This document shows, in pieces, positions 1 through 64,000 of a stretch of 64,000 bases of DNA. Every line of letters starts with the position of its first letter. Positions within the stretch are counted from its first letter, which is position 1. Both the position numbers and the translations under genes were made by a program. This stretch comes from Ferruginibacter sp. (GTDB lineage: Bacteria; Bacteroidota; Bacteroidia; Chitinophagales; Chitinophagaceae). Under the pieces are notes generated by a model. It did no database searches. It was not told the origin of the DNA and was given only the letters and a program-made list of their open reading frames with translations. The stretch spans positions 124,001-188,000 of the forward strand of contig JAHBTP010000003.1 of assembly GCA_019638485.1 (NCBI GenBank). The letters are read 5' to 3'.

Positions 1-704
1 CCCAAGGTGGTGAAAAAGTTCTGCATGGGATTAAGCGCCAAGTTTGTTGAGAACTCACTATTTAAGTTAAACGCCCGATAAAGATTTAAAGGTTTATAGG
101 TAAGAAATCCATACATAAACCAGCCCAAAACCAATAAAGCCAATAATGACCAACGTCGTTTATAATCAAATTTATGCACCTTGCTATTATCAGCCTGTAC
201 ATCTTTATATCCTCTTTTAAAGAGCCAGGTCATCATTAACACCGCTCCTGAAATACCGATTACAATCCAGATAACGGGATAGGATTGCCATACCAGTTGC
301 AAGCTTTCTTTTGGGTTTCGTGCAAATACCAAGGCATCTGCATTTAACCTTGCACTTAGGTAGGAAAACTGACCGAAATCTGCACCATAAAAAAATAAAA
401 CAAGCAAGGTCACTATACCCAAATAAACCGTCCAAAACTTTTTTCCTCGTTCACTAAAAAAAGGGGAGAGTTTTGGAAAGAGAGAGAAAAATGCAATAGG
501 TGAAATCAATAATGAAATCCATCTTAAATCATATTTCATGCCCAACCAAAACGCAGGAATGATTTCAGAAAACGTAGTAGCCGTAGGCTTAAAAAATATT
601 ACCGTAGCCACTCTAAAGCCGGTGAAAATTACCAGGTAAATAAAAAAGACTTTTATTAACCACTGTATTGTTTTAGGCACGCGCCAGGTAATCAGAAATT
701 TCAT
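1..704 (-). CDS. LtaS-like sulfatase-fold membrane protein, N-terminal part (cut by window edge)
   Basis: An open frame reads leftwards from ATG at 704 (MKFLITWRVPKTIQW) to the window edge, so only about 234 N-terminal residues are visible. They form a hydrophobic multi-helix region resembling the N-terminus of the neighbouring protein at 785-2776: both have a WRVPKTI/MRVPRTI start and an FWLGxxYDLR motif near residue 55. The catalytic alkaline-phosphatase-fold domain would lie beyond the edge. It starts 80 bp after the stop of the upstream paralogue, in the same direction, so co-transcription is likely. Family membership is inferred from the paralogue; the substrate is unknown. Proteins of this type transfer phosphoglycerol or phosphoethanolamine to envelope glycans or lipids. 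Confidence 0.75.
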   Translation of the reverse strand, partial: MKFLITWRVPKTIQWLIKVFFIYLVIFTGFRVATVIFFKPTATTFSEIIPAFWLGMKYDLRWISLLISPIAFFSLFPKLSPFFSERGKKFWTVYLGIVTLLVLFFYGADFGQFSYLSARLNADALVFARNPKESLQLVWQSYPVIWIVIGISGAVLMMTWLFKRGYKDVQADNSKVHKFDYKRRWSLLALLVLGWFMYGFLTYKPLNLYRAFNLNSEFSTNLALNPMQNFFTTL

Positions 705-784
705 TAAAGCAAATCATTAAAAATAACTACTAAAAAGATATTGCTATTATTTAAAAGAGCAAGATATGTATTTTAAAGGCCTTT

Positions 785-2776
785 TCATTTATCCTCAGAA
801 TTAGGTTTTTTATTATTAATTAGCATATACTTTGCTGTTTCAAAAAGGCCATTGGTCAATCTTCCCATTACTAATTTCAAACTATCTGTTGTAGGGGATT
901 GTGGCACCTGCCGGCCGCTTTCCATAGAGGAGAGCAAGCTCTTTCCTGAATTATCCTGCAAAAAATAAAAATGATCTGAAACCAGCCCACGTGCAGTAAC
1001 ATCAGGTTCAAAAATCATGGCATAGCCTGTCTTTCTGGTGCTGTCGAGTAAATTAACCCCAAGGGTTGTATTGGTATGTTTTTGTCTGGTAATAGCAGCA
1101 ATAGTTGGCAATACATCAACCTGTGAGCAAACCTCGTTTATGCGTTGTGGTGATAATTTATTGGGGAAGTAAAAAAGCAAGGGCACATGTTCAGCAACAA
1201 GCCCAAATTTTGAATATACTTCGGGGAGCATTTTTCCTGCATTTCCCCTAATTCCGTGATCACCAATAAAAACAAAAAGCGTGTTTTTATAATAAGGGGA
1301 TTGAGCTGCTGCCTGCATAAATGTTTCAATGCTAAAGTCCATATACCGAAAAGCATTCAGTTCATCATTATTATCAAATCCATATCTTTTTAAAGTATCA
1401 TCAGGATAATTAATTTTTTTAAAAGACTTTAAGTCTTCATCAGGAATTGTATAAGGGCGATGATTATCGGCAGTTTGAATGATAGCAAAGAAGGGAGATT
1501 TTTGTTGAGACAGCACCTTATTGGCTTCCATAAAAAGGTTTTTATCACTAATTCCCCACACATCTTCTTTTGCTACTTTAAAATCTTCCTGTTCGTAGAT
1601 ACGGATACCAAAAAGATTGTTAGCAAGCAATCCTCTGATATTAGCCCAAGTTGTACTGCCACCTAAAAAATAAAATTTTTTATGATTAGTAAAGTCATTG
1701 ATGATACTATGCTGATCCACTGCCATCGGGTTTCTGCTGGCTGTTTTAGGCCGTTCCACATCTGGGATGCCGGTAATGGTTGCCCATACGCCTCTTGCTG
1801 TACCTATAGAAGGAGTAAAACATCTGTCAAAAAATATTCCTTTACGTGTAAGTGAATCGAAGAAGGGAGAAGGGTTGAGTGGATTGTTTATCATAGAGCT
1901 TTTGTACATGCTGTAGCTTTCACAAATAACCAGCACTACATTAGGCTTTGGAGATAATGAATCAGGATAAACAACATTGCGAGTATAATTCAGCGTTATA
2001 CTATTGGTGTCTTTAACGCCAAGGTAATCTGCGATATAAGGATAAGCCTTCTTTACCTTTTTGATATCATAACCTGAATGTCGAAATTTTAATGTGCTGG
2101 CAAAGCTTTGAAAAGGATTAAGGGCAATTGAGGCTTTAAATTCATCACCAAAACGATATGCATCACTCCAACGAAGAGGAAATTGAGAAAAGCGGCCAAA
2201 AATAAAGAAAGCCATGATTAAGGAGTACGTGCAATAAATAATTACACGTGTTTTACCCGATGCGGCTGGTTTTGAGAAGGCCAAATGCCTCATTATCTTT
2301 CGCATAAAAACAAACCATAACCACACAGCAAAAACAATGAACAACAAGCCAGGTAGCACAGGATAAGATTCTACCATCATGGAAAAAGAAATAGACGCAT
2401 CCGCTAAATAATTTAACACCGAACCATTTAGTCGGGTACGCAAATAATCATAATGATAAAAATCGGCAGTATAGAATATGGTCCATACAAAAAATATAAC
2501 AGAAAGAAGCCATGGCCACCACCTTGCAAAATGTTCTCTTTTAAATGGTCGAAGGAGTGGTAGCACTGTAATCAATAATATTCCAAGAGAAATAATGGAG
2601 GTAATACGAAGGTCGTAACGCAATCCAAGCCAAAAGGCAGTGCCACTAAATGGCCGATTGGCAGGACGGTAATGAAAGAAAAAGAAAAGACGATATAAGG
2701 TCATTAATATCAGAAAACTACCTGAAATATAAACAACCCAACGGATAGTTCGAGGAACCCGCATCCAAATACGCAT
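785..2776 (-). CDS. LTA synthase family protein (sulfatase/alkaline phosphatase superfamily), inner membrane
   Basis: A 663-residue protein with about five membrane helices in the first 200 residues followed by an extracytoplasmic sulfatase-fold domain. Visible motifs are PNVVLVICESYS (metal-binding Glu), SIGTARGVWATITG near residue 325 (the Thr matches the LtaS nucleophile), and FVFIGDHGIRG (metal-binding Asp-His) near residue 520. This is the LtaS/OpgB/EptA-like architecture. In Gram-negative bacteria such proteins decorate periplasmic glucans, lipid A or polysaccharides with phosphoglycerol or phosphoethanolamine; the acceptor here cannot be told. ATG at 2776 lies 20 nt downstream of a TAnnTTTG element. 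A paralogue follows immediately downstream (1-704). Confidence 0.88.
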   Translation of the reverse strand: MRIWMRVPRTIRWVVYISGSFLILMTLYRLFFFFHYRPANRPFSGTAFWLGLRYDLRITSIISLGILLITVLPLLRPFKREHFARWWPWLLSVIFFVWTIFYTADFYHYDYLRTRLNGSVLNYLADASISFSMMVESYPVLPGLLFIVFAVWLWFVFMRKIMRHLAFSKPAASGKTRVIIYCTYSLIMAFFIFGRFSQFPLRWSDAYRFGDEFKASIALNPFQSFASTLKFRHSGYDIKKVKKAYPYIADYLGVKDTNSITLNYTRNVVYPDSLSPKPNVVLVICESYSMYKSSMINNPLNPSPFFDSLTRKGIFFDRCFTPSIGTARGVWATITGIPDVERPKTASRNPMAVDQHSIINDFTNHKKFYFLGGSTTWANIRGLLANNLFGIRIYEQEDFKVAKEDVWGISDKNLFMEANKVLSQQKSPFFAIIQTADNHRPYTIPDEDLKSFKKINYPDDTLKRYGFDNNDELNAFRYMDFSIETFMQAAAQSPYYKNTLFVFIGDHGIRGNAGKMLPEVYSKFGLVAEHVPLLFYFPNKLSPQRINEVCSQVDVLPTIAAITRQKHTNTTLGVNLLDSTRKTGYAMIFEPDVTARGLVSDHFYFLQDNSGKSLLSSMESGRQVPQSPTTDSLKLVMGRLTNGLFETAKYMLINNKKPNSEDK

Positions 2777-2796
2777 GTGAAAGATTTAATGCTGCC

Positions 2797-2804
2797 CAAA
2801 ATTA
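2797..2804 (-). promoter_or_regulatory. -7 promoter element TAATTTTG for the LtaS-like gene
   Basis: On the minus strand this reads TAATTTTG, an exact match to the Bacteroidota TAnnTTTG element, 20 nt before the ATG at 2776. It is back to back with the plus-strand element at 2811-2818. No clear -33 TTG element was assigned. Confidence 0.5.
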
Positions 2805-2810
2805 GTTTAT

Positions 2811-2818
2811 TATTTTTG
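2811..2818 (+). promoter_or_regulatory. -7 promoter element TATTTTTG for the PAP2 gene
   Basis: Exact TAnnTTTG match ending 7 nt before the TTG start at 2826. If transcription begins 3-5 nt after the final G, as usual for this element, the mRNA has almost no leader. Its position supports TTG as the true start, because a TGA stop lies in frame at 2817-2819. Confidence 0.55.
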
Positions 2819-2825
2819 ACTGGAA

Positions 2826-3389
2826 TTGGAAACCATTATAGATATAGATAAGGCCTTATTTACCGTAATTAATTACGACTGGCAAAATACTGCATTCGAT
2901 AAGATAATGCCGATAATGCGAACAACAGAAACACATGCTCCATTATATCTTTTTCTTATTGTATTTGTGCTGGTGAATGGAGGTAAAAACAGATGGTGGT
3001 GGTTACTATTCGCAATCGTAGTAGTATCATTATCGGATGTAATAAGCAGCAGATTGATTAAAGAAAACATCCAAAGACTAAGGCCCTGTAATGATCCAAC
3101 GCTCAATCCTCCGGCAAGGTTTCTGTTAAACTACAGGCCGCAAAGCTCCAGTTTTACCTCATCACATGCCTTTAATCATTTTGCACAAGCGGCTTTTTTT
3201 GCAATAACATTAAAAAAATATTTTAAAAAATGGAGTAGCCTTTTTTACCTCTGGGCCGCTTGTATCGGGTATGCGCAAATATACGTAGGGGTTCATTTTC
3301 CGTTAGATGTAGTAACAGGTGGTACTTTTGGGTTTCTTTTCGGATATTTGTGTGCAAGATTGTTCAATAAAAATTACGAATTATCTTAG
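2826..3389 (+). CDS. PAP2-superfamily phosphatase, integral membrane
   Basis: A 187-residue membrane protein with the three acid-phosphatase signature blocks: KENIQRLRP (KxxxxxxRP), SSSFTSSHAF (the PSGH block, here SSH) and VGVHFPLDVVTGG (contributing the catalytic His and Asp). Families of this type dephosphorylate lipid phosphates such as undecaprenyl pyrophosphate, phosphatidic acid or lipid A precursors. The start is a TTG: an in-frame TGA at 2817 excludes longer forms, and the next ATG lies about 27 codons in, after the conserved N-terminal LFTVINYDWQN segment. It ends 6 bp before the DUF21/CBS gene, so the two are probably one transcript. A link to the divergent LtaS-like genes in envelope lipid-carrier recycling is possible but is inference. 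Confidence 0.88.
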   Translation: METIIDIDKALFTVINYDWQNTAFDKIMPIMRTTETHAPLYLFLIVFVLVNGGKNRWWWLLFAIVVVSLSDVISSRLIKENIQRLRPCNDPTLNPPARFLLNYRPQSSSFTSSHAFNHFAQAAFFAITLKKYFKKWSSLFYLWAACIGYAQIYVGVHFPLDVVTGGTFGFLFGYLCARLFNKNYELS

Positions 3390-3395
3390 CGAAAT

Positions 3396-4703
3396 ATGTC
3401 CTCGGTCATTATTCTGCTTTTTCTATTCTTAATCAATGCCTTTTTTGTAATCAGTGAAATGGCACTGGTTAGTGTTCGAAAGGCACGGTTGGAAGCAATG
3501 AAAAATAAAGGGAACTTAAAAGCAGCAGTTGCCCTACGGTTAATTGAGAAACCAGACTCCTTTCTTTCCACTATTCAGATTGGTATCACATTAATTTCAA
3601 TTCTTACCGGTTTATACTCAGGCGAGAAGTTTGGCAGCATGCTTGTTCCTTATATTTCAGAAATTGATGGTTTGGAAAAATATGCCCATTCTATTTCCAC
3701 AACAGTAATAGTAATCATCGTAACATTCGCATCTATTATAATTGGTGAACTCATTCCAAAGCGCCTCGCTTTAATGCGTGCGGAAAGAATTGCCACCTTG
3801 GTTGCTCCACCCATGTTATTTATTTCCAAAATCACCTACCCTGTTGTAATGCTGTTATCAGGAGTAACTAATATGATTTTCAAAGTACTTAACATAAAGC
3901 CACAAACGGATAATACAGTTACGGAAGAAGAAATTAAGGCCCTTATTACAGAAGGGAGTGAACATGGGGATATTGAAGAGGATGAAAAGGAAATTATTGA
4001 ACGCGTTTTTCATTTAGGAGATAGAAGTATTACTTCGTTAATGACACACAGAACCGATATTATATGGGTAGATTCGAATGAAACGGTAGGAGACGTTATA
4101 AACCGAACTGACCAATTTGTTTTCTCTGCTTATCCAGTGTGTGAGGGTTCTATAGATGAAATTAAAGGTTTAGTGTATGTAAAAGACCTACTAAAGGCCA
4201 GGCATGATGTAACTATCTCTTCTATTAGCCGCCCGGCTATGTTTGTACCCGAAAACAATACAGCGTATATGCTGTTAGAAAAATTTAAAGCAACAAAGAT
4301 TCATATCTGCTTTATAGTAAACGAATATGGCACATTAGAGGGTATGATTACTTTAAATGATATTTTGGAAGCCTTAGTGGGCGATGTATCCCAGGTAGGT
4401 CAGGAAGAGTATGAAATAATTGAAAGAAATGATGGCACCTTTTTGGTGGATGCACAAATACATTTTTATGATTTCCTTTCTTATTTTGAAAGAGGTGACT
4501 GGATGAAAGAAGAAGAGCAAGACTTCGATACGCTGGCAGGCTTTACCCTACATCACCTTGAGCATATCCCTGTTGAAGGAGAAACCTTTGAATGGAAAGA
4601 CTTTCAATTTGAGGTAATGGATATGGATGGACAACGTATTGACAAAATATTGGTAAAAATTAGTGATTCTTTGAAACAAGAACTCAAAGAAGATACGGAA
4701 TAA
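3396..4703 (+). CDS. Hemolysin/CorC-HlyC family membrane protein (DUF21-CBS-CorC)
   Basis: A 435-residue protein with the standard order: a DUF21/CNNM transmembrane domain (residues 1-180, including FFVISEMALVSVRKARLE and IIGELIPKRLAL), a CBS pair (about 205-330, with SLMTHRTDI and GLVYVKDLL) and a C-terminal CorC_HlyC domain (about 345-425, starting near YEIIERNDGTFLVD). Family members are proposed Mg2+/Co2+ efflux or homeostasis proteins; the 'hemolysin' label is historical. ATG at 3396 starts 6 bp after the PAP2 stop. Full length and without oddities. Confidence 0.9.
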   Translation: MSSVIILLFLFLINAFFVISEMALVSVRKARLEAMKNKGNLKAAVALRLIEKPDSFLSTIQIGITLISILTGLYSGEKFGSMLVPYISEIDGLEKYAHSISTTVIVIIVTFASIIIGELIPKRLALMRAERIATLVAPPMLFISKITYPVVMLLSGVTNMIFKVLNIKPQTDNTVTEEEIKALITEGSEHGDIEEDEKEIIERVFHLGDRSITSLMTHRTDIIWVDSNETVGDVINRTDQFVFSAYPVCEGSIDEIKGLVYVKDLLKARHDVTISSISRPAMFVPENNTAYMLLEKFKATKIHICFIVNEYGTLEGMITLNDILEALVGDVSQVGQEEYEIIERNDGTFLVDAQIHFYDFLSYFERGDWMKEEEQDFDTLAGFTLHHLEHIPVEGETFEWKDFQFEVMDMDGQRIDKILVKISDSLKQELKEDTE

Positions 4704-4704
4704 A

Positions 4705-5199
4705 TTAGAAAGAAAAGACAGCCTCACTATTAGGATTAACCAGCTTATAACTTTTTCGTTTACCATTAACCGTTACATGCATCAATCCGATTTGCTCGGG
4801 TTTATAATCATACAATAAAGTATTCGATAATGCAATTTCAGTAACCCGGTCAACATCTAAAATTTCAAAATAAGCCGTGGTGGCTTCGGGTTCACCTTCA
4901 AATCCAATGTAGTTAAGTGATTTATTAATCCCATTGACTGACACTTTTAAATGTTGCAAAATATACGCTTTTACCAAAGGATTCATAGCCTCCTTAAAAT
5001 CAGGCTTTAATAAATCTGTTCTTTTCTGAAACACATTATGTAAAGTATGCTCAAAATCATCGGTAAAAAAGCGACAGCTCACTTCAATAGAACGTGCTTG
5101 CACATTATACTCTACTTCAGTTACTGAAACATAATATGGATGCAAGGCAGGTGTATGGATAATAAAAGCCAACGGTATAAGCCAATGAAAAAATAACAT
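4705..5199 (-). CDS. DUF6702-type secreted/periplasmic protein
   Basis: A 164-residue protein with an N-terminal hydrophobic segment (MLFFHWLIPLAFIIHTPALHP) that looks like a signal peptide, followed by HPYYVSVTEVEYN and a beta-rich soluble domain ending near residue 164. The segment matches what I recall of DUF6702, a Bacteroidota family usually encoded beside HupE/UreJ-like proteins. I chose ATG at 5199 rather than an upstream start at 5265 because a TAnnTTTG element sits between them at 5223-5230 and the signal peptide then lies at the N-terminus. The gene diverges from the HupE-like gene. Biochemical function is unknown. Confidence 0.75.
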   Translation of the reverse strand: MLFFHWLIPLAFIIHTPALHPYYVSVTEVEYNVQARSIEVSCRFFTDDFEHTLHNVFQKRTDLLKPDFKEAMNPLVKAYILQHLKVSVNGINKSLNYIGFEGEPEATTAYFEILDVDRVTEIALSNTLLYDYKPEQIGLMHVTVNGKRKSYKLVNPNSEAVFSF

Positions 5200-5222
5200 C
5201 GCTTTGTTTACATTTGGGTGTT

Positions 5223-5230
5223 CAAAAGTA
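5223..5230 (-). promoter_or_regulatory. -7 promoter element TACTTTTG for the DUF6702 gene
   Basis: Minus-strand TACTTTTG, an exact TAnnTTTG match, 23 nt before the ATG at 5199. It argues against the longer reading frame that would begin at 5265. Confidence 0.5.
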
Positions 5231-5287
5231 TTTTTTAAATAATCTTCAAAATAAAAATAGTACAAACCGGGGTGGAATTTGACAATT

Positions 5288-5857
5288 ATGGAAGATTTTA
5301 AACTTTATTTCGCAACAGGATGGGAACATATAATTAGCCTCGATGCTACCGATCATCTATTATTTATACTTGCATTAGGCGCTATTTATTCCATAAAACA
5401 TATTAAGCAAGTAGCCATCCTGGTTACTGCATTTACCATTGGACATTCCATTACGCTTGCGCTAAGTACATTTGATATAATTCGGTTTAATTCAAACTGG
5501 GTAGAATTTTTAATACCGGTTACAATATGTCTTACAGCCGCTTCAAACATTATTAAGCGAACGTCAAATAATATATCAATTCATTATGGCATTGCATTAT
5601 GTTTTGGATTAATACATGGAATGGGATTCGCTAACACGATTCGTTTTATGTTGGCTAAAGGGCAGGCTATTGCGATTCCATTATTTAGTTTTAATTTGGG
5701 GTTAGAAGCTGGTCAGTTAATCGTTGTATTAATAATTTTGGGACTACACTGGTTTTTTGTTGAAGGCAACAGACTGCAACCGCAGTATTGGGTGACAGCC
5801 ATATCTGTGTTTACATTTGTATGGGGAGCATGGCTTGCATGGCAACGAATTCCCTAA
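5288..5857 (+). CDS. HupE/UreJ-family membrane protein
   Basis: About 189 residues of mostly hydrophobic sequence with the family hallmarks: GWEHIISLDATDHLLFILAL near the N-terminus, FTIGHSITLAL, FGLIHGMGFA and FNLGLEAGQL. HupE/UreJ proteins are proposed Ni2+ permeases when linked to hydrogenase or urease genes, but no nickel enzyme is encoded here. ATG at 5288 is preferred over an in-frame TTG at 5279. It ends 17 bp before the M1 peptidase start, so the two are probably co-transcribed, and it diverges from the DUF6702 gene. The transported substrate, if any, is unknown. Confidence 0.85.
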   Translation: MEDFKLYFATGWEHIISLDATDHLLFILALGAIYSIKHIKQVAILVTAFTIGHSITLALSTFDIIRFNSNWVEFLIPVTICLTAASNIIKRTSNNISIHYGIALCFGLIHGMGFANTIRFMLAKGQAIAIPLFSFNLGLEAGQLIVVLIILGLHWFFVEGNRLQPQYWVTAISVFTFVWGAWLAWQRIP

Positions 5858-5874
5858 TTTTTATAACTTGTAAT

Positions 5875-8226
5875 ATGCAAAATAAAATACTTTCCCTTTT
5901 TGTGCTTTTTTGCTTCGGTATAAATTCGAATGCTCAGGATACTCGCAATAATCCAGGCAGTAATCATGGTAACCGATTTGAACAATTAGGAACTATTTTA
6001 CCCACACCAAATGAATATCGTACTGCAAGTGGCGCTCCGGGGCATAAATATTGGCAACAACGTGCCGATTATGATATCACCTGTGATTTGGATGAAAATA
6101 ATCGTACGCTACATGGAAAAGAAACTATTACTTATATCAACAATAGTCCTGATGATCTTATTTACTTATGGCTACAATTAGACGAAAATCAACATAGTAA
6201 AACCCAAAATGCAGGGTATCAATTCTCCTCTACCCTACCCACTTCTTTAACGCCTACTGAATTGGAAAGGTTGGAAGGAAAAAGAGATAAGGAATATGGA
6301 TGCAATATTACTAAAGTGACCGATTCTGCCGGTAAGGCATTAACCTATACCATTAACAAAACCATGATGCGGGTTGATTTGCCGATTGTACTTAAACCGG
6401 GCAAAAAATATGTCTTTAAAGTAGAATGGAACTATAATATCATAGAACGGACTAAATACGGCGGGCGTGGTGGATATGAGTATTTCCCGGAAGATGGAAA
6501 CGACTTATTTACCATAACACAGTGGTTTCCTCGATTGTGTGTGTATAGCGATTATGAAGGTTGGCAAAATAAACAATTTACAGGGAGGGGTGAGTTTACC
6601 TTGGTTTTTGGAAATTATAAAGTGGCTATGACTGTCCCTGCAGACCATATTGTAATGGCTACAGGCGAAGCACAAAACTATCCTCAGGTACTCACCTCTA
6701 CCGAACTAACCCGTTGGAAAAAAGCACAAACAGCAAAAGACATTGTAGAAATTGTTACGCTTGATGAAGCGCGGGAAAAAGAAAAGAAACGTTCTTCTCA
6801 AAAGAAAACATGGGTTTTCAAAGCTAACATGGTGCGTGATTTTGCATGGACTAGCAGCCGAAAGTATATATGGGATGCCATGCCCATTTTTGTTGAAGGC
6901 AAAAAAGTAATGTGTATGAGTGCGTATGGTAAAGAAGCTTATGGTTTATATCGCCGTTTCAGTACGAAGGTGGTTGCCCATACCATCAAAACCTATTCTC
7001 ACTTTACCATTCCGTATCCCTATCCGGTGGCACAAAGCATTGAGGCATCTAACGGTATGGAGTACCCGATGATTTGCTTCAACTTTGGCAGAACTGAAAA
7101 GGACGGCACTTATTCAGAAGCAACTAAAAACGGAATGATAGGTGTAATTATTCATGAAGTAGGGCATAATTTCTTTCCCATGATTATTAACAGTGATGAG
7201 CGGCAATGGACATGGATGGATGAAGGTCTTAATACCTTTGTAGAATATTTAAGCGAAGAATTATGGGATAATAAATTTCCATCTCGCAGAGGGCCGGCAT
7301 ATACAATGATTGATTATATGAAGCTTCCTAAAAATCAATTGGAGCCTATTATGACCAATAGTGAAAATATCATTCAATTTGGACCCAATGCATACGGAAA
7401 ACCGGCAACCGGATTAAATATTCTTCGTGAAACAATAATTGGACGCGAATTATTTGACTTTGCCTTTAAAGAATATGCGCGCAGATGGGCATTTAAGCAT
7501 CCTACACCTGCAGATTTATTTCGCACACTTGAAGATGCAAGCGGTGAAGACCTTGATTGGTTTTGGCGCGGATGGTTTTACAATACCGACCCTTGTGATA
7601 TAGCTATTGACACTGTAAAATGGGCAACCGTATCGTTTGACACTCCTACCACCATTCCCGAATCCGTTATTAGAGCAGATATTGCGAAACCGAATCTTAG
7701 TGCCTTTGAGGATATTTCCAAAATTAGAAACAGAGAAGATAAAAATATTCATTTTGCCACTGATGCAGATACCAGTTTACAAGACTTTTATTGGAAATAT
7801 GACCGAGGTTTGGTAAAGATAGATGACACGCCGGTTACACTTATAACTCCAGCCCTTTCTGACACACTTACTAACGCTGAAAAACAAAATATTGCAGGAA
7901 ATAAATTCATGTATGAAATAAGTTTTCTTAATAAAGGAGGTCTGGTGATGCCCTTAATTGTAAAATGGGTATTTGAAGATGGAAAAGCAGAAATTGACCG
8001 GATACCGGTTTGGATTTGGCGAATGAATGAGGATAGAGTAACTAAACTCTTTATTAAAAACAAAAAAGTAGTCTCTATTCAATTAGATCCAATGAGAGAA
8101 ACTGCTGATATAGATGAATCAAATAATTCATGGCCAAGACTTGAGCAACAAAGTAAATTTAAATTGTTTAAAAGCCGCACATCAAGTCCAAGAACACCCA
8201 ATCCAATGCAGAAAAGCGTGTATTAA
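5875..8226 (+). CDS. M1-family zinc metallopeptidase, secreted
   Basis: A 783-residue protein (from ATG 5875) with a signal peptide (MQNKILSLFVLFCFGINSNAQ). The gluzincin zinc site is complete: HEVGH at residues 427-431 and a third ligand Glu at 450 in WMDEGLNTFVEY, giving HEXXH-18-E. SNGMEYPMI upstream is the M1 exopeptidase GxMEN-like loop in degenerate form. M1 enzymes remove N-terminal residues from peptides; here the site would be periplasmic or outer-membrane-facing. An in-frame upstream start at 5788 would overlap the HupE gene and bury the signal peptide, so it is rejected. The C-terminal 170 residues carry no motif I recognise. It belongs to the DUF6702-HupE-M1 module. Confidence 0.9.
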   Translation: MQNKILSLFVLFCFGINSNAQDTRNNPGSNHGNRFEQLGTILPTPNEYRTASGAPGHKYWQQRADYDITCDLDENNRTLHGKETITYINNSPDDLIYLWLQLDENQHSKTQNAGYQFSSTLPTSLTPTELERLEGKRDKEYGCNITKVTDSAGKALTYTINKTMMRVDLPIVLKPGKKYVFKVEWNYNIIERTKYGGRGGYEYFPEDGNDLFTITQWFPRLCVYSDYEGWQNKQFTGRGEFTLVFGNYKVAMTVPADHIVMATGEAQNYPQVLTSTELTRWKKAQTAKDIVEIVTLDEAREKEKKRSSQKKTWVFKANMVRDFAWTSSRKYIWDAMPIFVEGKKVMCMSAYGKEAYGLYRRFSTKVVAHTIKTYSHFTIPYPYPVAQSIEASNGMEYPMICFNFGRTEKDGTYSEATKNGMIGVIIHEVGHNFFPMIINSDERQWTWMDEGLNTFVEYLSEELWDNKFPSRRGPAYTMIDYMKLPKNQLEPIMTNSENIIQFGPNAYGKPATGLNILRETIIGRELFDFAFKEYARRWAFKHPTPADLFRTLEDASGEDLDWFWRGWFYNTDPCDIAIDTVKWATVSFDTPTTIPESVIRADIAKPNLSAFEDISKIRNREDKNIHFATDADTSLQDFYWKYDRGLVKIDDTPVTLITPALSDTLTNAEKQNIAGNKFMYEISFLNKGGLVMPLIVKWVFEDGKAEIDRIPVWIWRMNEDRVTKLFIKNKKVVSIQLDPMRETADIDESNNSWPRLEQQSKFKLFKSRTSSPRTPNPMQKSVY

Positions 8227-8349
8227 AGCATTTAATACTATTAAATGGCCATAACACCATCAAAACTTAATGATTAATCTATTAACCTTCCGGTTCAAAA
8301 GATTAGCAGCCTATTGCATTAATAGGTTGTGTTATCCAAAAAATTCTTG

Positions 8350-9018
8350 TTACAATCCTGTGGCTCCGTCTCGTAATGCTTTTTTCTTTCCACTATTTTT
8401 CCGTTCCCACTCCAACATTTCCGGTGTCTTTTCAATTTTCTTTGGTTTTTCAGTGGTTGTCACTTCCGGTTTTTCATCCTTTGGAACTAAAAGTCTATTT
8501 CGATCATACTCTTCCACATTAATTAATCGACCTTGGTCATCATAATATTTCCATGTACCGTGTTTAACACTATAAGGTTCTGCTTTTACAATTTTAAACT
8601 CTACAACTGCATTGCTTTCTGTTCCATAAACCGGAATCGTATCATAAGGATCTTCGGGATTAAAACCACGCCAATTTTCCTCACGAATCAAGGTTCCAAC
8701 AAATGTGAAATATTGCTGTAATCCATCCTTCCCACCGTTCATGTAATTTTCAATAGCGAGCAAATCTCCTTCGGGTGTGAATTTTCTCCACACGCCATTC
8801 TTTTTATCGTTCACAAAAACACCTTCTTCCTCATAACCAGGGTTTCCTCTCAATTCAGGAAAGGCTTGTACCCATTTACCTTGTTTCAATCCCTTATTAT
8901 CAACCAGGTTTAAGGTATCTCCATTATCTAAAAGCTGGAAAGACTTGGGCTGAGCGTAACCGCAATAAACCACACTCATAGAAAACACCAAAAGCAAAAA
9001 ACTGAGTGGATACTTCAT
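8350..9018 (-). CDS. YwqK/MORN-repeat-like secreted protein
   Basis: A 222-residue protein with a signal peptide (MKYPLSFLLLVFSMSVVYCGYAQ) and repeated short beta-hairpin motifs such as KQGKWVQAFP, KNGVWRKFTPEGDLLAIENY, KDGLQQYF and KHGTWKYYDDQGRLINVEEYD. These are the MORN-like repeats of the YwqK family. Databases often call this family an antitoxin, but no toxin partner is adjacent, so I read it only as a repeat-containing envelope protein. The C-terminus is lysine-rich. The gene converges on the M1 peptidase gene and has its own promoter element. Confidence 0.75.
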   Translation of the reverse strand: MKYPLSFLLLVFSMSVVYCGYAQPKSFQLLDNGDTLNLVDNKGLKQGKWVQAFPELRGNPGYEEEGVFVNDKKNGVWRKFTPEGDLLAIENYMNGGKDGLQQYFTFVGTLIREENWRGFNPEDPYDTIPVYGTESNAVVEFKIVKAEPYSVKHGTWKYYDDQGRLINVEEYDRNRLLVPKDEKPEVTTTEKPKKIEKTPEMLEWERKNSGKKKALRDGATGL

Positions 9019-9047
9019 GTTTTACAGTTGAGGATTATTAAATTATT

Positions 9048-9055
9048 CAAAATTA
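9048..9055 (-). promoter_or_regulatory. -7 promoter element TAATTTTG for the YwqK-like gene
   Basis: Minus-strand TAATTTTG, exact TAnnTTTG match, 29 nt before the ATG at 9018, which suggests a leader of about 25 nt. Confidence 0.5.
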
Positions 9056-9096
9056 CGATTTCAACTCTGTTGAAAGTTGTTAAATTGCCTTTTACA

Positions 9097-9477
9097 ATGA
9101 AAGACTTCAAAGCATATTTTATTATTTCAGCAGAACCAGAATTAGTTTATCAGGCGTTAACTCAGCCTGCCACTATTCAATTATGGACAGGTGAGGCAGC
9201 CGAAATGAGCGCAGAGCCCGGGAGTGAATTTTCACTATGGAGTGGCAGTATTAGCGGCCGCAATTTGGAATTTATTCCGGGAAAAGTAATCAAACAACAG
9301 TGGTATTTTGGAGCCCAGGAAGCCGCATCCATTGTAACCATTAAACTTCATGCTGATAAAAAGGGCACATCAATTGAAATAAGGCAAACAAATATCCCAG
9401 ATGAAGATTACGATAATATTACTTCCGGATGGAAAGAAAATTATATCGGAGCCCTTCAAGAGTTTTATAACGAATAG
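9097..9477 (+). CDS. SRPBCC/START-like domain protein (AHSA1 type)
   Basis: A 126-residue protein covering one START-like fold: MKDFKAYFIISAEPELVYQALTQPATIQLWTGEAAEMS at the N-terminus and a C-terminal helix GWKENYIGALQEFYNE. This is the small Bacteroidota AHSA1-like family, in which a hydrophobic cavity binds lipids or other small ligands; no ligand can be named. ATG at 9097 is chosen because the domain begins there; an upstream in-frame start at 9028 would add 23 residues with no homologue-like features. Confidence 0.8.
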   Translation: MKDFKAYFIISAEPELVYQALTQPATIQLWTGEAAEMSAEPGSEFSLWSGSISGRNLEFIPGKVIKQQWYFGAQEAASIVTIKLHADKKGTSIEIRQTNIPDEDYDNITSGWKENYIGALQEFYNE

Positions 9478-9480
9478 TCG

Positions 9481-10092
9481 TTATTTTATTTCAAGATTCA
9501 GCATGCTTTTACCATCCAAAAAGGCTTCTAATTGATCCCCCACCACACATTCTCCTACACCGGCAGGCGTTCCGGTAAAAATTAAATCGCCAATATTAAG
9601 TGAGAAATAATTAGAGATATGCGATACAATTGAATCAAAAGAGAAAATAAGTGCTGAGGAATTACTTTTTTGAACTGGCTCCTGATTTTTTCTAAGTTCG
9701 AAGCTAAAAACATTCTTCCTGAGTTCGGGTGTGAGGTCAATAAATTTACCTACTGCAGCTGAATTATCAAAAGCCTTTGCCTTTTCCCAAGGAAGCCCCT
9801 TTTCTTTACACAAGTCTTGGATATCACGTGCCGTAAAATCTATTCCTACTGAAATCCCATTATAATAATTGCTGGCATGTCTTTCCTGAATATACTTCCC
9901 ATTTTTACACACACGTAACACTAACTCACATTCATAATTAAGTTCATTAGTAAATTCCGGATAGTAAAATGGCGTATGTACCTGAAGCAATGCGCTTTTA
10001 GGTTTCATAAAAATGATTGGTTCATCGGGAGTTTCTGAAGCCATTTCCTTAATATGGTCGGCATAGTTACGGCCAATACAAATAATCTTCAT
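9481..10092 (-). CDS. Fumarylacetoacetate hydrolase (FAH) family protein
   Basis: A 203-residue single-domain FAH protein. It starts with MKIICIGRNYADHIKEM and has the family's metal-binding region (NELNYECELVLRV, where E-x-E coordinates Mg2+/Mn2+) and a C-terminal GDLIFTGTPAGVG motif. Family members include oxaloacetate tautomerase/decarboxylase, acylpyruvate hydrolase and FAH itself; the short form and the IGRNYADH start fit the FAHD1/YcgM-like group best. ATG at 10092 removes a 19-residue unconserved extension. A TAnnTTTG element lies 54 nt upstream, so the gene is probably transcribed separately from pth. Confidence 0.87.
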   Translation of the reverse strand: MKIICIGRNYADHIKEMASETPDEPIIFMKPKSALLQVHTPFYYPEFTNELNYECELVLRVCKNGKYIQERHASNYYNGISVGIDFTARDIQDLCKEKGLPWEKAKAFDNSAAVGKFIDLTPELRKNVFSFELRKNQEPVQKSNSSALIFSFDSIVSHISNYFSLNIGDLIFTGTPAGVGECVVGDQLEAFLDGKSMLNLEIK

Positions 10093-10146
10093 CAGCAGCT
10101 TGTTTTTTAACAGGTCTCGGCAATTGGACAACGAAAATAGGCAATT

Positions 10147-10154
10147 CAAATATA
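10147..10154 (-). promoter_or_regulatory. -7 promoter element TATATTTG for the FAH gene
   Basis: Minus-strand TATATTTG, exact TAnnTTTG match in the gap between pth and the FAH gene, 54 nt before the ATG at 10092. Confidence 0.45.
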
Positions 10155-10172
10155 ATTTACTATTTGCATTAA

Positions 10173-10757
10173 TTATTGTTCAACCGAATACACCAAATTA
10201 TTAATTTTTTCCATAGTTTGAGCAATTCCGATTGTGGAAATATCTTCAATTATGGAAATACAGGCATCAATTTTTAATTTAACCAAGGGAATTTCTTCCG
10301 GGTTCCACTTACCCAGTACAAAATCTGCCTGAAATCCTTTTGGGAATTGATTTCCAATACCAAAACGTAATTTTGGATATTTTTCCGTACCCATTTCAGC
10401 CTGAATATCCTTAAGCCCGTTATGTCCACCATGGCTACCGGATGCTCTCAAACGCAATTTATTAAGTGGCAAGGCCAAATCATCTACAATGGTGAGGGTG
10501 TTTTCCAGAGCCACATTTTCCTTTTTTTGCCAATAAGCAAAAGCTTTTCCGCTCAAATTCATAAATGTAGTTGGGCAAATACATATAAATGCTCTTCCCT
10601 TCCATTTTACTTCTGCCATATAGGCTAATCTGGAGGAGGAGAATTTGCCCCCATGTTTAAGCACAAAAGCACTCACCACATCAAAGCCAATGTTATGGCG
10701 TGAATGTGCATATTCATTCCCGGGATTACCGAGACCCACGATAAGAAATTTTGCCAT
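10173..10757 (-). CDS. pth: Peptidyl-tRNA hydrolase
   Basis: A 194-residue protein with all bacterial Pth motifs: FLIVGLGNPGNEYAHSRHNIGFDVV (catalytic His in RHNIG), CPTTFMNLSGKAF (Asn-Ser-Gly motif), DDLALPLNKLRLRASGSHGGHNGLKDI and RFGIGNQFP. It releases peptides from stalled peptidyl-tRNA in the cytosol and is normally essential. ATG at 10757 lies 15 bp after the ftsK stop, so it is probably the second gene of an ftsK-pth unit. Length is normal. Confidence 0.97.
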   Translation of the reverse strand: MAKFLIVGLGNPGNEYAHSRHNIGFDVVSAFVLKHGGKFSSSRLAYMAEVKWKGRAFICICPTTFMNLSGKAFAYWQKKENVALENTLTIVDDLALPLNKLRLRASGSHGGHNGLKDIQAEMGTEKYPKLRFGIGNQFPKGFQADFVLGKWNPEEIPLVKLKIDACISIIEDISTIGIAQTMEKINNLVYSVEQ

Positions 10758-10772
10758 TAAACAAAATTGAAT

Positions 10773-13229
10773 TTAGTTCATTGCATCCAAAAATTGTTGC
10801 AATTCAACATCTGATTTAATCAATACATCTCGTGTCTTACTACCTTGATTAGGACCAACGATACCCGCAGATTCCAATTGATCCATTAACCTACCTGCAC
10901 GATTATAACCCAGCTTCATTCTCCGCTGTAACAATGAAGTGCTTCCACTCTGGCTATTTACAATTAATCTGGCAGCATCTTCAAAAAGTGGGTCTTTATC
11001 ATTTACATCAAAATCACCCCGGTCTTCATCTTTTTCACCTGTGTATTCAGGCAAAAGGAAGGCTTGTGGGTATCCGCGTTGATTTCCAATAAAATCTGCT
11101 ACTCTATCAACTTCGGGCGTATCAACAAAGGCACATTGCAATCTTACCACATCTCCGTTGTAACTTATAAGCATATCTCCTTTACCAATAAGCTGTTCAG
11201 CTCCGCCGGTATCCAAAATAGTTCTGCTATCAATTTTTGCACTAACCTTAAAGCCTATACGTGCCGGGAAATTTGCCTTTATAGTACCGGTAATAATATT
11301 AACCGAAGGTCGTTGTGTAGCTATAATGAGATGGATACCAATTGCCCTAGCCAATTGGGCAAGCCGGGTTAACGGCAATTCCACTTCTTTTCCTGCGGTC
11401 ATTATCAAATCGGCAAATTCATCTACCACCAATACAATAAAGGGAAGGTATTGATGTCCTTTTTGCGGATTTAATCTCCGGGCAATAAACTTTTCGTTAT
11501 ACTCTTTAATATTACGGCAGCCGGCCTCCTTAAGTAAATCGTACCTATTATCCATTTCAATACACATGGCATTAAGGGTATTGATTACTTTTCTGATATC
11601 AGTAATAATAGCATCTTCTTCACCTGGCAACTTAGCCAGAAAATGTTTTTCTATAGCCTTATAGATACTCAATTCAACCTTTTTAGGGTCAACCAGGACA
11701 AACTTTAATTGCGAAGGGTGTTTTTTGTATAATAGCGAAACGAGGATGGCATTTAGCCCCACTGATTTTCCTTGTCCGGTGGCTCCCGCCATAAGCAAGT
11801 GAGGCATACTGGCTAAATCCACAATAAAATTTTCATTATCAATTTTCTTTCCTAAAGCAATAGGTAATGAATATTTACTTTGTTTAAACTTTTCAGACGC
11901 CAGCAAGGTTCGTATGCTCACAATAGTTTTTCTGGCATTGGGCACTTCAATACCTATTGTTCCTTTTCCCGGGATGGGAGCAATAATACGGATACCCAAT
12001 GCAGCCAGGCTAAGTGCTATATCATCTTCCAGGTTCTTAATTCGTGAAATACGCACACCGGGTGCAGGAACAATTTCATAAAGCGTTACTGTAGGCCCTA
12101 CGGTAGCGGCTATACGTTGAATTGAAATATCATAATTCTTCAGCGTATTAATAATTTGGTTCTTATTACTTTCCAACTCTTCTTGGTCTTGGACAATTTT
12201 ATCGTTGCCATAATTTTCAAGCAGATCGAGTGTTGGATATTTATAATCTCGCAAATCTAACACCGGGTCGTATGGTTGGAGTGTGTTATCTGTGGGAGTA
12301 CTTTCTTCTTTAGGTTCTTCAGCTTTTTTTATTTCCAGCTCCACATCTGATGCTGGCGCTTTTTGAGATTTCACCTTAGCAATAGGAGGAGCAGATTGAT
12401 TTTCTGTATCTGTATTTTCCTTTTCTGAAACCTTAAACTCCACTTGTTGTCCTTCCTCTGTGGGCAAAACCTTTACTTCAGCATCTTCCCTATCTTCCTT
12501 TAAAGAATTGCCGGTAGAGGCAGGAATTGTATCCGCTTTCCATTCAGTTTCTTCATCAGTAGCTGCAATAGTGTTTTCTGTTACAACAGGAAGCGCTTTT
12601 TTAGTTCTTTTAAAATCGAATGAAGGATTGAATCGCCAGATAATATAGGATAGCAGGGCGACCACCAAAACGCCTATAGTACCGGGTATTCCAATGGTAT
12701 TATAAAGATAATCTCTACATAGGCTACCCACCCGGCCGCCCCATGGGAAAACAGCAGTATCTCCAATTGTTGTATTAAAGATAACGGCAGCGGCTACACT
12801 AATTAAGGGAAGGCCAACCACCATATATTTAACATTACGCGCAAGGGAAAATATCTTTCTTCCCACGATTAAATTAATTCCTAAAACAAAAAAGAAGAAA
12901 CTTATTAGGTAAGAAGCTATGCCAAACCCCTTGAATATAAAGAAATGAGCAATATAAGCACCAAAGGTTCCCATTAGGTTATTCATTTCAAATTCGGAAC
13001 CCCATAACAAATGATAACCTTCTTTTATCACTTTATCCTGATCTTCATTCCAAGTAAACAAATAAGATGAGAAAGCTATAAACAACAAGAAACCAATAAG
13101 GATGGAGATGCTACCCAAAATTTTATGGGTTCTTTCATCCTTGATTAAGGATTTCATTTCTATTGTCTCTTCCTTTTCTTGTTTAATCTCGTCCGACTTA
13201 GGTGTCTTTTCTTTCTTTTTTGTGACCAT
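10773..13229 (-). CDS. ftsK: DNA translocase FtsK/SpoIIIE family
   Basis: An 818-residue protein with about four N-terminal membrane helices (residues 50-200), an acidic linker (210-330), then the alpha-beta motor with Walker A GATGQGKS near residue 480 and Walker B VLVVDEFADL, and a C-terminal gamma winged helix (LLQRRMKLGYNRAGRLMDQLESAGIVG) that reads KOPS sites. It pumps chromosome ends across the septum and supports XerCD resolution. ATG at 13229 is chosen because the TTG at 13238 overlaps the promoter element itself. Only 6 nt separate that element from the ATG, so the mRNA is probably leaderless. Confidence 0.96.
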   Translation of the reverse strand: MVTKKKEKTPKSDEIKQEKEETIEMKSLIKDERTHKILGSISILIGFLLFIAFSSYLFTWNEDQDKVIKEGYHLLWGSEFEMNNLMGTFGAYIAHFFIFKGFGIASYLISFFFFVLGINLIVGRKIFSLARNVKYMVVGLPLISVAAAVIFNTTIGDTAVFPWGGRVGSLCRDYLYNTIGIPGTIGVLVVALLSYIIWRFNPSFDFKRTKKALPVVTENTIAATDEETEWKADTIPASTGNSLKEDREDAEVKVLPTEEGQQVEFKVSEKENTDTENQSAPPIAKVKSQKAPASDVELEIKKAEEPKEESTPTDNTLQPYDPVLDLRDYKYPTLDLLENYGNDKIVQDQEELESNKNQIINTLKNYDISIQRIAATVGPTVTLYEIVPAPGVRISRIKNLEDDIALSLAALGIRIIAPIPGKGTIGIEVPNARKTIVSIRTLLASEKFKQSKYSLPIALGKKIDNENFIVDLASMPHLLMAGATGQGKSVGLNAILVSLLYKKHPSQLKFVLVDPKKVELSIYKAIEKHFLAKLPGEEDAIITDIRKVINTLNAMCIEMDNRYDLLKEAGCRNIKEYNEKFIARRLNPQKGHQYLPFIVLVVDEFADLIMTAGKEVELPLTRLAQLARAIGIHLIIATQRPSVNIITGTIKANFPARIGFKVSAKIDSRTILDTGGAEQLIGKGDMLISYNGDVVRLQCAFVDTPEVDRVADFIGNQRGYPQAFLLPEYTGEKDEDRGDFDVNDKDPLFEDAARLIVNSQSGSTSLLQRRMKLGYNRAGRLMDQLESAGIVGPNQGSKTRDVLIKSDVELQQFLDAMN

Positions 13230-13235
13230 CGGAAA

Positions 13236-13243
13236 CAAAGATA
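13236..13243 (-). promoter_or_regulatory. -7 promoter element TATCTTTG for ftsK
   Basis: Minus-strand TATCTTTG, exact TAnnTTTG match, with 6 nt between its G and the ATG at 13229. This fits a leaderless or near-leaderless transcript. Confidence 0.55.
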
Positions 13244-13288
13244 AATAAATACTATTGTGTTGTATATTTTATGGGAAACAGTTTAATG

Positions 13289-13681
13289 TTATTCTGTTTT
13301 CTTAAAAAAAGCAATAAACAAAAGGAGCCAACCAAAAATAAAACAAAGTCCGCCGATAGGAGTAATTAAGCCCACCCAACGATAACCCGGTTGAACGGCA
13401 GCCTGTACTGCCGAAAGAAAATATAGAGAAAATGAAAACAGCAAAATACCTATTAGGAATAAGCGACCGGCCCATTTTAGAATATTTTCTTTATATTCTT
13501 TAAAAAGTACGCCGGTTAGTATCAATGCCAAGGCATGAAAAAACTGATATCTCACCCCGGTTTCAAAAGTTGCCAATGCTCGTTCGGAGATTATTTCTTT
13601 TAATGCATGTGCGCCAAAAGCACCCAGCATTACCGAAAGCATAGCAAACAAAGCTCCTGCTTTTAAAAATCCTTTATGCAT
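13289..13681 (-). CDS. DUF423 family small membrane protein
   Basis: A 130-residue protein with four hydrophobic segments and the family signature near the N-terminus (LSVMLGAFGAHALKE, then ALATFETGVRYQFFHALALI). DUF423 (YgdD-like) proteins are widespread and of unknown function. It overlaps the 3' end of the shikimate kinase gene by 8 bp (13674-13681), a sign of translational coupling. Confidence 0.9.
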   Translation of the reverse strand: MHKGFLKAGALFAMLSVMLGAFGAHALKEIISERALATFETGVRYQFFHALALILTGVLFKEYKENILKWAGRLFLIGILLFSFSLYFLSAVQAAVQPGYRWVGLITPIGGLCFIFGWLLLFIAFFKKTE

Positions 13682-14177
13682 TACTCATTATTATTTTAAG
13701 TGAAGAGGCATTCAAATCTTCTGCATTCAAAATTACCTTAGCCATTTGATAAAAGTTTTCTCGTTCATGCAGTTTTTTTTCAATAAAAAACAGCAACTCA
13801 TTCTCATTAACATTTTTCAGTAATGGCCTCACTACTTTTTCCTGCTTTATTCTATTCCACAAAAAAGTAGGCATAGCTTTTAAATAAACAGTCATTCCAT
13901 GGTCGTTCATCCATTGCATATTACCATAAAAGCAAGGAGTTCCTCCACCACATGCCACTACAACATTATTTTTCAGATTTAAACTTCGTAGTACAAAAGC
14001 CTCTACCTCTCTAAAATGTTCTTCTCCACTTTGATCAAATAATTTTTCAATAGAAGTTTGCGTATCTTCTTCAATTTCATTATCCAGGTCAATAAACTGA
14101 AAACCTACCGACTCTGCCCATATCCTTCCCCAGTAGGATTTTCCGCTGCCCATAAAACCTGTAAGAAATACAATCAT
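13674..14177 (-). CDS. aroK: Shikimate kinase
   Basis: A 167-residue P-loop kinase: Walker A GFMGSGKSYWG at residues 7-17, shikimate-binding DLDNEIE near 32, REVEAFVLR and CGGGTPCFYG near 77. It phosphorylates shikimate with ATP in the chorismate pathway that feeds aromatic amino acids. No other aro gene is nearby. It overlaps the DUF423 gene by 8 bp. I saw no TAnnTTTG element just upstream of 14177. Confidence 0.95.
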   Translation of the reverse strand: MIVFLTGFMGSGKSYWGRIWAESVGFQFIDLDNEIEEDTQTSIEKLFDQSGEEHFREVEAFVLRSLNLKNNVVVACGGGTPCFYGNMQWMNDHGMTVYLKAMPTFLWNRIKQEKVVRPLLKNVNENELLFFIEKKLHERENFYQMAKVILNAEDLNASSLKIIMSNA

Positions 14178-14264
14178 GCCATGCTTATTAAAAAGCTTAA
14201 GAAAACAAGATAAAACTAACAGGAATAATTAAACTATACAAATGAAAAGAAAAAAGAAGAAGAA

Positions 14265-14912
14265 TCAGTTCCTTTTTCTAAAATCGCCTCGCTTCCATGC
14301 TTTAATAAATTCATTCCAAGCAAAGGGGTTAAAAATATTTTGTGGTGCCATTTGTCCGGAATAATACATTTTTCGGGCATTTTGTTGCATAAACTGTGCG
14401 GTGGCTTCTCTTCCATCCACCGGCAAACCTGACATCAGCATTCTACGGGTTGCTTCATTATTATTATTACGAGCAATCGTTATTTCATCGTCAGGAATTT
14501 GGGTATTGGCAAAATCTCTATCAAACTGTTGTCTGGTTATTCTCGGTTTTATAATTGTTGCCGGCAAATAAACAGTATCATTTATCAAAAGTTGGATTAA
14601 ACTATATTGATTCCCCTTCAAGTCTTTTGGAATTCCCACAGTTTTAGGTTTGTAACCAATACTAGTAAATTCCACTTCATCGCCTTTAAGCACTACAATA
14701 CTAAAAACACCTGATTCACTTGAAATAGTCCCTCTGTTCTGTCCCTTAACCATAATACTTACACCTGGGATTGCCATTAGGCTATCAGCAGTCATAACTA
14801 CTCCATAAAGCTGAACCACAGAATCCTGGAATCGTTCAAACTGAGCATTTGCTGTAGAAGGGAATAGAAAGAAAATAAATAAAGTCCGAAATATATATTT
14901 AATCATATACAT
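14265..14912 (-). CDS. Secreted carboxypeptidase-regulatory-like domain protein
   Basis: About 215 residues: a signal peptide (MYMIKYIFRTLFIFFLFPSTANAQ), then a CarboxypepD_reg-like beta sandwich (VVQLYGVVMTADSLMAIPGVSIMVKGQNRGTISSESGVFSI, then GDEVEFTSIGYKPK). The domain also forms the N-terminal extension of SusC-type receptors but here stands alone, with no TonB plug or barrel. The last 80 residues are Asn/Gln/Arg-rich with no fold I recognise. ATG at 14912 lies only 3 nt after a TAnnTTTG element; ATG at 14906 (9 nt) is equally possible. Upstream in-frame starts would precede the promoter and hide the signal peptide. Divergent from apbC. Confidence 0.8.
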   Translation of the reverse strand: MYMIKYIFRTLFIFFLFPSTANAQFERFQDSVVQLYGVVMTADSLMAIPGVSIMVKGQNRGTISSESGVFSIVVLKGDEVEFTSIGYKPKTVGIPKDLKGNQYSLIQLLINDTVYLPATIIKPRITRQQFDRDFANTQIPDDEITIARNNNNEATRRMLMSGLPVDGREATAQFMQQNARKMYYSGQMAPQNIFNPFAWNEFIKAWKRGDFRKRN

Positions 14913-14915
14913 CTG

Positions 14916-14923
14916 CAAAATTA
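14916..14923 (-). promoter_or_regulatory. -7 promoter element TAATTTTG for the carboxypeptidase-regulatory-like gene
   Basis: Minus-strand TAATTTTG, exact TAnnTTTG match; its G is 3 nt from the ATG at 14912 and 9 nt from the ATG at 14906. A start at the expected +1 would yield a leaderless mRNA. Confidence 0.5.
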
Positions 14924-15006
14924 AGCTATTTGTAAGGTTTGTAGTGTGCAAAGCAGAATTTACCAAACCGTTACATAATGATGAACAAAGTACGGGCTGC
15001 AATGCC

Positions 15007-15014
15007 TAATTTTG
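15007..15014 (+). promoter_or_regulatory. -7 promoter element TAATTTTG for apbC
   Basis: Exact TAnnTTTG match, 34 nt before the ATG at 15049, implying a leader of about 30 nt. It diverges from the element at 14916-14923. Confidence 0.5.
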
Positions 15015-15048
15015 TGACTCCATTTTCATTTTAACAAATCATTGAGTG

Positions 15049-16140
15049 ATGACAAAAGAGGAGATACTATCAGCGTTAAGTACTGTGCAGGAACCTGACC
15101 TAAAAAAAGATATTGTAACCTTAAGTATGGTTAAAGACATAGAGATTGACGGGAATAAGGTTTCATTTACAATAATTCTCACCACACCGGCTTGTCCGCT
15201 AAAAGACAGAATGAAAAATGAGAGTGTTGCTGCTATCACTGAAAAGTTTAAAGATGCAGAGGTTACTGTGAACTTTACGAGCCAAACAACCAGCAATCGC
15301 CTTGATGCCAAAAGTGTATTGAAAGGAGTTAAGAACATTATTGCAGTAGTAAGTGGTAAAGGCGGTGTTGGGAAAAGCACTGTTTCTGCCAACCTTGCTT
15401 TAGCCTTAGGAGAAAGTGGTGCAAAAGTTGGATTAATGGATGCTGATATTTATGGACCCAGCCAACACATCATGTTTGGTATTCGTGGTGAACGCCCGAT
15501 GATGAGAGATAACGGTAGTGGAAAAGGATTAATTGTACCTATTGACCGGTATGGAATTAAGGTGATGAGTATTGGGTTATTGGTAGATGAGAAGCAAGCT
15601 GTAGTTTGGCGTGGTCCTATGGTGAGCAGTGCAATTCGGCAATTTGTTAGTGAGGTAGATTGGGGTGAATTAGATTATTTAATAATTGATATGCCGCCCG
15701 GAACCGGAGACATTCATCTAACCGTTGTTCAAACCATACCTGTTACCGGTGTAATTGTGGTAACCACTCCGCAATTAGTAGCATTGGCAGATGCAAAAAA
15801 AGGAATTGCTATGTTTAATCAAGCACGTATCAATGTACCGGTAATCGGTTTAGTTGAAAATATGAGTTATTTCACACCGGCAGAATTACCCAATAATAAA
15901 TATTATATATTCGGTAAGCATGGCGGAAAAAATTTAGCTGAAGAATATGATGTTCCTCTTTTGGGAGAGATTCCGCTCGTACAATCAATTCGGGAAGGTG
16001 GTGATTTAGGGGTACCGGTTATGGTAGGCGATGACGAAATTAGTCGTAATGCATTTAAGGCATTTGCAGATAATGCTGTACGTGGAATTGCGATGCGCAA
16101 TGCAAATATGCCTGCAACGGAAATTTCACAGGTACTTTAA
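15049..16140 (+). CDS. apbC: Mrp/ApbC/NBP35-family Fe-S cluster carrier ATPase
   Basis: A 363-residue protein with an N-terminal MIP18/DUF59 domain (residues 1-90, LSTVQEPDLKKDIVTL) and a ParA-type ATPase (Walker A VVSGKGGVGKST near residue 105; DIYGPSQH; DYLIIDMPPGTGD). It binds and delivers Fe-S clusters to apoproteins. A conserved CxxC near the C-terminus, found in many Mrp proteins, is not present: the region reads VENMSYFTPAELPNNKYYIFG where many homologues have two Cys. ATG at 15049 is preferred to the GTG three bases earlier. Its stop overlaps the stop of the convergent ACMSD gene by 4 bp. Confidence 0.93.
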   Translation: MTKEEILSALSTVQEPDLKKDIVTLSMVKDIEIDGNKVSFTIILTTPACPLKDRMKNESVAAITEKFKDAEVTVNFTSQTTSNRLDAKSVLKGVKNIIAVVSGKGGVGKSTVSANLALALGESGAKVGLMDADIYGPSQHIMFGIRGERPMMRDNGSGKGLIVPIDRYGIKVMSIGLLVDEKQAVVWRGPMVSSAIRQFVSEVDWGELDYLIIDMPPGTGDIHLTVVQTIPVTGVIVVTTPQLVALADAKKGIAMFNQARINVPVIGLVENMSYFTPAELPNNKYYIFGKHGGKNLAEEYDVPLLGEIPLVQSIREGGDLGVPVMVGDDEISRNAFKAFADNAVRGIAMRNANMPATEISQVL

Positions 16141-17147
16141 TGATTAAATGGCATTTTTATTTTATTTCCCATCCATGCTAATGCATTTTTAAAAAGCAAT
16201 TTTTGTTTTAATTGTTCATTAAAATTCATTTGTTCAATTAATTCACCGGGACGATGTTCTCCTAACGGGAATGGGTAATCGCTACCAAGGCAAATAAAAT
16301 CTTCTCCCATTATATCAACAATATAATTCAATGCTTTCGCATCATGCACCAAGCTGTCAATCCAAAAATGATGTACATATTTTTCAGGGTGGATATTATT
16401 ATCAATAGCTACTAAATCAGGTCGTACTTCAAAACCATGTCCTATTCTACCGATCGTAGCAGGGAAAGAGCCTCCTCCATGTGCAAAGGCAAAGCGCAAT
16501 TGGGGAAACTTTTCAAACACACCGGAAAAAATTAAGGAACAAATAGCCCGTGATGTTTCTGCAGGCATACCCACAAGCCAGGGTAGCCAGTACTTCTGCA
16601 TCTGTTGCTGTCCCATCATCTCCCATGGATGAACAAACAATGGACAACCCAGCTCTTCGGCTCGCTTAAAAAAGGGAAGGAACCTTTCTTCGCTTAAATT
16701 TAGTCCATTAATATTTGTACCTATCTCTATTCCTAATAAACCCAACTCATTTATGCAACGTTCCATTTCTAACACCGCCATCTCTACATCCTGCATGGGA
16801 AGTGTGCCTAGCCCAATAAAGCGGGTTGGATTCTTATGTACAGCATTTGCAATGTGATCATTAAAGAAGCGAGCTGTTTCTCTTCCATCCTCTGGCTTTG
16901 CCCAATAATTAAACAAAACCGGAATTGTACTTAGCACCTGGATATCCACTCCGGTGGAGTCCATATCCTGAATACGTGTTTCCGCCTTATAACAATTATC
17001 TTCAACCACCCTAAACAATTTATCTCCCTTCATCATACAAGCGTTGCAGTTTCTATGTTCCAGGTGGATAAAATCACCATATCCGAACTTTTTAGTCCAG
17101 TTAGGCATATTATCCGGCATTATATGAGTATGTATATCAATTTTCAT
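16137..17147 (-). CDS. 2-amino-3-carboxymuconate-6-semialdehyde decarboxylase (ACMSD), amidohydrolase family
   Basis: A 336-residue amidohydrolase-fold enzyme. Zinc ligands are visible: IDIHTHIMP (His6, His8), LFVHPWEMMG (His near 175), FAFAHGGGSFP (His near 228) and LGSDYPFPLG (Asp near 290). The ACMSD call rests on these motifs, on DIQVLSTIPVLFNYWAKPED, and above all on context: it follows the 3-hydroxyanthranilate dioxygenase gene on the same strand. It decarboxylates the unstable dioxygenase product to 2-aminomuconate semialdehyde, diverting it from quinolinate formation. The 114-bp gap to the dioxygenase gene holds no obvious promoter. Confidence 0.9.
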   Translation of the reverse strand: MKIDIHTHIMPDNMPNWTKKFGYGDFIHLEHRNCNACMMKGDKLFRVVEDNCYKAETRIQDMDSTGVDIQVLSTIPVLFNYWAKPEDGRETARFFNDHIANAVHKNPTRFIGLGTLPMQDVEMAVLEMERCINELGLLGIEIGTNINGLNLSEERFLPFFKRAEELGCPLFVHPWEMMGQQQMQKYWLPWLVGMPAETSRAICSLIFSGVFEKFPQLRFAFAHGGGSFPATIGRIGHGFEVRPDLVAIDNNIHPEKYVHHFWIDSLVHDAKALNYIVDIMGEDFICLGSDYPFPLGEHRPGELIEQMNFNEQLKQKLLFKNALAWMGNKIKMPFNH

Positions 17148-17261
17148 TTAAATAGAAGAACAGAAAATTATGCTATCTGCAGGTAAAATATTTTAATTAA
17201 ATACAATAAAATCTGAATGAGGAAATGATACGAAGAGCTAAAGAAGTTCTTACAAAATCTA

Positions 17262-17786
17262 TTATCCTTTTTTAACCGGGGGCGACATTACTGCGCCACA
17301 ATTTTTACAAGTACGGTGTGATTCATTATTATTAAATCGTTCCATAACAGGTGGCAATTGAGATACAATATCAGTTACATTCATAAATTCTTCATACAAT
17401 TTATTACCGCAATTTTCGCAATACCACAAGAAGCCATCATTTTCCTCTCCTCGTACTTTTTCAATAACCAGACCTACCGTTCCCGGTCCGCGTTGAGGTG
17501 AATGAGGAGTTTTAGGAGGAAGAAGAAACATATCTCCTTCATTAATTAAGATATCACGAGGCTTTCCATTATCAATGATTCGAAGAATAATATTTCCTTC
17601 TACCTGGTAGTATAACTCTTCACTTTCATTAAAATGATAATCCTTTCGTGAATTGGGGCCTCCCACCACCATCACAATAAAATTTTCAGCATCTTTATAG
17701 ATACATTGATTACCCACTGGTGGTTTTAGCAAATCACGATGTTCATCAATCCACTTTTTTAAATTAAAAGGAGCGGCTATAGACAT
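17262..17786 (-). CDS. 3-hydroxyanthranilate 3,4-dioxygenase
   Basis: A 174-residue cupin. Arg47, His51, Glu57, His95 and Arg99 fall at the positions I recall for the characterised Cupriavidus enzyme (iron ligands His51, Glu57 and His95; substrate-binding Arg47 and Arg99); the Glu of LVIEK (109) is shifted by one. Two CxxC pairs (Cys123/126 and Cys160/163) form the rubredoxin-like second iron site typical of bacterial HAO. It cleaves 3-hydroxyanthranilate to 2-amino-3-carboxymuconate semialdehyde using O2. The gene diverges from the aldehyde dehydrogenase gene across a 56-bp gap. Confidence 0.96.
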   Translation of the reverse strand: MSIAAPFNLKKWIDEHRDLLKPPVGNQCIYKDAENFIVMVVGGPNSRKDYHFNESEELYYQVEGNIILRIIDNGKPRDILINEGDMFLLPPKTPHSPQRGPGTVGLVIEKVRGEENDGFLWYCENCGNKLYEEFMNVTDIVSQLPPVMERFNNNESHRTCKNCGAVMSPPVKKG

Positions 17787-17830
17787 AATAAACAGATTTA
17801 GGAGTAGAAAATTACAGCTATTTTTTTAAT

Positions 17831-17838
17831 TACCTTTA
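17831..17838 (+). promoter_or_regulatory. Possible -7 element (TACCTTTA) for the kynurenine-cluster plus-strand operon
   Basis: A one-mismatch TAnnTTTG sequence ending 4 nt before the ATG at 17843, in the 56-bp divergent gap. It is the only candidate seen for the five-gene plus-strand run. No exact element was found for the divergent dioxygenase gene. Confidence 0.3.
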
Positions 17839-17842
17839 ACCC

Positions 17843-19297
17843 ATGCAATCGGAAATCCCTTATCATCTCGAAAATTATATAGGTGGAAATTTCATCGGAC
17901 CGTTAAGCGGTAATTTTATAGATAACGTAAATCCTGCTACAGGCAAGGTTTACGGCCAGATACCTGACTCTGACAGGAAGGATATTGAGGTAGCGGTTAT
18001 CGCTGCAAACAGGGCTTTTGAAAATTGGCGCAGCATGGGTGCTGAGCAGCGATTTATAATATTAAACCGAATTGCTTCATTAATTGATGAGCATGCTAAC
18101 CTTTTTGCCCATGCTGAAACCAATGATAATGGAAAGCCATTGTGGCTGAGTAAAAAAGTAGATATTTATAGGGCAGCTGCAAACTTCCGTTTCTTTGCTA
18201 CGGCATGCATGCAATTTGCATCCGAAAGTCATGCTATGCCCAATGGTATAAATTATACACTCAGGCAACCTATAGGTATTGTAGGGTGTATTTCTCCCTG
18301 GAATTTACCCTTGTATTTATTTACCTGGAAAATAGCTCCTGCTTTAGCAGCTGGTAATTGTGTTATTGCAAAGCCATCGGAAGTAACGCCTATAACTGCC
18401 TTTTTATTAGGTAAAATTTGTAAGGAAGCAGGTTTGCCTGATGGTGTATTAAATATTGTACATGGTACCGGGTCGGTTTGCGGAGAGGCTATCGTAAAGC
18501 ATCCTTCTATTAAAGCCATTTCATTTACAGGAAGCACCCGTGCCGGAGAGCGTATTGCCTCCATAGCTGCACCATTGTTTAAGAAACTATCTCTTGAACT
18601 GGGAGGTAAGAATCCTAATCTCATCTTTGCCGATTGTGATTGGGAAAAAATGATAAAAACAACCATTCAATCATCATTTAGTAACCAAGGACAAATTTGT
18701 CTTTGCGGCAGCCGTATTATCATTGAAGAAAGTATTTATGAAAAATTTAAAATTGAATTTATTGACAGGGTCTCACGGTTACGCATAGGTGATCCTTTAG
18801 AGCCGGAAACAAAGCAAGGCGCCATTGTTAGCAAGGCTCATTATAATAAAATAATAAATTGTATCGAAACCGCTAAGCAAGAAGGAGGACGTGTACTTTT
18901 TGGTGGGAAAGCCTTCCACCCGGAAGGTCGTTGTAAAGAGGGTTTTTTCATTGAACCCACCATTATTGAAGGCATTGGACCCGAAAGCAAAACCAATCTT
19001 GAAGAAATTTTTGGCCCGGTTGTAACACTCCAAACTTTTAAAACGAAAGAAGAAGCCATTAATTTGGCTAACGCTTCCTCTTATGGCTTATCAGCAACCA
19101 TTTGGACTAACCATATTTCCATCGCTCACGAAGTAGCCAATCAATTGGAATGTGGTATAGTATGGATTAATTGTTGGTTAAAGCGTGATTTACGCACTGC
19201 ATTTGGTGGAATTAAAAACAGTGGTGTAGGCCGGGAAGGAGGATGGGAAGCCATGCGATTTTTTACAGAACCCAAAAATATTTGTATTCGATACTAA
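17843..19297 (+). CDS. 2-aminomuconate-6-semialdehyde dehydrogenase (aldehyde dehydrogenase family)
   Basis: A 484-residue ALDH with the catalytic Glu in LELGGKNPN near residue 254 and the catalytic Cys in NQGQICLCGSR near residue 288. The C-terminal NCWLKRDLRTAFGGIKNSGVGREGG is characteristic of the 2-aminomuconate / 2-hydroxymuconate semialdehyde dehydrogenase group. It oxidises 2-aminomuconate semialdehyde to 2-aminomuconate with NAD+, the step after ACMSD. It opens a plus-strand run with RidA, kynureninase, KMO and a PaiB-like gene, with gaps of 11 bp, 2 bp, 10 bp and an overlap. The family also includes hydroxymuconate enzymes; context decides. Confidence 0.92.
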   Translation: MQSEIPYHLENYIGGNFIGPLSGNFIDNVNPATGKVYGQIPDSDRKDIEVAVIAANRAFENWRSMGAEQRFIILNRIASLIDEHANLFAHAETNDNGKPLWLSKKVDIYRAAANFRFFATACMQFASESHAMPNGINYTLRQPIGIVGCISPWNLPLYLFTWKIAPALAAGNCVIAKPSEVTPITAFLLGKICKEAGLPDGVLNIVHGTGSVCGEAIVKHPSIKAISFTGSTRAGERIASIAAPLFKKLSLELGGKNPNLIFADCDWEKMIKTTIQSSFSNQGQICLCGSRIIIEESIYEKFKIEFIDRVSRLRIGDPLEPETKQGAIVSKAHYNKIINCIETAKQEGGRVLFGGKAFHPEGRCKEGFFIEPTIIEGIGPESKTNLEEIFGPVVTLQTFKTKEEAINLANASSYGLSATIWTNHISIAHEVANQLECGIVWINCWLKRDLRTAFGGIKNSGVGREGGWEAMRFFTEPKNICIRY

Positions 19298-19308
19298 CTA
19301 AATAAAAT

Positions 19309-19728
19309 ATGAGTAAAGAAATTATTCATACCGGTAATGCTGCTTCACCCCTTGGTGCGTATCCTCACGCCAGGCGAGTTGGCAATCTCTTATTTTTATC
19401 CGGCATTGGCTCACGCAATGCATTAGACAATTCCATTCCGGGATTAGAACAAGATAAACAAGGCAATATCATTAAGTACGATATCGAAGCAGAATGTAGA
19501 GCCGTGTTTAAAAATGTAAAAGAGGTATTGGAAGCAAGTGGCAGTAAGTGGGAAAATATAATTGATGTAACCGTTTTTCTTACTCACATGAAAGAGGATT
19601 TTCCAATATACAACCGAATTTATGAGGAGTATTTTAAAAGCGTGCAGGCGTGTCGAACTACAGTAGAAGTAAAAAGCCTTCCAACTCCCATTGCTATTGA
19701 ATTAAAAATTATTGCAGTTATTGAATAA
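19309..19728 (+). CDS. RidA-family protein, probable 2-aminomuconate deaminase
   Basis: A 139-residue RidA/YjgF/UK114 protein: GAYPHARRVGNLLFLSG at residues 17-33, VKEVLEASGSKWENIIDVTVFLTHM and the C-terminal CRTTVEVKSLPTPIAIELK, whose Arg is the family's substrate-carboxylate ligand. RidA proteins hydrolyse enamine/imine intermediates. Placed between the aminomuconate semialdehyde dehydrogenase and kynureninase genes, it most likely deaminates 2-aminomuconate to 4-oxalocrotonate, as RidA-type deaminases do in 2-nitrobenzoate pathways. General 2-aminoacrylate detoxification is the alternative. Confidence 0.85.
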   Translation: MSKEIIHTGNAASPLGAYPHARRVGNLLFLSGIGSRNALDNSIPGLEQDKQGNIIKYDIEAECRAVFKNVKEVLEASGSKWENIIDVTVFLTHMKEDFPIYNRIYEEYFKSVQACRTTVEVKSLPTPIAIELKIIAVIE

Positions 19729-19730
19729 AT

Positions 19731-21005
19731 ATGAAACACTCTTTTACTTTAGAATATGCGCAACAAATGGATCAACAGGATCCTTTAAATCATTTTCGCA
19801 ATGAATTTTATATCCCTTTTATTAATGATAAACCCTGTATTTATTTTACAGGAAATTCTTTAGGATTACAACCAAAAATCACCCAGGATAAAGTAGTGGA
19901 TGAGCTCGAAGACTGGGCTAATTATGGTGTGGAGGGACATCTTCACGCAAGAAACCCATGGTTCAGTTATCATGAAATGTTTCCACCGTTATTAACCGAT
20001 ATCGTAGGAGCAAATCAAGAGGAGATTGTTGTAATGAATCAGCTTACTGTTAATTTGCATTTGCTGATGAATACTTTTTACCGTCCTAACGCACAACGAT
20101 ATAAAATCATTTGCGAGGCAAAAGCATTCCCATCAGACCAATATGCAATAGCTTCACAAGTTAAACTTCACGGATTTGACCCGGCCACATCCATCATTGA
20201 AATAAAGCCACGAGAGGGTGAACATTATATTAAGCATGAAGATATATTAGCCGCTATTGATAAGCATGGGAGCACAACAGCACTTGTACTTTTTGGTGGT
20301 GTAAATTATTATACCGGCCAAGTATTTAATATGCCTGATATTACTCGTGCTGCACATCAACACGGCGCATATTGTGGCTTTGATTTGGCACATGCTGCAG
20401 GCAATGTTCCTTTAGAACTCCACCATTGGGATATTGATTTTGCCACTTGGTGTAGTTATAAATATCTAAATAGTGGTCCCGGTGGTGTGTCCGGTGTATT
20501 TATTCATCAAAGACATGCCACCAATAAAAAACTACCTAGGCTTGCCGGCTGGTGGGGACATAATAAAGACACCCGTTTTAAAATGCCATCCGACTTTGAT
20601 CCCACACCAACAGCAGAAGGCTGGCAACTTAGTAATGCTCCTATATTTAGTATGGCAGCACACAGAGCTGGTTTGGAAATTTTTAAACAAGCAGGCTTTA
20701 ATGACCTCGTTAGTAAGAGTCGTGAACTTACCGGATATTTATTTTTTGTATTAAATGAAGTAAATGCGTCGTTCTCTCAGCCCGTTTTAGAAATCATTAC
20801 ACCGCAGAAGCAAAACGAATACGGCTGTCAGGTAAGTATTATGATGAAACAAAATGGAAAACTTGTTTTTGATACACTTCAAAAGGAAGGTGTAATTGCC
20901 GACTGGCGTGAACCTGATGTAATTAGGGTTGCACCTGTACCCTTGTACAATACATTTGAAGATGTATTTCATTTTGCTGAAATAATTAAAAGAGCTATTA
21001 GTTGA
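19731..21005 (+). CDS. kynU: Kynureninase
   Basis: A 424-residue PLP enzyme of aminotransferase fold type I. It carries the N-terminal IYFTGNSLGLQPK motif, CGFDLAHAAGN (Asp that pairs with the PLP nitrogen), and the PLP lysine in WCSYKYLNSGPGG near residue 245. It cleaves kynurenine or 3-hydroxykynurenine to anthranilate or 3-hydroxyanthranilate plus alanine. It starts 2 bp after the RidA stop and ends 10 bp before KMO, so it lies inside an operon. Full length. Confidence 0.96.
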   Translation: MKHSFTLEYAQQMDQQDPLNHFRNEFYIPFINDKPCIYFTGNSLGLQPKITQDKVVDELEDWANYGVEGHLHARNPWFSYHEMFPPLLTDIVGANQEEIVVMNQLTVNLHLLMNTFYRPNAQRYKIICEAKAFPSDQYAIASQVKLHGFDPATSIIEIKPREGEHYIKHEDILAAIDKHGSTTALVLFGGVNYYTGQVFNMPDITRAAHQHGAYCGFDLAHAAGNVPLELHHWDIDFATWCSYKYLNSGPGGVSGVFIHQRHATNKKLPRLAGWWGHNKDTRFKMPSDFDPTPTAEGWQLSNAPIFSMAAHRAGLEIFKQAGFNDLVSKSRELTGYLFFVLNEVNASFSQPVLEIITPQKQNEYGCQVSIMMKQNGKLVFDTLQKEGVIADWREPDVIRVAPVPLYNTFEDVFHFAEIIKRAIS

Positions 21006-21015
21006 AATAACAGGT

Positions 21016-22359
21016 ATGCAAAAAACAGTAAACATTGCCGGTGCGGGTTTAGTAGGGTCATTACTAGCTATTTTCTTAGTTAAAAAAGGATATCAGGTTA
21101 ATGTGTATGAAAGACGGAGTGATATGCGTAAGGGTAATGTATCCGCCGGACGCTCTATTAATCTGGCATTAAGTGACCGCGGCATAAGAGCATTGGAAGA
21201 AGTGGGTATTATGAACGAAATAAAAAAGATTTCTATTCCCATGCATGGAAGGAGCATGCATAACCTTGATGGTTCATCAGCTTTTCAACCCTATGGCAAG
21301 GAAGGACAGTTTATCAATTCTGTATCACGCGGGCAATTGAACATGAAGCTTATGGATTATGCTGAACACCAAGGAGCAAAATTTTACTTTTCTAAAAAAT
21401 TAGAAACGATAGACTGGAAAACAAATTGTTGGTACTTTGATGATGGAACAACAACCTCAGCTGATTTATCATTTGGTGCTGACGGTGCTTATTCTGCAGC
21501 AAGACTGCAACATCAAATACACCATGATAGATTCCAATACCATCAATACTATATTGACTTTGGATATAAGGAGTTGATAATTCCACCGGCAGCGAATGGT
21601 GAATTTCAATTAGAAAAAAATGCACTTCACATTTGGCCTCGCGGTAATTATATGTTGATTGCACTTCCAAATATGGATGGCAGTTTCACCTGTACTTTGT
21701 TTTTTCCCTTTGAAGGCAATCCTTCTTTTAGCACCTTAAAAACTCCGGAAGCATTTAGGTCTTTTTTCAATGAAACATTTAAAGATGCCTCAGCACTAAT
21801 GCCTACATTGGAACATGATTTTTTGCACAATCCGGTATCCTCTATGGTAACGGTAAAATGTTATCCATGGATAAGAAATGGGAACTTCGCATTAATTGGT
21901 GATGCTGCACATGCTATTGTTCCTTTTTTTGGCCAGGGGATGAATTGTGGATTTGAAGATTGCAGTGTAATAAGCGAATTAATGGATAACTATGGGAGTG
22001 ATTGGAGTACTATTTTAAACACCTACCAACAACAACGTAAGCCTGATGGGGATGCCATTGCAGATCTGGCTATTGGAAACTTTGTAGAAATGCGCGACAA
22101 AGTAGCGCACAAAACATTTTTATTACAGAAAAGAATAGAAGCTGCCTTTTCAAAAAAATATCCAGACAAATGGATTCCTGCATACTCGATGGTAACCTTT
22201 AGCCCACATATCAGATACAGCAAAGCATTAGCATTGGGAAACAGACAAGATACCATTATGAAGGAAATAATGGAAACGCCAAACATTGAACAGATATGGG
22301 ATTCGATAGAAATTGAAAATAAAATCTTACACCTTTTAAAATTGAGTAGTGATGTATAA
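21016..22359 (+). CDS. kmo: Kynurenine 3-monooxygenase (FAD)
   Basis: A 447-residue aromatic-ring hydroxylase: dinucleotide fold NIAGAGLVGSLLA at residues 5-17, SAGRSINLALSDRG near 50 (the KMO fingerprint), and the second FAD motif GDAAHAIVPFFGQGMNCGFED near 295. It hydroxylates kynurenine to 3-hydroxykynurenine using NADPH and O2. Human KMO has a C-terminal membrane anchor, while this protein, like bacterial forms, ends without one. It overlaps the next gene by 8 bp, indicating tight coupling. Confidence 0.96.
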   Translation: MQKTVNIAGAGLVGSLLAIFLVKKGYQVNVYERRSDMRKGNVSAGRSINLALSDRGIRALEEVGIMNEIKKISIPMHGRSMHNLDGSSAFQPYGKEGQFINSVSRGQLNMKLMDYAEHQGAKFYFSKKLETIDWKTNCWYFDDGTTTSADLSFGADGAYSAARLQHQIHHDRFQYHQYYIDFGYKELIIPPAANGEFQLEKNALHIWPRGNYMLIALPNMDGSFTCTLFFPFEGNPSFSTLKTPEAFRSFFNETFKDASALMPTLEHDFLHNPVSSMVTVKCYPWIRNGNFALIGDAAHAIVPFFGQGMNCGFEDCSVISELMDNYGSDWSTILNTYQQQRKPDGDAIADLAIGNFVEMRDKVAHKTFLLQKRIEAAFSKKYPDKWIPAYSMVTFSPHIRYSKALALGNRQDTIMKEIMETPNIEQIWDSIEIENKILHLLKLSSDV

Positions 22360-22966
22360 GATGAAATATTTTACAGAGACAGATTTACAAAAGGTAGATG
22401 AATTCATGAGAGAATATCCTTTTGCTACCATTATAGGAGCTGGTATGGACGGATTTCCGGTAGCTACTCAACTACCTCTTGAAATTATTCGCCGCTCGGA
22501 TACCCTTTATTTACGTGGCCATCTAATGAAAGACACAGACCATCATGCAGCATTTGAAAAAAATAGGAACGTAATGGCTTTGTTTACGGGGCCTGATTGT
22601 TATATTAGTGCAAGCTGGTACACAAAGAAAAATGTTGCCAGCACTTGGGATTATATTACTGTTCAGGCGAAAGGAGAAATTATTTTTACAGACGAAACAG
22701 AAACTATTAAAATTTTACAGGAAATAACTGACCGTTATGAAACACCTGAATCTCCCGCAGCTTATTCAAAGTTGGATAGTGATTATGTTATTGCCATGGC
22801 AAAATTTGTAGTTGGATTTGAAATTAAAGTAGAAGTGCTTGAAAATACTTTTAAGTTAAGTCAAAATCATTCAAAAGAAAGTCGCTTAGGGGTTATTGAT
22901 GCATTGGAGAAAAAGGGTACAGATGATACAAAAACTATTGCCAGAATGATAAAGGAACGTATGTAA
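22352..22966 (+). CDS. PaiB-like FMN-binding split-barrel protein
   Basis: A 204-residue protein resembling the PaiB family (FMN-binding, pyridoxamine-phosphate-oxidase-like fold): MYKMKYFTETDLQKVDEFMREYPFATIIG at the start, RGHLMKDTDHHAAFEKN, then ALFTGPDCYISASWY and ASTWDYITVQAKGEI. PaiB is named for repression of sporulation genes in Bacillus, but the biochemical activity of most members is unknown. ATG at 22352 overlaps the kmo stop by 8 bp, so it is translated with the kynurenine genes. It may be a flavin-dependent enzyme or haem/flavin chaperone serving the pathway; that is inference. Confidence 0.82.
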   Translation: MYKMKYFTETDLQKVDEFMREYPFATIIGAGMDGFPVATQLPLEIIRRSDTLYLRGHLMKDTDHHAAFEKNRNVMALFTGPDCYISASWYTKKNVASTWDYITVQAKGEIIFTDETETIKILQEITDRYETPESPAAYSKLDSDYVIAMAKFVVGFEIKVEVLENTFKLSQNHSKESRLGVIDALEKKGTDDTKTIARMIKERM

Positions 22967-23029
22967 TTTGAACAAATATCTCTTTCAAAAATGATTCTAC
23001 ACAAAATACAATGATAATGATTTAATGAC

Positions 23030-23842
23030 ATGGAAAGAACCGCATTAGTAAACCAAATAAAGTCTAAACAATCCTTTTTGTGTGTGGGGTTGGATACTGA
23101 CCCAAACAAAATACCTGTTCATTTACGTAATCGTGAGGATGCTATAATTGAATTCAACCGTAAAATAATTGAAGCAACCAAGGCCTATTGCATTGCTTAT
23201 AAAATCAATACCGCTTTTTATGAAGCGATGGGTAGTAAGGGATGGGAAATTATGGAGCAAACGGTTAAGGAAATACCATCCACCCATTTAAAAATTGCAG
23301 ATGCAAAAAGAGGAGATATTGGAAACACCAGTGACCATTATGCGCGTGCTTTCTTTGAGACCATTCCTTTTGACGCCATAACGGTTGCCCCTTATATGGG
23401 TGCGGATAGTATTAGGCCATTCTTAGCTTATGAGAACAAATGGACGATTGTTTTAGGCCTTACCAGTAATTCAGGAGCAAATGATTTTGAGATGCAGGAA
23501 ATGAAATCAGGAGGAAGATTATATGAGAAGGTATTTGAGATAGCTGCCAAATGGGGAAATATCAACAACCTTATGTTTGTAGCAGGAGCCACACAGCCAA
23601 AGGAATTAAATAGAATACGAAAAATTGTACCTGATAATTTTTTGCTTGTGCCCGGTGTAGGATTTCAGGGTGGCAGTTTGGAAGAAGTGGCTAAACATGG
23701 AATGAACAAAGATATTGGGCTTTTAGTAAATGTTTCTAGAGCCATTATTTATGCAAAAGAAGATGAGCATTTTGCAGAAGAGGCTGCAATTATTGCACAA
23801 CAGTACCAAGTGGAAATGAATGGTTTAATGAGTAGCCGTTAA
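23030..23842 (+). CDS. pyrF: Orotidine-5'-phosphate decarboxylase (type 2)
   Basis: A 270-residue OMP decarboxylase of the longer bacterial group: FLCVGLDTDPNKIP at residues 17-30, KINTAFYEAMG, and the catalytic KIADAKRGDIGNTSDHY block (Asp-x-Lys-x-x-x-Asp) near residue 90, plus LLVPGVGFQGG. It makes UMP from OMP in pyrimidine synthesis. It follows the PaiB-like gene by 63 bp and could be read with it, though its function is unrelated. Its last 18 bp overlap the convergent SGNH hydrolase gene. Confidence 0.95.
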   Translation: MERTALVNQIKSKQSFLCVGLDTDPNKIPVHLRNREDAIIEFNRKIIEATKAYCIAYKINTAFYEAMGSKGWEIMEQTVKEIPSTHLKIADAKRGDIGNTSDHYARAFFETIPFDAITVAPYMGADSIRPFLAYENKWTIVLGLTSNSGANDFEMQEMKSGGRLYEKVFEIAAKWGNINNLMFVAGATQPKELNRIRKIVPDNFLLVPGVGFQGGSLEEVAKHGMNKDIGLLVNVSRAIIYAKEDEHFAEEAAIIAQQYQVEMNGLMSSR

Positions 23843-24448
23843 CCCCATATTATTACATACCACACGTTTTATGGCATTGGCCCATCTTTTATATTCTTTT
23901 CCTGAAGGATGCAAACCATCACCAGCTAGAAACTCTTTTTCATGCCCGAACTCTCGCTGCTGGGTAGTGATATCAATAAAATGAACACCCATAGCTTTTG
24001 AACTCTCTCTACAAATTTTATTGTATTCATCTATAGCTGAGGCAATTTCTAAAATATTCTTTTCGTGTGCAAAAGGAGTAACACTCCAATCCGGAATACT
24101 TAATACCACCACATTCTTCGAAGATCCGTTAGCCCATTTTATCGCCTTTTGAATTAATAATTCAAAATCCGGTTTAAACAAATAGGGTTCTCTACCTCGG
24201 TATTGATTATTTACACCAATTAATAAAGTAACCAAATCATATTGTGTAAGCAAGGCCGTCTTTGATAAATATAATAAAAGTTCATCAGTAGTCCAACCGG
24301 TTTGTGCAATAATTTCCGGGGCAATAAAGTTCACATTACTCGTTCGAAGCATTTGTACTAATTGATATGGAAAGCTCTCATATAATGGGACTAACTCTCC
24401 AACTGTATAGCTATCTCCGAGCGCCAGATAAGAAAATTGTTTGTTCAT
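23825..24448 (-). CDS. SGNH/GDSL-type hydrolase
   Basis: A 207-residue esterase-fold protein with LALGDSYTVGE (catalytic Ser, block I), TLLIGVNNQYRGR (block III, Gly-x-Asn) and DGLHPSGKEYKRWA (catalytic Asp and His, block V). No signal peptide is seen, so it is probably cytoplasmic. Family substrates range from acyl esters to acetylated sugars and cannot be inferred. It converges on pyrF with an 18-bp tail overlap, leaving no room for a terminator between them. Confidence 0.88.
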   Translation of the reverse strand: MNKQFSYLALGDSYTVGELVPLYESFPYQLVQMLRTSNVNFIAPEIIAQTGWTTDELLLYLSKTALLTQYDLVTLLIGVNNQYRGREPYLFKPDFELLIQKAIKWANGSSKNVVVLSIPDWSVTPFAHEKNILEIASAIDEYNKICRESSKAMGVHFIDITTQQREFGHEKEFLAGDGLHPSGKEYKRWANAIKRVVCNNMGLTATH

Positions 24449-24657
24449 TTGCGAATTACAAATCCAATAAAATCGTCAATTTTAGGTAATTATTTCATAC
24501 TAAGTAAATACCATCCCTTACATTAATAAAAACGCACTATAAAATTAATAAAAGGCTGAATTTTCAGGTGTAATAATACAATTCTTTCTCTTAAAAAGCG
24601 GATGCTTTATATTTGCATCCACTGTAAAAGTTTGCAAAAAATTATTAAAAATCTATC
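24449..24657. other. Divergent intergenic region between the SGNH gene and gcdH
   Basis: About 209 bp of AT-rich DNA between two divergent starts. It contains the gcdH promoter element at 24608-24615 and a leader of about 40 nt. I saw no operator-like palindrome or small gene. Confidence 0.5.
24608..24615 (+). promoter_or_regulatory. -7 promoter element TATATTTG for gcdH
   Basis: Exact TAnnTTTG match, 42 nt before the ATG at 24658, giving a predicted leader of nearly 40 nt. Confidence 0.55.
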
Positions 24658-25842
24658 ATGGCTGTAAAAACAGATAATTTTCAATCTCCTGACTATTTTA
24701 ATATAGACGAATTGCTTACTGAAGAGCATAAACTGGTACGCGAAAGTGTACGCAACTATGTAAAGAAAGAAATTTCACCAATTATTGAAGACTATGCTCA
24801 GCGTGCTGAATTTCCTCAACATATAGTAAAGCAATTAGGAGACGTAGGATGCTTTGGCCCTACAATACCTACTCAATACGGAGGGGGAGGTATGGATTAC
24901 ATTTCATACGGCTTGATGATGCAGGAGCTGGAACGTGGTGACAGTGGTGTACGCAGCACAGCAAGTGTTCAAGGTAGTTTAGTTATGTTTCCCATTTATG
25001 CCTACGGAAGTGAAGAACAACGTATGAAATATCTGCCTAAACTTGCAAGCGGAGAATGGCTTGGTTGCTTTGGTCTTACTGAACCCAATCATGGAAGTGA
25101 CCCAAGCAGTATGCTCACGCACATAAAAGATGCTGGAGATTATGTTATTTTGAACGGAGCAAAGATGTGGATTAGTAATGCGCCGTTTTCGCAAGTAGCC
25201 GTAGTATGGGCAAAAGATGAAGCAGGAGTTGTACGGGGTTTAATTGTGGAAAGAGGAATGGAGGGATTTTCTACTCCCACCACCCATGGAAAATGGAGTC
25301 TTAGAGCCAGTGCCACCGGAGAATTGGTGTTTGATAACGTAAAAGTGCCTAAGGAAAATATATTGCCTAATATAAAAGGTTTAAAAGGCCCTTTAAGTTG
25401 TCTTACAAAGGCACGATATGGAATTGCCTGGGGTGCTGTTGGTGCTGCAATGGATTGCTATTATACGGCATTGGAATATAGTAAGGAACGAATTCAATTT
25501 GACAAACCTATTGGAGGATTTCAATTGCAACAAAAGAAGCTGGCAGAAATGATTACCGAAATTACCAAGGCTCAATTACTCAATTGGCGTATGGGAGTAT
25601 TAATGAACGAAAACAAGGTAACACCACAACAAGTGAGTATGGCTAAACGTAATGCATGTGAAATAGCCACTAATATTTGTCGTGATGCCCGTCAAATGCT
25701 TGGAGGTATGGGAATTACCGGAGAATACCCTATTATGCGTCACATGATGAACCTTGAAAGTGTAATCACTTATGAAGGTACTCATGATATTCACCTGCTC
25801 ATTACCGGAATGGACGTAACCGGTATAAATGCATTTAAATAA
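24658..25842 (+). CDS. gcdH: Glutaryl-CoA dehydrogenase (acyl-CoA dehydrogenase family)
   Basis: A 394-residue flavoprotein. The catalytic Glu is E373 in ITYEGTHDIHLL. Glutaryl-CoA-specific features are VRSTASVQGSLVM (Arg99, matching the human glutarate-binding Arg94) and GLTEPNHGSDP. It oxidises and decarboxylates glutaryl-CoA to crotonyl-CoA, passing electrons to ETF. The 3-hydroxybutyryl-CoA dehydrogenase gene follows 15 bp downstream, and the kynurenine cluster lies 1.7 kb upstream; glutaryl-CoA is the usual product of lysine and tryptophan breakdown. Confidence 0.93.
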   Translation: MAVKTDNFQSPDYFNIDELLTEEHKLVRESVRNYVKKEISPIIEDYAQRAEFPQHIVKQLGDVGCFGPTIPTQYGGGGMDYISYGLMMQELERGDSGVRSTASVQGSLVMFPIYAYGSEEQRMKYLPKLASGEWLGCFGLTEPNHGSDPSSMLTHIKDAGDYVILNGAKMWISNAPFSQVAVVWAKDEAGVVRGLIVERGMEGFSTPTTHGKWSLRASATGELVFDNVKVPKENILPNIKGLKGPLSCLTKARYGIAWGAVGAAMDCYYTALEYSKERIQFDKPIGGFQLQQKKLAEMITEITKAQLLNWRMGVLMNENKVTPQQVSMAKRNACEIATNICRDARQMLGGMGITGEYPIMRHMMNLESVITYEGTHDIHLLITGMDVTGINAFK

Positions 25843-25857
25843 AATAAACAAGAAATC

Positions 25858-26751
25858 ATGATACAACAAGTTGCAGTAATTGGTGCAGGAACAATGGGTA
25901 ATGGAATTGCACATGTATTTGCACAATCTGGTTTTAAGGTAGTATTAATTGATGTAAACCCTACTCAATTAGAAAGAGCATTAGCCACTATTGCTAAAAA
26001 TATAGATAGGCAGGTTTCTAAAGGAATATTAACTGAAGAACAGAAAGAAACCACACTTAAAAATATTACTACCGACACCAGTTTAGTTTCTGGAGTAAGA
26101 AATGCTGATTTAGCTATTGAAGCTGCAACAGAGAATTTGGAAATCAAACTTGAAATTTTTAGGGAGTTAGACAAAAATGTTTCCGACAGCTGTATCCTGG
26201 CATCAAATACCTCTTCCATTTCCATAACCAAGATTGCGTCAGTAACTAAGCGACCTGAAAAAGTGATTGGAATGCATTTCATGAATCCTGTGCCGATAAT
26301 GAAATTAGTAGAAGTAATAAACGGTTATGCAACTACTAAAGAAGTATCAAATACAATAATAGAGTTAAGCAAGTTGTTGGGTAAAATTCCTTGCTCAGTA
26401 AACGATTATCCGGGTTTTATTGCCAACAGGATTTTAATGCCCATGATTAACGAGGCTATATATAGCTTATATGAAGGGGTAGCCGGAGTAGAAGAAATTG
26501 ATACCGTAATGAAATTAGGGATGGCCCATCCAATGGGGCCTCTTCAATTAGCCGATTTTATTGGATTAGATGTATGCTTAAGCATACTGCAGGTATTATA
26601 TAATGGATTTGGAAACCCCAAATATGCGCCATGTCCACTTTTAATAAATATGGTTACTGCCCAAAAATTAGGCATTAAAAATGGCGAAGGATTTTATAAA
26701 TATACATTGGGCAGCAAAGAATTGGTGGTAAGCGATTCATTCAATAAATAA
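25858..26751 (+). CDS. hbd: 3-hydroxybutyryl-CoA dehydrogenase
   Basis: A 297-residue NAD(P)-dependent 3-hydroxyacyl-CoA dehydrogenase: Rossmann motif VAVIGAGTMGNGIAHVFAQSG at residues 5-25, IEAATENLEIK, ASNTSSISITKIA, catalytic His in IGMHFMNPVPIMKLVE near residue 139, and the C-terminal domain signature LMPMINEAIYSLYEGVAGVEEID. Single-domain length, no hydratase fusion. It makes acetoacetyl-CoA. It starts 15 bp after gcdH, so the two form an operon closed by the hairpin at 26774-26805. A crotonase is not present nearby. Confidence 0.95.
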   Translation: MIQQVAVIGAGTMGNGIAHVFAQSGFKVVLIDVNPTQLERALATIAKNIDRQVSKGILTEEQKETTLKNITTDTSLVSGVRNADLAIEAATENLEIKLEIFRELDKNVSDSCILASNTSSISITKIASVTKRPEKVIGMHFMNPVPIMKLVEVINGYATTKEVSNTIIELSKLLGKIPCSVNDYPGFIANRILMPMINEAIYSLYEGVAGVEEIDTVMKLGMAHPMGPLQLADFIGLDVCLSILQVLYNGFGNPKYAPCPLLINMVTAQKLGIKNGEGFYKYTLGSKELVVSDSFNK

Positions 26752-26773
26752 ATTACTTCAAACTTAATTTTAC

Positions 26774-26805
26774 AATAGGTGATGCACATGCATCACCTAT
26801 TTTTA
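26774..26805. terminator. Hairpin terminator between hbd and the YggS-family gene
   Basis: A 12-bp perfect stem (AATAGGTGATGC / GCATCACCTATT) with loop ACAT, followed on the plus strand by TTTTT. It lies between convergent stops (hbd 26751, YggS 26807) and is the strongest hairpin I found in the window. The plus direction is clearly a Rho-independent terminator; the minus direction has a weaker T run. Confidence 0.85.
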
Positions 26806-26806
26806 A

Positions 26807-27532
26807 TTATTCTTTCCAATAATAACTATCCGGATAAATTCGTTCGCCAAAAATAGCTGTTCCTACACGTATTAGGGTTGCTCCTTCTTCAATGGCTATT
26901 TCCAAATCATGGCTCATTCCCATGGATAACACATCCATTTCTACTCCATTTATTTTGTGTTTGATAATATCTTGCTGCAAATCCTTCATCTTTCTAAAAC
27001 ATGGTCTCACTTTATTTTCTTCTGCCGAGAACAAACCAATAGTCATTAATCCTTTAATATGAAGAGTGCTTAATAATGACACTTTTTTAATCAATTCAAC
27101 CGTATCTTGTGGTGATACTCCAAATTTACTTTCTTCATCAGATGAATTAACCTGAATAAGGATATTCATTTCTTTCTTTTCAAATGTTAGTCTGGCGTGT
27201 AATTTTTCTGCAATTTCAAAACGGTCAATACTTTGAATACAGCTCACCTTACACTTAAGTAAATCTTTAATTTTATTAGATTGAAGGTGCCCTATAAAAT
27301 GGCTCTCATGGGGAATACCTTTTAGTTCATTGAATTTTTCTTTAAGCTCTTGGACTTTATTTTCTCCAATTAGGAATTCGCCAGCCTGCAATGCAATTTT
27401 TATTCTTTGTGCCGGAACAGTTTTGGTAGCCATTAGTAATCTGATAGTATTAGGGTTACGACCAACAGCAACACATGCATTGTTGATTCGGTGGTGGATT
27501 AGATTTAGGTTATGCAAACAGGGGTCATCCAT
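26807..27532 (-). CDS. YggS/PLPBP-family pyridoxal-phosphate homeostasis protein
   Basis: A 241-residue alanine-racemase-fold protein: IRLLMATKTVPAQRI (PLP lysine in the TKT motif near residue 36), FIGENKVQE, HFIGHLQSNKIK, IQVNSSDEESKFG and the C-terminal LSMGMSHDLEIAIEEGATLIRVGTAIFG phosphate-binding segment. Family members buffer and deliver PLP and have no known catalytic turnover. ATG at 27532 is preferred to an upstream GTG at 27562, which lies inside the adjoining inverted repeat. Confidence 0.93.
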   Translation of the reverse strand: MDDPCLHNLNLIHHRINNACVAVGRNPNTIRLLMATKTVPAQRIKIALQAGEFLIGENKVQELKEKFNELKGIPHESHFIGHLQSNKIKDLLKCKVSCIQSIDRFEIAEKLHARLTFEKKEMNILIQVNSSDEESKFGVSPQDTVELIKKVSLLSTLHIKGLMTIGLFSAEENKVRPCFRKMKDLQQDIIKHKINGVEMDVLSMGMSHDLEIAIEEGATLIRVGTAIFGERIYPDSYYWKE

Positions 27533-27544
27533 GATATTATTATT

Positions 27545-27735
27545 TAAAATTAGATTATCCACTTAGCGCGCATAATAAAATAATGTATTTCAGCGTGCTA
27601 CTCCAAAAATGGCGATGAAAATGCTTTTTCTAAATGCAAAGATCTAACTTTATAAGGTTAGAAAGCAGTGGAGAGCTTATTCATAGCAAGAATTTGAAAA
27701 TGGGAAATGCGTCGTAAGTGGATAATCAGAATTTA
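27545..27735. repeat. MITE-like element with terminal inverted repeats (candidate)
   Basis: GATTATCCACTTA at 27553-27565 is repeated as its exact reverse complement at 27715-27727. The match continues inward with CGCAT after three mismatches (18 of 21) and outward as an imperfect AAATT match, giving terminal inverted repeats of about 21-28 bp. The roughly 150 bp between has no coding frame and includes an inner inverted repeat TCTAAC/GTTAGA (27643-27662). The element fills the gap between the YggS start and the MmcQ stop. I saw no second copy in this window and no convincing target-site duplication. Confidence 0.45.
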
Positions 27736-28062
27736 GTGCCTTTTTCTTCTTACCAATGCATAGCTATCATCAATCCACTCCTTCACTCTCCTACCCGGCA
27801 CCTTTCCTACCCAAACCGTATTCCAGTGCTTTTTACTCATATGATATCCGGGAAATACTCCTTCCGGGTATTCTTCACGCAAAAGAATTGCTTTTTCCGG
27901 GTCACACTTTAAATTTATTTGTGGTGGGCTTGGGGTTAAGCTCATCAGCATAAAAATTTTACCGTTCACCTTAAAAACCAAGGTATCTTCATCAAAAGGA
28001 AAACACTCTTCCACATCTTCCTTTGATATAGCATAGTTTCTTATCTCATCTGAATACATCAT
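27733..28062 (-). CDS. MmcQ/YjbR-family protein
   Basis: A 109-residue protein with the family's landmarks: EECFPFDEDTLVFKVNGKIFMLM, NLKCDPEKAILLREEYPEGVFPGYHMSKKHWNTV and a C-terminal helix with WIDDSYALV. The fold is CyaY-like and proposed to bind DNA, but the function is unknown. Two adjacent ATGs at 28062 and 28059 are the best starts. Its stop codon falls within the outer arm of the inverted-repeat element. Confidence 0.88.
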   Translation of the reverse strand: MMYSDEIRNYAISKEDVEECFPFDEDTLVFKVNGKIFMLMSLTPSPPQINLKCDPEKAILLREEYPEGVFPGYHMSKKHWNTVWVGKVPGRRVKEWIDDSYALVRRKRH

Positions 28063-28148
28063 CACATTAAACAAAAAAGTACTAATAAATCCTGAGTTAA
28101 AGAACTCGAAAATTGTTTTTATATTTTTCTACGCGTCCCTCATAAATT

Positions 28149-28186
28149 AAAAGAGGCTGCCTCATAATATTGAGACAACCTCTTTT
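28149..28186 (-). terminator. Hairpin terminator after the T9SS cargo gene
   Basis: An 8-bp arm AAAAGAGG pairs with CCTCTTTT and an inner CTCA/TGAG adds 4 bp. On the minus strand the outer stem runs into a T-rich stretch. It lies 27 bp after the stop of the large gene at 28213 and before the MmcQ gene. Confidence 0.75.
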
Positions 28187-28212
28187 CAATTTTAAATATT
28201 ATTATAGTTTAA

Positions 28213-31200
28213 TTAACGGATGATAGTTAAATCTGTACGAACAAATTTCTTCGTACCATCTGTTAATGTATAAACTACCACTGCATAGTATGTGCCATCA
28301 GGTACTGCTTTATTTTGGTATCGTCCATCCCATGTATTGCGGTAATCCTTAGATTCAAACACCTTATGACCATACCGGTTATACACATGTACAGTTACAT
28401 TTCCTAAACAGCCATAACTATCATAAACCTTCCACACATCATTTATTCCATCCCCATTAGGTGAGAATGCGTTTCTAATCTTTATACAATCAGGAGATTC
28501 CAATGTAATAGTTAGCTCATCAGTTGCTGTGCAACCTAAGGGACTGGTTACAGTAACTAAATAAGTAATTGTTTGTGGTGTACCAACCGGGGTAACAACA
28601 GGATTAAGGATTGTAGCATCACTTAACCAAATTGAAGGAGACCACAATATAGAAGCAATGTCTCCTGTTGAAGTGGCATTAATTGTTGCTGTTCCTCCAC
28701 TCAAAATAACTAAATCACTACCTGCATCCACAGAAATGGGGAGTTCAACTGAAACCGTTACCACCTTATCCTTCACGCAAGAGCCCAATGTTCCTGTTAC
28801 TGTATAGGTAGTTGTTGAAGATGGGTTTGCAGTTACTGTTGACCCACTAGCCGTATTCAGGCCGGTAGATGGAGACCAAGCATAACTTGCCGCATTACCG
28901 TTAACGGTAATGGTAGCGCTATTATCTCCGCAAATAGATACATTTTGTAAATCATCCATAGTAAGATTGTCTGTAAATCCAACTTCAATTCCACTTATCT
29001 CCGTTTTACAGCCTTGTGCATCCCTTACCGTAACAGTATATGAACCTTCCGGAACGCTGAAAGTATTTGTTGACTGATATGAATCGGGGTCAACTCCTAA
29101 TCCATATTCAAAAGGTGCAGTTCCTGTGCCTGTAGTAATGGTTATTGTACCCTCATCAGTACAATTTGCATTAACGGTGGTTTGTGTAGCAGTTACGTTA
29201 TCAAAAGAAACTGTTATCTTAACGGTATCTTTACAGCCATCTGCGTTTGTAACAATTAAATCATAAATACCAGGTATTGAAACGGCGGTTGGATCGGCTA
29301 CCGGTGCATTATTAAATTCATACGCAGTTGTAAAGCCTGTAGTATTGAACACCTCTGTTAGATTTGCAGAAACGCCTGAACATCTGTTTATTGCTGTATC
29401 ACTAGCAAAGGTTAACGTTCCAGCAATTATAGTAACATACGCTGTATCAGAACAGTTGGCACTGTTTACAGCCACTAACTCATATATACCCGCAGCAGAC
29501 ACTGCATCTGGTGTGGCTACAGGACTACCATTTAACGTCCAAGTTGCAGTTAATCCGGTGGTGTCATAAAAAGTAGTAAGATTTACTATACTGCCGGGGC
29601 AAGCTATAACAGATGAATCAGCTCCTAATTTCACCCTTGCCACAACAGTTACTTCTGTAAAGCCATAGCATTTGATACCGGAAACAGGATCTACAGCTTC
29701 TACAAAATAGGTAAACACGCCCGGAATAGGAGGAACTTGAACTTGTGTTGGATTTTGAACAGTTGATTCAAAACAACGTGGGCCAGTCCAATGATAGGTA
29801 GCACCACCAAAACCCGGAGTTGTAAGATCAACATATCCATCTGCACATACGGGTCCATTATTATCAGCATCTATATTACATAATGCACCACAATTGCTTT
29901 GACCTGTACCTCCTGATTGTTGGAAATTAATAGTTGCCGGTTGATTTGAATAGTTCGTTAAAAGGAACATATAAAACTGGCCAGGTTGAGCATTGAGAAT
30001 GGTAGCTGTTTCTGTAGGTGCTGCAGAATAACTGCAACTAACAATATTTCCATCAGTCATTCCAGAACAAGCGGCTGCCGCAGATGAAAATGGCCCCCAA
30101 ACAGCATAATCCACATCTCTACCAACTCCACCTATATCTACCTGGCTGATATCAATTATAATATCTCCGGCATTTTGCACTTCAATATAATACCATACCG
30201 GATTAGGTGTGGAATAAAGGCAACCCATTGTACCTAATGAGGGTACGTTTGTACTACTTGGCAAGGAATAGTTTTGACTTGTACAGAATGGCTGAGCAGT
30301 TGTACATGAAGTGGATGTGGATGAAGGCGGAGGAATAGATGCACAAATCTCAAATGAGCCGGGATTGCTAGACCAAGCATTCCAGAACCGAATGTAAATG
30401 GTATCACCTTGGTTAAGATTAGAAAGATATAACATAGGCATAAAACCATTAGGGCTACTATCATCATCACACTTAATTAATGTAAAAGGCCCATTACATG
30501 AAGGAGCGGAATAGGCAGCCATACCACCATCAGTAATCATACCTTGTTTGGTGTCAATAATAAGAGTTTTCTCACAAGGAACTACTACTTTAAACCAAAC
30601 ATCTGAACCCTGGTAATCTGCACAACCTGGAGCAGGAATTCCGGCTGAGGCTGTTGCTCCCATATTATGAAATGATTGATAATTACATGTATATTCAACA
30701 GTTAATAACTGCGCTGAACAAGGCTCATCATAGCTTGGAGGTGGTGGAGGTGTAGTAATACACACATTAAAGTTACCAAAGATTGTGGTTGTTGATGAAT
30801 AAGTCCACACCCTAATATAATATGTTTGGCCGGGAGTTAAGCCATTTACCTGCATAGTTTCAGGGTCAGAGCAACGAATGACCTGTAAATTTCCGCAATT
30901 ACCCCTATAAACAGCCATCACAAAATCAGTGGTGGGGCCTGAGTTATTCACTAATGAAACAAAATGTGATGGATTGGTGGCCACAAAACTATACCAAACA
31001 TCATCATTTAATCCTGATGCTGCACAACCCGGATTTGTTTCTCCATTACTTTGAGTAGCACCTCCAGTTGTACCGGCTACCGTTTGAGCACAGTTTAAAT
31101 CCGGGTTAACAGGAACATTGATAGCAGCAGAACAATCATCATTATTTACAGGAGCAAGGGAGCCAACGCAAATATTAAAATCAGCACGAGTATCCATAGA

Positions 31201-32061
31201 ACTGCTCCAGGTGTAAACCCTTACATAATATGTTTGACCCGGCTGTAAATTTGGAACCAACATATATTCAGGATCTGAACAAGCCACCGGTAATAAGCTA
31301 CTACAGTCTTGTGCATATACCTGCATTACCATATCAGTTGTTCCGGAAACATTCTGAATAGAAATAGTATGCATATTGTTTGTTGCCACAAAAGTGTACC
31401 ACACATCATCATTAATACCTGAAGCCCCACAAGTAGGGATAGTTCCTGTGCTTTGTGTTGCACCCCGAGTAGAACCGGCTGTTGTTACTGCACAACTTTG
31501 ATCAGGATTAACAGTTAATGCAATAGCTGATGAACATTCGTCATTTGCCGGGGCTGCAGGAGGGGTATATTCAGAAGCACAAATTTCAAACTCACCTACA
31601 TCAAAGCCTCCCCATGCCCAGAACCTTACAAAAATGGTAGTTCCCGGAGCTTGATTTGTTACCAAAATTGTTGAAAGTGTTCCACCAACGCCCAAATCGC
31701 CATTACAGGAAAGCTCGTTAAGGTTAGCACATGTTCCGGTATAAACGGCCATTGCCCCATCTGTAATTTCACCGGGCCATGATTGAATAAGTACATTTCC
31801 ATTTGCGGGAACAACTAAGGAGAACCAAACATCCTCTCCTTGATAATATCCACATGAGGGATCTGACACTCCGGTGGTAGATGTTGCACCGTTTGTAGTT
31901 GAAGTTGTTCTTACACAAGTTGTATTCACCTGTAACGGAGTAGCTGCACATGGGTCATCATTTGATGGCTGAGCAAAACTCGATATCCCAAATACTAAAA
32001 AAATGGCAGTAAGAAAGAAAGCATGAAAAGCTTTCGATGTATTGCGTATTATTATATTCAT
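28213..32061 (-). CDS. Large secreted multidomain protein with T9SS type B (gliding-motility CHU_C) sorting domain
   Basis: A 1282-residue extracellular protein. A signal peptide (residues 1-30, ending SSFAQ) is followed by four PPC-like beta modules of about 130 residues, each opening with an NDxCSxA/DEPCSA motif and ending DVW[YF]xxV...PGxTYYxRVW. A fifth, divergent module near 590-720 precedes Ig/PKD-like repeats (EVFNTTGFT..., SIPGIYDL) to about residue 1190. The C-terminus (NAFSPNGDGINDVWKVYD ... NRYGHKVFESKDY ... WDGRYQNKAVPDGTYYAVVVY) is the type B sorting domain recognised by the type IX machinery for surface attachment or release. A role in adhesion or gliding is plausible; no enzyme domain is seen. 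It follows its porP/sprF-like gene by 36 bp. Confidence 0.93.
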   Translation of the reverse strand: MNIIIRNTSKAFHAFFLTAIFLVFGISSFAQPSNDDPCAATPLQVNTTCVRTTSTTNGATSTTGVSDPSCGYYQGEDVWFSLVVPANGNVLIQSWPGEITDGAMAVYTGTCANLNELSCNGDLGVGGTLSTILVTNQAPGTTIFVRFWAWGGFDVGEFEICASEYTPPAAPANDECSSAIALTVNPDQSCAVTTAGSTRGATQSTGTIPTCGASGINDDVWYTFVATNNMHTISIQNVSGTTDMVMQVYAQDCSSLLPVACSDPEYMLVPNLQPGQTYYVRVYTWSSSMDTRADFNICVGSLAPVNNDDCSAAINVPVNPDLNCAQTVAGTTGGATQSNGETNPGCAASGLNDDVWYSFVATNPSHFVSLVNNSGPTTDFVMAVYRGNCGNLQVIRCSDPETMQVNGLTPGQTYYIRVWTYSSTTTIFGNFNVCITTPPPPPSYDEPCSAQLLTVEYTCNYQSFHNMGATASAGIPAPGCADYQGSDVWFKVVVPCEKTLIIDTKQGMITDGGMAAYSAPSCNGPFTLIKCDDDSSPNGFMPMLYLSNLNQGDTIYIRFWNAWSSNPGSFEICASIPPPSSTSTSCTTAQPFCTSQNYSLPSSTNVPSLGTMGCLYSTPNPVWYYIEVQNAGDIIIDISQVDIGGVGRDVDYAVWGPFSSAAAACSGMTDGNIVSCSYSAAPTETATILNAQPGQFYMFLLTNYSNQPATINFQQSGGTGQSNCGALCNIDADNNGPVCADGYVDLTTPGFGGATYHWTGPRCFESTVQNPTQVQVPPIPGVFTYFVEAVDPVSGIKCYGFTEVTVVARVKLGADSSVIACPGSIVNLTTFYDTTGLTATWTLNGSPVATPDAVSAAGIYELVAVNSANCSDTAYVTIIAGTLTFASDTAINRCSGVSANLTEVFNTTGFTTAYEFNNAPVADPTAVSIPGIYDLIVTNADGCKDTVKITVSFDNVTATQTTVNANCTDEGTITITTGTGTAPFEYGLGVDPDSYQSTNTFSVPEGSYTVTVRDAQGCKTEISGIEVGFTDNLTMDDLQNVSICGDNSATITVNGNAASYAWSPSTGLNTASGSTVTANPSSTTTYTVTGTLGSCVKDKVVTVSVELPISVDAGSDLVILSGGTATINATSTGDIASILWSPSIWLSDATILNPVVTPVGTPQTITYLVTVTSPLGCTATDELTITLESPDCIKIRNAFSPNGDGINDVWKVYDSYGCLGNVTVHVYNRYGHKVFESKDYRNTWDGRYQNKAVPDGTYYAVVVYTLTDGTKKFVRTDLTIIR

Positions 32062-32097
32062 AACCTTATATTATAAAGAAAAATTTGTGGTTCAAAA

Positions 32098-32994
32098 TTA
32101 TTTATCAAAATCAAAACGAAGTCCAACTTCATGAGCCCCTGACCCATTAGAAAACACACTCATTGGGGTTTGGTAATAGTCATAGGCATAGGTAATGGCA
32201 ACTTTTTTCATAAGTCTAAACCCGGCTTGTAAACTCCATGACTGTTCTACACGCCAGTTAAGGCCCCACCATAATTTATCTTGATAATCTACCAGCACGC
32301 CAAAATCATATTCACTTGGAGAATGTTCAATTACCCGAACCATGGCATTTGGTATCAAATAAATATCATCACCGGCTTGTATTTTATAATTGGCATTAAT
32401 ATTATAGTGCCTATATAATTTACCGCCCAGCTTAGCATCCGGAACATTGGCCAGTTGTAATTTTGATTGAATCATTTGGCTAACAGCAGCACCAATACTA
32501 AACTTCCCATTAGTGAAGTAAGCTCCTGCACCTGCATCAAATCCAAATTTGTTACTCGAACCACTCAATACCGGATCGTCTTCTAAAGCACCCGATATTT
32601 TATTTTTATCAATAGCATATTGAAGTGCACGCAATTCAATACCTAAACCTAATTTATAAGCAGGATTATTCATCTTTATATGGTATGAATAAGCCAACTG
32701 TAGTCCGGTACGACTAGTAGGCCCTGTTTCATCACGGTAAACATAAGCACCAATACCGGCATTCAATTTTTTCAACTCCACATCACCATATAGCATGAAA
32801 GTGCGTGGGTTTCCGGGAAATGATGTCCACATATCCCGATAACTAACTCCAACCATATTCTTATTAGAAATTCCAGCTGCAGCAGGATTGTACATTGCAT
32901 TATGCTGAAGATATTGGCTGGTAAAATGTAATTGTTGGCTATAACCGGAAAAAGAAAAAGCAATTAAGCCAAACGAGAATAAAATTTTCCTCAT
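32098..32994 (-). CDS. PorP/SprF-family type IX secretion outer-membrane protein
   Basis: A 298-residue outer-membrane beta-barrel-type protein with a signal peptide (MRKILFSFGLIAFSFSGYSQ) and the family opening LHFTSQYLQHNAMYNPAAAGISNKNMVGVSYRDMW. The C-terminus is typical of a barrel: HEVGLRFDFDK. PorP/SprF proteins are each needed for surface export or anchoring of a partner with a type B sorting domain; SprF serves SprB in Flavobacterium. The partner here is encoded directly downstream at 28213-32061. The core T9SS genes (gldKLMN, sprA) are not in the window. Confidence 0.94.
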   Translation of the reverse strand: MRKILFSFGLIAFSFSGYSQQLHFTSQYLQHNAMYNPAAAGISNKNMVGVSYRDMWTSFPGNPRTFMLYGDVELKKLNAGIGAYVYRDETGPTSRTGLQLAYSYHIKMNNPAYKLGLGIELRALQYAIDKNKISGALEDDPVLSGSSNKFGFDAGAGAYFTNGKFSIGAAVSQMIQSKLQLANVPDAKLGGKLYRHYNINANYKIQAGDDIYLIPNAMVRVIEHSPSEYDFGVLVDYQDKLWWGLNWRVEQSWSLQAGFRLMKKVAITYAYDYYQTPMSVFSNGSGAHEVGLRFDFDK

Positions 32995-33054
32995 AAAAAA
33001 TCTTGTTAATATAGATTGTGATTGGGCGGATTAGCGTTTCAAAGGATAAAGAAC

Positions 33055-33660
33055 TTACAATGTTACAATTTTTTTAACTTCTACCTGTTCAATCCCTTCA
33101 ATTTTTTCAAAAAACTCATCGGCCCGACCAGCAGCAATATTCACTTTTAAATATGGAAATAAGCCATCCCCCCGCTCTAATATTGTTGCTCCTAAATATT
33201 TTACAATTTTTAATACATGGCCTAAGCGCTCATAAGGAAAGTGTATTATCAATTGAATTTCAACTGCCTTATTAATAATAGGAATTGTTTGAAGCACTAA
33301 TGATGCAGATGTTTTATAGGCTTTTATTAATCCGGGTACACCTAATAATGTTCCACCAAAATAGCGCACAACGATTACTCCAATATTTATTAACTGACGG
33401 CTATCAATTTGCCCAAGAATTTGCTTTCCGGCAGTTCCTGAAGGCTCCCCATCATCATTGGCCCTATATAAATCTCCGGTTAAGCCTAATCGATAGGCAA
33501 AACAATGATGAACTGCCTTAGGGTGCTCTTTTTTAATTTGTGCAAGCCTCTTTTTAAATTCATCAATGGAATTTACAGGAAAACCATAGGAAATAAACTT
33601 GCTTCCCCGGTCAGTATAAACAGCTTCGCCCTCCAACTCTATCGTTAGATAATGATCCAT
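33055..33660 (-). CDS. YigZ/IMPACT-family protein
   Basis: A 201-residue protein with the UPF0029 N-terminal domain (SKFISYGFPVNSIDEFKKRLAQIKKEHPKAVHHCFAYRLG, then RANDDGEPSGTAGKQILGQID and VVRYFGGTLLGVPGLIKAYK) and a C-terminal ferredoxin-like domain. Homologues include yeast Yih1 and mammalian IMPACT, which modulate Gcn2; the bacterial role is unknown. ATG at 33660 lies 5 nt after a TAnnTTTG element, so the transcript is probably leaderless. Confidence 0.93.
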   Translation of the reverse strand: MDHYLTIELEGEAVYTDRGSKFISYGFPVNSIDEFKKRLAQIKKEHPKAVHHCFAYRLGLTGDLYRANDDGEPSGTAGKQILGQIDSRQLINIGVIVVRYFGGTLLGVPGLIKAYKTSASLVLQTIPIINKAVEIQLIIHFPYERLGHVLKIVKYLGATILERGDGLFPYLKVNIAAGRADEFFEKIEGIEQVEVKKIVTL

Positions 33661-33665
33661 AAATT

Positions 33666-33673
33666 CAAAGTTA
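33666..33673 (-). promoter_or_regulatory. -7 promoter element TAACTTTG for the yigZ-like gene
   Basis: Minus-strand TAACTTTG, exact TAnnTTTG match, 5 nt before the ATG at 33660. It falls just outside the 3' end of the EamA-type gene (stop at 33671), overlapping its last codons. Confidence 0.5.
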
Positions 33674-34555
33674 AATGAAGTTGGAAGAGATTAACACTAT
33701 GGCTACTACTGAAAGAATAATACCCAAAAAATTGAGGAAAGATAATTTTTCTTTAAAAACAAAATATCCTACTACTACATTTAATAATAAAATGGCCACA
33801 TTATTTACAGGAATAATTACCGAGCTATCGGCAGGATACATTTTAAGTGCCTTTATCAAAAACCAAATGGAAAAATAATTTGGCACACCTATTATCATGC
33901 CTGCAATAAGCGCTTTGGGCTGGAACAATATTTTTTGTAATCGTATCAATATCAGCAACACTACAAATCCAACTGAAAAGGCAACAATAAAGCAGGCTAC
34001 TAAAAATAAATTTAATTGTTCAGCTAATACGTACTTCCATTCTGTCCATTTAATTACTGTATCCTGAAAACCTGTTCCTAAAAATAAAATTATTGGGGCA
34101 ACCCAAAATAATATTTTTTTCTTGGTGCGATTATTAATTATTGGATTAGCTGGAATACTTGTTAATACAACGGCTATCATAGCCAATCCCACACCAATCC
34201 ATTTCCCCATTCCTGTACGCTCATTTAAAAAGAAAACTGCAAATAGAAAGGGAATAACCAGCGATATTTTGGTGGCAACACCCGCCACTGATAATCCGGA
34301 TACTCGAACGGTGATAGCTGTTAAATTAAAGAAGGAAATAAAACAAAACCCCAACACAATTGCCCATGGCCACCAGGAGAACTGAAGAATTTCCTTTTCG
34401 GGTTCGAGTGTGTTTCCAAAAGTGATTCCGGTAATTATACACACAAAATAATTTATAACTATTGATTGAAAGCTATCAATTTTTAGGCGTTGGATAATCT
34501 TAAAGGAAACCGTAAGCCAAGTTGTAAATACAATGCTTCCAGCTAAAAATAACAT
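33671..34555 (-). CDS. EamA/DMT-superfamily transporter
   Basis: A 294-residue protein with about ten hydrophobic helices arranged as two halves, each EamA-like. Features: FFNLTAITVRVSGLSVAGVATKISLVIPFLFAVFFLNERTGMGKWIGVGLAMIAVVL closes the first half, and the second ends YFVFKEKLSFLNFLGIILSVVAIVLIS. Such proteins export metabolites or amino acids; the substrate cannot be inferred. ATG at 34555 is 5 bp after the ribD stop, so it is probably co-transcribed with ribD. Confidence 0.88.
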   Translation of the reverse strand: MLFLAGSIVFTTWLTVSFKIIQRLKIDSFQSIVINYFVCIITGITFGNTLEPEKEILQFSWWPWAIVLGFCFISFFNLTAITVRVSGLSVAGVATKISLVIPFLFAVFFLNERTGMGKWIGVGLAMIAVVLTSIPANPIINNRTKKKILFWVAPIILFLGTGFQDTVIKWTEWKYVLAEQLNLFLVACFIVAFSVGFVVLLILIRLQKILFQPKALIAGMIIGVPNYFSIWFLIKALKMYPADSSVIIPVNNVAILLLNVVVGYFVFKEKLSFLNFLGIILSVVAIVLISSNFI

Positions 34556-34560
34556 ACTGT

Positions 34561-35610
34561 TTAAATATTGGGTAAAAACACTTTCACTTCATCATTTTCC
34601 AGTTGTATTTCATTTATACAATGCACATTGTGCAATAAGGGGGATTTCAAGCCCTCTAGTATCCGTTTATCCATAGCCGTTATAACGCAAGCCTCGTCCC
34701 AGTTTTTGGAAGAAATAAAAAGATCTAAAAACTTTTTTCCACCCTCCACCATAAGTGAATTTAAACCGCGTAGGTATAAGAGTGAGTTGATGGTTTGCAA
34801 AAGCGGCTGTTCAGGAAAGTCAGGCATCACATATTCCAAGTTATCCTTTTTTTCTTTTTTTACTTCATTAATTACAATGGTGGGTTTGCCATCATTCAGC
34901 AAATGATGAGTAAGAGGAATTATCAATTGCTTATCTATTATAATTCGAACAGGTGAATGCCCCGGAATAAGCCGGTTAGTTAAACGTGGATTATCAAGCA
35001 ATGCGGTGCGGGTGCCAATTATAATAGCCGCATATTCACTTCTCAACTCATGAACAAATATATTTCCGGTTTTGCCTGTTATCATCAGCCTTTGGGTATC
35101 ATTTTGGCCTGCCATAAATCCATCTGCTGTTTGAGCCCATTTCAAAAGGATATAAGGGCGATGAAAAAGATGAAAGGTAAAAAAGTGCTTATTTAGCCAC
35201 TTTGCTTCCTTCTCTAAGACGCCTTCCACCACTTCAACCCCATGACTTTTCAATTGATGAATTCCGCCTCCGTTCACCATTCCAAACGGATCTTTACAAG
35301 CCACAACTACCTTTTTAATACCTTGCCTGATAATAAGGTCTGTACAAGGAGGAGTTTTACCCGTATGGCAGCAAGGTTCGAGAGACACATATAAAACAGC
35401 GTCTTTAATAAATGATTTATCTTCCTCTGAAACACTATTAATGCAATTCACCTCTGCATGAGGCATACCAAATTTCTTGTGCCATCCTTCTCCAATAACC
35501 CTGTCTTGATAAACTAAAACTGCTCCCACTAAAGGATTTGGGGCTACATATCCCTTTCCATAGCTTGCCAGTTGAAGACATCGAAACATATATTTTTCAT
35601 TAACCACCAT
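34561..35610 (-). CDS. ribD: Bifunctional riboflavin deaminase-reductase RibD
   Basis: A 349-residue protein with an N-terminal CMP/dCMP-deaminase-type zinc domain: NPLVGAV, HAEVN (zinc His, proton-shuttle Glu) and EPCCHTGKTPPC (zinc cysteines), followed from about residue 150 by the NADPH reductase domain (PYILLKWAQTADG and LMVEGGKKFL). It carries out steps two and three of riboflavin synthesis. ATG at 35610 is chosen over a TTG at 35619, which lies inside the promoter element. The gap to the divergent prmC gene is 29 bp. Confidence 0.96.
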   Translation of the reverse strand: MVVNEKYMFRCLQLASYGKGYVAPNPLVGAVLVYQDRVIGEGWHKKFGMPHAEVNCINSVSEEDKSFIKDAVLYVSLEPCCHTGKTPPCTDLIIRQGIKKVVVACKDPFGMVNGGGIHQLKSHGVEVVEGVLEKEAKWLNKHFFTFHLFHRPYILLKWAQTADGFMAGQNDTQRLMITGKTGNIFVHELRSEYAAIIIGTRTALLDNPRLTNRLIPGHSPVRIIIDKQLIIPLTHHLLNDGKPTIVINEVKKEKKDNLEYVMPDFPEQPLLQTINSLLYLRGLNSLMVEGGKKFLDLFISSKNWDEACVITAMDKRILEGLKSPLLHNVHCINEIQLENDEVKVFLPNI

Positions 35611-35616
35611 ACTTTT

Positions 35617-35624
35617 CAAAAATA
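35617..35624 (-). promoter_or_regulatory. -7 promoter element TATTTTTG for ribD
   Basis: Minus-strand TATTTTTG, exact TAnnTTTG match, with 6 nt between its G and the ATG at 35610. It is 2 bp from the divergent prmC element. Confidence 0.6.
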
Positions 35625-35626
35625 AC

Positions 35627-35634
35627 TAAGTTTG
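35627..35634 (+). promoter_or_regulatory. -7 promoter element TAAGTTTG for prmC
   Basis: Exact TAnnTTTG match with 5 nt between its G and the ATG at 35640. The -33 region would lie inside the ribD coding sequence. Confidence 0.6.
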
Positions 35635-35639
35635 CTGCT

Positions 35640-36485
35640 ATGCAGGTAAAGCAATTTAATACATTGTTTATAGAACCATTATTATTCCGATTTTCTTCTT
35701 CAATGGCTAATCATTTAGGCTTAAGGTTATTGGAACATTTTACCGGAATCAGCCCTAATCAATATCGAGCGGGCAAAGCGTTCACTATCTCTCCTAATCA
35801 GGAATCAGAAATCCGTTTAGCTATCCAAGCGCTAATAGCCGGCAAACCTATTCAATATATCACTGGCACTGAATACTTCTATCATTTAGCCTTCCATGTT
35901 ACGCCGGATGTATTAATCCCCCGACCTGAAACAGAAGAGCTAACGGAAATGATTATACGCTATGCAAAGAATTCTTCAGGCACACTCCTAGATATAGGTA
36001 CAGGCAGTGGTTGCATTGCTATCACCTTACAAAAGTACCTTAAGCATTTCCGGGTTGAAGCCATTGATGTAAGCCGGAAAGCATTGGCTGTGGCAGCGTT
36101 AAATAATTCAAACCATCATACTCAGGTTTTTTTCAAACAGGTTGATTTTTTAAACGAACAGGAAAGTGACCGTTTAGGCAAGTACAATATCATTGTTAGC
36201 AATCCACCTTATATACCAATAACACAATGTGATAAAGTAGATAGAACGGTACGTGACTATGAGCCTCGTATAGCCTTATTTGCATCTGACCATCAAATAT
36301 TTTATAAAGCCATTGCTCAATTTGCCAAAAAACATTTAATGCCCGGTGGAAAAATATTTTTAGAAGCACACCAGGATTATATTGAGGAAACAGCGGAGCT
36401 ATTTAGGAAAAACTATGCTGAGGTTATAGTTATAACCGATATAAGTGGTAATAAAAGAATGCTTGAGATTACTCAGTTCCACTAA
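35640..36485 (+). CDS. prmC: Release factor glutamine methyltransferase PrmC
   Basis: A 281-residue protein with the N-terminal PrmC helical domain (GKPIQYITGTEYFYHLAFHVTPDVLIPRPETEEL) and the SAM-binding methyltransferase (LLDIGTGSGCIAITL near residue 116). The substrate-glutamine NPPY motif is in IIVSNPPYIPIT near residue 188. It N5-methylates the GGQ glutamine of RF1/RF2. Its last 17 bp overlap the 3' end of the convergent exbD gene. The mRNA is probably leaderless. Confidence 0.96.
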   Translation: MQVKQFNTLFIEPLLFRFSSSMANHLGLRLLEHFTGISPNQYRAGKAFTISPNQESEIRLAIQALIAGKPIQYITGTEYFYHLAFHVTPDVLIPRPETEELTEMIIRYAKNSSGTLLDIGTGSGCIAITLQKYLKHFRVEAIDVSRKALAVAALNNSNHHTQVFFKQVDFLNEQESDRLGKYNIIVSNPPYIPITQCDKVDRTVRDYEPRIALFASDHQIFYKAIAQFAKKHLMPGGKIFLEAHQDYIEETAELFRKNYAEVIVITDISGNKRMLEITQFH

Positions 36486-36876
36486 CCGTAGCTGATGTAT
36501 TTGCGCCGAGCCGACGAGCTGCCTTCATCACTCTTACAATTTCGCCCCATTGGGCAACAGAGTCTGCATTAATAACTACAGCAGGCTTTAAACTATCTCC
36601 TTCATGAATATATTTACGCAAAGCCGATTCAAGGGAATCGGGGTGGATCTGTTTTGAACCAACAAAGATGCGCTTATTCTTATCTACGCTTACTACCACA
36701 CTTTGTTTTTGACGAGTATCACTTTTTGCCTTGGGCACACTCATTCTAATTACGTTAGGATTAGCAAGTGTAGAAATCATAAGGAAAAACATAAGCAGTA
36801 TAAACAAAATATCATTCAGCGGACCCGTGTCCACCTCTTGTTGCTCATCCCTGAATTTATTCTTTCTTAAATTCAT
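36469..36876 (-). CDS. exbD: ExbD/TolR-family biopolymer transport protein
   Basis: A 135-residue protein with one N-terminal membrane helix (about 20-40, DTGPLNDILFILLMFFLMISTLANP, including the functional Asp in LNDILF) and a periplasmic C-terminal domain (PAVVINADSVAQWGEIVRVMKAARRLGA). With ExbB it uses the proton-motive force to energise TonB- or Tol-type systems. It lies 11 bp after exbB. No second exbD and no tonB follows, unlike many Bacteroidota loci that carry two exbD genes and tonB. Confidence 0.93.
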   Translation of the reverse strand: MNLRKNKFRDEQQEVDTGPLNDILFILLMFFLMISTLANPNVIRMSVPKAKSDTRQKQSVVVSVDKNKRIFVGSKQIHPDSLESALRKYIHEGDSLKPAVVINADSVAQWGEIVRVMKAARRLGANTSATVSGTE

Positions 36877-36887
36877 GTAATTAAAAA

Positions 36888-37565
36888 TTAACGAGTAGGC
36901 TCTTGGAGCATATCAATAAATTCATTGCTTGCACTTTCCATCATATTACCTGTGCGGTTAACTTGTGTATCTAAATAAGCATAACCTAAATAAGCCAACA
37001 TACCAATAATCAAACCGGTAGCAGAGGTAATTAATTTAATATACATAGCATCTGCAATTTGACTGATAGAAGGATTTTCTACTGTGGCAAATTGTTTCAA
37101 TAATAAAACAAGGCCTACAATTGTACCAACGAAGCCAAAAAGCGGTGCAAAGCGAGAAATAACTGAAAGAATAGACATGTTCTTTTCTAATTTATACATC
37201 TCTAACTTCCCTGTATTTTCCATACTTTTCTCAATAGCATCAATGGGTTTACCAATCCTTTGAATACCCTTGTCAATTATACGGGCTACCGGATGGGAAG
37301 TATTTGCAGCCAAACTGCGTGCAGCAGAAATATTCCCATTAACAATATTATCTCTGATAATACTCATGAAATTCTGATCTACCTGCCCCGCTTTTCTTAT
37401 AACTAATAAACGCTCAAAGAAAAAGAATATCGTAAGAACAAATAACAGATAAAGAGGCCACATCAATGGACCGCCCTTTCCTAAGAGACTCCATACTGAT
37501 TCGGTTTTGGTAACAACCTCCGCCCCAACTGCGGTAGAATCTATTTGTAAGAATATATCAAACAT
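36888..37565 (-). CDS. exbB: ExbB/TolQ/MotA-family proton channel
   Basis: A 225-residue protein with three membrane helices: residues 30-52 (GGPLMWPLYLLFVLTIFFFFERLLVI), about 130-155 (FAPLFGFVGTIVGLVLLLKQFA) and about 170-195. The GTIVG and GLIIGMLAYLGY segments match the proton-channel signature. It pairs with exbD downstream. A perfect palindrome lies 74 bp upstream of the start (37639-37655). Confidence 0.95.
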   Translation of the reverse strand: MFDIFLQIDSTAVGAEVVTKTESVWSLLGKGGPLMWPLYLLFVLTIFFFFERLLVIRKAGQVDQNFMSIIRDNIVNGNISAARSLAANTSHPVARIIDKGIQRIGKPIDAIEKSMENTGKLEMYKLEKNMSILSVISRFAPLFGFVGTIVGLVLLLKQFATVENPSISQIADAMYIKLITSATGLIIGMLAYLGYAYLDTQVNRTGNMMESASNEFIDMLQEPTR

Positions 37566-37638
37566 GCAAAATGATTTAGCAGATATGTGTGCAATACAAC
37601 AAAACTATGCGCATTTTACTGCACAACAAATTGTTAAT

Positions 37639-37655
37639 GTTCACAGGGTGTGAAC
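37639..37655. promoter_or_regulatory. Perfect palindrome GTTCACA-N3-TGTGAAC upstream of exbB
   Basis: A 7-bp perfect inverted repeat with a 3-nt spacer in the 207-bp gap between the exbB start and the SPFH stop. Its symmetry and position suggest a dimeric regulator site or a hairpin in the 5' region. No T tract follows on the minus strand, so a terminator is less likely. Confidence 0.35.
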
Positions 37656-37772
37656 TTCTCATCCTATTTTTTGGCTCATACAAAAAGAGCATAAAAAAGA
37701 AAAAGGTTTATGGGAAAAGTTTAGTAAAATATTTAAAAAAATAAATCTACGTGTACAAGAAACAGCTTATTC

Positions 37773-38696
37773 CTACTGGGTTTTTAATTGCATCATACCA
37801 ATAATTTGTTTCATTGTTCTTTCCATACCGTCGCTTCCACCCTCAAGGAAAATCACATTTCCCTTTCCATATTCTGCAAAGTTTTTAATAGCCTCCACCC
37901 ACATACTAAACAAAATAACATTGGTATCTAAGTTAGCTTGCTTCATTTCAGTTGCAGCGGTACTCATTCCTTTTGCCACCTCTTCTCTAAAAAGAGCTAC
38001 GCCCTGTCCTCTCAACTGAGCAGCAAGCCGTTCTGCTTCGGCAGAAATTTTTATTGCATTACCTTCTGCTTCAGCGGCCTTTGTTTTAGTAATCAACAAT
38101 GCCTGGCCTTCATTCTCGGCTGCAGCCTTTAGGTTATTACTTGCCACTACCTTACTCATACTATCCATAATAACCTGGTCGAAGGTGATATCATTAATTT
38201 GTAAATCTTGCAAATGATATCCCCAGTCTTCAAGAGAAGCATCTACATGTTGTTTTACAAATTCTACAATATCTCTACGTAAGCCTAATATCTCAGACTG
38301 TCGTCTGGTAGCCACAAAGGCTCGAATATTCCCTTCAATAGTGCGTACCAGAGCTTGCATCAAATCTCGGTCACTAATAAATTTAAAAGCAACCTTTTGA
38401 ATCGTTTCTTCATTTTCGTTTTGTACTGAATACAAAAGCATAGATTTAAAATATACATTTGCCTGGTCAATGGTTACCGCTTGAAATTCTAACTCAACAG
38501 ATCTATTTTGAATACTCACTTTTTTATAGACCTGTTCTAAAAATGGAATTTTAAAATTCAATCCGGGCCGCATCACTCGACGGTATTTCCCAAACATGGT
38601 TACTACACCTACAAAAGCCTGATTAATGGTAACAAAACCGCTTAGAAGAAATAAAATAGGGAGAATTACCCACAAAAGTTGAAATATATTATCCAT
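37773..38696 (-). CDS. SPFH/band 7 (stomatin/prohibitin-like) membrane protein
   Basis: A 307-residue protein with one N-terminal membrane helix (residues 5-25, LLWVILPILFLLSGFV), the SPFH domain (about 30-200, including VVTMFGKYRRVMRPGLNFKIPFLEQVYKKVSIQNRSVELE) and a coiled region rich in Ala/Glu (EAEGNAIKISAEAERLAAQLRGQG) near 200-240. Such proteins form oligomeric membrane scaffolds, often controlling proteases such as FtsH. No NfeD partner is adjacent. It follows pepT by 26 bp. Confidence 0.92.
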   Translation of the reverse strand: MDNIFQLLWVILPILFLLSGFVTINQAFVGVVTMFGKYRRVMRPGLNFKIPFLEQVYKKVSIQNRSVELEFQAVTIDQANVYFKSMLLYSVQNENEETIQKVAFKFISDRDLMQALVRTIEGNIRAFVATRRQSEILGLRRDIVEFVKQHVDASLEDWGYHLQDLQINDITFDQVIMDSMSKVVASNNLKAAAENEGQALLITKTKAAEAEGNAIKISAEAERLAAQLRGQGVALFREEVAKGMSTAATEMKQANLDTNVILFSMWVEAIKNFAEYGKGNVIFLEGGSDGMERTMKQIIGMMQLKTQ

Positions 38697-38722
38697 AAAA
38701 ATCTTTAAATTGAAGATATTAA

Positions 38723-39973
38723 TTATTTAGATTCTTCTTCCCAAATAGTACATAAATGAATCATCACTTCAGCTGCTTTTGCCATATCTGATGTACCAAT
38801 CCATTCCAATTTGCTATGGATATTTTGCATTCCGGTAAAGATATTAGGACATGGCAATCCCATATAGCTCAATCTGCTTCCATCTGTGCCACCTCTTATA
38901 CTATCTGATACTACTTCAAGGCCTGCGCATTTAATAGCTTTAGCTGCATAATTTACTATTTCAGGATGTTTAACCAAAACATCTTTCATATTACGATACT
39001 GTTCACTTATTTCATAGGTTACGCTTGTTCCGGGATAGGGTGCGATGGCTGCCTCTGCAAGTGATTTAAGCCTCGCATGATGTGAAGTGAGTTTTGCAGT
39101 TTCAAAATCTCGAACGATAAACTGAACGACCGCCTTTTCTGCAATACCATTAAAAGCAACAGGATGTACAAAGCCCTCTCTCTTTTCAGTCGTTTCCGGG
39201 CTCCATTCATTTTTGGGCAATGAATCTAAAAATCCTCCAGCAATTTTGAGGGCATTAATCAATCTGTTTTTTGCATATCCCGGATGTACAATCACCCCAT
39301 TGAAAGTAATCGTAGCCGCATCAGCACTGAATGTTTCATCTTCTAAACTTCCCGCCTCGCCACCATCAAAAGTATATCCTGCGTGTGCGTTAACTTTTTT
39401 CATATCAATATGATCAGTACCCTTACCCACTTCTTCATCAGGAGTGAAGATTATACGTACTTCACCGTGTGAGATTTCAGGATGGTCTATCAAAAATTTA
39501 ACACCCTGCATAATAGCGGCAACTCCACTTTTATCATCGGCTCCCAATAAGGTTAAGCCACTAGCGGTAATAATATCCTTACCAATATGTTTTTTAAGAT
39601 AAGGAAAATCATTCATGCTTAATTTTAGCGTATTATCATCCGGAAGTATAATATCCTTACCATCGTAACCTGTATGAAGGATGGGCTTAACATTAGTGCC
39701 GCTACAATCAGGCGCTGTATCTACATGCGAGCAAAACGCAATTACCGGTGTGTTTTTTTTCGAATTGGAAGGCAAAGTAGCATACACATAACCGTTAGTA
39801 TCCATTTGCACATCTTGTAATCCCATCTGCTTAAGCTCACCCGTTAAAATAATGGATAAGTTCTTCTGCTTTTCTGTAGTCGGTGCAGCATTACTTGTTG
39901 GGTCACTTTGTGTATCCACCTGCACATAACGCATGAAACGTTCCGCAACCTCTTTTGTATCTATAGAAATCAT
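38723..39973 (-). CDS. pepT: Peptidase T (M20 tripeptidase)
   Basis: A 416-residue M20 zinc enzyme: FCSHVDTAPD (first zinc His and catalytic Asp near residue 83), LLGADDKSGVAAI (bridging Asp near 145), FTPDEEVGKG (catalytic Glu-Glu near 180), FDGGEAGSLEDETFSAD, and the dimerisation-domain His in NIHSKLEWIG. It removes the N-terminal residue of tripeptides. A TAnnTTTG element lies 29 nt before the ATG. Confidence 0.96.
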   Translation of the reverse strand: MISIDTKEVAERFMRYVQVDTQSDPTSNAAPTTEKQKNLSIILTGELKQMGLQDVQMDTNGYVYATLPSNSKKNTPVIAFCSHVDTAPDCSGTNVKPILHTGYDGKDIILPDDNTLKLSMNDFPYLKKHIGKDIITASGLTLLGADDKSGVAAIMQGVKFLIDHPEISHGEVRIIFTPDEEVGKGTDHIDMKKVNAHAGYTFDGGEAGSLEDETFSADAATITFNGVIVHPGYAKNRLINALKIAGGFLDSLPKNEWSPETTEKREGFVHPVAFNGIAEKAVVQFIVRDFETAKLTSHHARLKSLAEAAIAPYPGTSVTYEISEQYRNMKDVLVKHPEIVNYAAKAIKCAGLEVVSDSIRGGTDGSRLSYMGLPCPNIFTGMQNIHSKLEWIGTSDMAKAAEVMIHLCTIWEEESK

Positions 39974-40002
39974 TATTAAAATTTACTGTTAACTTAAGTT
40001 AT

Positions 40003-40010
40003 CAAAAATA
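40003..40010 (-). promoter_or_regulatory. -7 promoter element TATTTTTG for pepT
   Basis: Minus-strand TATTTTTG, exact TAnnTTTG match, 29 nt before the ATG at 39973, between the FKBP stop and pepT. Confidence 0.45.
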
Positions 40011-40052
40011 AAACAGGCAGCTTAAACTGTATTTAAGGGTGTTTGATAAACA

Positions 40053-40481
40053 TTAGGCTATCTCAATTAATTCAATATCAAAAACCAAATCCTTCCCTGC
40101 AAGAAAATGATTAGCATCCAGCACCACAATATCATCAATTAATTCTGCTACGGTTACTTCAAAATTCTGACCTTGATCATTACTCATCATCAATTGCATA
40201 CCCACTTCAATTTGCATGTCTTGTGGAATGTTCTCTTTTGGAATACGTACCATATTTTCTTCGCTACGTTCACCGTATGCTTCTGCAGCAGGGATAATGA
40301 AATTTTTCTTCTCTCCAACAGCCATACCGGGTAAAGCATCATCAAACCCTTTTATCATTTGGCCTGAGCCTACCGAAAACTGTAATGGTTCGCGTCCAAT
40401 TGAAGAATCAAATTGCTCACCGGTAGTGAGCTTTCCGGTATAATGCACCTTAACTAAATCTCCCTGTTTAACTTGTTTCAT
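40053..40481 (-). CDS. FKBP-type peptidyl-prolyl isomerase (SlyD-like, short)
   Basis: A 142-residue protein with the FKBP core (GDLVKVHYTGKLTTGEQFDSS, ending GREPLQFSVGSGQMIKGFDDALPGMAVGEKK) and the IF/chaperone insert (ENIPQDMQIEVG ... FEVTVAELIDD) seen in SlyD. Length matches the SlyD family without its C-terminal His-rich metal tail. It assists protein folding in the cytosol. ATG at 40481. Confidence 0.93.
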   Translation of the reverse strand: MKQVKQGDLVKVHYTGKLTTGEQFDSSIGREPLQFSVGSGQMIKGFDDALPGMAVGEKKNFIIPAAEAYGERSEENMVRIPKENIPQDMQIEVGMQLMMSNDQGQNFEVTVAELIDDIVVLDANHFLAGKDLVFDIELIEIA

Positions 40482-40605
40482 TTAGAAATATTTAATGTTA
40501 ATCGCAAAGGTGCAGTCATTTTTTTTAATAGCCTTAAATAATTGAAATTGATTTACAATGCTTGCTTAATACTTAACTTCATTTTATCATTTTATTTCAA
40601 AAAGT

Positions 40606-40613
40606 TAGCTTTA
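40606..40613 (+). promoter_or_regulatory. Possible -7 element TAGCTTTA for namZ-fmt
   Basis: One mismatch from TAnnTTTG (A for the final G), 8 nt before the ATG at 40622. The same sequence stands before the GNAT gene at 54037-54044. Weak evidence. Confidence 0.3.
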
Positions 40614-40621
40614 TTTGAAAC

Positions 40622-41836
40622 ATGAAATATTGCTTTTTACTTATCTCCTCATTAATCCTTGTTAATTGCACTGCTCATGCACAGCAAAATAAAATAATTC
40701 CGGGTGCAGAACGAATGGAAGAATTCATTCCATTACTAAAAGAGAAGCGGGTGGGTGTATTTGCAAACCAAACCAGCATGGTTGGTAATATACATCTAAT
40801 AGACGCATTATTAAAACAAGGTATTCAGGTTATTAAGATATTCAGTCCGGAGCATGGCTTTAGAGGCACTGCTAACGCTGGCGAATCGGTAAAAAGCGGC
40901 AAGGACCCTAAAACCGGTTTGCCAATAATAAGCTTATATGGTAATCACAAGCGTCCCACAGAGCAGGAATTGGCAGATATTGATGTATTGGTTTTTGACA
41001 TTCAAGATGTAGGTGTTCGGTTTTATACATACATCTCTTCATTGGAAGAAATTATGGAAGCTGCATTTATCTACAATAAGCCGTTAATGCTTCTTGACCG
41101 GCCGAATCCTAATGGATTTTATATTGATGGCCCCGTATTAGAAAAATCATATCGCTCCTTCGTTGGATATCAATCTGTTCCGGTTGTATATGGCATGACC
41201 ATTGCAGAATATGCATTAATGATTGCCGGAGAAGGATGGCTTTCTCCTCAGGCAAATAAAAATTATACATATTATTTAAAATCAAAGCCAACAAAGGAAA
41301 CTCCCTTCCATTTTCAAGTTATCAAATGCCTCAATTATGATCACAGCATGCGATACAACTTACCTGTAAACCCTTCTCCCAATCTTCCGGATATGCAAGC
41401 GATTTATTGGTATCCAACTACCTGTCTTTTTGAGGGTACAATTCTCAGTGAAGGAAGGGGAACACCGAAACCTTTTCAATGGATTGGGCACCCACGCTTA
41501 CCAAAAACATTATTTTCATTTTCTCCCAAGCCTAATGCAGGAGCAAAAAGCAGTAAACATTATAATCAATCATGTTACGGATGGGACTTATCCAACATTA
41601 ATCCGGGCAATCAATTAAATCTTCAATATCTTCTTGATGCCTATCAATTATTTCCAGGCAAAGATTCATTCTTTTTGAAAAATAACTTTTTTAATAAACT
41701 GGCCGGAAATGCTACACTTATGCAACAAATTAAAAATGGATTAACAGAAAAGGAAATTAGAAACTCATGGACTACCGATTTGGATCACTTTAAAATATTA
41801 AGAAAAAAGTATTTATTATATAAAGATTTTGACTAA
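40622..41836 (+). CDS. namZ: Exo-beta-N-acetylmuramidase NamZ-like (DUF1343)
   Basis: A 404-residue protein with a signal peptide (MKYCFLLISSLILVNCTAHA; Cys16 could be a lipobox Cys but the surrounding VNCT is atypical). Motifs: EKRVGVFANQTSMVG, FSPEHGFRGTANAGE, DVLVFDIQDVGVRFYTY and MLLDRPNPNG. DUF1343 proteins include Tannerella NamZ, which removes MurNAc from peptidoglycan fragments; the assignment is by family. The stop at 41836 abuts the fmt ATG at 41837 with no gap. Confidence 0.88.
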   Translation: MKYCFLLISSLILVNCTAHAQQNKIIPGAERMEEFIPLLKEKRVGVFANQTSMVGNIHLIDALLKQGIQVIKIFSPEHGFRGTANAGESVKSGKDPKTGLPIISLYGNHKRPTEQELADIDVLVFDIQDVGVRFYTYISSLEEIMEAAFIYNKPLMLLDRPNPNGFYIDGPVLEKSYRSFVGYQSVPVVYGMTIAEYALMIAGEGWLSPQANKNYTYYLKSKPTKETPFHFQVIKCLNYDHSMRYNLPVNPSPNLPDMQAIYWYPTTCLFEGTILSEGRGTPKPFQWIGHPRLPKTLFSFSPKPNAGAKSSKHYNQSCYGWDLSNINPGNQLNLQYLLDAYQLFPGKDSFFLKNNFFNKLAGNATLMQQIKNGLTEKEIRNSWTTDLDHFKILRKKYLLYKDFD

Positions 41837-42769
41837 ATGAAGACACTGAAAGAATTACGTATTGTATTTATGGGAACTCCTGAATTTGCGGTTGCTTCAT
41901 TAAAAAAACTTGTAGAAGCAGGATGTAAGGTGGTGGCAGTGGTTACATCACCTGATAAACCTGCCGGCCGGGGGTTACAATTACAGGAAAGTGCAGTAAA
42001 AAGATTTGCAATAGAACATGGCTTAAAAATACTTCAACCTGTAAAGCTAAAAGATCCAAAGTTTGTAAATGAATTACGTAACTATAAAGCCGATATTCAA
42101 GTTGTGGTTGCATTCAGAATGTTGCCTGAAGTAGTATGGAAGATGCCGCCGCTGGGAACTATTAATGTTCATGGCTCATTACTTCCGCAATATCGCGGAG
42201 CAGCTCCCATTAACCATGCAATAATAAATGGCGAAAAAGAAACAGGGGTAACCACCTTTCTTTTACAACACGCCATTGACACTGGGTATATCTTATTATC
42301 TACGTCTATCCCTATCCGTGATAATGACAATGCAGGCTCTATACATGATAAACTAAAAGAGTTGGGTGCTAATTTATTATTAGACACATTAAAGGGAATA
42401 GCAGAAAATAAAATTACACCAAAACCTCAGCGCCTGTTACTTAACGAAGAAATAAAGCATGCCCCTAAAATCTATTCTGAGCATTGTGAAATAAACTGGC
42501 AAAAGAATGGTTTATCCATTCATAATCTCATACGCGGCCTAAGCCCTTACCCTACAGCCTTTACTCATTTAAACGGGAAGAAGCTGAAAATTTTCGCAGG
42601 CAATTATGAAGTTCATCCCGATTCAGAACCCGGGAGGATAAGAACGGATAAAAAAACATATTTACAATTTGACACCGGAGATGGCAGCTATCAAATTACT
42701 GAATTACAATTGGAAGGAAAGAAACGAATGGGAATAAGTGATTTTTTAAGAGGCTATCACTTCCCCTAA
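41837..42769 (+). CDS. fmt: Methionyl-tRNA formyltransferase
   Basis: A 310-residue protein with the 10-formyl-THF-binding N-terminal domain (RIVFMGTPEFAVASLKKL), the catalytic loop INVHGSLLPQYRGAAPINHAIINGE (Asn/His/Ser) and the C-terminal OB-fold (HNLIRGLSPYPTAFTHL). It formylates initiator Met-tRNA. It begins on the base after the namZ stop, so translational coupling is likely. Full length. Confidence 0.96.
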   Translation: MKTLKELRIVFMGTPEFAVASLKKLVEAGCKVVAVVTSPDKPAGRGLQLQESAVKRFAIEHGLKILQPVKLKDPKFVNELRNYKADIQVVVAFRMLPEVVWKMPPLGTINVHGSLLPQYRGAAPINHAIINGEKETGVTTFLLQHAIDTGYILLSTSIPIRDNDNAGSIHDKLKELGANLLLDTLKGIAENKITPKPQRLLLNEEIKHAPKIYSEHCEINWQKNGLSIHNLIRGLSPYPTAFTHLNGKKLKIFAGNYEVHPDSEPGRIRTDKKTYLQFDTGDGSYQITELQLEGKKRMGISDFLRGYHFP

Positions 42770-42803
42770 AATAGAAATAAAAATATTTCTTAAATGCTGA
42801 GAA

Positions 42804-43844
42804 TTAATAAGCAATTGTTACATCAAAAGTATCGGTAGTAATACCAAGTTCATCAGCTCCGGCATTACTGATTCGAAGATCTATCCCATCATTTTGTGAA
42901 ATATCAGGCATAACATCCAGCACTTTGGCATAAATTGTTTTATTTGAAGTGCGATTGGTAATTTTTAAAATACTTCCAGCCTGTGCTTCATTATTAAAGC
43001 AATAATATTTACCATCAGACCATCCGCTAGTACTCTTAAAAAAACCCGCAGTTACCGATTTTTCAGTTATTTTTCTCCCATTTATCTGGGCAGAATAAAC
43101 ATCTTTAAACTTACCTCCTGAAAATTTTTGAGGATTGGAAACGGAAACCGGCGCATCTGCCCTTTTCTGCTCTTTAACCTGAACATCTATTGATCCTTCT
43201 TTGCGTTGATTGGATTGCGCACCATCTTTAACTTGCTTTTCTGCTTCACGCGGCTGTGTAGAAATAGTCTGGTCTTGCACATTTGACTTCACTATAGATG
43301 CCTTTTCACGCTCATTACTTACAGTTAGTACGGACTCGGTATTAGTCGGAATTTTTATTGCTTGCTGTGCCAATGAGGATAATTCAGGCTTTACTTTCAA
43401 ATATCCAATAATAAGCAGATCGCCGGGTTTAATGTTATTATCTAAAAGCTTGTTCCATCTTATTAATTCTGCCGCAGCCACTCCATTAAATTGTTGCCCA
43501 ATAATATTCAATGTTTCCTTTGCCAATACTTTATGATATACGGGCACAAAAACTTCTTCTACTGACACAATTGGGTTTTGGGTAAAATTAGTTTCAACAA
43601 GTGGAATCTTTACATCTTGTCCGATACCAAGACCGGGTGAGGTATCTACATCAAGGTTATTAAAGGGCGCATATACGCGCGGGCTAATATTGTATAGTCT
43701 TCCGATACTGTAAAAATTCTCTTTGGGAGCCGTTTTATGAATGATATAATGCTGACCACCCGAAACACCATCTACAACAATCTTATTATTTTGCGCATAG
43801 GATATAAATGGCAATAAGAAAATAATTGAGAAAAAATTTTTCAT
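42804..43844 (-). CDS. Secreted LysM-RlpA-type double-psi barrel protein
   Basis: A 346-residue protein with a signal peptide (MKNFFSIIFLLPFISYAQ), two LysM-type peptidoglycan-binding segments (QHYIIHKTAPKENFYSIGRLYNISPRVYAPFN, and HKVLAKETLNIIGQQFNGVAAAELIRWN), a Lys/Gln/Ser-rich linker (180-250) and a C-terminal RlpA-like double-psi beta barrel (VTAGFFKSTSGWSDGKYYCFNNEA ... IDLRISNAGADELGI). Related RlpA proteins bind or cleave denuded septal glycan; the key catalytic His/Asp of Pseudomonas RlpA are not obvious here. Probably a wall-binding envelope protein. Confidence 0.8.
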   Translation of the reverse strand: MKNFFSIIFLLPFISYAQNNKIVVDGVSGGQHYIIHKTAPKENFYSIGRLYNISPRVYAPFNNLDVDTSPGLGIGQDVKIPLVETNFTQNPIVSVEEVFVPVYHKVLAKETLNIIGQQFNGVAAAELIRWNKLLDNNIKPGDLLIIGYLKVKPELSSLAQQAIKIPTNTESVLTVSNEREKASIVKSNVQDQTISTQPREAEKQVKDGAQSNQRKEGSIDVQVKEQKRADAPVSVSNPQKFSGGKFKDVYSAQINGRKITEKSVTAGFFKSTSGWSDGKYYCFNNEAQAGSILKITNRTSNKTIYAKVLDVMPDISQNDGIDLRISNAGADELGITTDTFDVTIAY

Positions 43845-43920
43845 CGGATTAATTTTAGCTGCGGCAAAGATGCTAAAAAAATTACTAATCTCACAACAGA
43901 CTGGACAGGTTAGCAGAATT

Positions 43921-45285
43921 TTATCTTTTTAATATCCTCCAAGCCATCGGATAATAATTATTGATTCGAGTTTGAAGGACTTTAATCCAACCTAAGCCTA
44001 GTTGATTATAATTAATTTTAACCCAACCCTTATTATTTAAATCAATTTTCAAATCATTTCTTTTCAGAAAATCAAGCGCTGTATCCTTATCCAACTCATA
44101 AGCAGGTACTTGTTTATTAACTCGTTCACTAAGTGCCAACGCATGTGATGGAATTAGGTCTTTTTTAGAAAATTCACCAATTTCTAATCCTGCTCGTTTA
44201 ATATATACATGCTGCTGAAGCAATGGCAATAGTTTAACCATCAAATTATTCATAATCAGCCATTGGCTATGCCGGTTTACTATTTGCTCAAAGGAATGTT
44301 TAACAACCCAATTTTCTGCTATTGAATATTCAATTTTATTCAAAAAGGGAAGTTGAAGTAGTGGAAGTCTCTTTTGTCTTACCAGATTATCTTCCTTTTT
44401 TAACACCGTAATAAAAAACCCCTCTCCTGCTAATTTATCAGGAAAAAAGCGATAACCGATTCCACCTTTTTCAACTTTAGACACAATAATATTCCACGCT
44501 GCTTCAACAGGTATATCTACAGAAACCATTTGGTTATTAAGGCACCATTGAAGAATATCTTCATTCTCTTCCACAGAATACGAACAGGTAGAGTAGATCA
44601 AAATTCCTCCGGGTTTTAAAGCCGGTATAATATTCTCCAAAATCTCCTTTTGCCTGGTACAGCACATGGTCACTAATTGCGAACTCCACTCATCTATTGC
44701 CTTTTTATCCTTCCTAAACATACCGCTACCACTGCATGGAGCATCAACAATAATTAAATCGAAGAGAGCCTCTAAGGGCTTAAATGCATCCGGAGCACTA
44801 TTTGTAATAATTGCATTATCTGCACCCCACTTAATAAGATTCTCTTCGAGCACAGATACACGCGATTTAATAATTTCGTTACACACCAAAATACTTTCTT
44901 TTGAAAGTAAAGATTGTACTAATGTTGATTTTCCACCTGGCGCAGCACAAAGGTCTAGCACAACTAAATCATCGTTTAAGCGAACACAATTCTTTAAAAC
45001 GTGATATAAAAACATGCTACTCGCCTCCTGTACATAATAAGCTCCTGCATGAAAATGCGGGTCAAAAATAAAAGCCGGACGTTGTGGTAAATAAAACCCA
45101 TTACTACACCAGGGCACGCTAACAACATCTCCAAATAATTCTTTCTCATTCAACAGTTTTTTGGGGTTCGTTCTGATAGACACCGGTGCCGAACCCTGAG
45201 CATGAATATCAACAAACTCATTTTCATCAAAGCCGGTAATGCCTCTAATAGAGTTAATAAATCCTATTGGTAGATGTTGCGGCAA
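43921..45285 (-). CDS. RsmF/RsmB-type rRNA (cytosine-5) methyltransferase
   Basis: A 454-residue NOL1/NOP2/Sun-family enzyme: VLDLCAAPGGKST (SAM motif I, near residue 120), VDAPCSGSGMFRKD and IYSTCSYSVEENE (the two catalytic cysteines of motifs IV and VI), followed by a C-terminal PUA-like domain as in RsmF. It makes m5C in rRNA or tRNA. The start is TTG at 45285: a TAA stands in frame at 45289-45291, only CTG precedes it, and no other Met codon occurs before residue 90. Confidence 0.92.
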   Translation of the reverse strand: MPQHLPIGFINSIRGITGFDENEFVDIHAQGSAPVSIRTNPKKLLNEKELFGDVVSVPWCSNGFYLPQRPAFIFDPHFHAGAYYVQEASSMFLYHVLKNCVRLNDDLVVLDLCAAPGGKSTLVQSLLSKESILVCNEIIKSRVSVLEENLIKWGADNAIITNSAPDAFKPLEALFDLIIVDAPCSGSGMFRKDKKAIDEWSSQLVTMCCTRQKEILENIIPALKPGGILIYSTCSYSVEENEDILQWCLNNQMVSVDIPVEAAWNIIVSKVEKGGIGYRFFPDKLAGEGFFITVLKKEDNLVRQKRLPLLQLPFLNKIEYSIAENWVVKHSFEQIVNRHSQWLIMNNLMVKLLPLLQQHVYIKRAGLEIGEFSKKDLIPSHALALSERVNKQVPAYELDKDTALDFLKRNDLKIDLNNKGWVKINYNQLGLGWIKVLQTRINNYYPMAWRILKR

Positions 45286-45289
45286 CAGT

Positions 45290-45297
45290 TAATTTTG
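45290..45297 (+). promoter_or_regulatory. -7 promoter element TAATTTTG for the alpha/beta hydrolase gene
   Basis: Exact TAnnTTTG match, 16 nt before the ATG at 45314 and 25 nt before the ATG at 45323. It lies head to head with the rsmF-like gene's element. Confidence 0.45.
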
Positions 45298-45304
45298 ATT
45301 TTTT

Positions 45305-45312
45305 CAAAAATA
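45305..45312 (-). promoter_or_regulatory. -7 promoter element TATTTTTG for the RsmF-like gene
   Basis: Minus-strand TATTTTTG, exact TAnnTTTG match, 19 nt before the TTG at 45285. The two divergent elements face each other so each transcript would cross the other promoter. Confidence 0.45.
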
Positions 45313-45322
45313 CATGCATCTG

Positions 45323-46288
45323 ATGAGACAAATAATAATTTTTGCTTTTTGTGTTAGCGCTTTTATGTTCACGCATGCACAGCAATTTCCTAACAGTTGG
45401 ACAGATGGAACTTATTATAACATCAATGGTACAAAGATTTATACTGTCACTGTTGGTAAGGGGCAACCGGTATTTATTATTCCAGGTGGGCCTGGCGGCG
45501 CCCATCCCGGCTACAGGATTTTAGATTCGCTAACGGTGAATAATAATATTCAATTAATTTATTTTGATGCATTTGGAAGAGGGAAATCAGATACGGCAAA
45601 AGAGATTAAGGAATATACAATACAAAGAGATATAAATGATTTGGAAGAACTGCGAAAGGCGATGCATTTTGACAAAATAGCTGTACTTGGGCATTCATAC
45701 GGCTCAGTAGTAGCACAAGGTTATGCTATCCAATACCCGCAACATGTATCGCATCTTATTATAGCGAACGGCTTTCACAGTTACCTTATGTGGCAAGAGA
45801 ATTGTGATAACAGTAACCATGAAATTAAAGTTAATTATCCTGAAGTATGGGATACCTTAATGATATTAAGAGAGCAAGGATTTATTTCACAAGATGAAAT
45901 TTGTCAAAATGTTTATAGCCGTGTTCCTTATGGTTTCCTTTATGCCTACAATCCTGAAAGGTTTATATCGAGGGCAAAAAGTCGTAAAGCCTACCCTAAC
46001 AGTTTCAATACCAAACTTTATTACCAGATGGTAGGAAAAGATGGAGACTTTTTGGTAACCAATGACATCGGGAGTTTTGACTATCGCAGGAAATTAGCCG
46101 GATTAAAAATGCCGGTTTTGGTGATTGCAGGAAGATATGATCGGGTTGCTGTTCCGTGGATGCAGATTAAGTATAAAGAATATTGTCCCCAGGCACAATT
46201 TGTAATGTTTGAAAACAGTGGTCACAATCCACAGGTAGAAGAAAAAGAAGCTTATTATAAATTACTGAAAGATTTTCTATCTAAATAA
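45323..46288 (+). CDS. Alpha/beta hydrolase (proline iminopeptidase-like), secreted
   Basis: About 321 residues from ATG 45323 (ATG 45314 adds three). A signal peptide (MRQIIIFAFCVSAFMFTHAQQ) is followed by an alpha/beta hydrolase: FIIPGGPGGAHPGYR oxyanion loop, the nucleophile elbow GHSYGSVVAQGYA (Ser near 127), VIAGRYDRVAVP (acid) and the His in NSGHNPQVEEKE. The HGGPG-like loop is typical of prolyl iminopeptidase S33; esterase activity is the alternative. Confidence 0.88.
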   Translation: MRQIIIFAFCVSAFMFTHAQQFPNSWTDGTYYNINGTKIYTVTVGKGQPVFIIPGGPGGAHPGYRILDSLTVNNNIQLIYFDAFGRGKSDTAKEIKEYTIQRDINDLEELRKAMHFDKIAVLGHSYGSVVAQGYAIQYPQHVSHLIIANGFHSYLMWQENCDNSNHEIKVNYPEVWDTLMILREQGFISQDEICQNVYSRVPYGFLYAYNPERFISRAKSRKAYPNSFNTKLYYQMVGKDGDFLVTNDIGSFDYRRKLAGLKMPVLVIAGRYDRVAVPWMQIKYKEYCPQAQFVMFENSGHNPQVEEKEAYYKLLKDFLSK

Positions 46289-47698
46289 CTAAGCAGATTT
46301 AATTTCAGAAACCAGTTCTTGCAAAACTTTTTTTGCATCACCAAACAACATCGAGGTTTTGGGTTGAAAAAACAATCCATTTTCAATACCTGCATAACCC
46401 GGCTTCATACTTCGTTTGTTTACAATTACCGTTTTTGCACTTTCTACTTCCAAAATAGGCATACCATAAATTGGAGAAGCGGGATCAGTTTTAGCTGCAG
46501 GATTAACCACATCATTAGCTCCCAATATTAGTACAACATCGGTGGTTTTAAATTCTTCATTTGCATCATCCATTTCAAGTAATTTTTCATAGGGCACATC
46601 TGCCTCTGCAAGTAATACATTCATGTGCCCGGGCATACGTCCGGCTACAGGATGAATAGCATATTTAACTTCCACTCCTTTATCAACCAATACTTTTTCT
46701 AATTCATGGCAGGCGTGTTGTGCTTGTGCAACGGCTAAACCATATCCGGGTACAATCATTACTTTATTTGCATATCCCATCACCATTGCAGCATCACTCA
46801 AAGAAATCTCTTTATAACTTCCTTGTACTCCTTCAGTAGTAGAGGCTGCGGCATGTGCTCCACCAAACGAGCCGATTAATACATTCTTTAGCGAACGATT
46901 CATGGCCTTGCACATTAAAACAGTAAGTAGTGTTCCGGCAGCGCCTACCAGAATACCACCGGTAAGCATTACTTTATTATCATATAAAAAACCACCAAAC
47001 GCAGCAGCCACACCGGTAAAGCTATTGAGCAGTGAAATCACTACCGGCATATCTGCCCCTCCAATAGGCATCACAAACATAACACCATACAATAATGCTG
47101 CAGCAAAAATGACATACAATAAATTTCCTTCGCCATGCTGAATAACCACCCATGCTCCTAACAATAAGGTAGCCAGCAATAAAATAATATTAACAATATT
47201 CTGACCTGCAAAGCTGTAATCCTTAATTGTTCCATTCAGTTTTCCCCAGGCTATCATACTTCCGGAAAATGAAATACTTCCAATAATTAATCCCAGTACA
47301 ATTACCAGGACTGTTCCGCTCATACCTTCAATACTTTCTCCGGCTGCAATAAGATGTTGCAAGTGATTATATTCTACCAACGATATCAATGCAGCACACG
47401 CACCACCCATACCATTAAACATACTCACCATTTCCGGCATAGCGGTCATCTTAACCTTCTTTGCCACCACCGTACCAATGATACCTCCAATTATAAGACC
47501 GCCAAATATCCATTCATAATTTCCTAATGGAGCACCATTTTCATTTCGGTAAAGAAAAATAGTTCCTGCAATAGCAATTCCCATTCCTGCAGCAGCCAGT
47601 AGATTACCTTTACGTGCAGTGGCAGGATGTGACAACATCTTTAAGCCCAAAATAAATGTAACCGAAGCGAACAGGTAGCAAATAGTAAGAATGTGCAT
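46289..47698 (-). CDS. pntB: NAD(P) transhydrogenase subunit beta
   Basis: A 469-residue membrane protein with about nine helices (residues 1-260) and a C-terminal NADP-binding dIII domain (residues 290-469): VIVPGYGLAVAQAQHACHELEKVLVDKGVEVKYAIHPVAGRMPGHMNVLLAEADVPYEKLLEMD and ILGANDVVNPAAKTDP. It forms the proton channel and NADP site of the transhydrogenase. It follows pntAB by 14 bp and starts a three-gene unit's last member. Confidence 0.96.
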   Translation of the reverse strand: MHILTICYLFASVTFILGLKMLSHPATARKGNLLAAAGMGIAIAGTIFLYRNENGAPLGNYEWIFGGLIIGGIIGTVVAKKVKMTAMPEMVSMFNGMGGACAALISLVEYNHLQHLIAAGESIEGMSGTVLVIVLGLIIGSISFSGSMIAWGKLNGTIKDYSFAGQNIVNIILLLATLLLGAWVVIQHGEGNLLYVIFAAALLYGVMFVMPIGGADMPVVISLLNSFTGVAAAFGGFLYDNKVMLTGGILVGAAGTLLTVLMCKAMNRSLKNVLIGSFGGAHAAASTTEGVQGSYKEISLSDAAMVMGYANKVMIVPGYGLAVAQAQHACHELEKVLVDKGVEVKYAIHPVAGRMPGHMNVLLAEADVPYEKLLEMDDANEEFKTTDVVLILGANDVVNPAAKTDPASPIYGMPILEVESAKTVIVNKRSMKPGYAGIENGLFFQPKTSMLFGDAKKVLQELVSEIKSA

Positions 47699-47712
47699 AG
47701 ATATAATGAATA

Positions 47713-48045
47713 TTAATGCGTAGATTTTTTATTTCCTTTTCCTTTAAACATCTCCAACATGCGGTCGGTAACAACAAATCCACCTACCACATTTAATGTT
47801 CCCAAGATAACAGCCAAAAAGCCAAGTGCAAGTGCAAGATAATTACCCGGTTCCGCATTCCCCATCACAATGATAGCACCAATAATAACAACTCCATGAA
47901 TAGCATTAGCACCACTCATAAGTGGTGTATGCAACACGCTGGGCACCCGCCCTATTACCTCTATACCAACAAATCCCATAAGAATTACTATATAAATAAT
48001 TTGCTGATGTGTGGTTATCCAACCGAGCAATGTTTCCATATTCAT
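47713..48045 (-). CDS. pntAB: NAD(P) transhydrogenase alpha-2 subunit (membrane part)
   Basis: A 110-residue protein with about three membrane helices: FVGIEVIGRVPSVLHTPLMSGANAIHGVVIIGAII and LALALGFLAVILGTLNVVGGFVVTDRMLEMF. This is the membrane section of the alpha subunit made as a separate polypeptide, as in Rhodospirillum and most Bacteroidota. It lies 5 bp after pntAA. The split is natural, not a frameshift, as each part has its own start and normal ends. Confidence 0.94.
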   Translation of the reverse strand: MNMETLLGWITTHQQIIYIVILMGFVGIEVIGRVPSVLHTPLMSGANAIHGVVIIGAIIVMGNAEPGNYLALALGFLAVILGTLNVVGGFVVTDRMLEMFKGKGNKKSTH

Positions 48046-48050
48046 TTATT

Positions 48051-49175
48051 TTAAATCGCTTCACTTTTTTTAATTAATGCAGGATGCACAACACAACCAT
48101 TTTCAGTTATGCATGAACCTTTAACTAAATCGTCATTCATATCAATATTTAATATCCCATCCTTTATAAATAATTGTAAAAAATTGAGCAGGTTCTTACC
48201 ATATAGTTTACTGGCATCAAACGGCATTGTGGAAGGCAACATGGAATTACCAATTATACATACTCCATTGATATGGGCCGTTTCATTATTCTTTGTACAT
48301 GTTGTATTACCACCGGTAGCGGCTGCTAAATCAACAATTATTGAGCCTGCCTTCATGGCTCCAAGCATAGCATCATCAATTAGAATTGGTGCTTTCTTTC
48401 CCGGAATTTGAGCAGTAGTAATAACAATATCTGCTTTTGCAACACTTTCAGCAATCTTTTCCTTTTGTCGTTTTATAAACTCCGGTGATTGTTCTACAGC
48501 ATAACCACCTGCTTTGGATGCATCAGCAGCACCTTCAACTTCAATAAATTTTCCACCTAAACTCATCACTTCTTCTTTAACGGCAGGACGCGTATCAAAC
48601 ACTTCAACCACAGCTCCTAATCTGCGAGCGGTAGCTATAGCCTGCAAGCCCGCAACACCGGCTCCCAGTATAAGCACCTTGGCAGGAGGAATAGTACCTG
48701 CGGCAGTCATGAACATAGGAAAGTATCTGGGAAATTTTCCTGCAGCTAAGATTACTGCCTTATATCCGGCGATATTTGCCTGACTACTCAGCACATCCAT
48801 GCTTTGCGCTCGAGTGGTACGTGGCAGCATATCCAAACTAAACATTATCTTGTTTGCATCTGCCCAATGCTGCACCAAGTCTTTATGATATAAGGGCTGA
48901 AATTGACCAATCAATACTTTTCCGGCAAAGCCACTTAAATCCTGATGAGTTATTGGGTGAATACACAATAACACATCAGCCTTTTGTAAAACTTCAACTC
49001 GAGATAGCACCAAGGCTCCGCTTTTAGTATATGCTTCATTGTTAGCAAATGCCTGAACACCGCAATCATACTCTACAATCACATCACACTTCCATTTTTG
49101 AAGAATGGTAATATGTTCCGGAAGCAAGGCTACCCGAGTTTCAAATGATGGCTCTCTTAATACACCTACCGTCAT
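48051..49175 (-). CDS. pntAA: NAD(P) transhydrogenase alpha-1 subunit (NAD-binding part)
   Basis: A 374-residue soluble subunit with the alanine-dehydrogenase/PNT N-terminal domain (MTVGVLREPSFETRVALLPE) and NAD-binding dI domain: LILGAGVAGLQAIATARRLGAVVEVFDTRPAVKEEVMSLGGKFIEVEG and the mobile loop IVDLAAATGGNT. It transfers hydride from NADH to NADP+ in dIII of PntB, driven by the proton gradient. The gene follows a methyltransferase by 25 bp. No exact TAnnTTTG element was found just upstream. Confidence 0.96.
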   Translation of the reverse strand: MTVGVLREPSFETRVALLPEHITILQKWKCDVIVEYDCGVQAFANNEAYTKSGALVLSRVEVLQKADVLLCIHPITHQDLSGFAGKVLIGQFQPLYHKDLVQHWADANKIMFSLDMLPRTTRAQSMDVLSSQANIAGYKAVILAAGKFPRYFPMFMTAAGTIPPAKVLILGAGVAGLQAIATARRLGAVVEVFDTRPAVKEEVMSLGGKFIEVEGAADASKAGGYAVEQSPEFIKRQKEKIAESVAKADIVITTAQIPGKKAPILIDDAMLGAMKAGSIIVDLAAATGGNTTCTKNNETAHINGVCIIGNSMLPSTMPFDASKLYGKNLLNFLQLFIKDGILNIDMNDDLVKGSCITENGCVVHPALIKKSEAI

Positions 49176-49200
49176 AATTTTTTAATATCGTCTAAGGTAA

Positions 49201-49992
49201 TTAAAATCTAATGGAGAAATGTTGCTTCTCTTTAAAGTTTGAATTAAAAAATACCAAACCAATAAAAAAAAGGTCAATAGACAGCTTTACCCCATCATAA
49301 CTTTTCACCTCCTCCCAAGCCTGTTCCATTTCTTTGCTCCAATGAATATCATCAAAAATAATAATAGAATCATTATGCACAAACCGACTTATTTGAGAAA
49401 AATAGGCCAAGGTTGGTATTTTTAAATGATGGCCGTCAATAAATACCATATCTACATTTGCTAACTCATGAAAAACAACAGGCAATTGAGTCTCAAAGGA
49501 GCCTGTATATAATGATATATTTTCAAGTTTTTGTTGGTGAAAAGACTCGGATGCCACTTTGGCTACTTGTGGCGCCCCCTCAATACTAAAGACCCTTTTT
49601 GCACCATGTGCAAGATAAGAGGTTGTAATACCGAGACTGGTACCCAATTCCAAGACGGAATTAATGGAATAATACTGTGCAATTCGAAATAGCAATTGCC
49701 CCCATTTTTTCTTTTTTACTGAAGTTTGAGCTATAGCACTAATTTTCCTCCGGGTTTCTTTAAGTTTTGTTGAACCCGCCCCGTAGTCTTCCACTTCAAT
49801 AACCCGTTTATCTCCTAAAAATTCATTTCGTTTATTCTCCACTGTTAGGTAACATGGATACTTTGTATCATCGTTAAGAACCTTAGTAATAAAGTCAAAA
49901 ACAAAAGGTGAATGCACCCCATGTCCTTTACTATTTGAGGCCTTTAAGTAATAATGTAGATACTTTGTTATTAGCTGAAAGGGATTGTACAA
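49201..49992 (-). CDS. Class I SAM-dependent methyltransferase (O-methyltransferase-like)
   Basis: About 263 residues. The SAM-binding core is SVLELGTSLGITTSYLAHGAKRVFSIEG (motif I near residue 115), MVFIDGHHLKIPTL and SIIIFDDIHWSKEMEQAW. A conserved N-terminal SKGHGVHSPFVFDFI precedes it. The class and small-molecule catechol-O-methyltransferase-like order are clear; substrate is unknown. The start appears to be TTG at 49992, since no Met codon occurs near the N-terminus and upstream in-frame codons before a stop at 50017 are not standard starts. Confidence 0.75.
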   Translation of the reverse strand: MYNPFQLITKYLHYYLKASNSKGHGVHSPFVFDFITKVLNDDTKYPCYLTVENKRNEFLGDKRVIEVEDYGAGSTKLKETRRKISAIAQTSVKKKKWGQLLFRIAQYYSINSVLELGTSLGITTSYLAHGAKRVFSIEGAPQVAKVASESFHQQKLENISLYTGSFETQLPVVFHELANVDMVFIDGHHLKIPTLAYFSQISRFVHNDSIIIFDDIHWSKEMEQAWEEVKSYDGVKLSIDLFFIGLVFFNSNFKEKQHFSIRF

Positions 49993-50016
49993 AAAGGTTA
50001 TTTTAAAAATAAGAGA

Positions 50017-50511
50017 TTATGCCGATTTTCTTTTCCAAGTTTCAAAAGAATAAGGGAATGCGTGCTTTTCATCCATTTGATAATCTTCCTGAGCTATTTT
50101 AAAAAATAGTGATTCATCAATAGCCGGATAATGTGCGTCTCCAAAAATTTCAGCATGTATCCTGGTCAAATAAATAGTATCGGCAAGGTGTATAGTTTGA
50201 TTGAAAATTTCCCCTCCTCCAATAACAAAAATCTCTTTAAACTGCTCATCCCTTGCATATTGTATCGCTTCATCAATACTCGAACACCTTACCACGCCCT
50301 CTGCTTTCCAATCCAGGTTTGTAGTGATTACTATATTCAACCTTCCCGGAAGAGGTTTATTTACACTTTCATAAGTTTTTCGCCCCATAATAACCACACC
50401 GCCCCAGGTAAGGCTTTTAAAATACTTTAAATCATTGGGGAGATGCCAAGGCAACTTACCTCCGTTACCAATCACATTATTTTCAGCTGCTGCCACCAAA
50501 TGAGCAATCAT
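50017..50511 (-). CDS. folA: Dihydrofolate reductase
   Basis: A 164-residue DHFR: MIAHLVAAAENNVIGNGGKLPWHLPNDLKYFK (catalytic Asp26), VVIMGRKTYESV (NADPH-binding), GRLNIVITT and FVIGGGEIFNQ. It reduces dihydrofolate. ATG at 50511 is chosen because the upstream 19 codons have no DHFR-like sequence. It lies 20 bp after thyA, so thyA-folA form the common two-gene unit in which ThyA makes the dihydrofolate that FolA recycles. Confidence 0.96.
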   Translation of the reverse strand: MIAHLVAAAENNVIGNGGKLPWHLPNDLKYFKSLTWGGVVIMGRKTYESVNKPLPGRLNIVITTNLDWKAEGVVRCSSIDEAIQYARDEQFKEIFVIGGGEIFNQTIHLADTIYLTRIHAEIFGDAHYPAIDESLFFKIAQEDYQMDEKHAFPYSFETWKRKSA

Positions 50512-50531
50512 GCAAAATACATTTAACAAAA

Positions 50532-51344
50532 CTAAATAGCCACCGGTGCTTTTATCCCCGGATGGCATTGATAATTTATCAATTCAAAATCATGATAAGT
50601 AAAATCAAAAATATCTCTTTTAGCTTGATTAATTTTCATTTCAGGTAAAGGAAATGGCTTCCGGCTAAGTTGTAAATGAGCCTGATCAAAATGATTTTTA
50701 TACAGGTGAACATCGCCAAATGTATGTACAAAATCTCCCGGTTCCATATCTACTGCTTGTGCAATCATCATAGTAAGCAGTGCGTAAGATGCAATGTTAA
50801 ACGGCACACCCAAAAACACATCAGCACTTCGTTGGTATAATTGACAGCTTAATTTCCTTTTTCCATTAGCTTGTGGTGCTGATGTATAAAATTGAAAAAG
50901 ACAATGGCAAGGCATTAATTTCATTTTTGGCAAATCGGCCACATTCCATGCACTAATTATTAATCGCCTACTGTCAGGATTGGTTTTAAGTTGATGAATC
51001 AGTTCTTTTACCTGATCTACTTCAACACCATCTGCACCTTGCCATGAACGCCATTGTTTTCCATACACAGGGCCAAGATTACCTTGTTCATCAGCCCATT
51101 CATCCCAAATACTCACTCCATTTTCCTTTAAATAGGCAATATTTGTATCTCCTTTTAAAAACCAAAGCAATTCATAAATAATACTTTTTAGATGAACCTT
51201 TTTAGTTGTTATTAAGGGAAATCCATCTGCCAAGTTAAAACGGATTTGATATCCAAAAACACTTCGGGTACCCGTTCCTGTTCTATCAGATTTGTCGGTG
51301 CCGATTTCTATAATATGTTTTAGTAAGTTGAGATACTGTTGCAT
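50532..51344 (-). CDS. thyA: Thymidylate synthase
   Basis: A 270-residue classical Thy[18 protein letters not shown] at residues 20-36, the catalytic Cys in [12 protein letters not shown] near residue 152, [20 protein letters not shown] and GDVHLYKNH. It methylates dUMP using methylene-tetrahydrofolate. The ATG at 51344 is followed downstream by folA after 20 bp. A weak promoter-like TATCTTG lies about 6 nt upstream of the start. Confidence 0.97.
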
Positions 51345-51605
51345 AGTTGCAAGATAAAATTATTCATCAATGCGTGAATATAAAGTTATTCCAACCACAA
51401 TCTACATTTACTTCCTGTAAATCAGCGAAGTAATAACTAAATAAAACAGTTTTCAACAGTCGGGATATATGTTAAAAGACAGAAGTAGGTATATCTCTTT
51501 TTAAATCTATATCTCTTAAATTAAATAATAATGGAGCAGCTTTCTTTTAACAAAGCCATGACAACATGCTAGGTAGTGTGCTCTATTTCAAACCCCAAAA
51601 TAATT
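51345..51605. other. Divergent intergenic region between thyA and mnmA
   Basis: About 260 bp between divergent genes apart from the mnmA promoter. It contains no recognisable RNA gene or palindrome beyond AT-rich sequence. I saw no small ORF with support. Confidence 0.5.
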
Positions 51606-51613
51606 TAACTTTG
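51606..51613 (+). promoter_or_regulatory. -7 promoter element TAACTTTG for mnmA
   Basis: Exact TAnnTTTG match, with 6 nt between its G and the ATG at 51620, implying a leaderless or near-leaderless mRNA. It rules out an upstream start at 51566, which would put the promoter in the coding region. Confidence 0.6.
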
Positions 51614-51619
51614 CATCCT

Positions 51620-52726
51620 ATGAGCAGAAAAGGAAAAGTGCTGATGGCCATGAGTGGCGGGATTGACAGTACAGTAGCTGCATTAATGTTAAATGAACAG
51701 GGCTATGAGGTTATTGGAATTACCATGAAGACCTGGGATTATGATACCAGTGTAGCGCCTACAAGTAGAAAAGAAACCGGATGTTGTAATGTAGATAGCT
51801 TTAATGATGCACGGATGGCTGCCGTACAACATGGCTTTCCGCATTTTATCTTAGATATCAGGGATGAATTCAAGGATTTTGTAATTGAAAACTTTGTGGA
51901 TGAATATTTAGCCGGTCGCACACCTAATCCATGTGTGATGTGCAATACGCATATTAAATGGCGTGCATTATTAAAAAGAGCCAATGCCTTGGAATGTGAT
52001 TATATTTCAACCGGGCACTATGCACAGGTACATCAACATACCAATGGCCGTTTTTTTATTCGCAAGGGATTGGATGATACCAAGGATCAGAGTTATGCAT
52101 TATGGGGGCTACAACAGGATTTGTTACAACGTACTATTTTCCCACTTGGCACTTATCGCAAAACTGAAATCAGGCAAATGGCACATGATTTCGGCTATCC
52201 TGATTTAGCAAAGAAAAATGAGAGTTATGAAATTTGTTTTGTGCCCGACAATGACTATCGAGGATTCTTAAAACGCAGGGTGGATGGACTGGAGGAAAAA
52301 GTTGATGGCGGTAATTTTATTGATTCAAAAGGAAAAATCCTGGGTAAACACAAAGGGTATCCATTTTATACCGTTGGCCAACGTAAAGGGTTAGGTATTG
52401 CCTTAGGAAGGCCTGTTTTTGTTACCGCAATTTTTCCCGATACCAATACAGTTATGCTTGGTGAGGAAAATGATCTTCAACGTACTGAAATGACGGTGGC
52501 AAAATTAAATTGGATAAAATACAACGGATTAAGTGAAAAAATGGATGCTGTTACAAAAATCAGGTATAAGGATCGAGGTGCGTTATCTTCTATAGAAGCC
52601 GTTGCAGATAAGGTAAAAGTACATTTTTACAGCACAGTTAAAGGTGTTGCGCCCGGCCAGAGTGCTGTTTTTTACGAAGAGGATGATGTAATCGGAGGTG
52701 GAGTAATTCAGCGTAATCCGCTTTAG
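51620..52726 (+). CDS. mnmA: tRNA-specific 2-thiouridylase MnmA
   Basis: A 368-residue protein with the PP-loop MAMSGGIDSTVAALML near residue 10, the first catalytic Cys in TPNPCVMCNTHIKW near residue 108 and the second in YEICFVPDNDYRGFL near 208. It thiolates U34 of Lys, Glu and Gln tRNAs. The C-terminal part has the beta-barrel region KLNWIKYNG. ATG at 51620 follows a promoter element by 6 nt. Confidence 0.97.
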   Translation: MSRKGKVLMAMSGGIDSTVAALMLNEQGYEVIGITMKTWDYDTSVAPTSRKETGCCNVDSFNDARMAAVQHGFPHFILDIRDEFKDFVIENFVDEYLAGRTPNPCVMCNTHIKWRALLKRANALECDYISTGHYAQVHQHTNGRFFIRKGLDDTKDQSYALWGLQQDLLQRTIFPLGTYRKTEIRQMAHDFGYPDLAKKNESYEICFVPDNDYRGFLKRRVDGLEEKVDGGNFIDSKGKILGKHKGYPFYTVGQRKGLGIALGRPVFVTAIFPDTNTVMLGEENDLQRTEMTVAKLNWIKYNGLSEKMDAVTKIRYKDRGALSSIEAVADKVKVHFYSTVKGVAPGQSAVFYEEDDVIGGGVIQRNPL

Positions 52727-52756
52727 TTTGCCAGTTGAATATATTATCTTTCCTAC

Positions 52757-53500
52757 ATGAAAAAATTACTGTTTGCCCTATCCCTCCTATTTGTAATTAT
52801 GGAGGGTTGTAAGAAATCTACTGACGAATTATCTTATCCGGCTATCTCTGATTATGCTCCACAGATTGTTGGAAAGTATATTACATATCATCTCGATTCT
52901 ACAATTTATATCAACTTTGGTGTTACAAAGGTTATTCATAGTTATGAGGTGAAATATGCAGTGGATGCAGAAATTACAGATAATAATAACGACCCTGCAT
53001 TTCGTATTATCCGTTATGTAAGACCTGTTGGAGGAAGCATTTGGACACCGGATGCCACATTTATGGCTAAAAATACCGGGCAATCATTAGAGTTTGTAGA
53101 AAACAATATGCGGTTTATTAAATTAAAAGAGCCTATCCGGGAAGGGTTTTCCTGGAAAGGGAATTCTTATTTTGATACCCAATCTCAATTCTCAGATTTT
53201 AATTATATGGATGACTGGGATTACTTGTATAGCCACGTAGGACAAAGTGAAACCATTGAAGGTAAATATTTTGATGAAGTATTAACAGTAGAACAACGAG
53301 ATGAGATAATCGGCGTGCCTGAAGAACCTGCCTACTATAGTGAGATAAATTATAGCATAGAAAAGTATGCCAAAGGTATTGGATTGGTGTTTAAAGATTT
53401 TTATCATGATGAGTATCAGCCTCCCACAACACCCGGCGGTAGCGGCTATCATGTGGATGGTTCATATCGGATAACCCTTACCGTTATAGATTATAACTAA
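52757..53500 (+). CDS. Hypothetical lipoprotein
   Basis: A 247-residue protein with a lipoprotein signal (MKKLLFALSLLFVIMEGCKKS, lipobox Cys18). The mature part is beta-rich and Tyr/Asp-rich with no motif I recognise; similar small lipoproteins are common in Bacteroidota. Probably anchored in the outer or inner membrane facing the periplasm or surface. A TATCTTTC sequence (one mismatch from TAnnTTTG) lies 4 nt before the ATG at 52757. No functional inference is supported by neighbours. Confidence 0.75.
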   Translation: MKKLLFALSLLFVIMEGCKKSTDELSYPAISDYAPQIVGKYITYHLDSTIYINFGVTKVIHSYEVKYAVDAEITDNNNDPAFRIIRYVRPVGGSIWTPDATFMAKNTGQSLEFVENNMRFIKLKEPIREGFSWKGNSYFDTQSQFSDFNYMDDWDYLYSHVGQSETIEGKYFDEVLTVEQRDEIIGVPEEPAYYSEINYSIEKYAKGIGLVFKDFYHDEYQPPTTPGGSGYHVDGSYRITLTVIDYN

Positions 53501-53504
53501 ACCA

Positions 53505-53996
53505 TCATTTCTTACGATAAAATAAAATTAAATCAGTAGCCGGAATTTGTTTAATATCTAATTGTCGGAATAAGGTTACCAATTGTCCTCGGTGATAAGT
53601 TTGATGATTAAACAAATGATGCAATACTTCATACACCGGCTGCCTAAAAGGAATATGGCTAATATTGCGATAACTGAATTCATCCAACAGTGTAGCTTCA
53701 GTAGCTTTTTCTATCCATTTTTCCCATTGTGCAGACAGTTTTAGCCAGTTAATGCACACATCCATTACTGTTCCATTAAATCCTTCAGAAGGAGCTTTTA
53801 CTGATTCAGAAAGCTTTATTCGCTGCCACCAAATTGACTCTGTATTCCACAGATGAATGGCTGTTTTATAAATAGATGAGAAACTACTGGCTATTTCCCG
53901 GTAAATGTGGTCATCCGGAAGATTTAAAATAGCATCTGTTATCCTTTGATTTGCCCAAAGGTTATAGGAGGCATAATGAGTTAATATTTTTTTCAT
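53505..53996 (-). CDS. DinB-superfamily metal-binding protein
   Basis: A 163-residue four-helix bundle protein of the DinB/YfiT type. Metal-ligand candidates are His48 in KTAIHLWNTESIWW and the HHLFNHQTYHRGQLVTLFRQ segment near residue 128. Such proteins bind a divalent metal and some act as thiol-dependent S-transferases; the partner here is unknown. It converges on the lipoprotein gene with a 4-bp gap. A promoter element is at 54011-54018. Confidence 0.9.
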   Translation of the reverse strand: MKKILTHYASYNLWANQRITDAILNLPDDHIYREIASSFSSIYKTAIHLWNTESIWWQRIKLSESVKAPSEGFNGTVMDVCINWLKLSAQWEKWIEKATEATLLDEFSYRNISHIPFRQPVYEVLHHLFNHQTYHRGQLVTLFRQLDIKQIPATDLILFYRKK

Positions 53997-54010
53997 AGCA
54001 CCTCTTTTCT

Positions 54011-54018
54011 CAAATTTA
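54011..54018 (-). promoter_or_regulatory. -7 promoter element TAAATTTG for the DinB gene
   Basis: Minus-strand TAAATTTG, exact TAnnTTTG match, 14 nt before the ATG at 53996. Confidence 0.45.
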
Positions 54019-54057
54019 ATTATAAAAATTGATTGGTAGCTTTACATAAACAAAAAC

Positions 54058-54510
54058 ATGATAATCTCTATTCGTAATGCCCATGTAGATGATTGTTCAC
54101 GTATGATGGAGCTCATCAGAGAATTAGCCAGATACGAAAAAGCACCGGATGAAGTGACTGTGTCTTTTGAACATTTTGTAAAAAGCGGATTTGGCGTCAA
54201 CCCGGTGTGGAAAGCTATTGTGGCTGAAATAGACAACGTGGTGCAAGGATTTGCATTATATTATATTCGTTATAGCACATGGAAAGGGCAGCGTTTATAT
54301 CTTGAAGACATTATTATAACTGAAAAGTGCCGGGGTTTAGGCGCCGGAAAGTTATTATTTGATGAACTAATTAAGATAGGAAAAAAAGAAGGTTATGCCG
54401 GAATGGTTTGGCAAGTATTGGAATGGAATGAGCCGGCATTAAATTTTTACCGAAAATATCCAAATGTAAAATTTGATACTGAATGGGTAAATGGAAGCCT
54501 GGATTTTTAG
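54058..54510 (+). CDS. GNAT-family N-acetyltransferase (diamine/thialysine type)
   Basis: A 150-residue GNAT enzyme: MIISIRNAHVDDCSRMMELIRELARYEKAP at the start, the acetyl-CoA-binding motif TEKCRGLGAGKLLFDEL near residues 90-107 and a C-terminal VLEWNEPALNFYRKYPNVKFDTEW. The order and length match the SSAT/thialysine acetyltransferase group. The substrate is probably a small amine but is not proven. A one-mismatch promoter element (TAGCTTTA) is at 54037-54044. Confidence 0.88.
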   Translation: MIISIRNAHVDDCSRMMELIRELARYEKAPDEVTVSFEHFVKSGFGVNPVWKAIVAEIDNVVQGFALYYIRYSTWKGQRLYLEDIIITEKCRGLGAGKLLFDELIKIGKKEGYAGMVWQVLEWNEPALNFYRKYPNVKFDTEWVNGSLDF

Positions 54511-54723
54511 CTGGTTGTTTTTTACCTCTATAAATCGAAATATCACACCTCCTTGTCAATATATTTCCATTAGCGGTTAAAACTGTTGCTTTTTATGCAA
54601 ACATTAGCCTTTGCTGCCGTACTTTTGCGGCACAAAACAAACCGGCTGAATAGTGGGATGCAGTAAAAGGGAGTGACACAACAATGTTGAGCATAGCGCT
54701 GTTGCCGAAAAAACAATCATACT
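54511..54723. other. Intergenic region and long leader before icd
   Basis: About 213 bp containing one promoter element (54620-54627) and then a roughly 93-nt leader. A 15-codon reading frame starts with ATG at 54684 (reads [15 protein letters not shown]) and ends in a TGA at 54729-54731 that overlaps the icd start (ATG 54724). It is possibly chance. Confidence 0.4.
54620..54627 (+). promoter_or_regulatory. -7 promoter element TACTTTTG for the icd genes
   Basis: Exact TAnnTTTG match 96 nt before the ATG at 54724, predicting the longest leader seen in this window. Confidence 0.5.
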
Positions 54724-56034
54724 ATGGGTGAAAGGATAACCATGGGAAGCGATGGAATTTTACAAGTTCCGGATCAACCGATAATTCCCTTTATTGAGGG
54801 GGATGGTATTGGGCCTGAAATTTGGGTTGTTGCCCAAAAAGTTTTTGATGCAGCGGTTGAACACGCCTATCAAGGAAAGCGAAAGATTGAATGGAAAGAA
54901 ATGTATGCAGGCGAAAAAGCGTATAGGCTTACCGGTGAGTGGCTCCCGGCCGATACACTACAAACTGCAAAGGATTACATTGTTTCAATAAAGGGGCCCC
55001 TTACCACACCAATTGGTGGAGGGATTAGAAGTTTAAACGTAGCGATGCGGCAAGATTTGGATTTGTTTGCCTGTGTACGCCCAGTAAAATGGTTTAAAGG
55101 AGTTCCTTCACCTGTAACCAATCCAGGGTTAGTGGATATGGTAATATTTCGTGAAAACACTGAAGATATTTATGCAGGTATAGAATGGAAAGCCGGTTCT
55201 GCAGATGCAGCAAAATTTGAAAAGTTTTTGATTGAAGAAATGGGAGTGAAGAATATTAGATTTCCGGGTCAATCAAGTTACGGTGTAAAACCGGTTTCAG
55301 AAGAAGGCACAAAACGACTTGTACGTTCAGCTATTAACTATGCATTAGCAAATAACCTGCCTTCGATTACACTGGTACATAAAGGAAATATTATGAAGTT
55401 TACGGAAGGAGCGTTTAAGCAATGGGGGTATGAAGTTGCGCGTAATGAATTTGGAGATAAAACATTTACTTGGGATGAATGGGATGAACTAAAAAAGAAA
55501 AAGGGAGAAATGTATGCTAATCAAGTACAACTTAATGCAGTTAATTCCGGAAAGCTTTTAGTAAAAGACATTATTGCAGATAATTTTTTACAGCAGATTT
55601 TAATTGCTCCGCAAGAATATTCAGTAGTAGCCACCTTAAATCTGAACGGCGATTATATATCGGATGCACTTGCTGCAGAAGTGGGTGGGATTGGAATAGC
55701 GCCGGGTGCTAATATTAACTATAAAACAGGCTATGCTGTATTTGAAGCCACCCATGGTACGGCTCCTAAATTTGCAGGCACAAACAGCATGAACCCATGT
55801 TCGGTAATTTTAAGTGGTTGTATGATGCTGGATTACATAGGTTGGAACGAGGCTGCTAAAGTGATTACAGAAGCTATACAAGCTACCATTATGCGCAAAA
55901 CGGTTACGATTGACTTTTATAATTTAATGAGCGGTGCCACTTTATTGAAAACAAGTGAATTTGGAAATGAAATCATCAACAATATGGGGATGGTAACAGG
56001 AGATGGGCAACTGAAACAAAGCTCAAGCTTATAA
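54724..56034 (+). CDS. icd: Isocitrate dehydrogenase, type I (E. coli Icd-like)
   Basis: A 436-residue enzyme closely resembling E. coli Icd: [16 protein letters not shown], the substrate loop [20 protein letters not shown] with the Ser that is phosphorylated in E. coli, [33 protein letters not shown] and [17 protein letters not shown]. At the E. coli NADP-binding positions it has Lys344 and Phe345, but Met for V351, Ile for Y391 and Asn for R395, so cofactor use is uncertain. It makes 2-oxoglutarate. A second, type II IDH starts 29 bp downstream. Confidence 0.93.
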
Positions 56035-56063
56035 TTTTTAATTAAAAATGAAACGATAACTAT

Positions 56064-57293
56064 ATGAGTAAAATTAAAGTAACAAATCCTGTTGTAGAAC
56101 TCGATGGAGATGAGATGACTCGCATCATCTGGAAATTTATTAAGGACAAACTTATTCTGCCTTATCTTGACGTTCCTATTCAATATTTCGATTTAGGTAT
56201 TGAACATCGTGATGCAACTGACGACCAGGTAACTATTGATGCGGCAAATGCAATTAAAGCATGTGGTGTGGGCATTAAATGCGCAACCATAACTCCCGAT
56301 GAAGCACGTGTAAAGGAATTTAATTTAAAACACATGTGGAAGAGTCCCAATGGTACCATTCGAAATATTCTTGATGGAACAGTATTCAGAGAGCCTATTG
56401 TGATGAATAACGTGCCTAGATTGGTTACTAATTGGACAGCCCCTATCATTGTTGGTCGCCACGCATTTGGTGATCAATATCGTGCAACCGATACCGTTAT
56501 TAATGGAAAAGGGAAACTGACTATGACCTTTACTCCTGAAGACGGTAGTGCTCCACAAATATTTGAAGTATTTAATTTTAAGGGAGGCGGTGTTGCATTG
56601 AGTATGTATAACACAGATGAAAGTATTTATGGTTTTGCACGCAGTTGTTTTAATATGGCCATAAGCAAGAAGTGGCCATTGTACTTAAGCACTAAAAATA
56701 CCATCTTAAAAAAGTATGATGGACGATTCAAAGATATTTTTCAGGAAGTGTACGAAAAAGAATTTAAAACCCTAATGGACAAGCTTGGCATTGTGTACGA
56801 ACATAGACTTATTGATGATATGGTAGCCAGCGCTTTAAAATGGAATGGTAACTTTATTTGGGCATGTAAAAATTATGATGGAGATGTGCAAAGTGATTCA
56901 ATCGCTCAAGGCTTTGGTAGCTTAGGTTTAATGACTTCTGTATTGATTACCCCCGACGGAAAAACAATGGAGGCAGAAGCAGCGCATGGAACAGTAACGC
57001 GCCACTATCGAGCACATCAAGCCGGAAAATCAACTTCAACCAATCCCATCGCTTCTATATTTGCCTGGACTCGTGGTTTATCATTTAGAGGTAAACTCGA
57101 TAACAATACAGCTTTAATAGATTTTTGCAATACATTGGAAAACGTTTGTATTGAAACGGTGGAAAGCGGCAAAATGACTAAGGATTTGGCAATTTGTATC
57201 CACGGCAATAATGTAAAACATGGTGAGCATTATTTAAATACCGAAGAGTTTTTAGATGCAATAGATGGAAACCTAAGAAAGAAAATGAACTAG
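56064..57293 (+). CDS. NADP-type isocitrate dehydrogenase, type II (eukaryote IDH1/2-like)
   Basis: A 409-residue protein with strong IDH1-like sequence: [45 protein letters not shown] (substrate Ser/Asn/Arg), [17 protein letters not shown], then [14 protein letters not shown] and [35 protein letters not shown]. The HGTVTRHYR region carries the NADP-binding Arg/His residues of this subfamily. It belongs to a different IDH subfamily from its upstream neighbour although both use isocitrate. The pair is closed by the hairpin at 57315-57345. Confidence 0.95.
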
Positions 57294-57314
57294 TCATGTG
57301 CGAATAAAAAGTTT

Positions 57315-57347
57315 AAAGTTGCTCCCCGTGAGCAACTTTTCTTTTTT
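57315..57347. terminator. Hairpin terminator after the second isocitrate dehydrogenase gene
   Basis: A 10-bp stem AAAGTTGCTC/GAGCAACTTT with a CCCGT loop, followed by TTCTTTTTTT. It lies between convergent genes and probably works on the plus strand; an A-rich run on the other side gives a weaker reverse signal. Confidence 0.85.
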
Positions 57348-57358
57348 TAAAAAGCATA

Positions 57359-57745
57359 TCAACCTTTATTTAAAATATATACCAGATAAGGCACTAAGCC
57401 TAAAAAGATTAAAAACAGTACCCAAATTCTACCTGCAGATAAATGATAATCTTTAAAAATCATTTTCTTTGATTTTTTAGACATTAGTCCAATCAAAAAC
57501 TCAAATACTATCGTAAGTATTACCCAAACGACTCCAACAACCCAAGCATTTTGATCATTTTCAATACGTAAAAATGGAAAAATAAGCCATACATATAGGA
57601 AACATAAAACCATAAGAAATAAAGTAGATAGCTGGTGCGCAGATAACTCATTCATCCATTTGCGAAAGAAATACTCTCTTAACAAACCGTTTAATACAGC
57701 TAAAAGAATCATGGGTAGCCAAAGTAAAAATTGAAAAGTACTCAT
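57359..57745 (-). CDS. Hypothetical four-helix membrane protein
   Basis: A 128-residue protein with about four hydrophobic helices: FLLWLPMILLAVLNGLLREYF, LFLMVLCFLYVWLIFPFL, WVVGVVWVILTIVFEFLIGLM and WVLFLIFLGLVPYLVYIL. I recognise no family. ATG at 57745 is chosen over an upstream in-frame start whose extra residues are Cys-rich and unlike a signal. It precedes the nucleotide-sugar genes on the same strand in a gap but with no clear link. Confidence 0.7.
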   Translation of the reverse strand: MSTFQFLLWLPMILLAVLNGLLREYFFRKWMNELSAHQLSTLFLMVLCFLYVWLIFPFLRIENDQNAWVVGVVWVILTIVFEFLIGLMSKKSKKMIFKDYHLSAGRIWVLFLIFLGLVPYLVYILNKG

Positions 57746-57883
57746 TAGACTACAATTTGACAGATAAGAACAAAAACAGCAACACTGTGGGTTTTTATTA
57801 CAACCCACATTCAATCAGCAACTACACAATAAATATAAGCTATTGTTTTGAAAATATGCAAGAGCAGGGAAAACACAAAAAGA

Positions 57884-58753
57884 TTATTGCACAATATCCT
57901 GCAGACAAATTTTTAAACTTTGCTTCCAATCCGGAATACTAAGGTGAAATGTCTTTTTTATTTTTTCGGTATTCAGCGCCGAAAATGCAGGGCGCTTAGC
58001 AGGTGTTGGATAGTGGCTTGTAGCAATTGGAAAAACTACACAAGAGCTATTTGAAAGTGTGCAAATAGCTTCAGCAAAATCATACCAAGAGATAATCCCC
58101 TTATTGCAGTAATGGTAAATACCCGGTGGTGCATTGTCTGTAATAGCAATTAACAATAACGCATTGGCTAAGTCTGCAGCATAGGTTGGACATCCGAACT
58201 GGTCATTTACGACACTAATTTCTTTACGTTCTTTAATTAACTTATAAATCGTCTTTACAAAATTTTTTCCAAAAGTGCTATACACCCATGATGTACGCAC
58301 AACAATACTTTGCAAATGTAGCCGCAACACTTCCTGTTCTCCAATTAACTTGGTTTGTCCATAGAAGTTAACAGGATCAACAGCATCATCCTCCAGATAA
58401 GGCACTTTTCCATTACCATCAAAAACATAATCAGTAGAAATATGAATCAAGCGTACGTTGTGTAAATAACAAGCGCTTGCCAAATAGCCCGGAGCTGTTG
58501 CATTAACCAGCATAGCTTGCTCTCTCTCCTTTTCAGCCAAATCCACAGCCGTATATGCTGCTGCATTAATACACACATCAACAGGATTATGAAACAGGAA
58601 TTTTTCAACTAATGCTGCATCATGAATTGGAACATCTTCACGTGTTGTAAACAGAAAATTATATTTTGGATAAAAAGTTGCTAATTTTCTCAGCTCTGAA
58701 CCCACCTGTCCATTTGCTCCGGTAATCCATATCGTTTTTACTTTCCCGTTCAT
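57884..58753 (-). CDS. rfbD: dTDP-4-dehydrorhamnose reductase
   Basis: A 289-residue SDR: IWITGANGQVGSELRKLA (NADP-binding), DVCINAAAYTAVDLAEKE, LIHISTDYVFDGNGKVPYLEDDA and the catalytic Tyr-x-x-x-Lys in FYGQTKLIGE. It reduces dTDP-4-keto-rhamnose to dTDP-L-rhamnose. It begins 2 bp after rfbC. rfbA and rfbB are not in the window. Confidence 0.95.
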   Translation of the reverse strand: MNGKVKTIWITGANGQVGSELRKLATFYPKYNFLFTTREDVPIHDAALVEKFLFHNPVDVCINAAAYTAVDLAEKEREQAMLVNATAPGYLASACYLHNVRLIHISTDYVFDGNGKVPYLEDDAVDPVNFYGQTKLIGEQEVLRLHLQSIVVRTSWVYSTFGKNFVKTIYKLIKERKEISVVNDQFGCPTYAADLANALLLIAITDNAPPGIYHYCNKGIISWYDFAEAICTLSNSSCVVFPIATSHYPTPAKRPAFSALNTEKIKKTFHLSIPDWKQSLKICLQDIVQ

Positions 58754-58755
58754 TA

Positions 58756-59313
58756 TCAGGAAAAAATAAAATTTAGATTTGCATCTCTTAGTAAAGGGTG
58801 TGTTTTATCTCTATCAGAAATAATTTCCTTATTCTGCGGTATTTTCCAATCAATATTTAAATCGGTGTCATTATACATTATTCCACCTTCTGCTTCCTTA
58901 ATATAAAATTGGTCGCATTTATAAATCATTTCTGCATAATCAGTCAGCACAGAATAGCCATGTGCAAAGCCTGTGGGTATAAGTAACTGCATTTTATTTT
59001 CTGCTGAAAGTTCAACACAGAAGACCTTTCCATAGGTTGGAGAGCCTTTTCGAACATCTACTGCTACATCAAGGATAGTGCCTGCTAAAACACGAATAAG
59101 CTTAGCTTGTGCGTAAGGTGCTAATTGGAAGTGCAAACCACGTATTACGCCATAACTACTTTTAGCTTGATTATCTTGAACAAAATTTATATCAATGCCT
59201 GCTTCTTTATAAGTCTTCTGATTATAGCTTTCGAAAAAATAACCGCGGCTATCTTCAATCACCTTTGGCTCAAAAATCTTTAGGCCGGGAATTCCTGTTT
59301 CAAAAAAAGGCAT
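58756..59313 (-). CDS. rfbC: dTDP-4-dehydrorhamnose 3,5-epimerase
   Basis: A 185-residue cupin: PGLKIFEPKVIEDSRGYFFESYNQK, VIRGLHFQLAPYAQAKLIRVLAGTILDVAVDVRKGSPTYG (catalytic His in LHFQ), and LLIPTGFAHGYSVLTDYAEMIYKCDQFY. It epimerises C3 and C5 of dTDP-4-keto-6-deoxyglucose. It follows the epimerase gene by 13 bp and precedes rfbD by 2 bp. Confidence 0.96.
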   Translation of the reverse strand: MPFFETGIPGLKIFEPKVIEDSRGYFFESYNQKTYKEAGIDINFVQDNQAKSSYGVIRGLHFQLAPYAQAKLIRVLAGTILDVAVDVRKGSPTYGKVFCVELSAENKMQLLIPTGFAHGYSVLTDYAEMIYKCDQFYIKEAEGGIMYNDTDLNIDWKIPQNKEIISDRDKTHPLLRDANLNFIFS

Positions 59314-59326
59314 ACAACGATATTTA

Positions 59327-60304
59327 TTACGAATATACTTCTTTAAAAAATTGAATCGTATTTTTTAACCCTTCTTGAAAATGCCTTGTGGGTTTATATC
59401 CAAGCAAACTTTGAGCAAGGCTGATATCTGCAAGTGAATCTCGAATATCTCCTGCACGTGGTTCACGGTGTATAGGCTCCCAATCACTTTGCAAATATTT
59501 TTTGCAAGCCTCATAAAGGTAATTAACTGAATATCTTTCTCCTACCGCAACATTATATACTTTATTTAATGCGTTTGGATTTTCAGTAAGCATACCCTTC
59601 ACATTCACCTGAACAGCATTTTCCACAAATGTAAAATCGCGTGTTTGTTCACCATCCCCATTAATATAAACAGGTGTTTTCTTAAGAATACCCTTTACAA
59701 AAAGAGGAATCACCGCCGCATAGGGGCCATCAGGATCTTGCCTGGGACCAAAAATATTAAAATACCGAAAGCCCATTAATTTAAGTCCATAGGCAGATGC
59801 AAATACATTTGCAAACAATTCATTTGTTCGTTTGGTAACAGCATAGGGCGAAAGTGCATTCCCAATTTTCTCCTCTTTTTTAGGCAAGGTAAGTTCATCA
59901 CCATAAACAGAAGATGATGAGGCATATACCAGTTGCTCAACTTTATTATCTATAGCTGCTTTTAAAATATTTACAAATCCAGAAACATTAACCTCGCTAA
60001 AATAGCCGGGTTCTTTCATACTCCTCGGTACGCTACCGATAGCTGCCTGATGGCTCACATATTGAACACCTTTGCAAGCTTCTGCACAAACTTCAGGATT
60101 ACGTATATCTCCATTCAAAAATTCAAATGCGGGATATTGTTTTAATACAGCCAGATTTTTTTCAAAACCATTTACCATATTATCCAGCACACGAACTTTA
60201 CCTGCTCCATTTTTCAATAAATACTCAGCAATATGACTGCCAATAAATCCGGCACCACCGGTAACGAGAAAGTTAATCTGTGATAAATCCTTTTGATGAA
60301 ACAA
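59327..60304 (-). CDS. UDP-GlcNAc/GlcNAcA C4-epimerase (TviC/WbpP-like SDR)
   Basis: A 325-residue extended SDR: FLVTGGAGFIGSHIAEYLLKNGA (NAD-binding), SHQAAIGSVPRSMKEP, YASSSSVYGDELTLPKKE and Tyr-x-x-x-Lys in YAVTKRTNELFA. The order after a TviB-like dehydrogenase suggests the TviC/WbpP role: C4-epimerisation of UDP-GlcNAc(A) to UDP-GalNAc(A). The start looks like TTG at 60304, since no ATG occurs within the first 40 codons and a stop bounds the frame upstream. Substrate is inferred from context and fold. Confidence 0.87.
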   Translation of the reverse strand: MFHQKDLSQINFLVTGGAGFIGSHIAEYLLKNGAGKVRVLDNMVNGFEKNLAVLKQYPAFEFLNGDIRNPEVCAEACKGVQYVSHQAAIGSVPRSMKEPGYFSEVNVSGFVNILKAAIDNKVEQLVYASSSSVYGDELTLPKKEEKIGNALSPYAVTKRTNELFANVFASAYGLKLMGFRYFNIFGPRQDPDGPYAAVIPLFVKGILKKTPVYINGDGEQTRDFTFVENAVQVNVKGMLTENPNALNKVYNVAVGERYSVNYLYEACKKYLQSDWEPIHREPRAGDIRDSLADISLAQSLLGYKPTRHFQEGLKNTIQFFKEVYS

Positions 60305-60334
60305 TTTGATATAATTTAAATAACAAGATGAAAA

Positions 60335-61633
60335 TTAGAAACTCCAATATTTGCGTGAGTGAATTTTATTGCGATAGATTCCTTTTAAATCAGCCACCAA
60401 ACCATGTTCACGAGAGATGGAGGCGAAATAGTTATCATCCAATTTTTTATATTCACCATGGGGAACAGTTACAATCACTGCATCATAATCTTTTCTGATA
60501 GATTCCACTAAAGAAAATCCATATTCATGCTGCAATTCTTCACTTGAAGCAAACGGGTCTGACACATCTACATTTAGTGAAAAAGATTTTAATTCCTTAA
60601 CCACATCAGCCACTTTTGAATTTCTGATATCAGAAACATTTTCTTTAAATGTAGCACCCATCACCAGCACCCTACTATCCTTTACATTTCCGGTATTTTG
60701 AATAATATGTTGAAGAACCTTTTTAGCAACATATCCTGCCATCCCATCATTAATGTTTCTTCCTGCCAAAATCACCTGACTGTCATATCCAAGCTCTTTT
60801 GATTTATGGGTAAGATAATATGGGTCAACACCAATGCAATGGCCACCCACTAAGCCGGGTTGGAATTTTAAAAAGTTCCATTTCGTACCGGCAGCTTCGA
60901 GCACTTCGTATGTATTCACATTCATTTTATCAAAAATTATAGACAGCTCGTTCATTAAAGCGATGTTTAAATCACGTTGTGTGTTTTCAATAATTTTTGC
61001 AGCTTCAGCCACCTTAATTGAAGAAGCACGATGTACACCTGCAGCAACAACAAGTTCATACACTTTGGCAATATTTTCTAAGCTCTCTGCATCGCAACCG
61101 CTCACTACCTTCACAATGGAAGAAAGTGTATGTTCTTTATCTCCGGGATTTATTCGTTCAGGAGAATATCCTAATTTAAAATCCACACCTAATTTTAGTC
61201 CTGAAATTTTTTCCATTATCGGAAGACAATCTTCTTCAGTACAACCCGGATAAACGGTGCTTTCAAAAACCACATAATCGCCTTTTTTCAATACCTTACC
61301 AATGGTTTCACTTGCCCGTTGAACAGGTGTTAAATCAGGCACATTATGCTCATCAACAGGAGTAGGAACTGCCACTATATAAAACTTAGCTCGCTTCAGT
61401 ATTTCGAGGTCATTGGTAAAAGTAATATCGCAACCATCAAAAGCCTCCTTAGGTAATTCCTGACTGGGATCAACCGCATTTTTCATCATATTAATTCGTT
61501 CCGCATTAATATCAAATCCAATTACCTTAATCTTCTTCGCAAATTCAAGGGCAATTGGCAATCCAACATATCCCAATCCTATTACAGCCAGTTCTTCATC
61601 CTTATTCAATAACCGTTCATAAATAGTCATCAT
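60335..61633 (-). CDS. UDP-N-acetyl-hexosamine 6-dehydrogenase (TviB/WbpO-like)
   Basis: A 432-residue UDP-sugar dehydrogenase: ELAVIGLGYVGLPIALEFAKK (Rossmann), FYIVAVPTPVDEHNVPDLTP, VFESTVYPGCTEEDCLPIM and the catalytic Cys in PGLVGGHCIGVDPYYLTHKSKELGYD near residue 265. It strongly resembles Salmonella TviB and Pseudomonas WbpO, oxidising UDP-GlcNAc or UDP-GalNAc to the uronic acid. Two ATGs at 61633 and 61630 are possible. The TviC-like gene follows by 30 bp. Confidence 0.94.
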   Translation of the reverse strand: MMTIYERLLNKDEELAVIGLGYVGLPIALEFAKKIKVIGFDINAERINMMKNAVDPSQELPKEAFDGCDITFTNDLEILKRAKFYIVAVPTPVDEHNVPDLTPVQRASETIGKVLKKGDYVVFESTVYPGCTEEDCLPIMEKISGLKLGVDFKLGYSPERINPGDKEHTLSSIVKVVSGCDAESLENIAKVYELVVAAGVHRASSIKVAEAAKIIENTQRDLNIALMNELSIIFDKMNVNTYEVLEAAGTKWNFLKFQPGLVGGHCIGVDPYYLTHKSKELGYDSQVILAGRNINDGMAGYVAKKVLQHIIQNTGNVKDSRVLVMGATFKENVSDIRNSKVADVVKELKSFSLNVDVSDPFASSEELQHEYGFSLVESIRKDYDAVIVTVPHGEYKKLDDNYFASISREHGLVADLKGIYRNKIHSRKYWSF

Positions 61634-61657
61634 AATTTATTATTGTAATACGCTAAT

Positions 61658-62638
61658 TTAATTTTTTCTTTCAAACTCTTTTGGCAGCTTATACCATTCT
61701 TCAGATGGAAGCGATTTAAAATAATCATAAGTCATTTTTAATCCATCACTCCGTGAAATACGTGGTTCCCAATTAAGCAATGTTTTTGCTTTTGTTATAT
61801 CCGGCCGCCGTTGTTTTGGATCATCAACCGGCAAAGGTTTAAATACAATTTTTTGATTAGTTCCGGTGAGTTGAACAATCTCTTTGGCAAATTCAAGTAA
61901 TGATATTTCATCAGGATTGCCAATATTTACCGGCAAAACATAATTGCTTAACAACAAACGATAAATTCCTTCTACTAAATCATCCACAAAACAAAAACTA
62001 CGCGTTTGGCTTCCATCACCAAATACCGTTAAGTCTTCACCACGTAAAGCCTGACCAATAAAGGCGGGTAACGCACGGCCATCATTCAGCCTCATTCTTG
62101 GACCATAGGTGTTAAATATGCGCACAATACGGGTTTCCACTTTATGAAAAGTATGGTACGCCATCGTTATTGCTTCCTGAAAACGTTTGGCTTCATCATA
62201 TACGCCGCGTGGCCCTACAGGATTAACATTACCCCAATACTCTTCATTCTGCGGATGCACTAAGGGATCTCCGTAAACTTCACTTGTACTGGCTACCAAA
62301 ATTCGAGCATTCTTTGCTAAGGCCAAACCCAGGCAATTATGGGTGCCTAAGGAACCAACTTTTAATGTTTGAATAGGAATTTTCAAATAATCAATAGGGC
62401 TGGCAGGAGAAGCAAAATGAAGGATATAATCTAATTGCCCGGGAACATGAATGAATTTTGAGACATCATGGTGATAAAATTCAAATTCTTTCAGTTTAAA
62501 CAGATGTTGGATATTTTGTAAATCACCGGTAATCAGATTATCCATTCCAATTACGCGATATCCTTCCTTTATAAAACGATCACATAAATGCGAACCTAAA
62601 AATCCAGCAGCTCCGGTTATTAAAATTCTTTTACTCAC
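61658..62638 (-). CDS. UDP-glucuronate decarboxylase / UDP-xylose synthase-like SDR
   Basis: A 326-residue [90 protein letters not shown] (catalytic Tyr/Lys in YDEAK) and [13 protein letters not shown]. This is the UXS group, which converts UDP-glucuronate to UDP-xylose with internal redox. The gene upstream is UDP-glucose dehydrogenase, which makes its substrate. The start is GTG at 62638. Spacing to ugd is 11 bp. Confidence 0.94.
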
Positions 62639-62649
62639 TTATAACAATA

Positions 62650-64000
62650 TTAAACGGTTTCGGGTTTTGATGTTTTATTTTCCGGAATAGAAATCTTCTT
62701 TCTTCCCACACTTTCATAATGAAAACCTAAGCTCTCCATTTGTGCCAGATCAAACAAATTTCTACCATCAAAAATTGCCTTATGCTTTAGCATTGATGAT
62801 ATTTTATTAAAATCGGGTGTTCGAAATTCATTCCACTCTGTTGCAATAATTAAAGCATCGGCATTGTGTAGGGTTTCATATTGGGTAGGCGAAAAGGTAA
62901 TTTTTTCTCCAATTTGATTTCTTGTATTTTTCATTGCTTCAGGATCAAAAGCAGCTACCGTTGCACCTGCTTCTAATAATCTATCAATAATTGCAAGTGC
63001 AGGCGCTTCTCGAATATCATCTGTATTGGGTTTAAAACTCAGTCCCCATAAGGCAAAACGCCTTCCTTTTATATTATTATTAAAATACTTTAACACTTTG
63101 GGTATAAGATGCTGTTTCTGTTCATCATTAATTTCCATAACGGCATCAAGTATTCGAAAATTATACCCTGCATCATCTGCAGACTTATGCAGCGCCTGAA
63201 CATCTTTAGGAAAGCAACTTCCACCATACCCAATCCCCGGAAACAAAAATCGTTTACCAATTCGATCGTCACTACCTATCCCTCTGCGCACCATATCCAC
63301 ATCAGCTCCTACTCGTTCACAAACCTGGGCAATTTCATTCATAAAACTAATCTTTACAGCAAGAAAGGAATTGGCTGCATATTTAGTTAACTCAGCTGAG
63401 CGTTCATCCATAAATAAAATTGGATTACCCTGGCGAACATAAGGCGCATATAAATCGCTCATTACTTGAATCGCTTTTTGAGAGCGCGTTCCGATAATCA
63501 CTCTATCGGGTTTCATAAAATCATCTACAGCCACACCTTCACGCAAAAACTCAGGATTACTAATCACATCAAAGGTTAGTGAAAGATTTTTGCTTGCTGC
63601 CACTTCTTGTATTGTGGCGTTAACCTTTTCTGCTGTGCCAACAGGAACGGTGCTTTTATTCACAATCACTTTATATTCACCCTCCTTCATTAACATACCC
63701 AATTCCTTGGCTACGCCCAACACATATCTTAAGTCTGCACTACCATCTTCATCCGGAGGAGTTGGTAGGGCCAAAAAAATGAGCAGCGCATCCTCAATAG
63801 CTTCAGCAAGATTAGTAGTAAATTTTAATCTTCCGTCTTTTTGATTTCTTAAAAAGAGCTTTTCAAGTCCCGGTTCATAGATAGTAACCTCCCCGGCATT
63901 AAGTTTTTCAACTTTTTTTGCATCAACATCAACACAGGTTACCTCATTACCTGTTTCAGAAAAACAGGTTCCGGAAACCAAACCAACGTATCCCGTTCCT
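62650..64000 (-). CDS. ugd: UDP-glucose 6-dehydrogenase, 5' end cut by window edge
   Basis: About 450 residues are visible. The frame continues past the right edge: the last codons read GTGYVGLVSGTCF, part of the Rossmann motif, so a few N-terminal residues are missing and a shorter start at 63981 is not the true one. Features: the GNEVTCVDVDAKK fold, FLALPTPPDEDGSADLRYV, NPEFLREGVAVDDFMKPDRVIIG and the catalytic Cys in GIGYGGSCFPKDVQAL. It oxidises UDP-glucose to UDP-glucuronate, feeding the decarboxylase downstream. Confidence 0.94.
   Translation of the reverse strand, partial: GTGYVGLVSGTCFSETGNEVTCVDVDAKKVEKLNAGEVTIYEPGLEKLFLRNQKDGRLKFTTNLAEAIEDALLIFLALPTPPDEDGSADLRYVLGVAKELGMLMKEGEYKVIVNKSTVPVGTAEKVNATIQEVAASKNLSLTFDVISNPEFLREGVAVDDFMKPDRVIIGTRSQKAIQVMSDLYAPYVRQGNPILFMDERSAELTKYAANSFLAVKISFMNEIAQVCERVGADVDMVRRGIGSDDRIGKRFLFPGIGYGGSCFPKDVQALHKSADDAGYNFRILDAVMEINDEQKQHLIPKVLKYFNNNIKGRRFALWGLSFKPNTDDIREAPALAIIDRLLEAGATVAAFDPEAMKNTRNQIGEKITFSPTQYETLHNADALIIATEWNEFRTPDFNKISSMLKHKAIFDGRNLFDLAQMESLGFHYESVGRKKISIPENKTSKPETV

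Follow-up and report, generated by a model that had tools for sequence, protein, structure and literature searches.

Between the housekeeping genes mmcQ (YjbR) and yggS of a Ferruginibacter genome lies a short stretch of non-coding DNA bounded by an inverted repeat. Is it a mobile element, a signal for its neighbours or a chance repeat? An earlier note proposed a miniature inverted-repeat transposable element (MITE) at 27545-27735 of the window, the 64,000-nucleotide stretch of DNA that was analysed. An element is present; its ends set it at 27553-27727, a non-coding inverted-repeat element of 175 bp. It is probably a single-copy, non-autonomous inverted repeat of the MITE type, with ends from a divergent IS1595-like group in the same genome. 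This MITE-like reading is the best one because the ends match IS1595-like ends and both arms lead the profile ranking of the window.

26807..27532, minus strand: yggS-like gene (Pfam Ala_racemase_N); 20 bp separate its ATG from the element
27553..27573, plus strand: left terminal inverted repeat; perfect over 13 bp, then 3 mismatches and CGCAT; top-ranked in the window with each of three IS-end profiles (22.2-25.2 bits)
27574..27706, no strand: interior, non-coding, 133 bp; longest enclosed ORF 27 aa
27707..27727, minus strand: right terminal inverted repeat; second in the window with each of these profiles (18.0-23.4 bits); shares 20/22 positions with the left end of the resident element C3
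27733..28065, minus strand: mmcQ/YjbR-like gene, with an assumed start codon; 6 bp from the right end of the element to the stop codon

The inverted repeat and its neighbourhood

The arms pair at 13 of 13 positions (GATTATCCACTTA), followed by three mismatches and CGCAT/ATGCG. This confirms the 18 of 21 paired positions described before, five of the eight inward ones matching. Read from outside to inside, the ends are GATTATCCACTTAGCGCGCAT and GATTATCCACTTACGACGCATT. A 29-nucleotide version of the repeat, including outward AT-rich bases, has 79% identity. With no ORF above 27 aa wholly inside, the element is short and without a transposase gene; the claim that it lacks coding capacity was borne out. 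One end lies just upstream of the likely yggS ATG at 27532, as the earlier note had it, and an alternative GTG (27562) falls within the left arm. The other end was thought to reach the mmcQ stop codon; this codon (27733-27735) is close to the right end at 27727 and outside it.

The suggestion that the element supplies a promoter for yggS or a terminator for mmcQ found no support. The element contains no sigma-70-type promoter, no Bacteroidetes-type promoter at up to one mismatch from the consensus, and no terminator-like site. A role as an RNA element of the mmcQ-yggS transcript, be it terminator, attenuator or leader structure, is very improbable. A 201-nucleotide stretch does fold better than its shuffles (z -4.5 on the minus and -3.6 on the plus strand). 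The interior alone is not unusual (z -1.3 versus composition shuffles, on either strand), so the excess comes mainly from the stem of the two ends. A 133-nucleotide loop is unlike a terminator, and the best Rfam match had an E value of 0.6, below the gathering scores.

Taken alone, the inverted repeat is modest and only mildly beyond chance. It is the only perfect inverted repeat of at least 13 bp with a loop of at least 20 and a span of at most 250 in the window. In 100 dinucleotide shuffles of the window, such repeats occurred at a mean of 0.45 and at least once in 36. Shuffles with a repeat that also matched at five or more of eight inward positions were rarer (3/100). An intergenic inverted repeat of chance or unrelated origin, which would fit these three shuffles and the single copy, is improbable: no other sites in the window match IS ends of another genus as well as the two arms do. 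It is this match of the ends that gives the repeat its significance.

Ends shared with IS1595-like elements

The genome (2.76 Mb, 7 contigs) was searched with the element. The best match outside the element, C3:202117-202142 (E 0.02), is located directly outside an IS1595-type ORF, a zinc ribbon gene. The right end of the element and the left end of C3 agree at 20 of 22 bp, a match to which a BLAST search of nine elements assigned an E value of 2.8e-4. The genome contains two further relatives, C1 and C2, whose inverted ends follow this pattern too. All 11 candidates in the genome were scored, and none other than C1-C3 was an IS1595-like match.

C1, 60959-61842: resident IS1595-like element, inverted ends 19/22; ends from outside to inside GATTATCCATAATAGCCCCG and GATTATCCATATTATGCCCG
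C2, 516046-516950: resident IS1595-like element, inverted ends 21/22; ends GATTATCCATTTTAGTTCC and GATTATCCATTTAAGTTCC
C3, 202121-202947: resident IS1595-like element, inverted ends 18/22; ends GCTTATCCACTTAGGACGCATT and GGTTATCCACATAGAACGCCTT

Sites within one mismatch of GATTATCCAYWTA occur 56 times in the genome, versus 22 times for the reversed control. Convergent pairs of such sites within 1.5 kb are found at three places: the element, C2 and C3. C1 has one end only within one mismatch.

C3 was found through its resemblance to the element and is therefore not independent evidence. Two profiles are independent of it, and both agree. The first was built from another genus: genome G438 has five such genes, and the eight ends of four elements were used; the fifth element (L140), with a different-looking inverted pair, was left out. 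On both strands of the window, the arms of the element rank first and second with 22.45 and 18.74 bits, and the next site has 12.93. A profile from 12 ends without C3 gave 22.15 and 18.03 bits, followed by 12.39. G438 has no further end sites at up to two mismatches. Ends from G058, G077 and G438 share an inner core, YTTAGG(C/T)CGC, and the element carries the related CTTAGCGCGC and CTTACGACGC. An end search around the ORFs of relatives (26 loci, no control) found inverted ends of at least 18/22 in seven: C1, C2, C3, L092, L095, L101 and L103.

The ends also bear on a replication signal. The arm holds TTATCCACT, one mismatch from the DnaA box, and the GC skew changes sign near 27 kb. The skew change says little because the sign also changes near 7, 18, 51 and 58 kb. 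Moreover, ends of C1, C2 and G438 read TTATCCAT or differ further, yet keep the IS-end pattern. Paired DnaA-box-like sites (TTATCCAC), or another replication signal, are thus hardly probable at all.

The resemblance stops at the ends. The interior has no similarity beyond 12-13 bp to the nine IS1595-like elements (blastn-short): the element matches C3 at the ends only, and there is a 13-bp match in C2 and a 12-bp match in G058. Since only the ends are common, the element did not arise from a resident one by simple internal deletion.

Copy number and target site

A search of the genome with the whole element returned one full match and 28 short ones, two of which are its own arms. There is no second copy in the window, as stated before, and the proposed check for further genome copies with matching ends yielded this one full copy only. 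The other 97 genomes gave only short partial matches among the up to eight best candidates scored per genome; counting the element's own genome, 44 of 98 had matches at E ≤ 0.1, which on the same scoring were short and taken for noise. The earlier note regarded a sequence with no other copies, located at this same place in distant relatives as well, as speaking against its reading. The first half holds, the second does not.

An 8-bp target duplication was not found: the best symmetric match at the element is 5/8, and unequal offsets give 6/8. It is also absent from ten IS1595-like elements (C1-C3, four of G438, two of G115 and one of G058), with a best symmetric match of 5/8; C1, C2 and C3 reach 5, 3 and 3 of 8. 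Causes described for missing duplications include decay, recombination and adjacent deletion (PMC11708052). With one copy and no target duplication, two usual MITE hallmarks are thus missing. What stands of the MITE-like assignment is the match of the ends to IS1595-like elements of the same genome and of another genus. An empty site was sought in relatives: among 29 loci drawn from 46 relatives with an mmcQ match, none has yggS in the about 1.5 kb of sequence covered downstream of mmcQ; two of these loci offer only 33 and 527 bases there.

The genome_contigs set was also scanned for such ends 121-181 bp apart. None of the 14 loci found has CGCAT at the inner position. L149:522-711, in an Alphaproteobacteria MAG, looks like a separate miniature element. 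It has perfect 25-bp ends (ACTGCTTATCCACTTAACTCCCGTT) and, by eye, an 8-bp duplication (AAATTAAT), and occurs once in its genome.

The resident transposase genes

We infer that a transposase of the IS1595-like group acted in trans: it would have recognised both ends and inserted the element between mmcQ and yggS. The earlier note had advised a search for a transposase with the same terminal repeats. Three IS1595-like elements share the ends; none of the three keeps both catalytic aspartates, and the element therefore looks stranded.

The Pfam zinc ribbon is above the cut-off in C2 and C3 and just below it in C1. DDE_Tnp_IS1595 is above the cut-off in C1 and C2, with its last ~30 positions only, and was not found in C3. 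NCBIfam NF033547 scores 56.3, 65.9 and 35.9 bits for C1, C2 and C3 against a cut-off of 75. The first catalytic Asp is kept in C1 and, per one alignment, in C2. The ORFs of C1 and C2 are open at 278 and 302 aa and keep N- and C-terminal parts; the second catalytic Asp is missing. Judged from these residues, the resident genes seem to have lost what is needed to cut DNA, and the autonomy of any partner element in this genome is doubtful. C3 forms a long, uncertain branch and looks eroded.

The three resident ORFs (L088:521-1357, L089:703-1611 and L002:1587-2342) run through their own right-hand end. That end is thus coding as well, for a stretch that the three have in common: M-D-N-R in C1 and C2, V-D-N-H in C3.

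The loss extends to relatives. Both catalytic aspartates are kept in none of the five G438 genes and none of 20 G115 genes. Other genomes have D, D and H at the catalytic positions (G029, G058, G070, G189, G297 with two, G325, G400 and G444) or D, D and E (G038, G046 and G084). In a tree of 26 rows, the Asp loss falls in two places, the branch of the resident genes with G438 (100/99) and the G115 branch (100/98). Trees that need just one loss made up 0% of 200 bootstraps; the Asp pair was apparently lost twice independently. Alignment and tree excluded G028, G077 and G094, represented only by fragments under 200 aa, and a second G444 fragment. The protein search scored up to six best candidates per genome at E ≤ 1e-30, and genomes counted as zero may have weaker members. 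A protein scan of genome_contigs with alignment A1 gave 95 pattern matches, of which none was confirmed.

Selection and spread in G115

G115 had 22 matches, 20 of them near full-length; one of the 20 keeps the second Asp. These 20 paralogous genes are at L123, L134, L137, L139, L141, L142, L159, L161 and the G115 loci among L169-L196. The dN/dS ratio is 0.05-0.24 in seven of 21 pairs, with pair e-f (0.24) near saturation; the other 14 have saturated dS and no ratio. What does selection keep in 20 of 20 near full-length genes that lack the Asp pair and have, where measurable, dN/dS well below 1?

A further question is how copies spread that are predicted not to cut. In G115, two copies with unrelated flanks (124 and 131 of 399) agree at 932 of 962 bases (dS 0.14), which means that the unit has, at some time, been copied to another site. 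Four of the 11 exact end sites in G115 lie no more than 175 bp from the end of a contig; this suggests that some copies are missing from the assembly. The end search at the 20 loci, with 15 shuffles each, found terminal repeats that beat every shuffle at nine (L174, L177, L180, L182, L183, L185, L192, L193 and L195); at the other 11 they did not exceed all their own shuffles. The spread may be due to a transposase, not found here, that helps in trans, to transposition that preceded the loss, or to catalysis that goes unrecognised.

These observations bear on a candidate operator function, possibly of transposon origin. Here, the ends would be bound by the disarmed transposase-derived proteins of C1 and C2 and would influence mmcQ and yggS. 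The open C1 and C2 frames agree with this, and the arms are still identical at 13/13 although nothing detected in the genome seems capable of mobilising the element. Selection on the G115 relatives points in the same direction, as does a core common to the right ends of G115 copies a, b, f and g at 16/16 positions at a dS of 0.8-1.6 (pairs except a-b). However, the selection figures stem from a genome other than that of C1 and C2. Two ends, the left one of copy f and the right one of the L161 copy, lie more than two mismatches from the core, and a recent insertion or gene conversion may also explain identical arms. The operator is kept as a rather unlikely candidate. A broader version is unlikely as well: bacterial transposase families would have lost catalysis at least twice independently, and selection would preserve their genes along with the terminal repeats as a network of protein and binding sites, with the element as a gene-less operator node between mmcQ and yggS.

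Comparison with known systems

The preferred reading, a non-autonomous MITE-type element with IS1595-like ends, has counterparts. Bacterial MITEs include Correia, BrickBuilt and MITEAba12 (PMC10969869). Like those described there, the element is short, non-coding and intergenic, and has terminal inverted repeats in common with IS-like elements. It differs from them by its single copy, the lack of a target duplication and the lack of a partner with intact catalytic residues in the genome searched. Since repetition is how miniature elements are found, single-copy ones are usually overlooked; here, recognition came from the ends.

The elements with the same ends encode zinc-ribbon proteins as in the IS1595 family (Zn_ribbon_IS1595, DDE_Tnp_IS1595, NF033547). 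Members of this family are described as usually carrying a DDE motif, 8-bp duplications and, in every group except IS1016, a zinc finger (PMC8101967); ISApl4 also has 8-bp duplications (PMC12561309). In contrast, no resident, G438 or G115 copy has both catalytic aspartates, and no 8-bp duplication was found here.

The plant regulators DAYSLEEPER and FHY3/FAR1 derive from transposases, have kept the DNA-binding part and have lost catalysis. Unlike these, the family here is bacterial, multi-copy and end-flanked, and regulation is a candidate function only. Merlin-related proteins of ciliates and Symbiodinium are eukaryotic relatives of IS1595 for which domestication was proposed (PMC8101967). 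As in the partner family, ORFs are preserved and the DDE motif is not conserved in several. They are eukaryotic and most were described without terminal repeats, whereas several bacterial copies here keep their ends. This is the nearest work: none of the literature matches listed, mostly without subscription papers, describes a bacterial IS1595-like family that is disarmed and end-flanked. Literature matches for IS1595 with Chitinophag, IS1595 with 7TMR-DISM and ISXO2-like transposase with Bacteroidetes were nil.

Four further loci, L128-L131 (G338, G233, G446 and G369), have the N-terminal part of the IS1595 type, with zinc ribbon and helix-turn-helix region, in frames of 641-675 aa. These frames have a long sensor-like N-terminus, with 7TMR-DISM domains in L129, the one tested with Pfam. 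It looks as if the DNA-binding part of a transposase was reused as an output domain.
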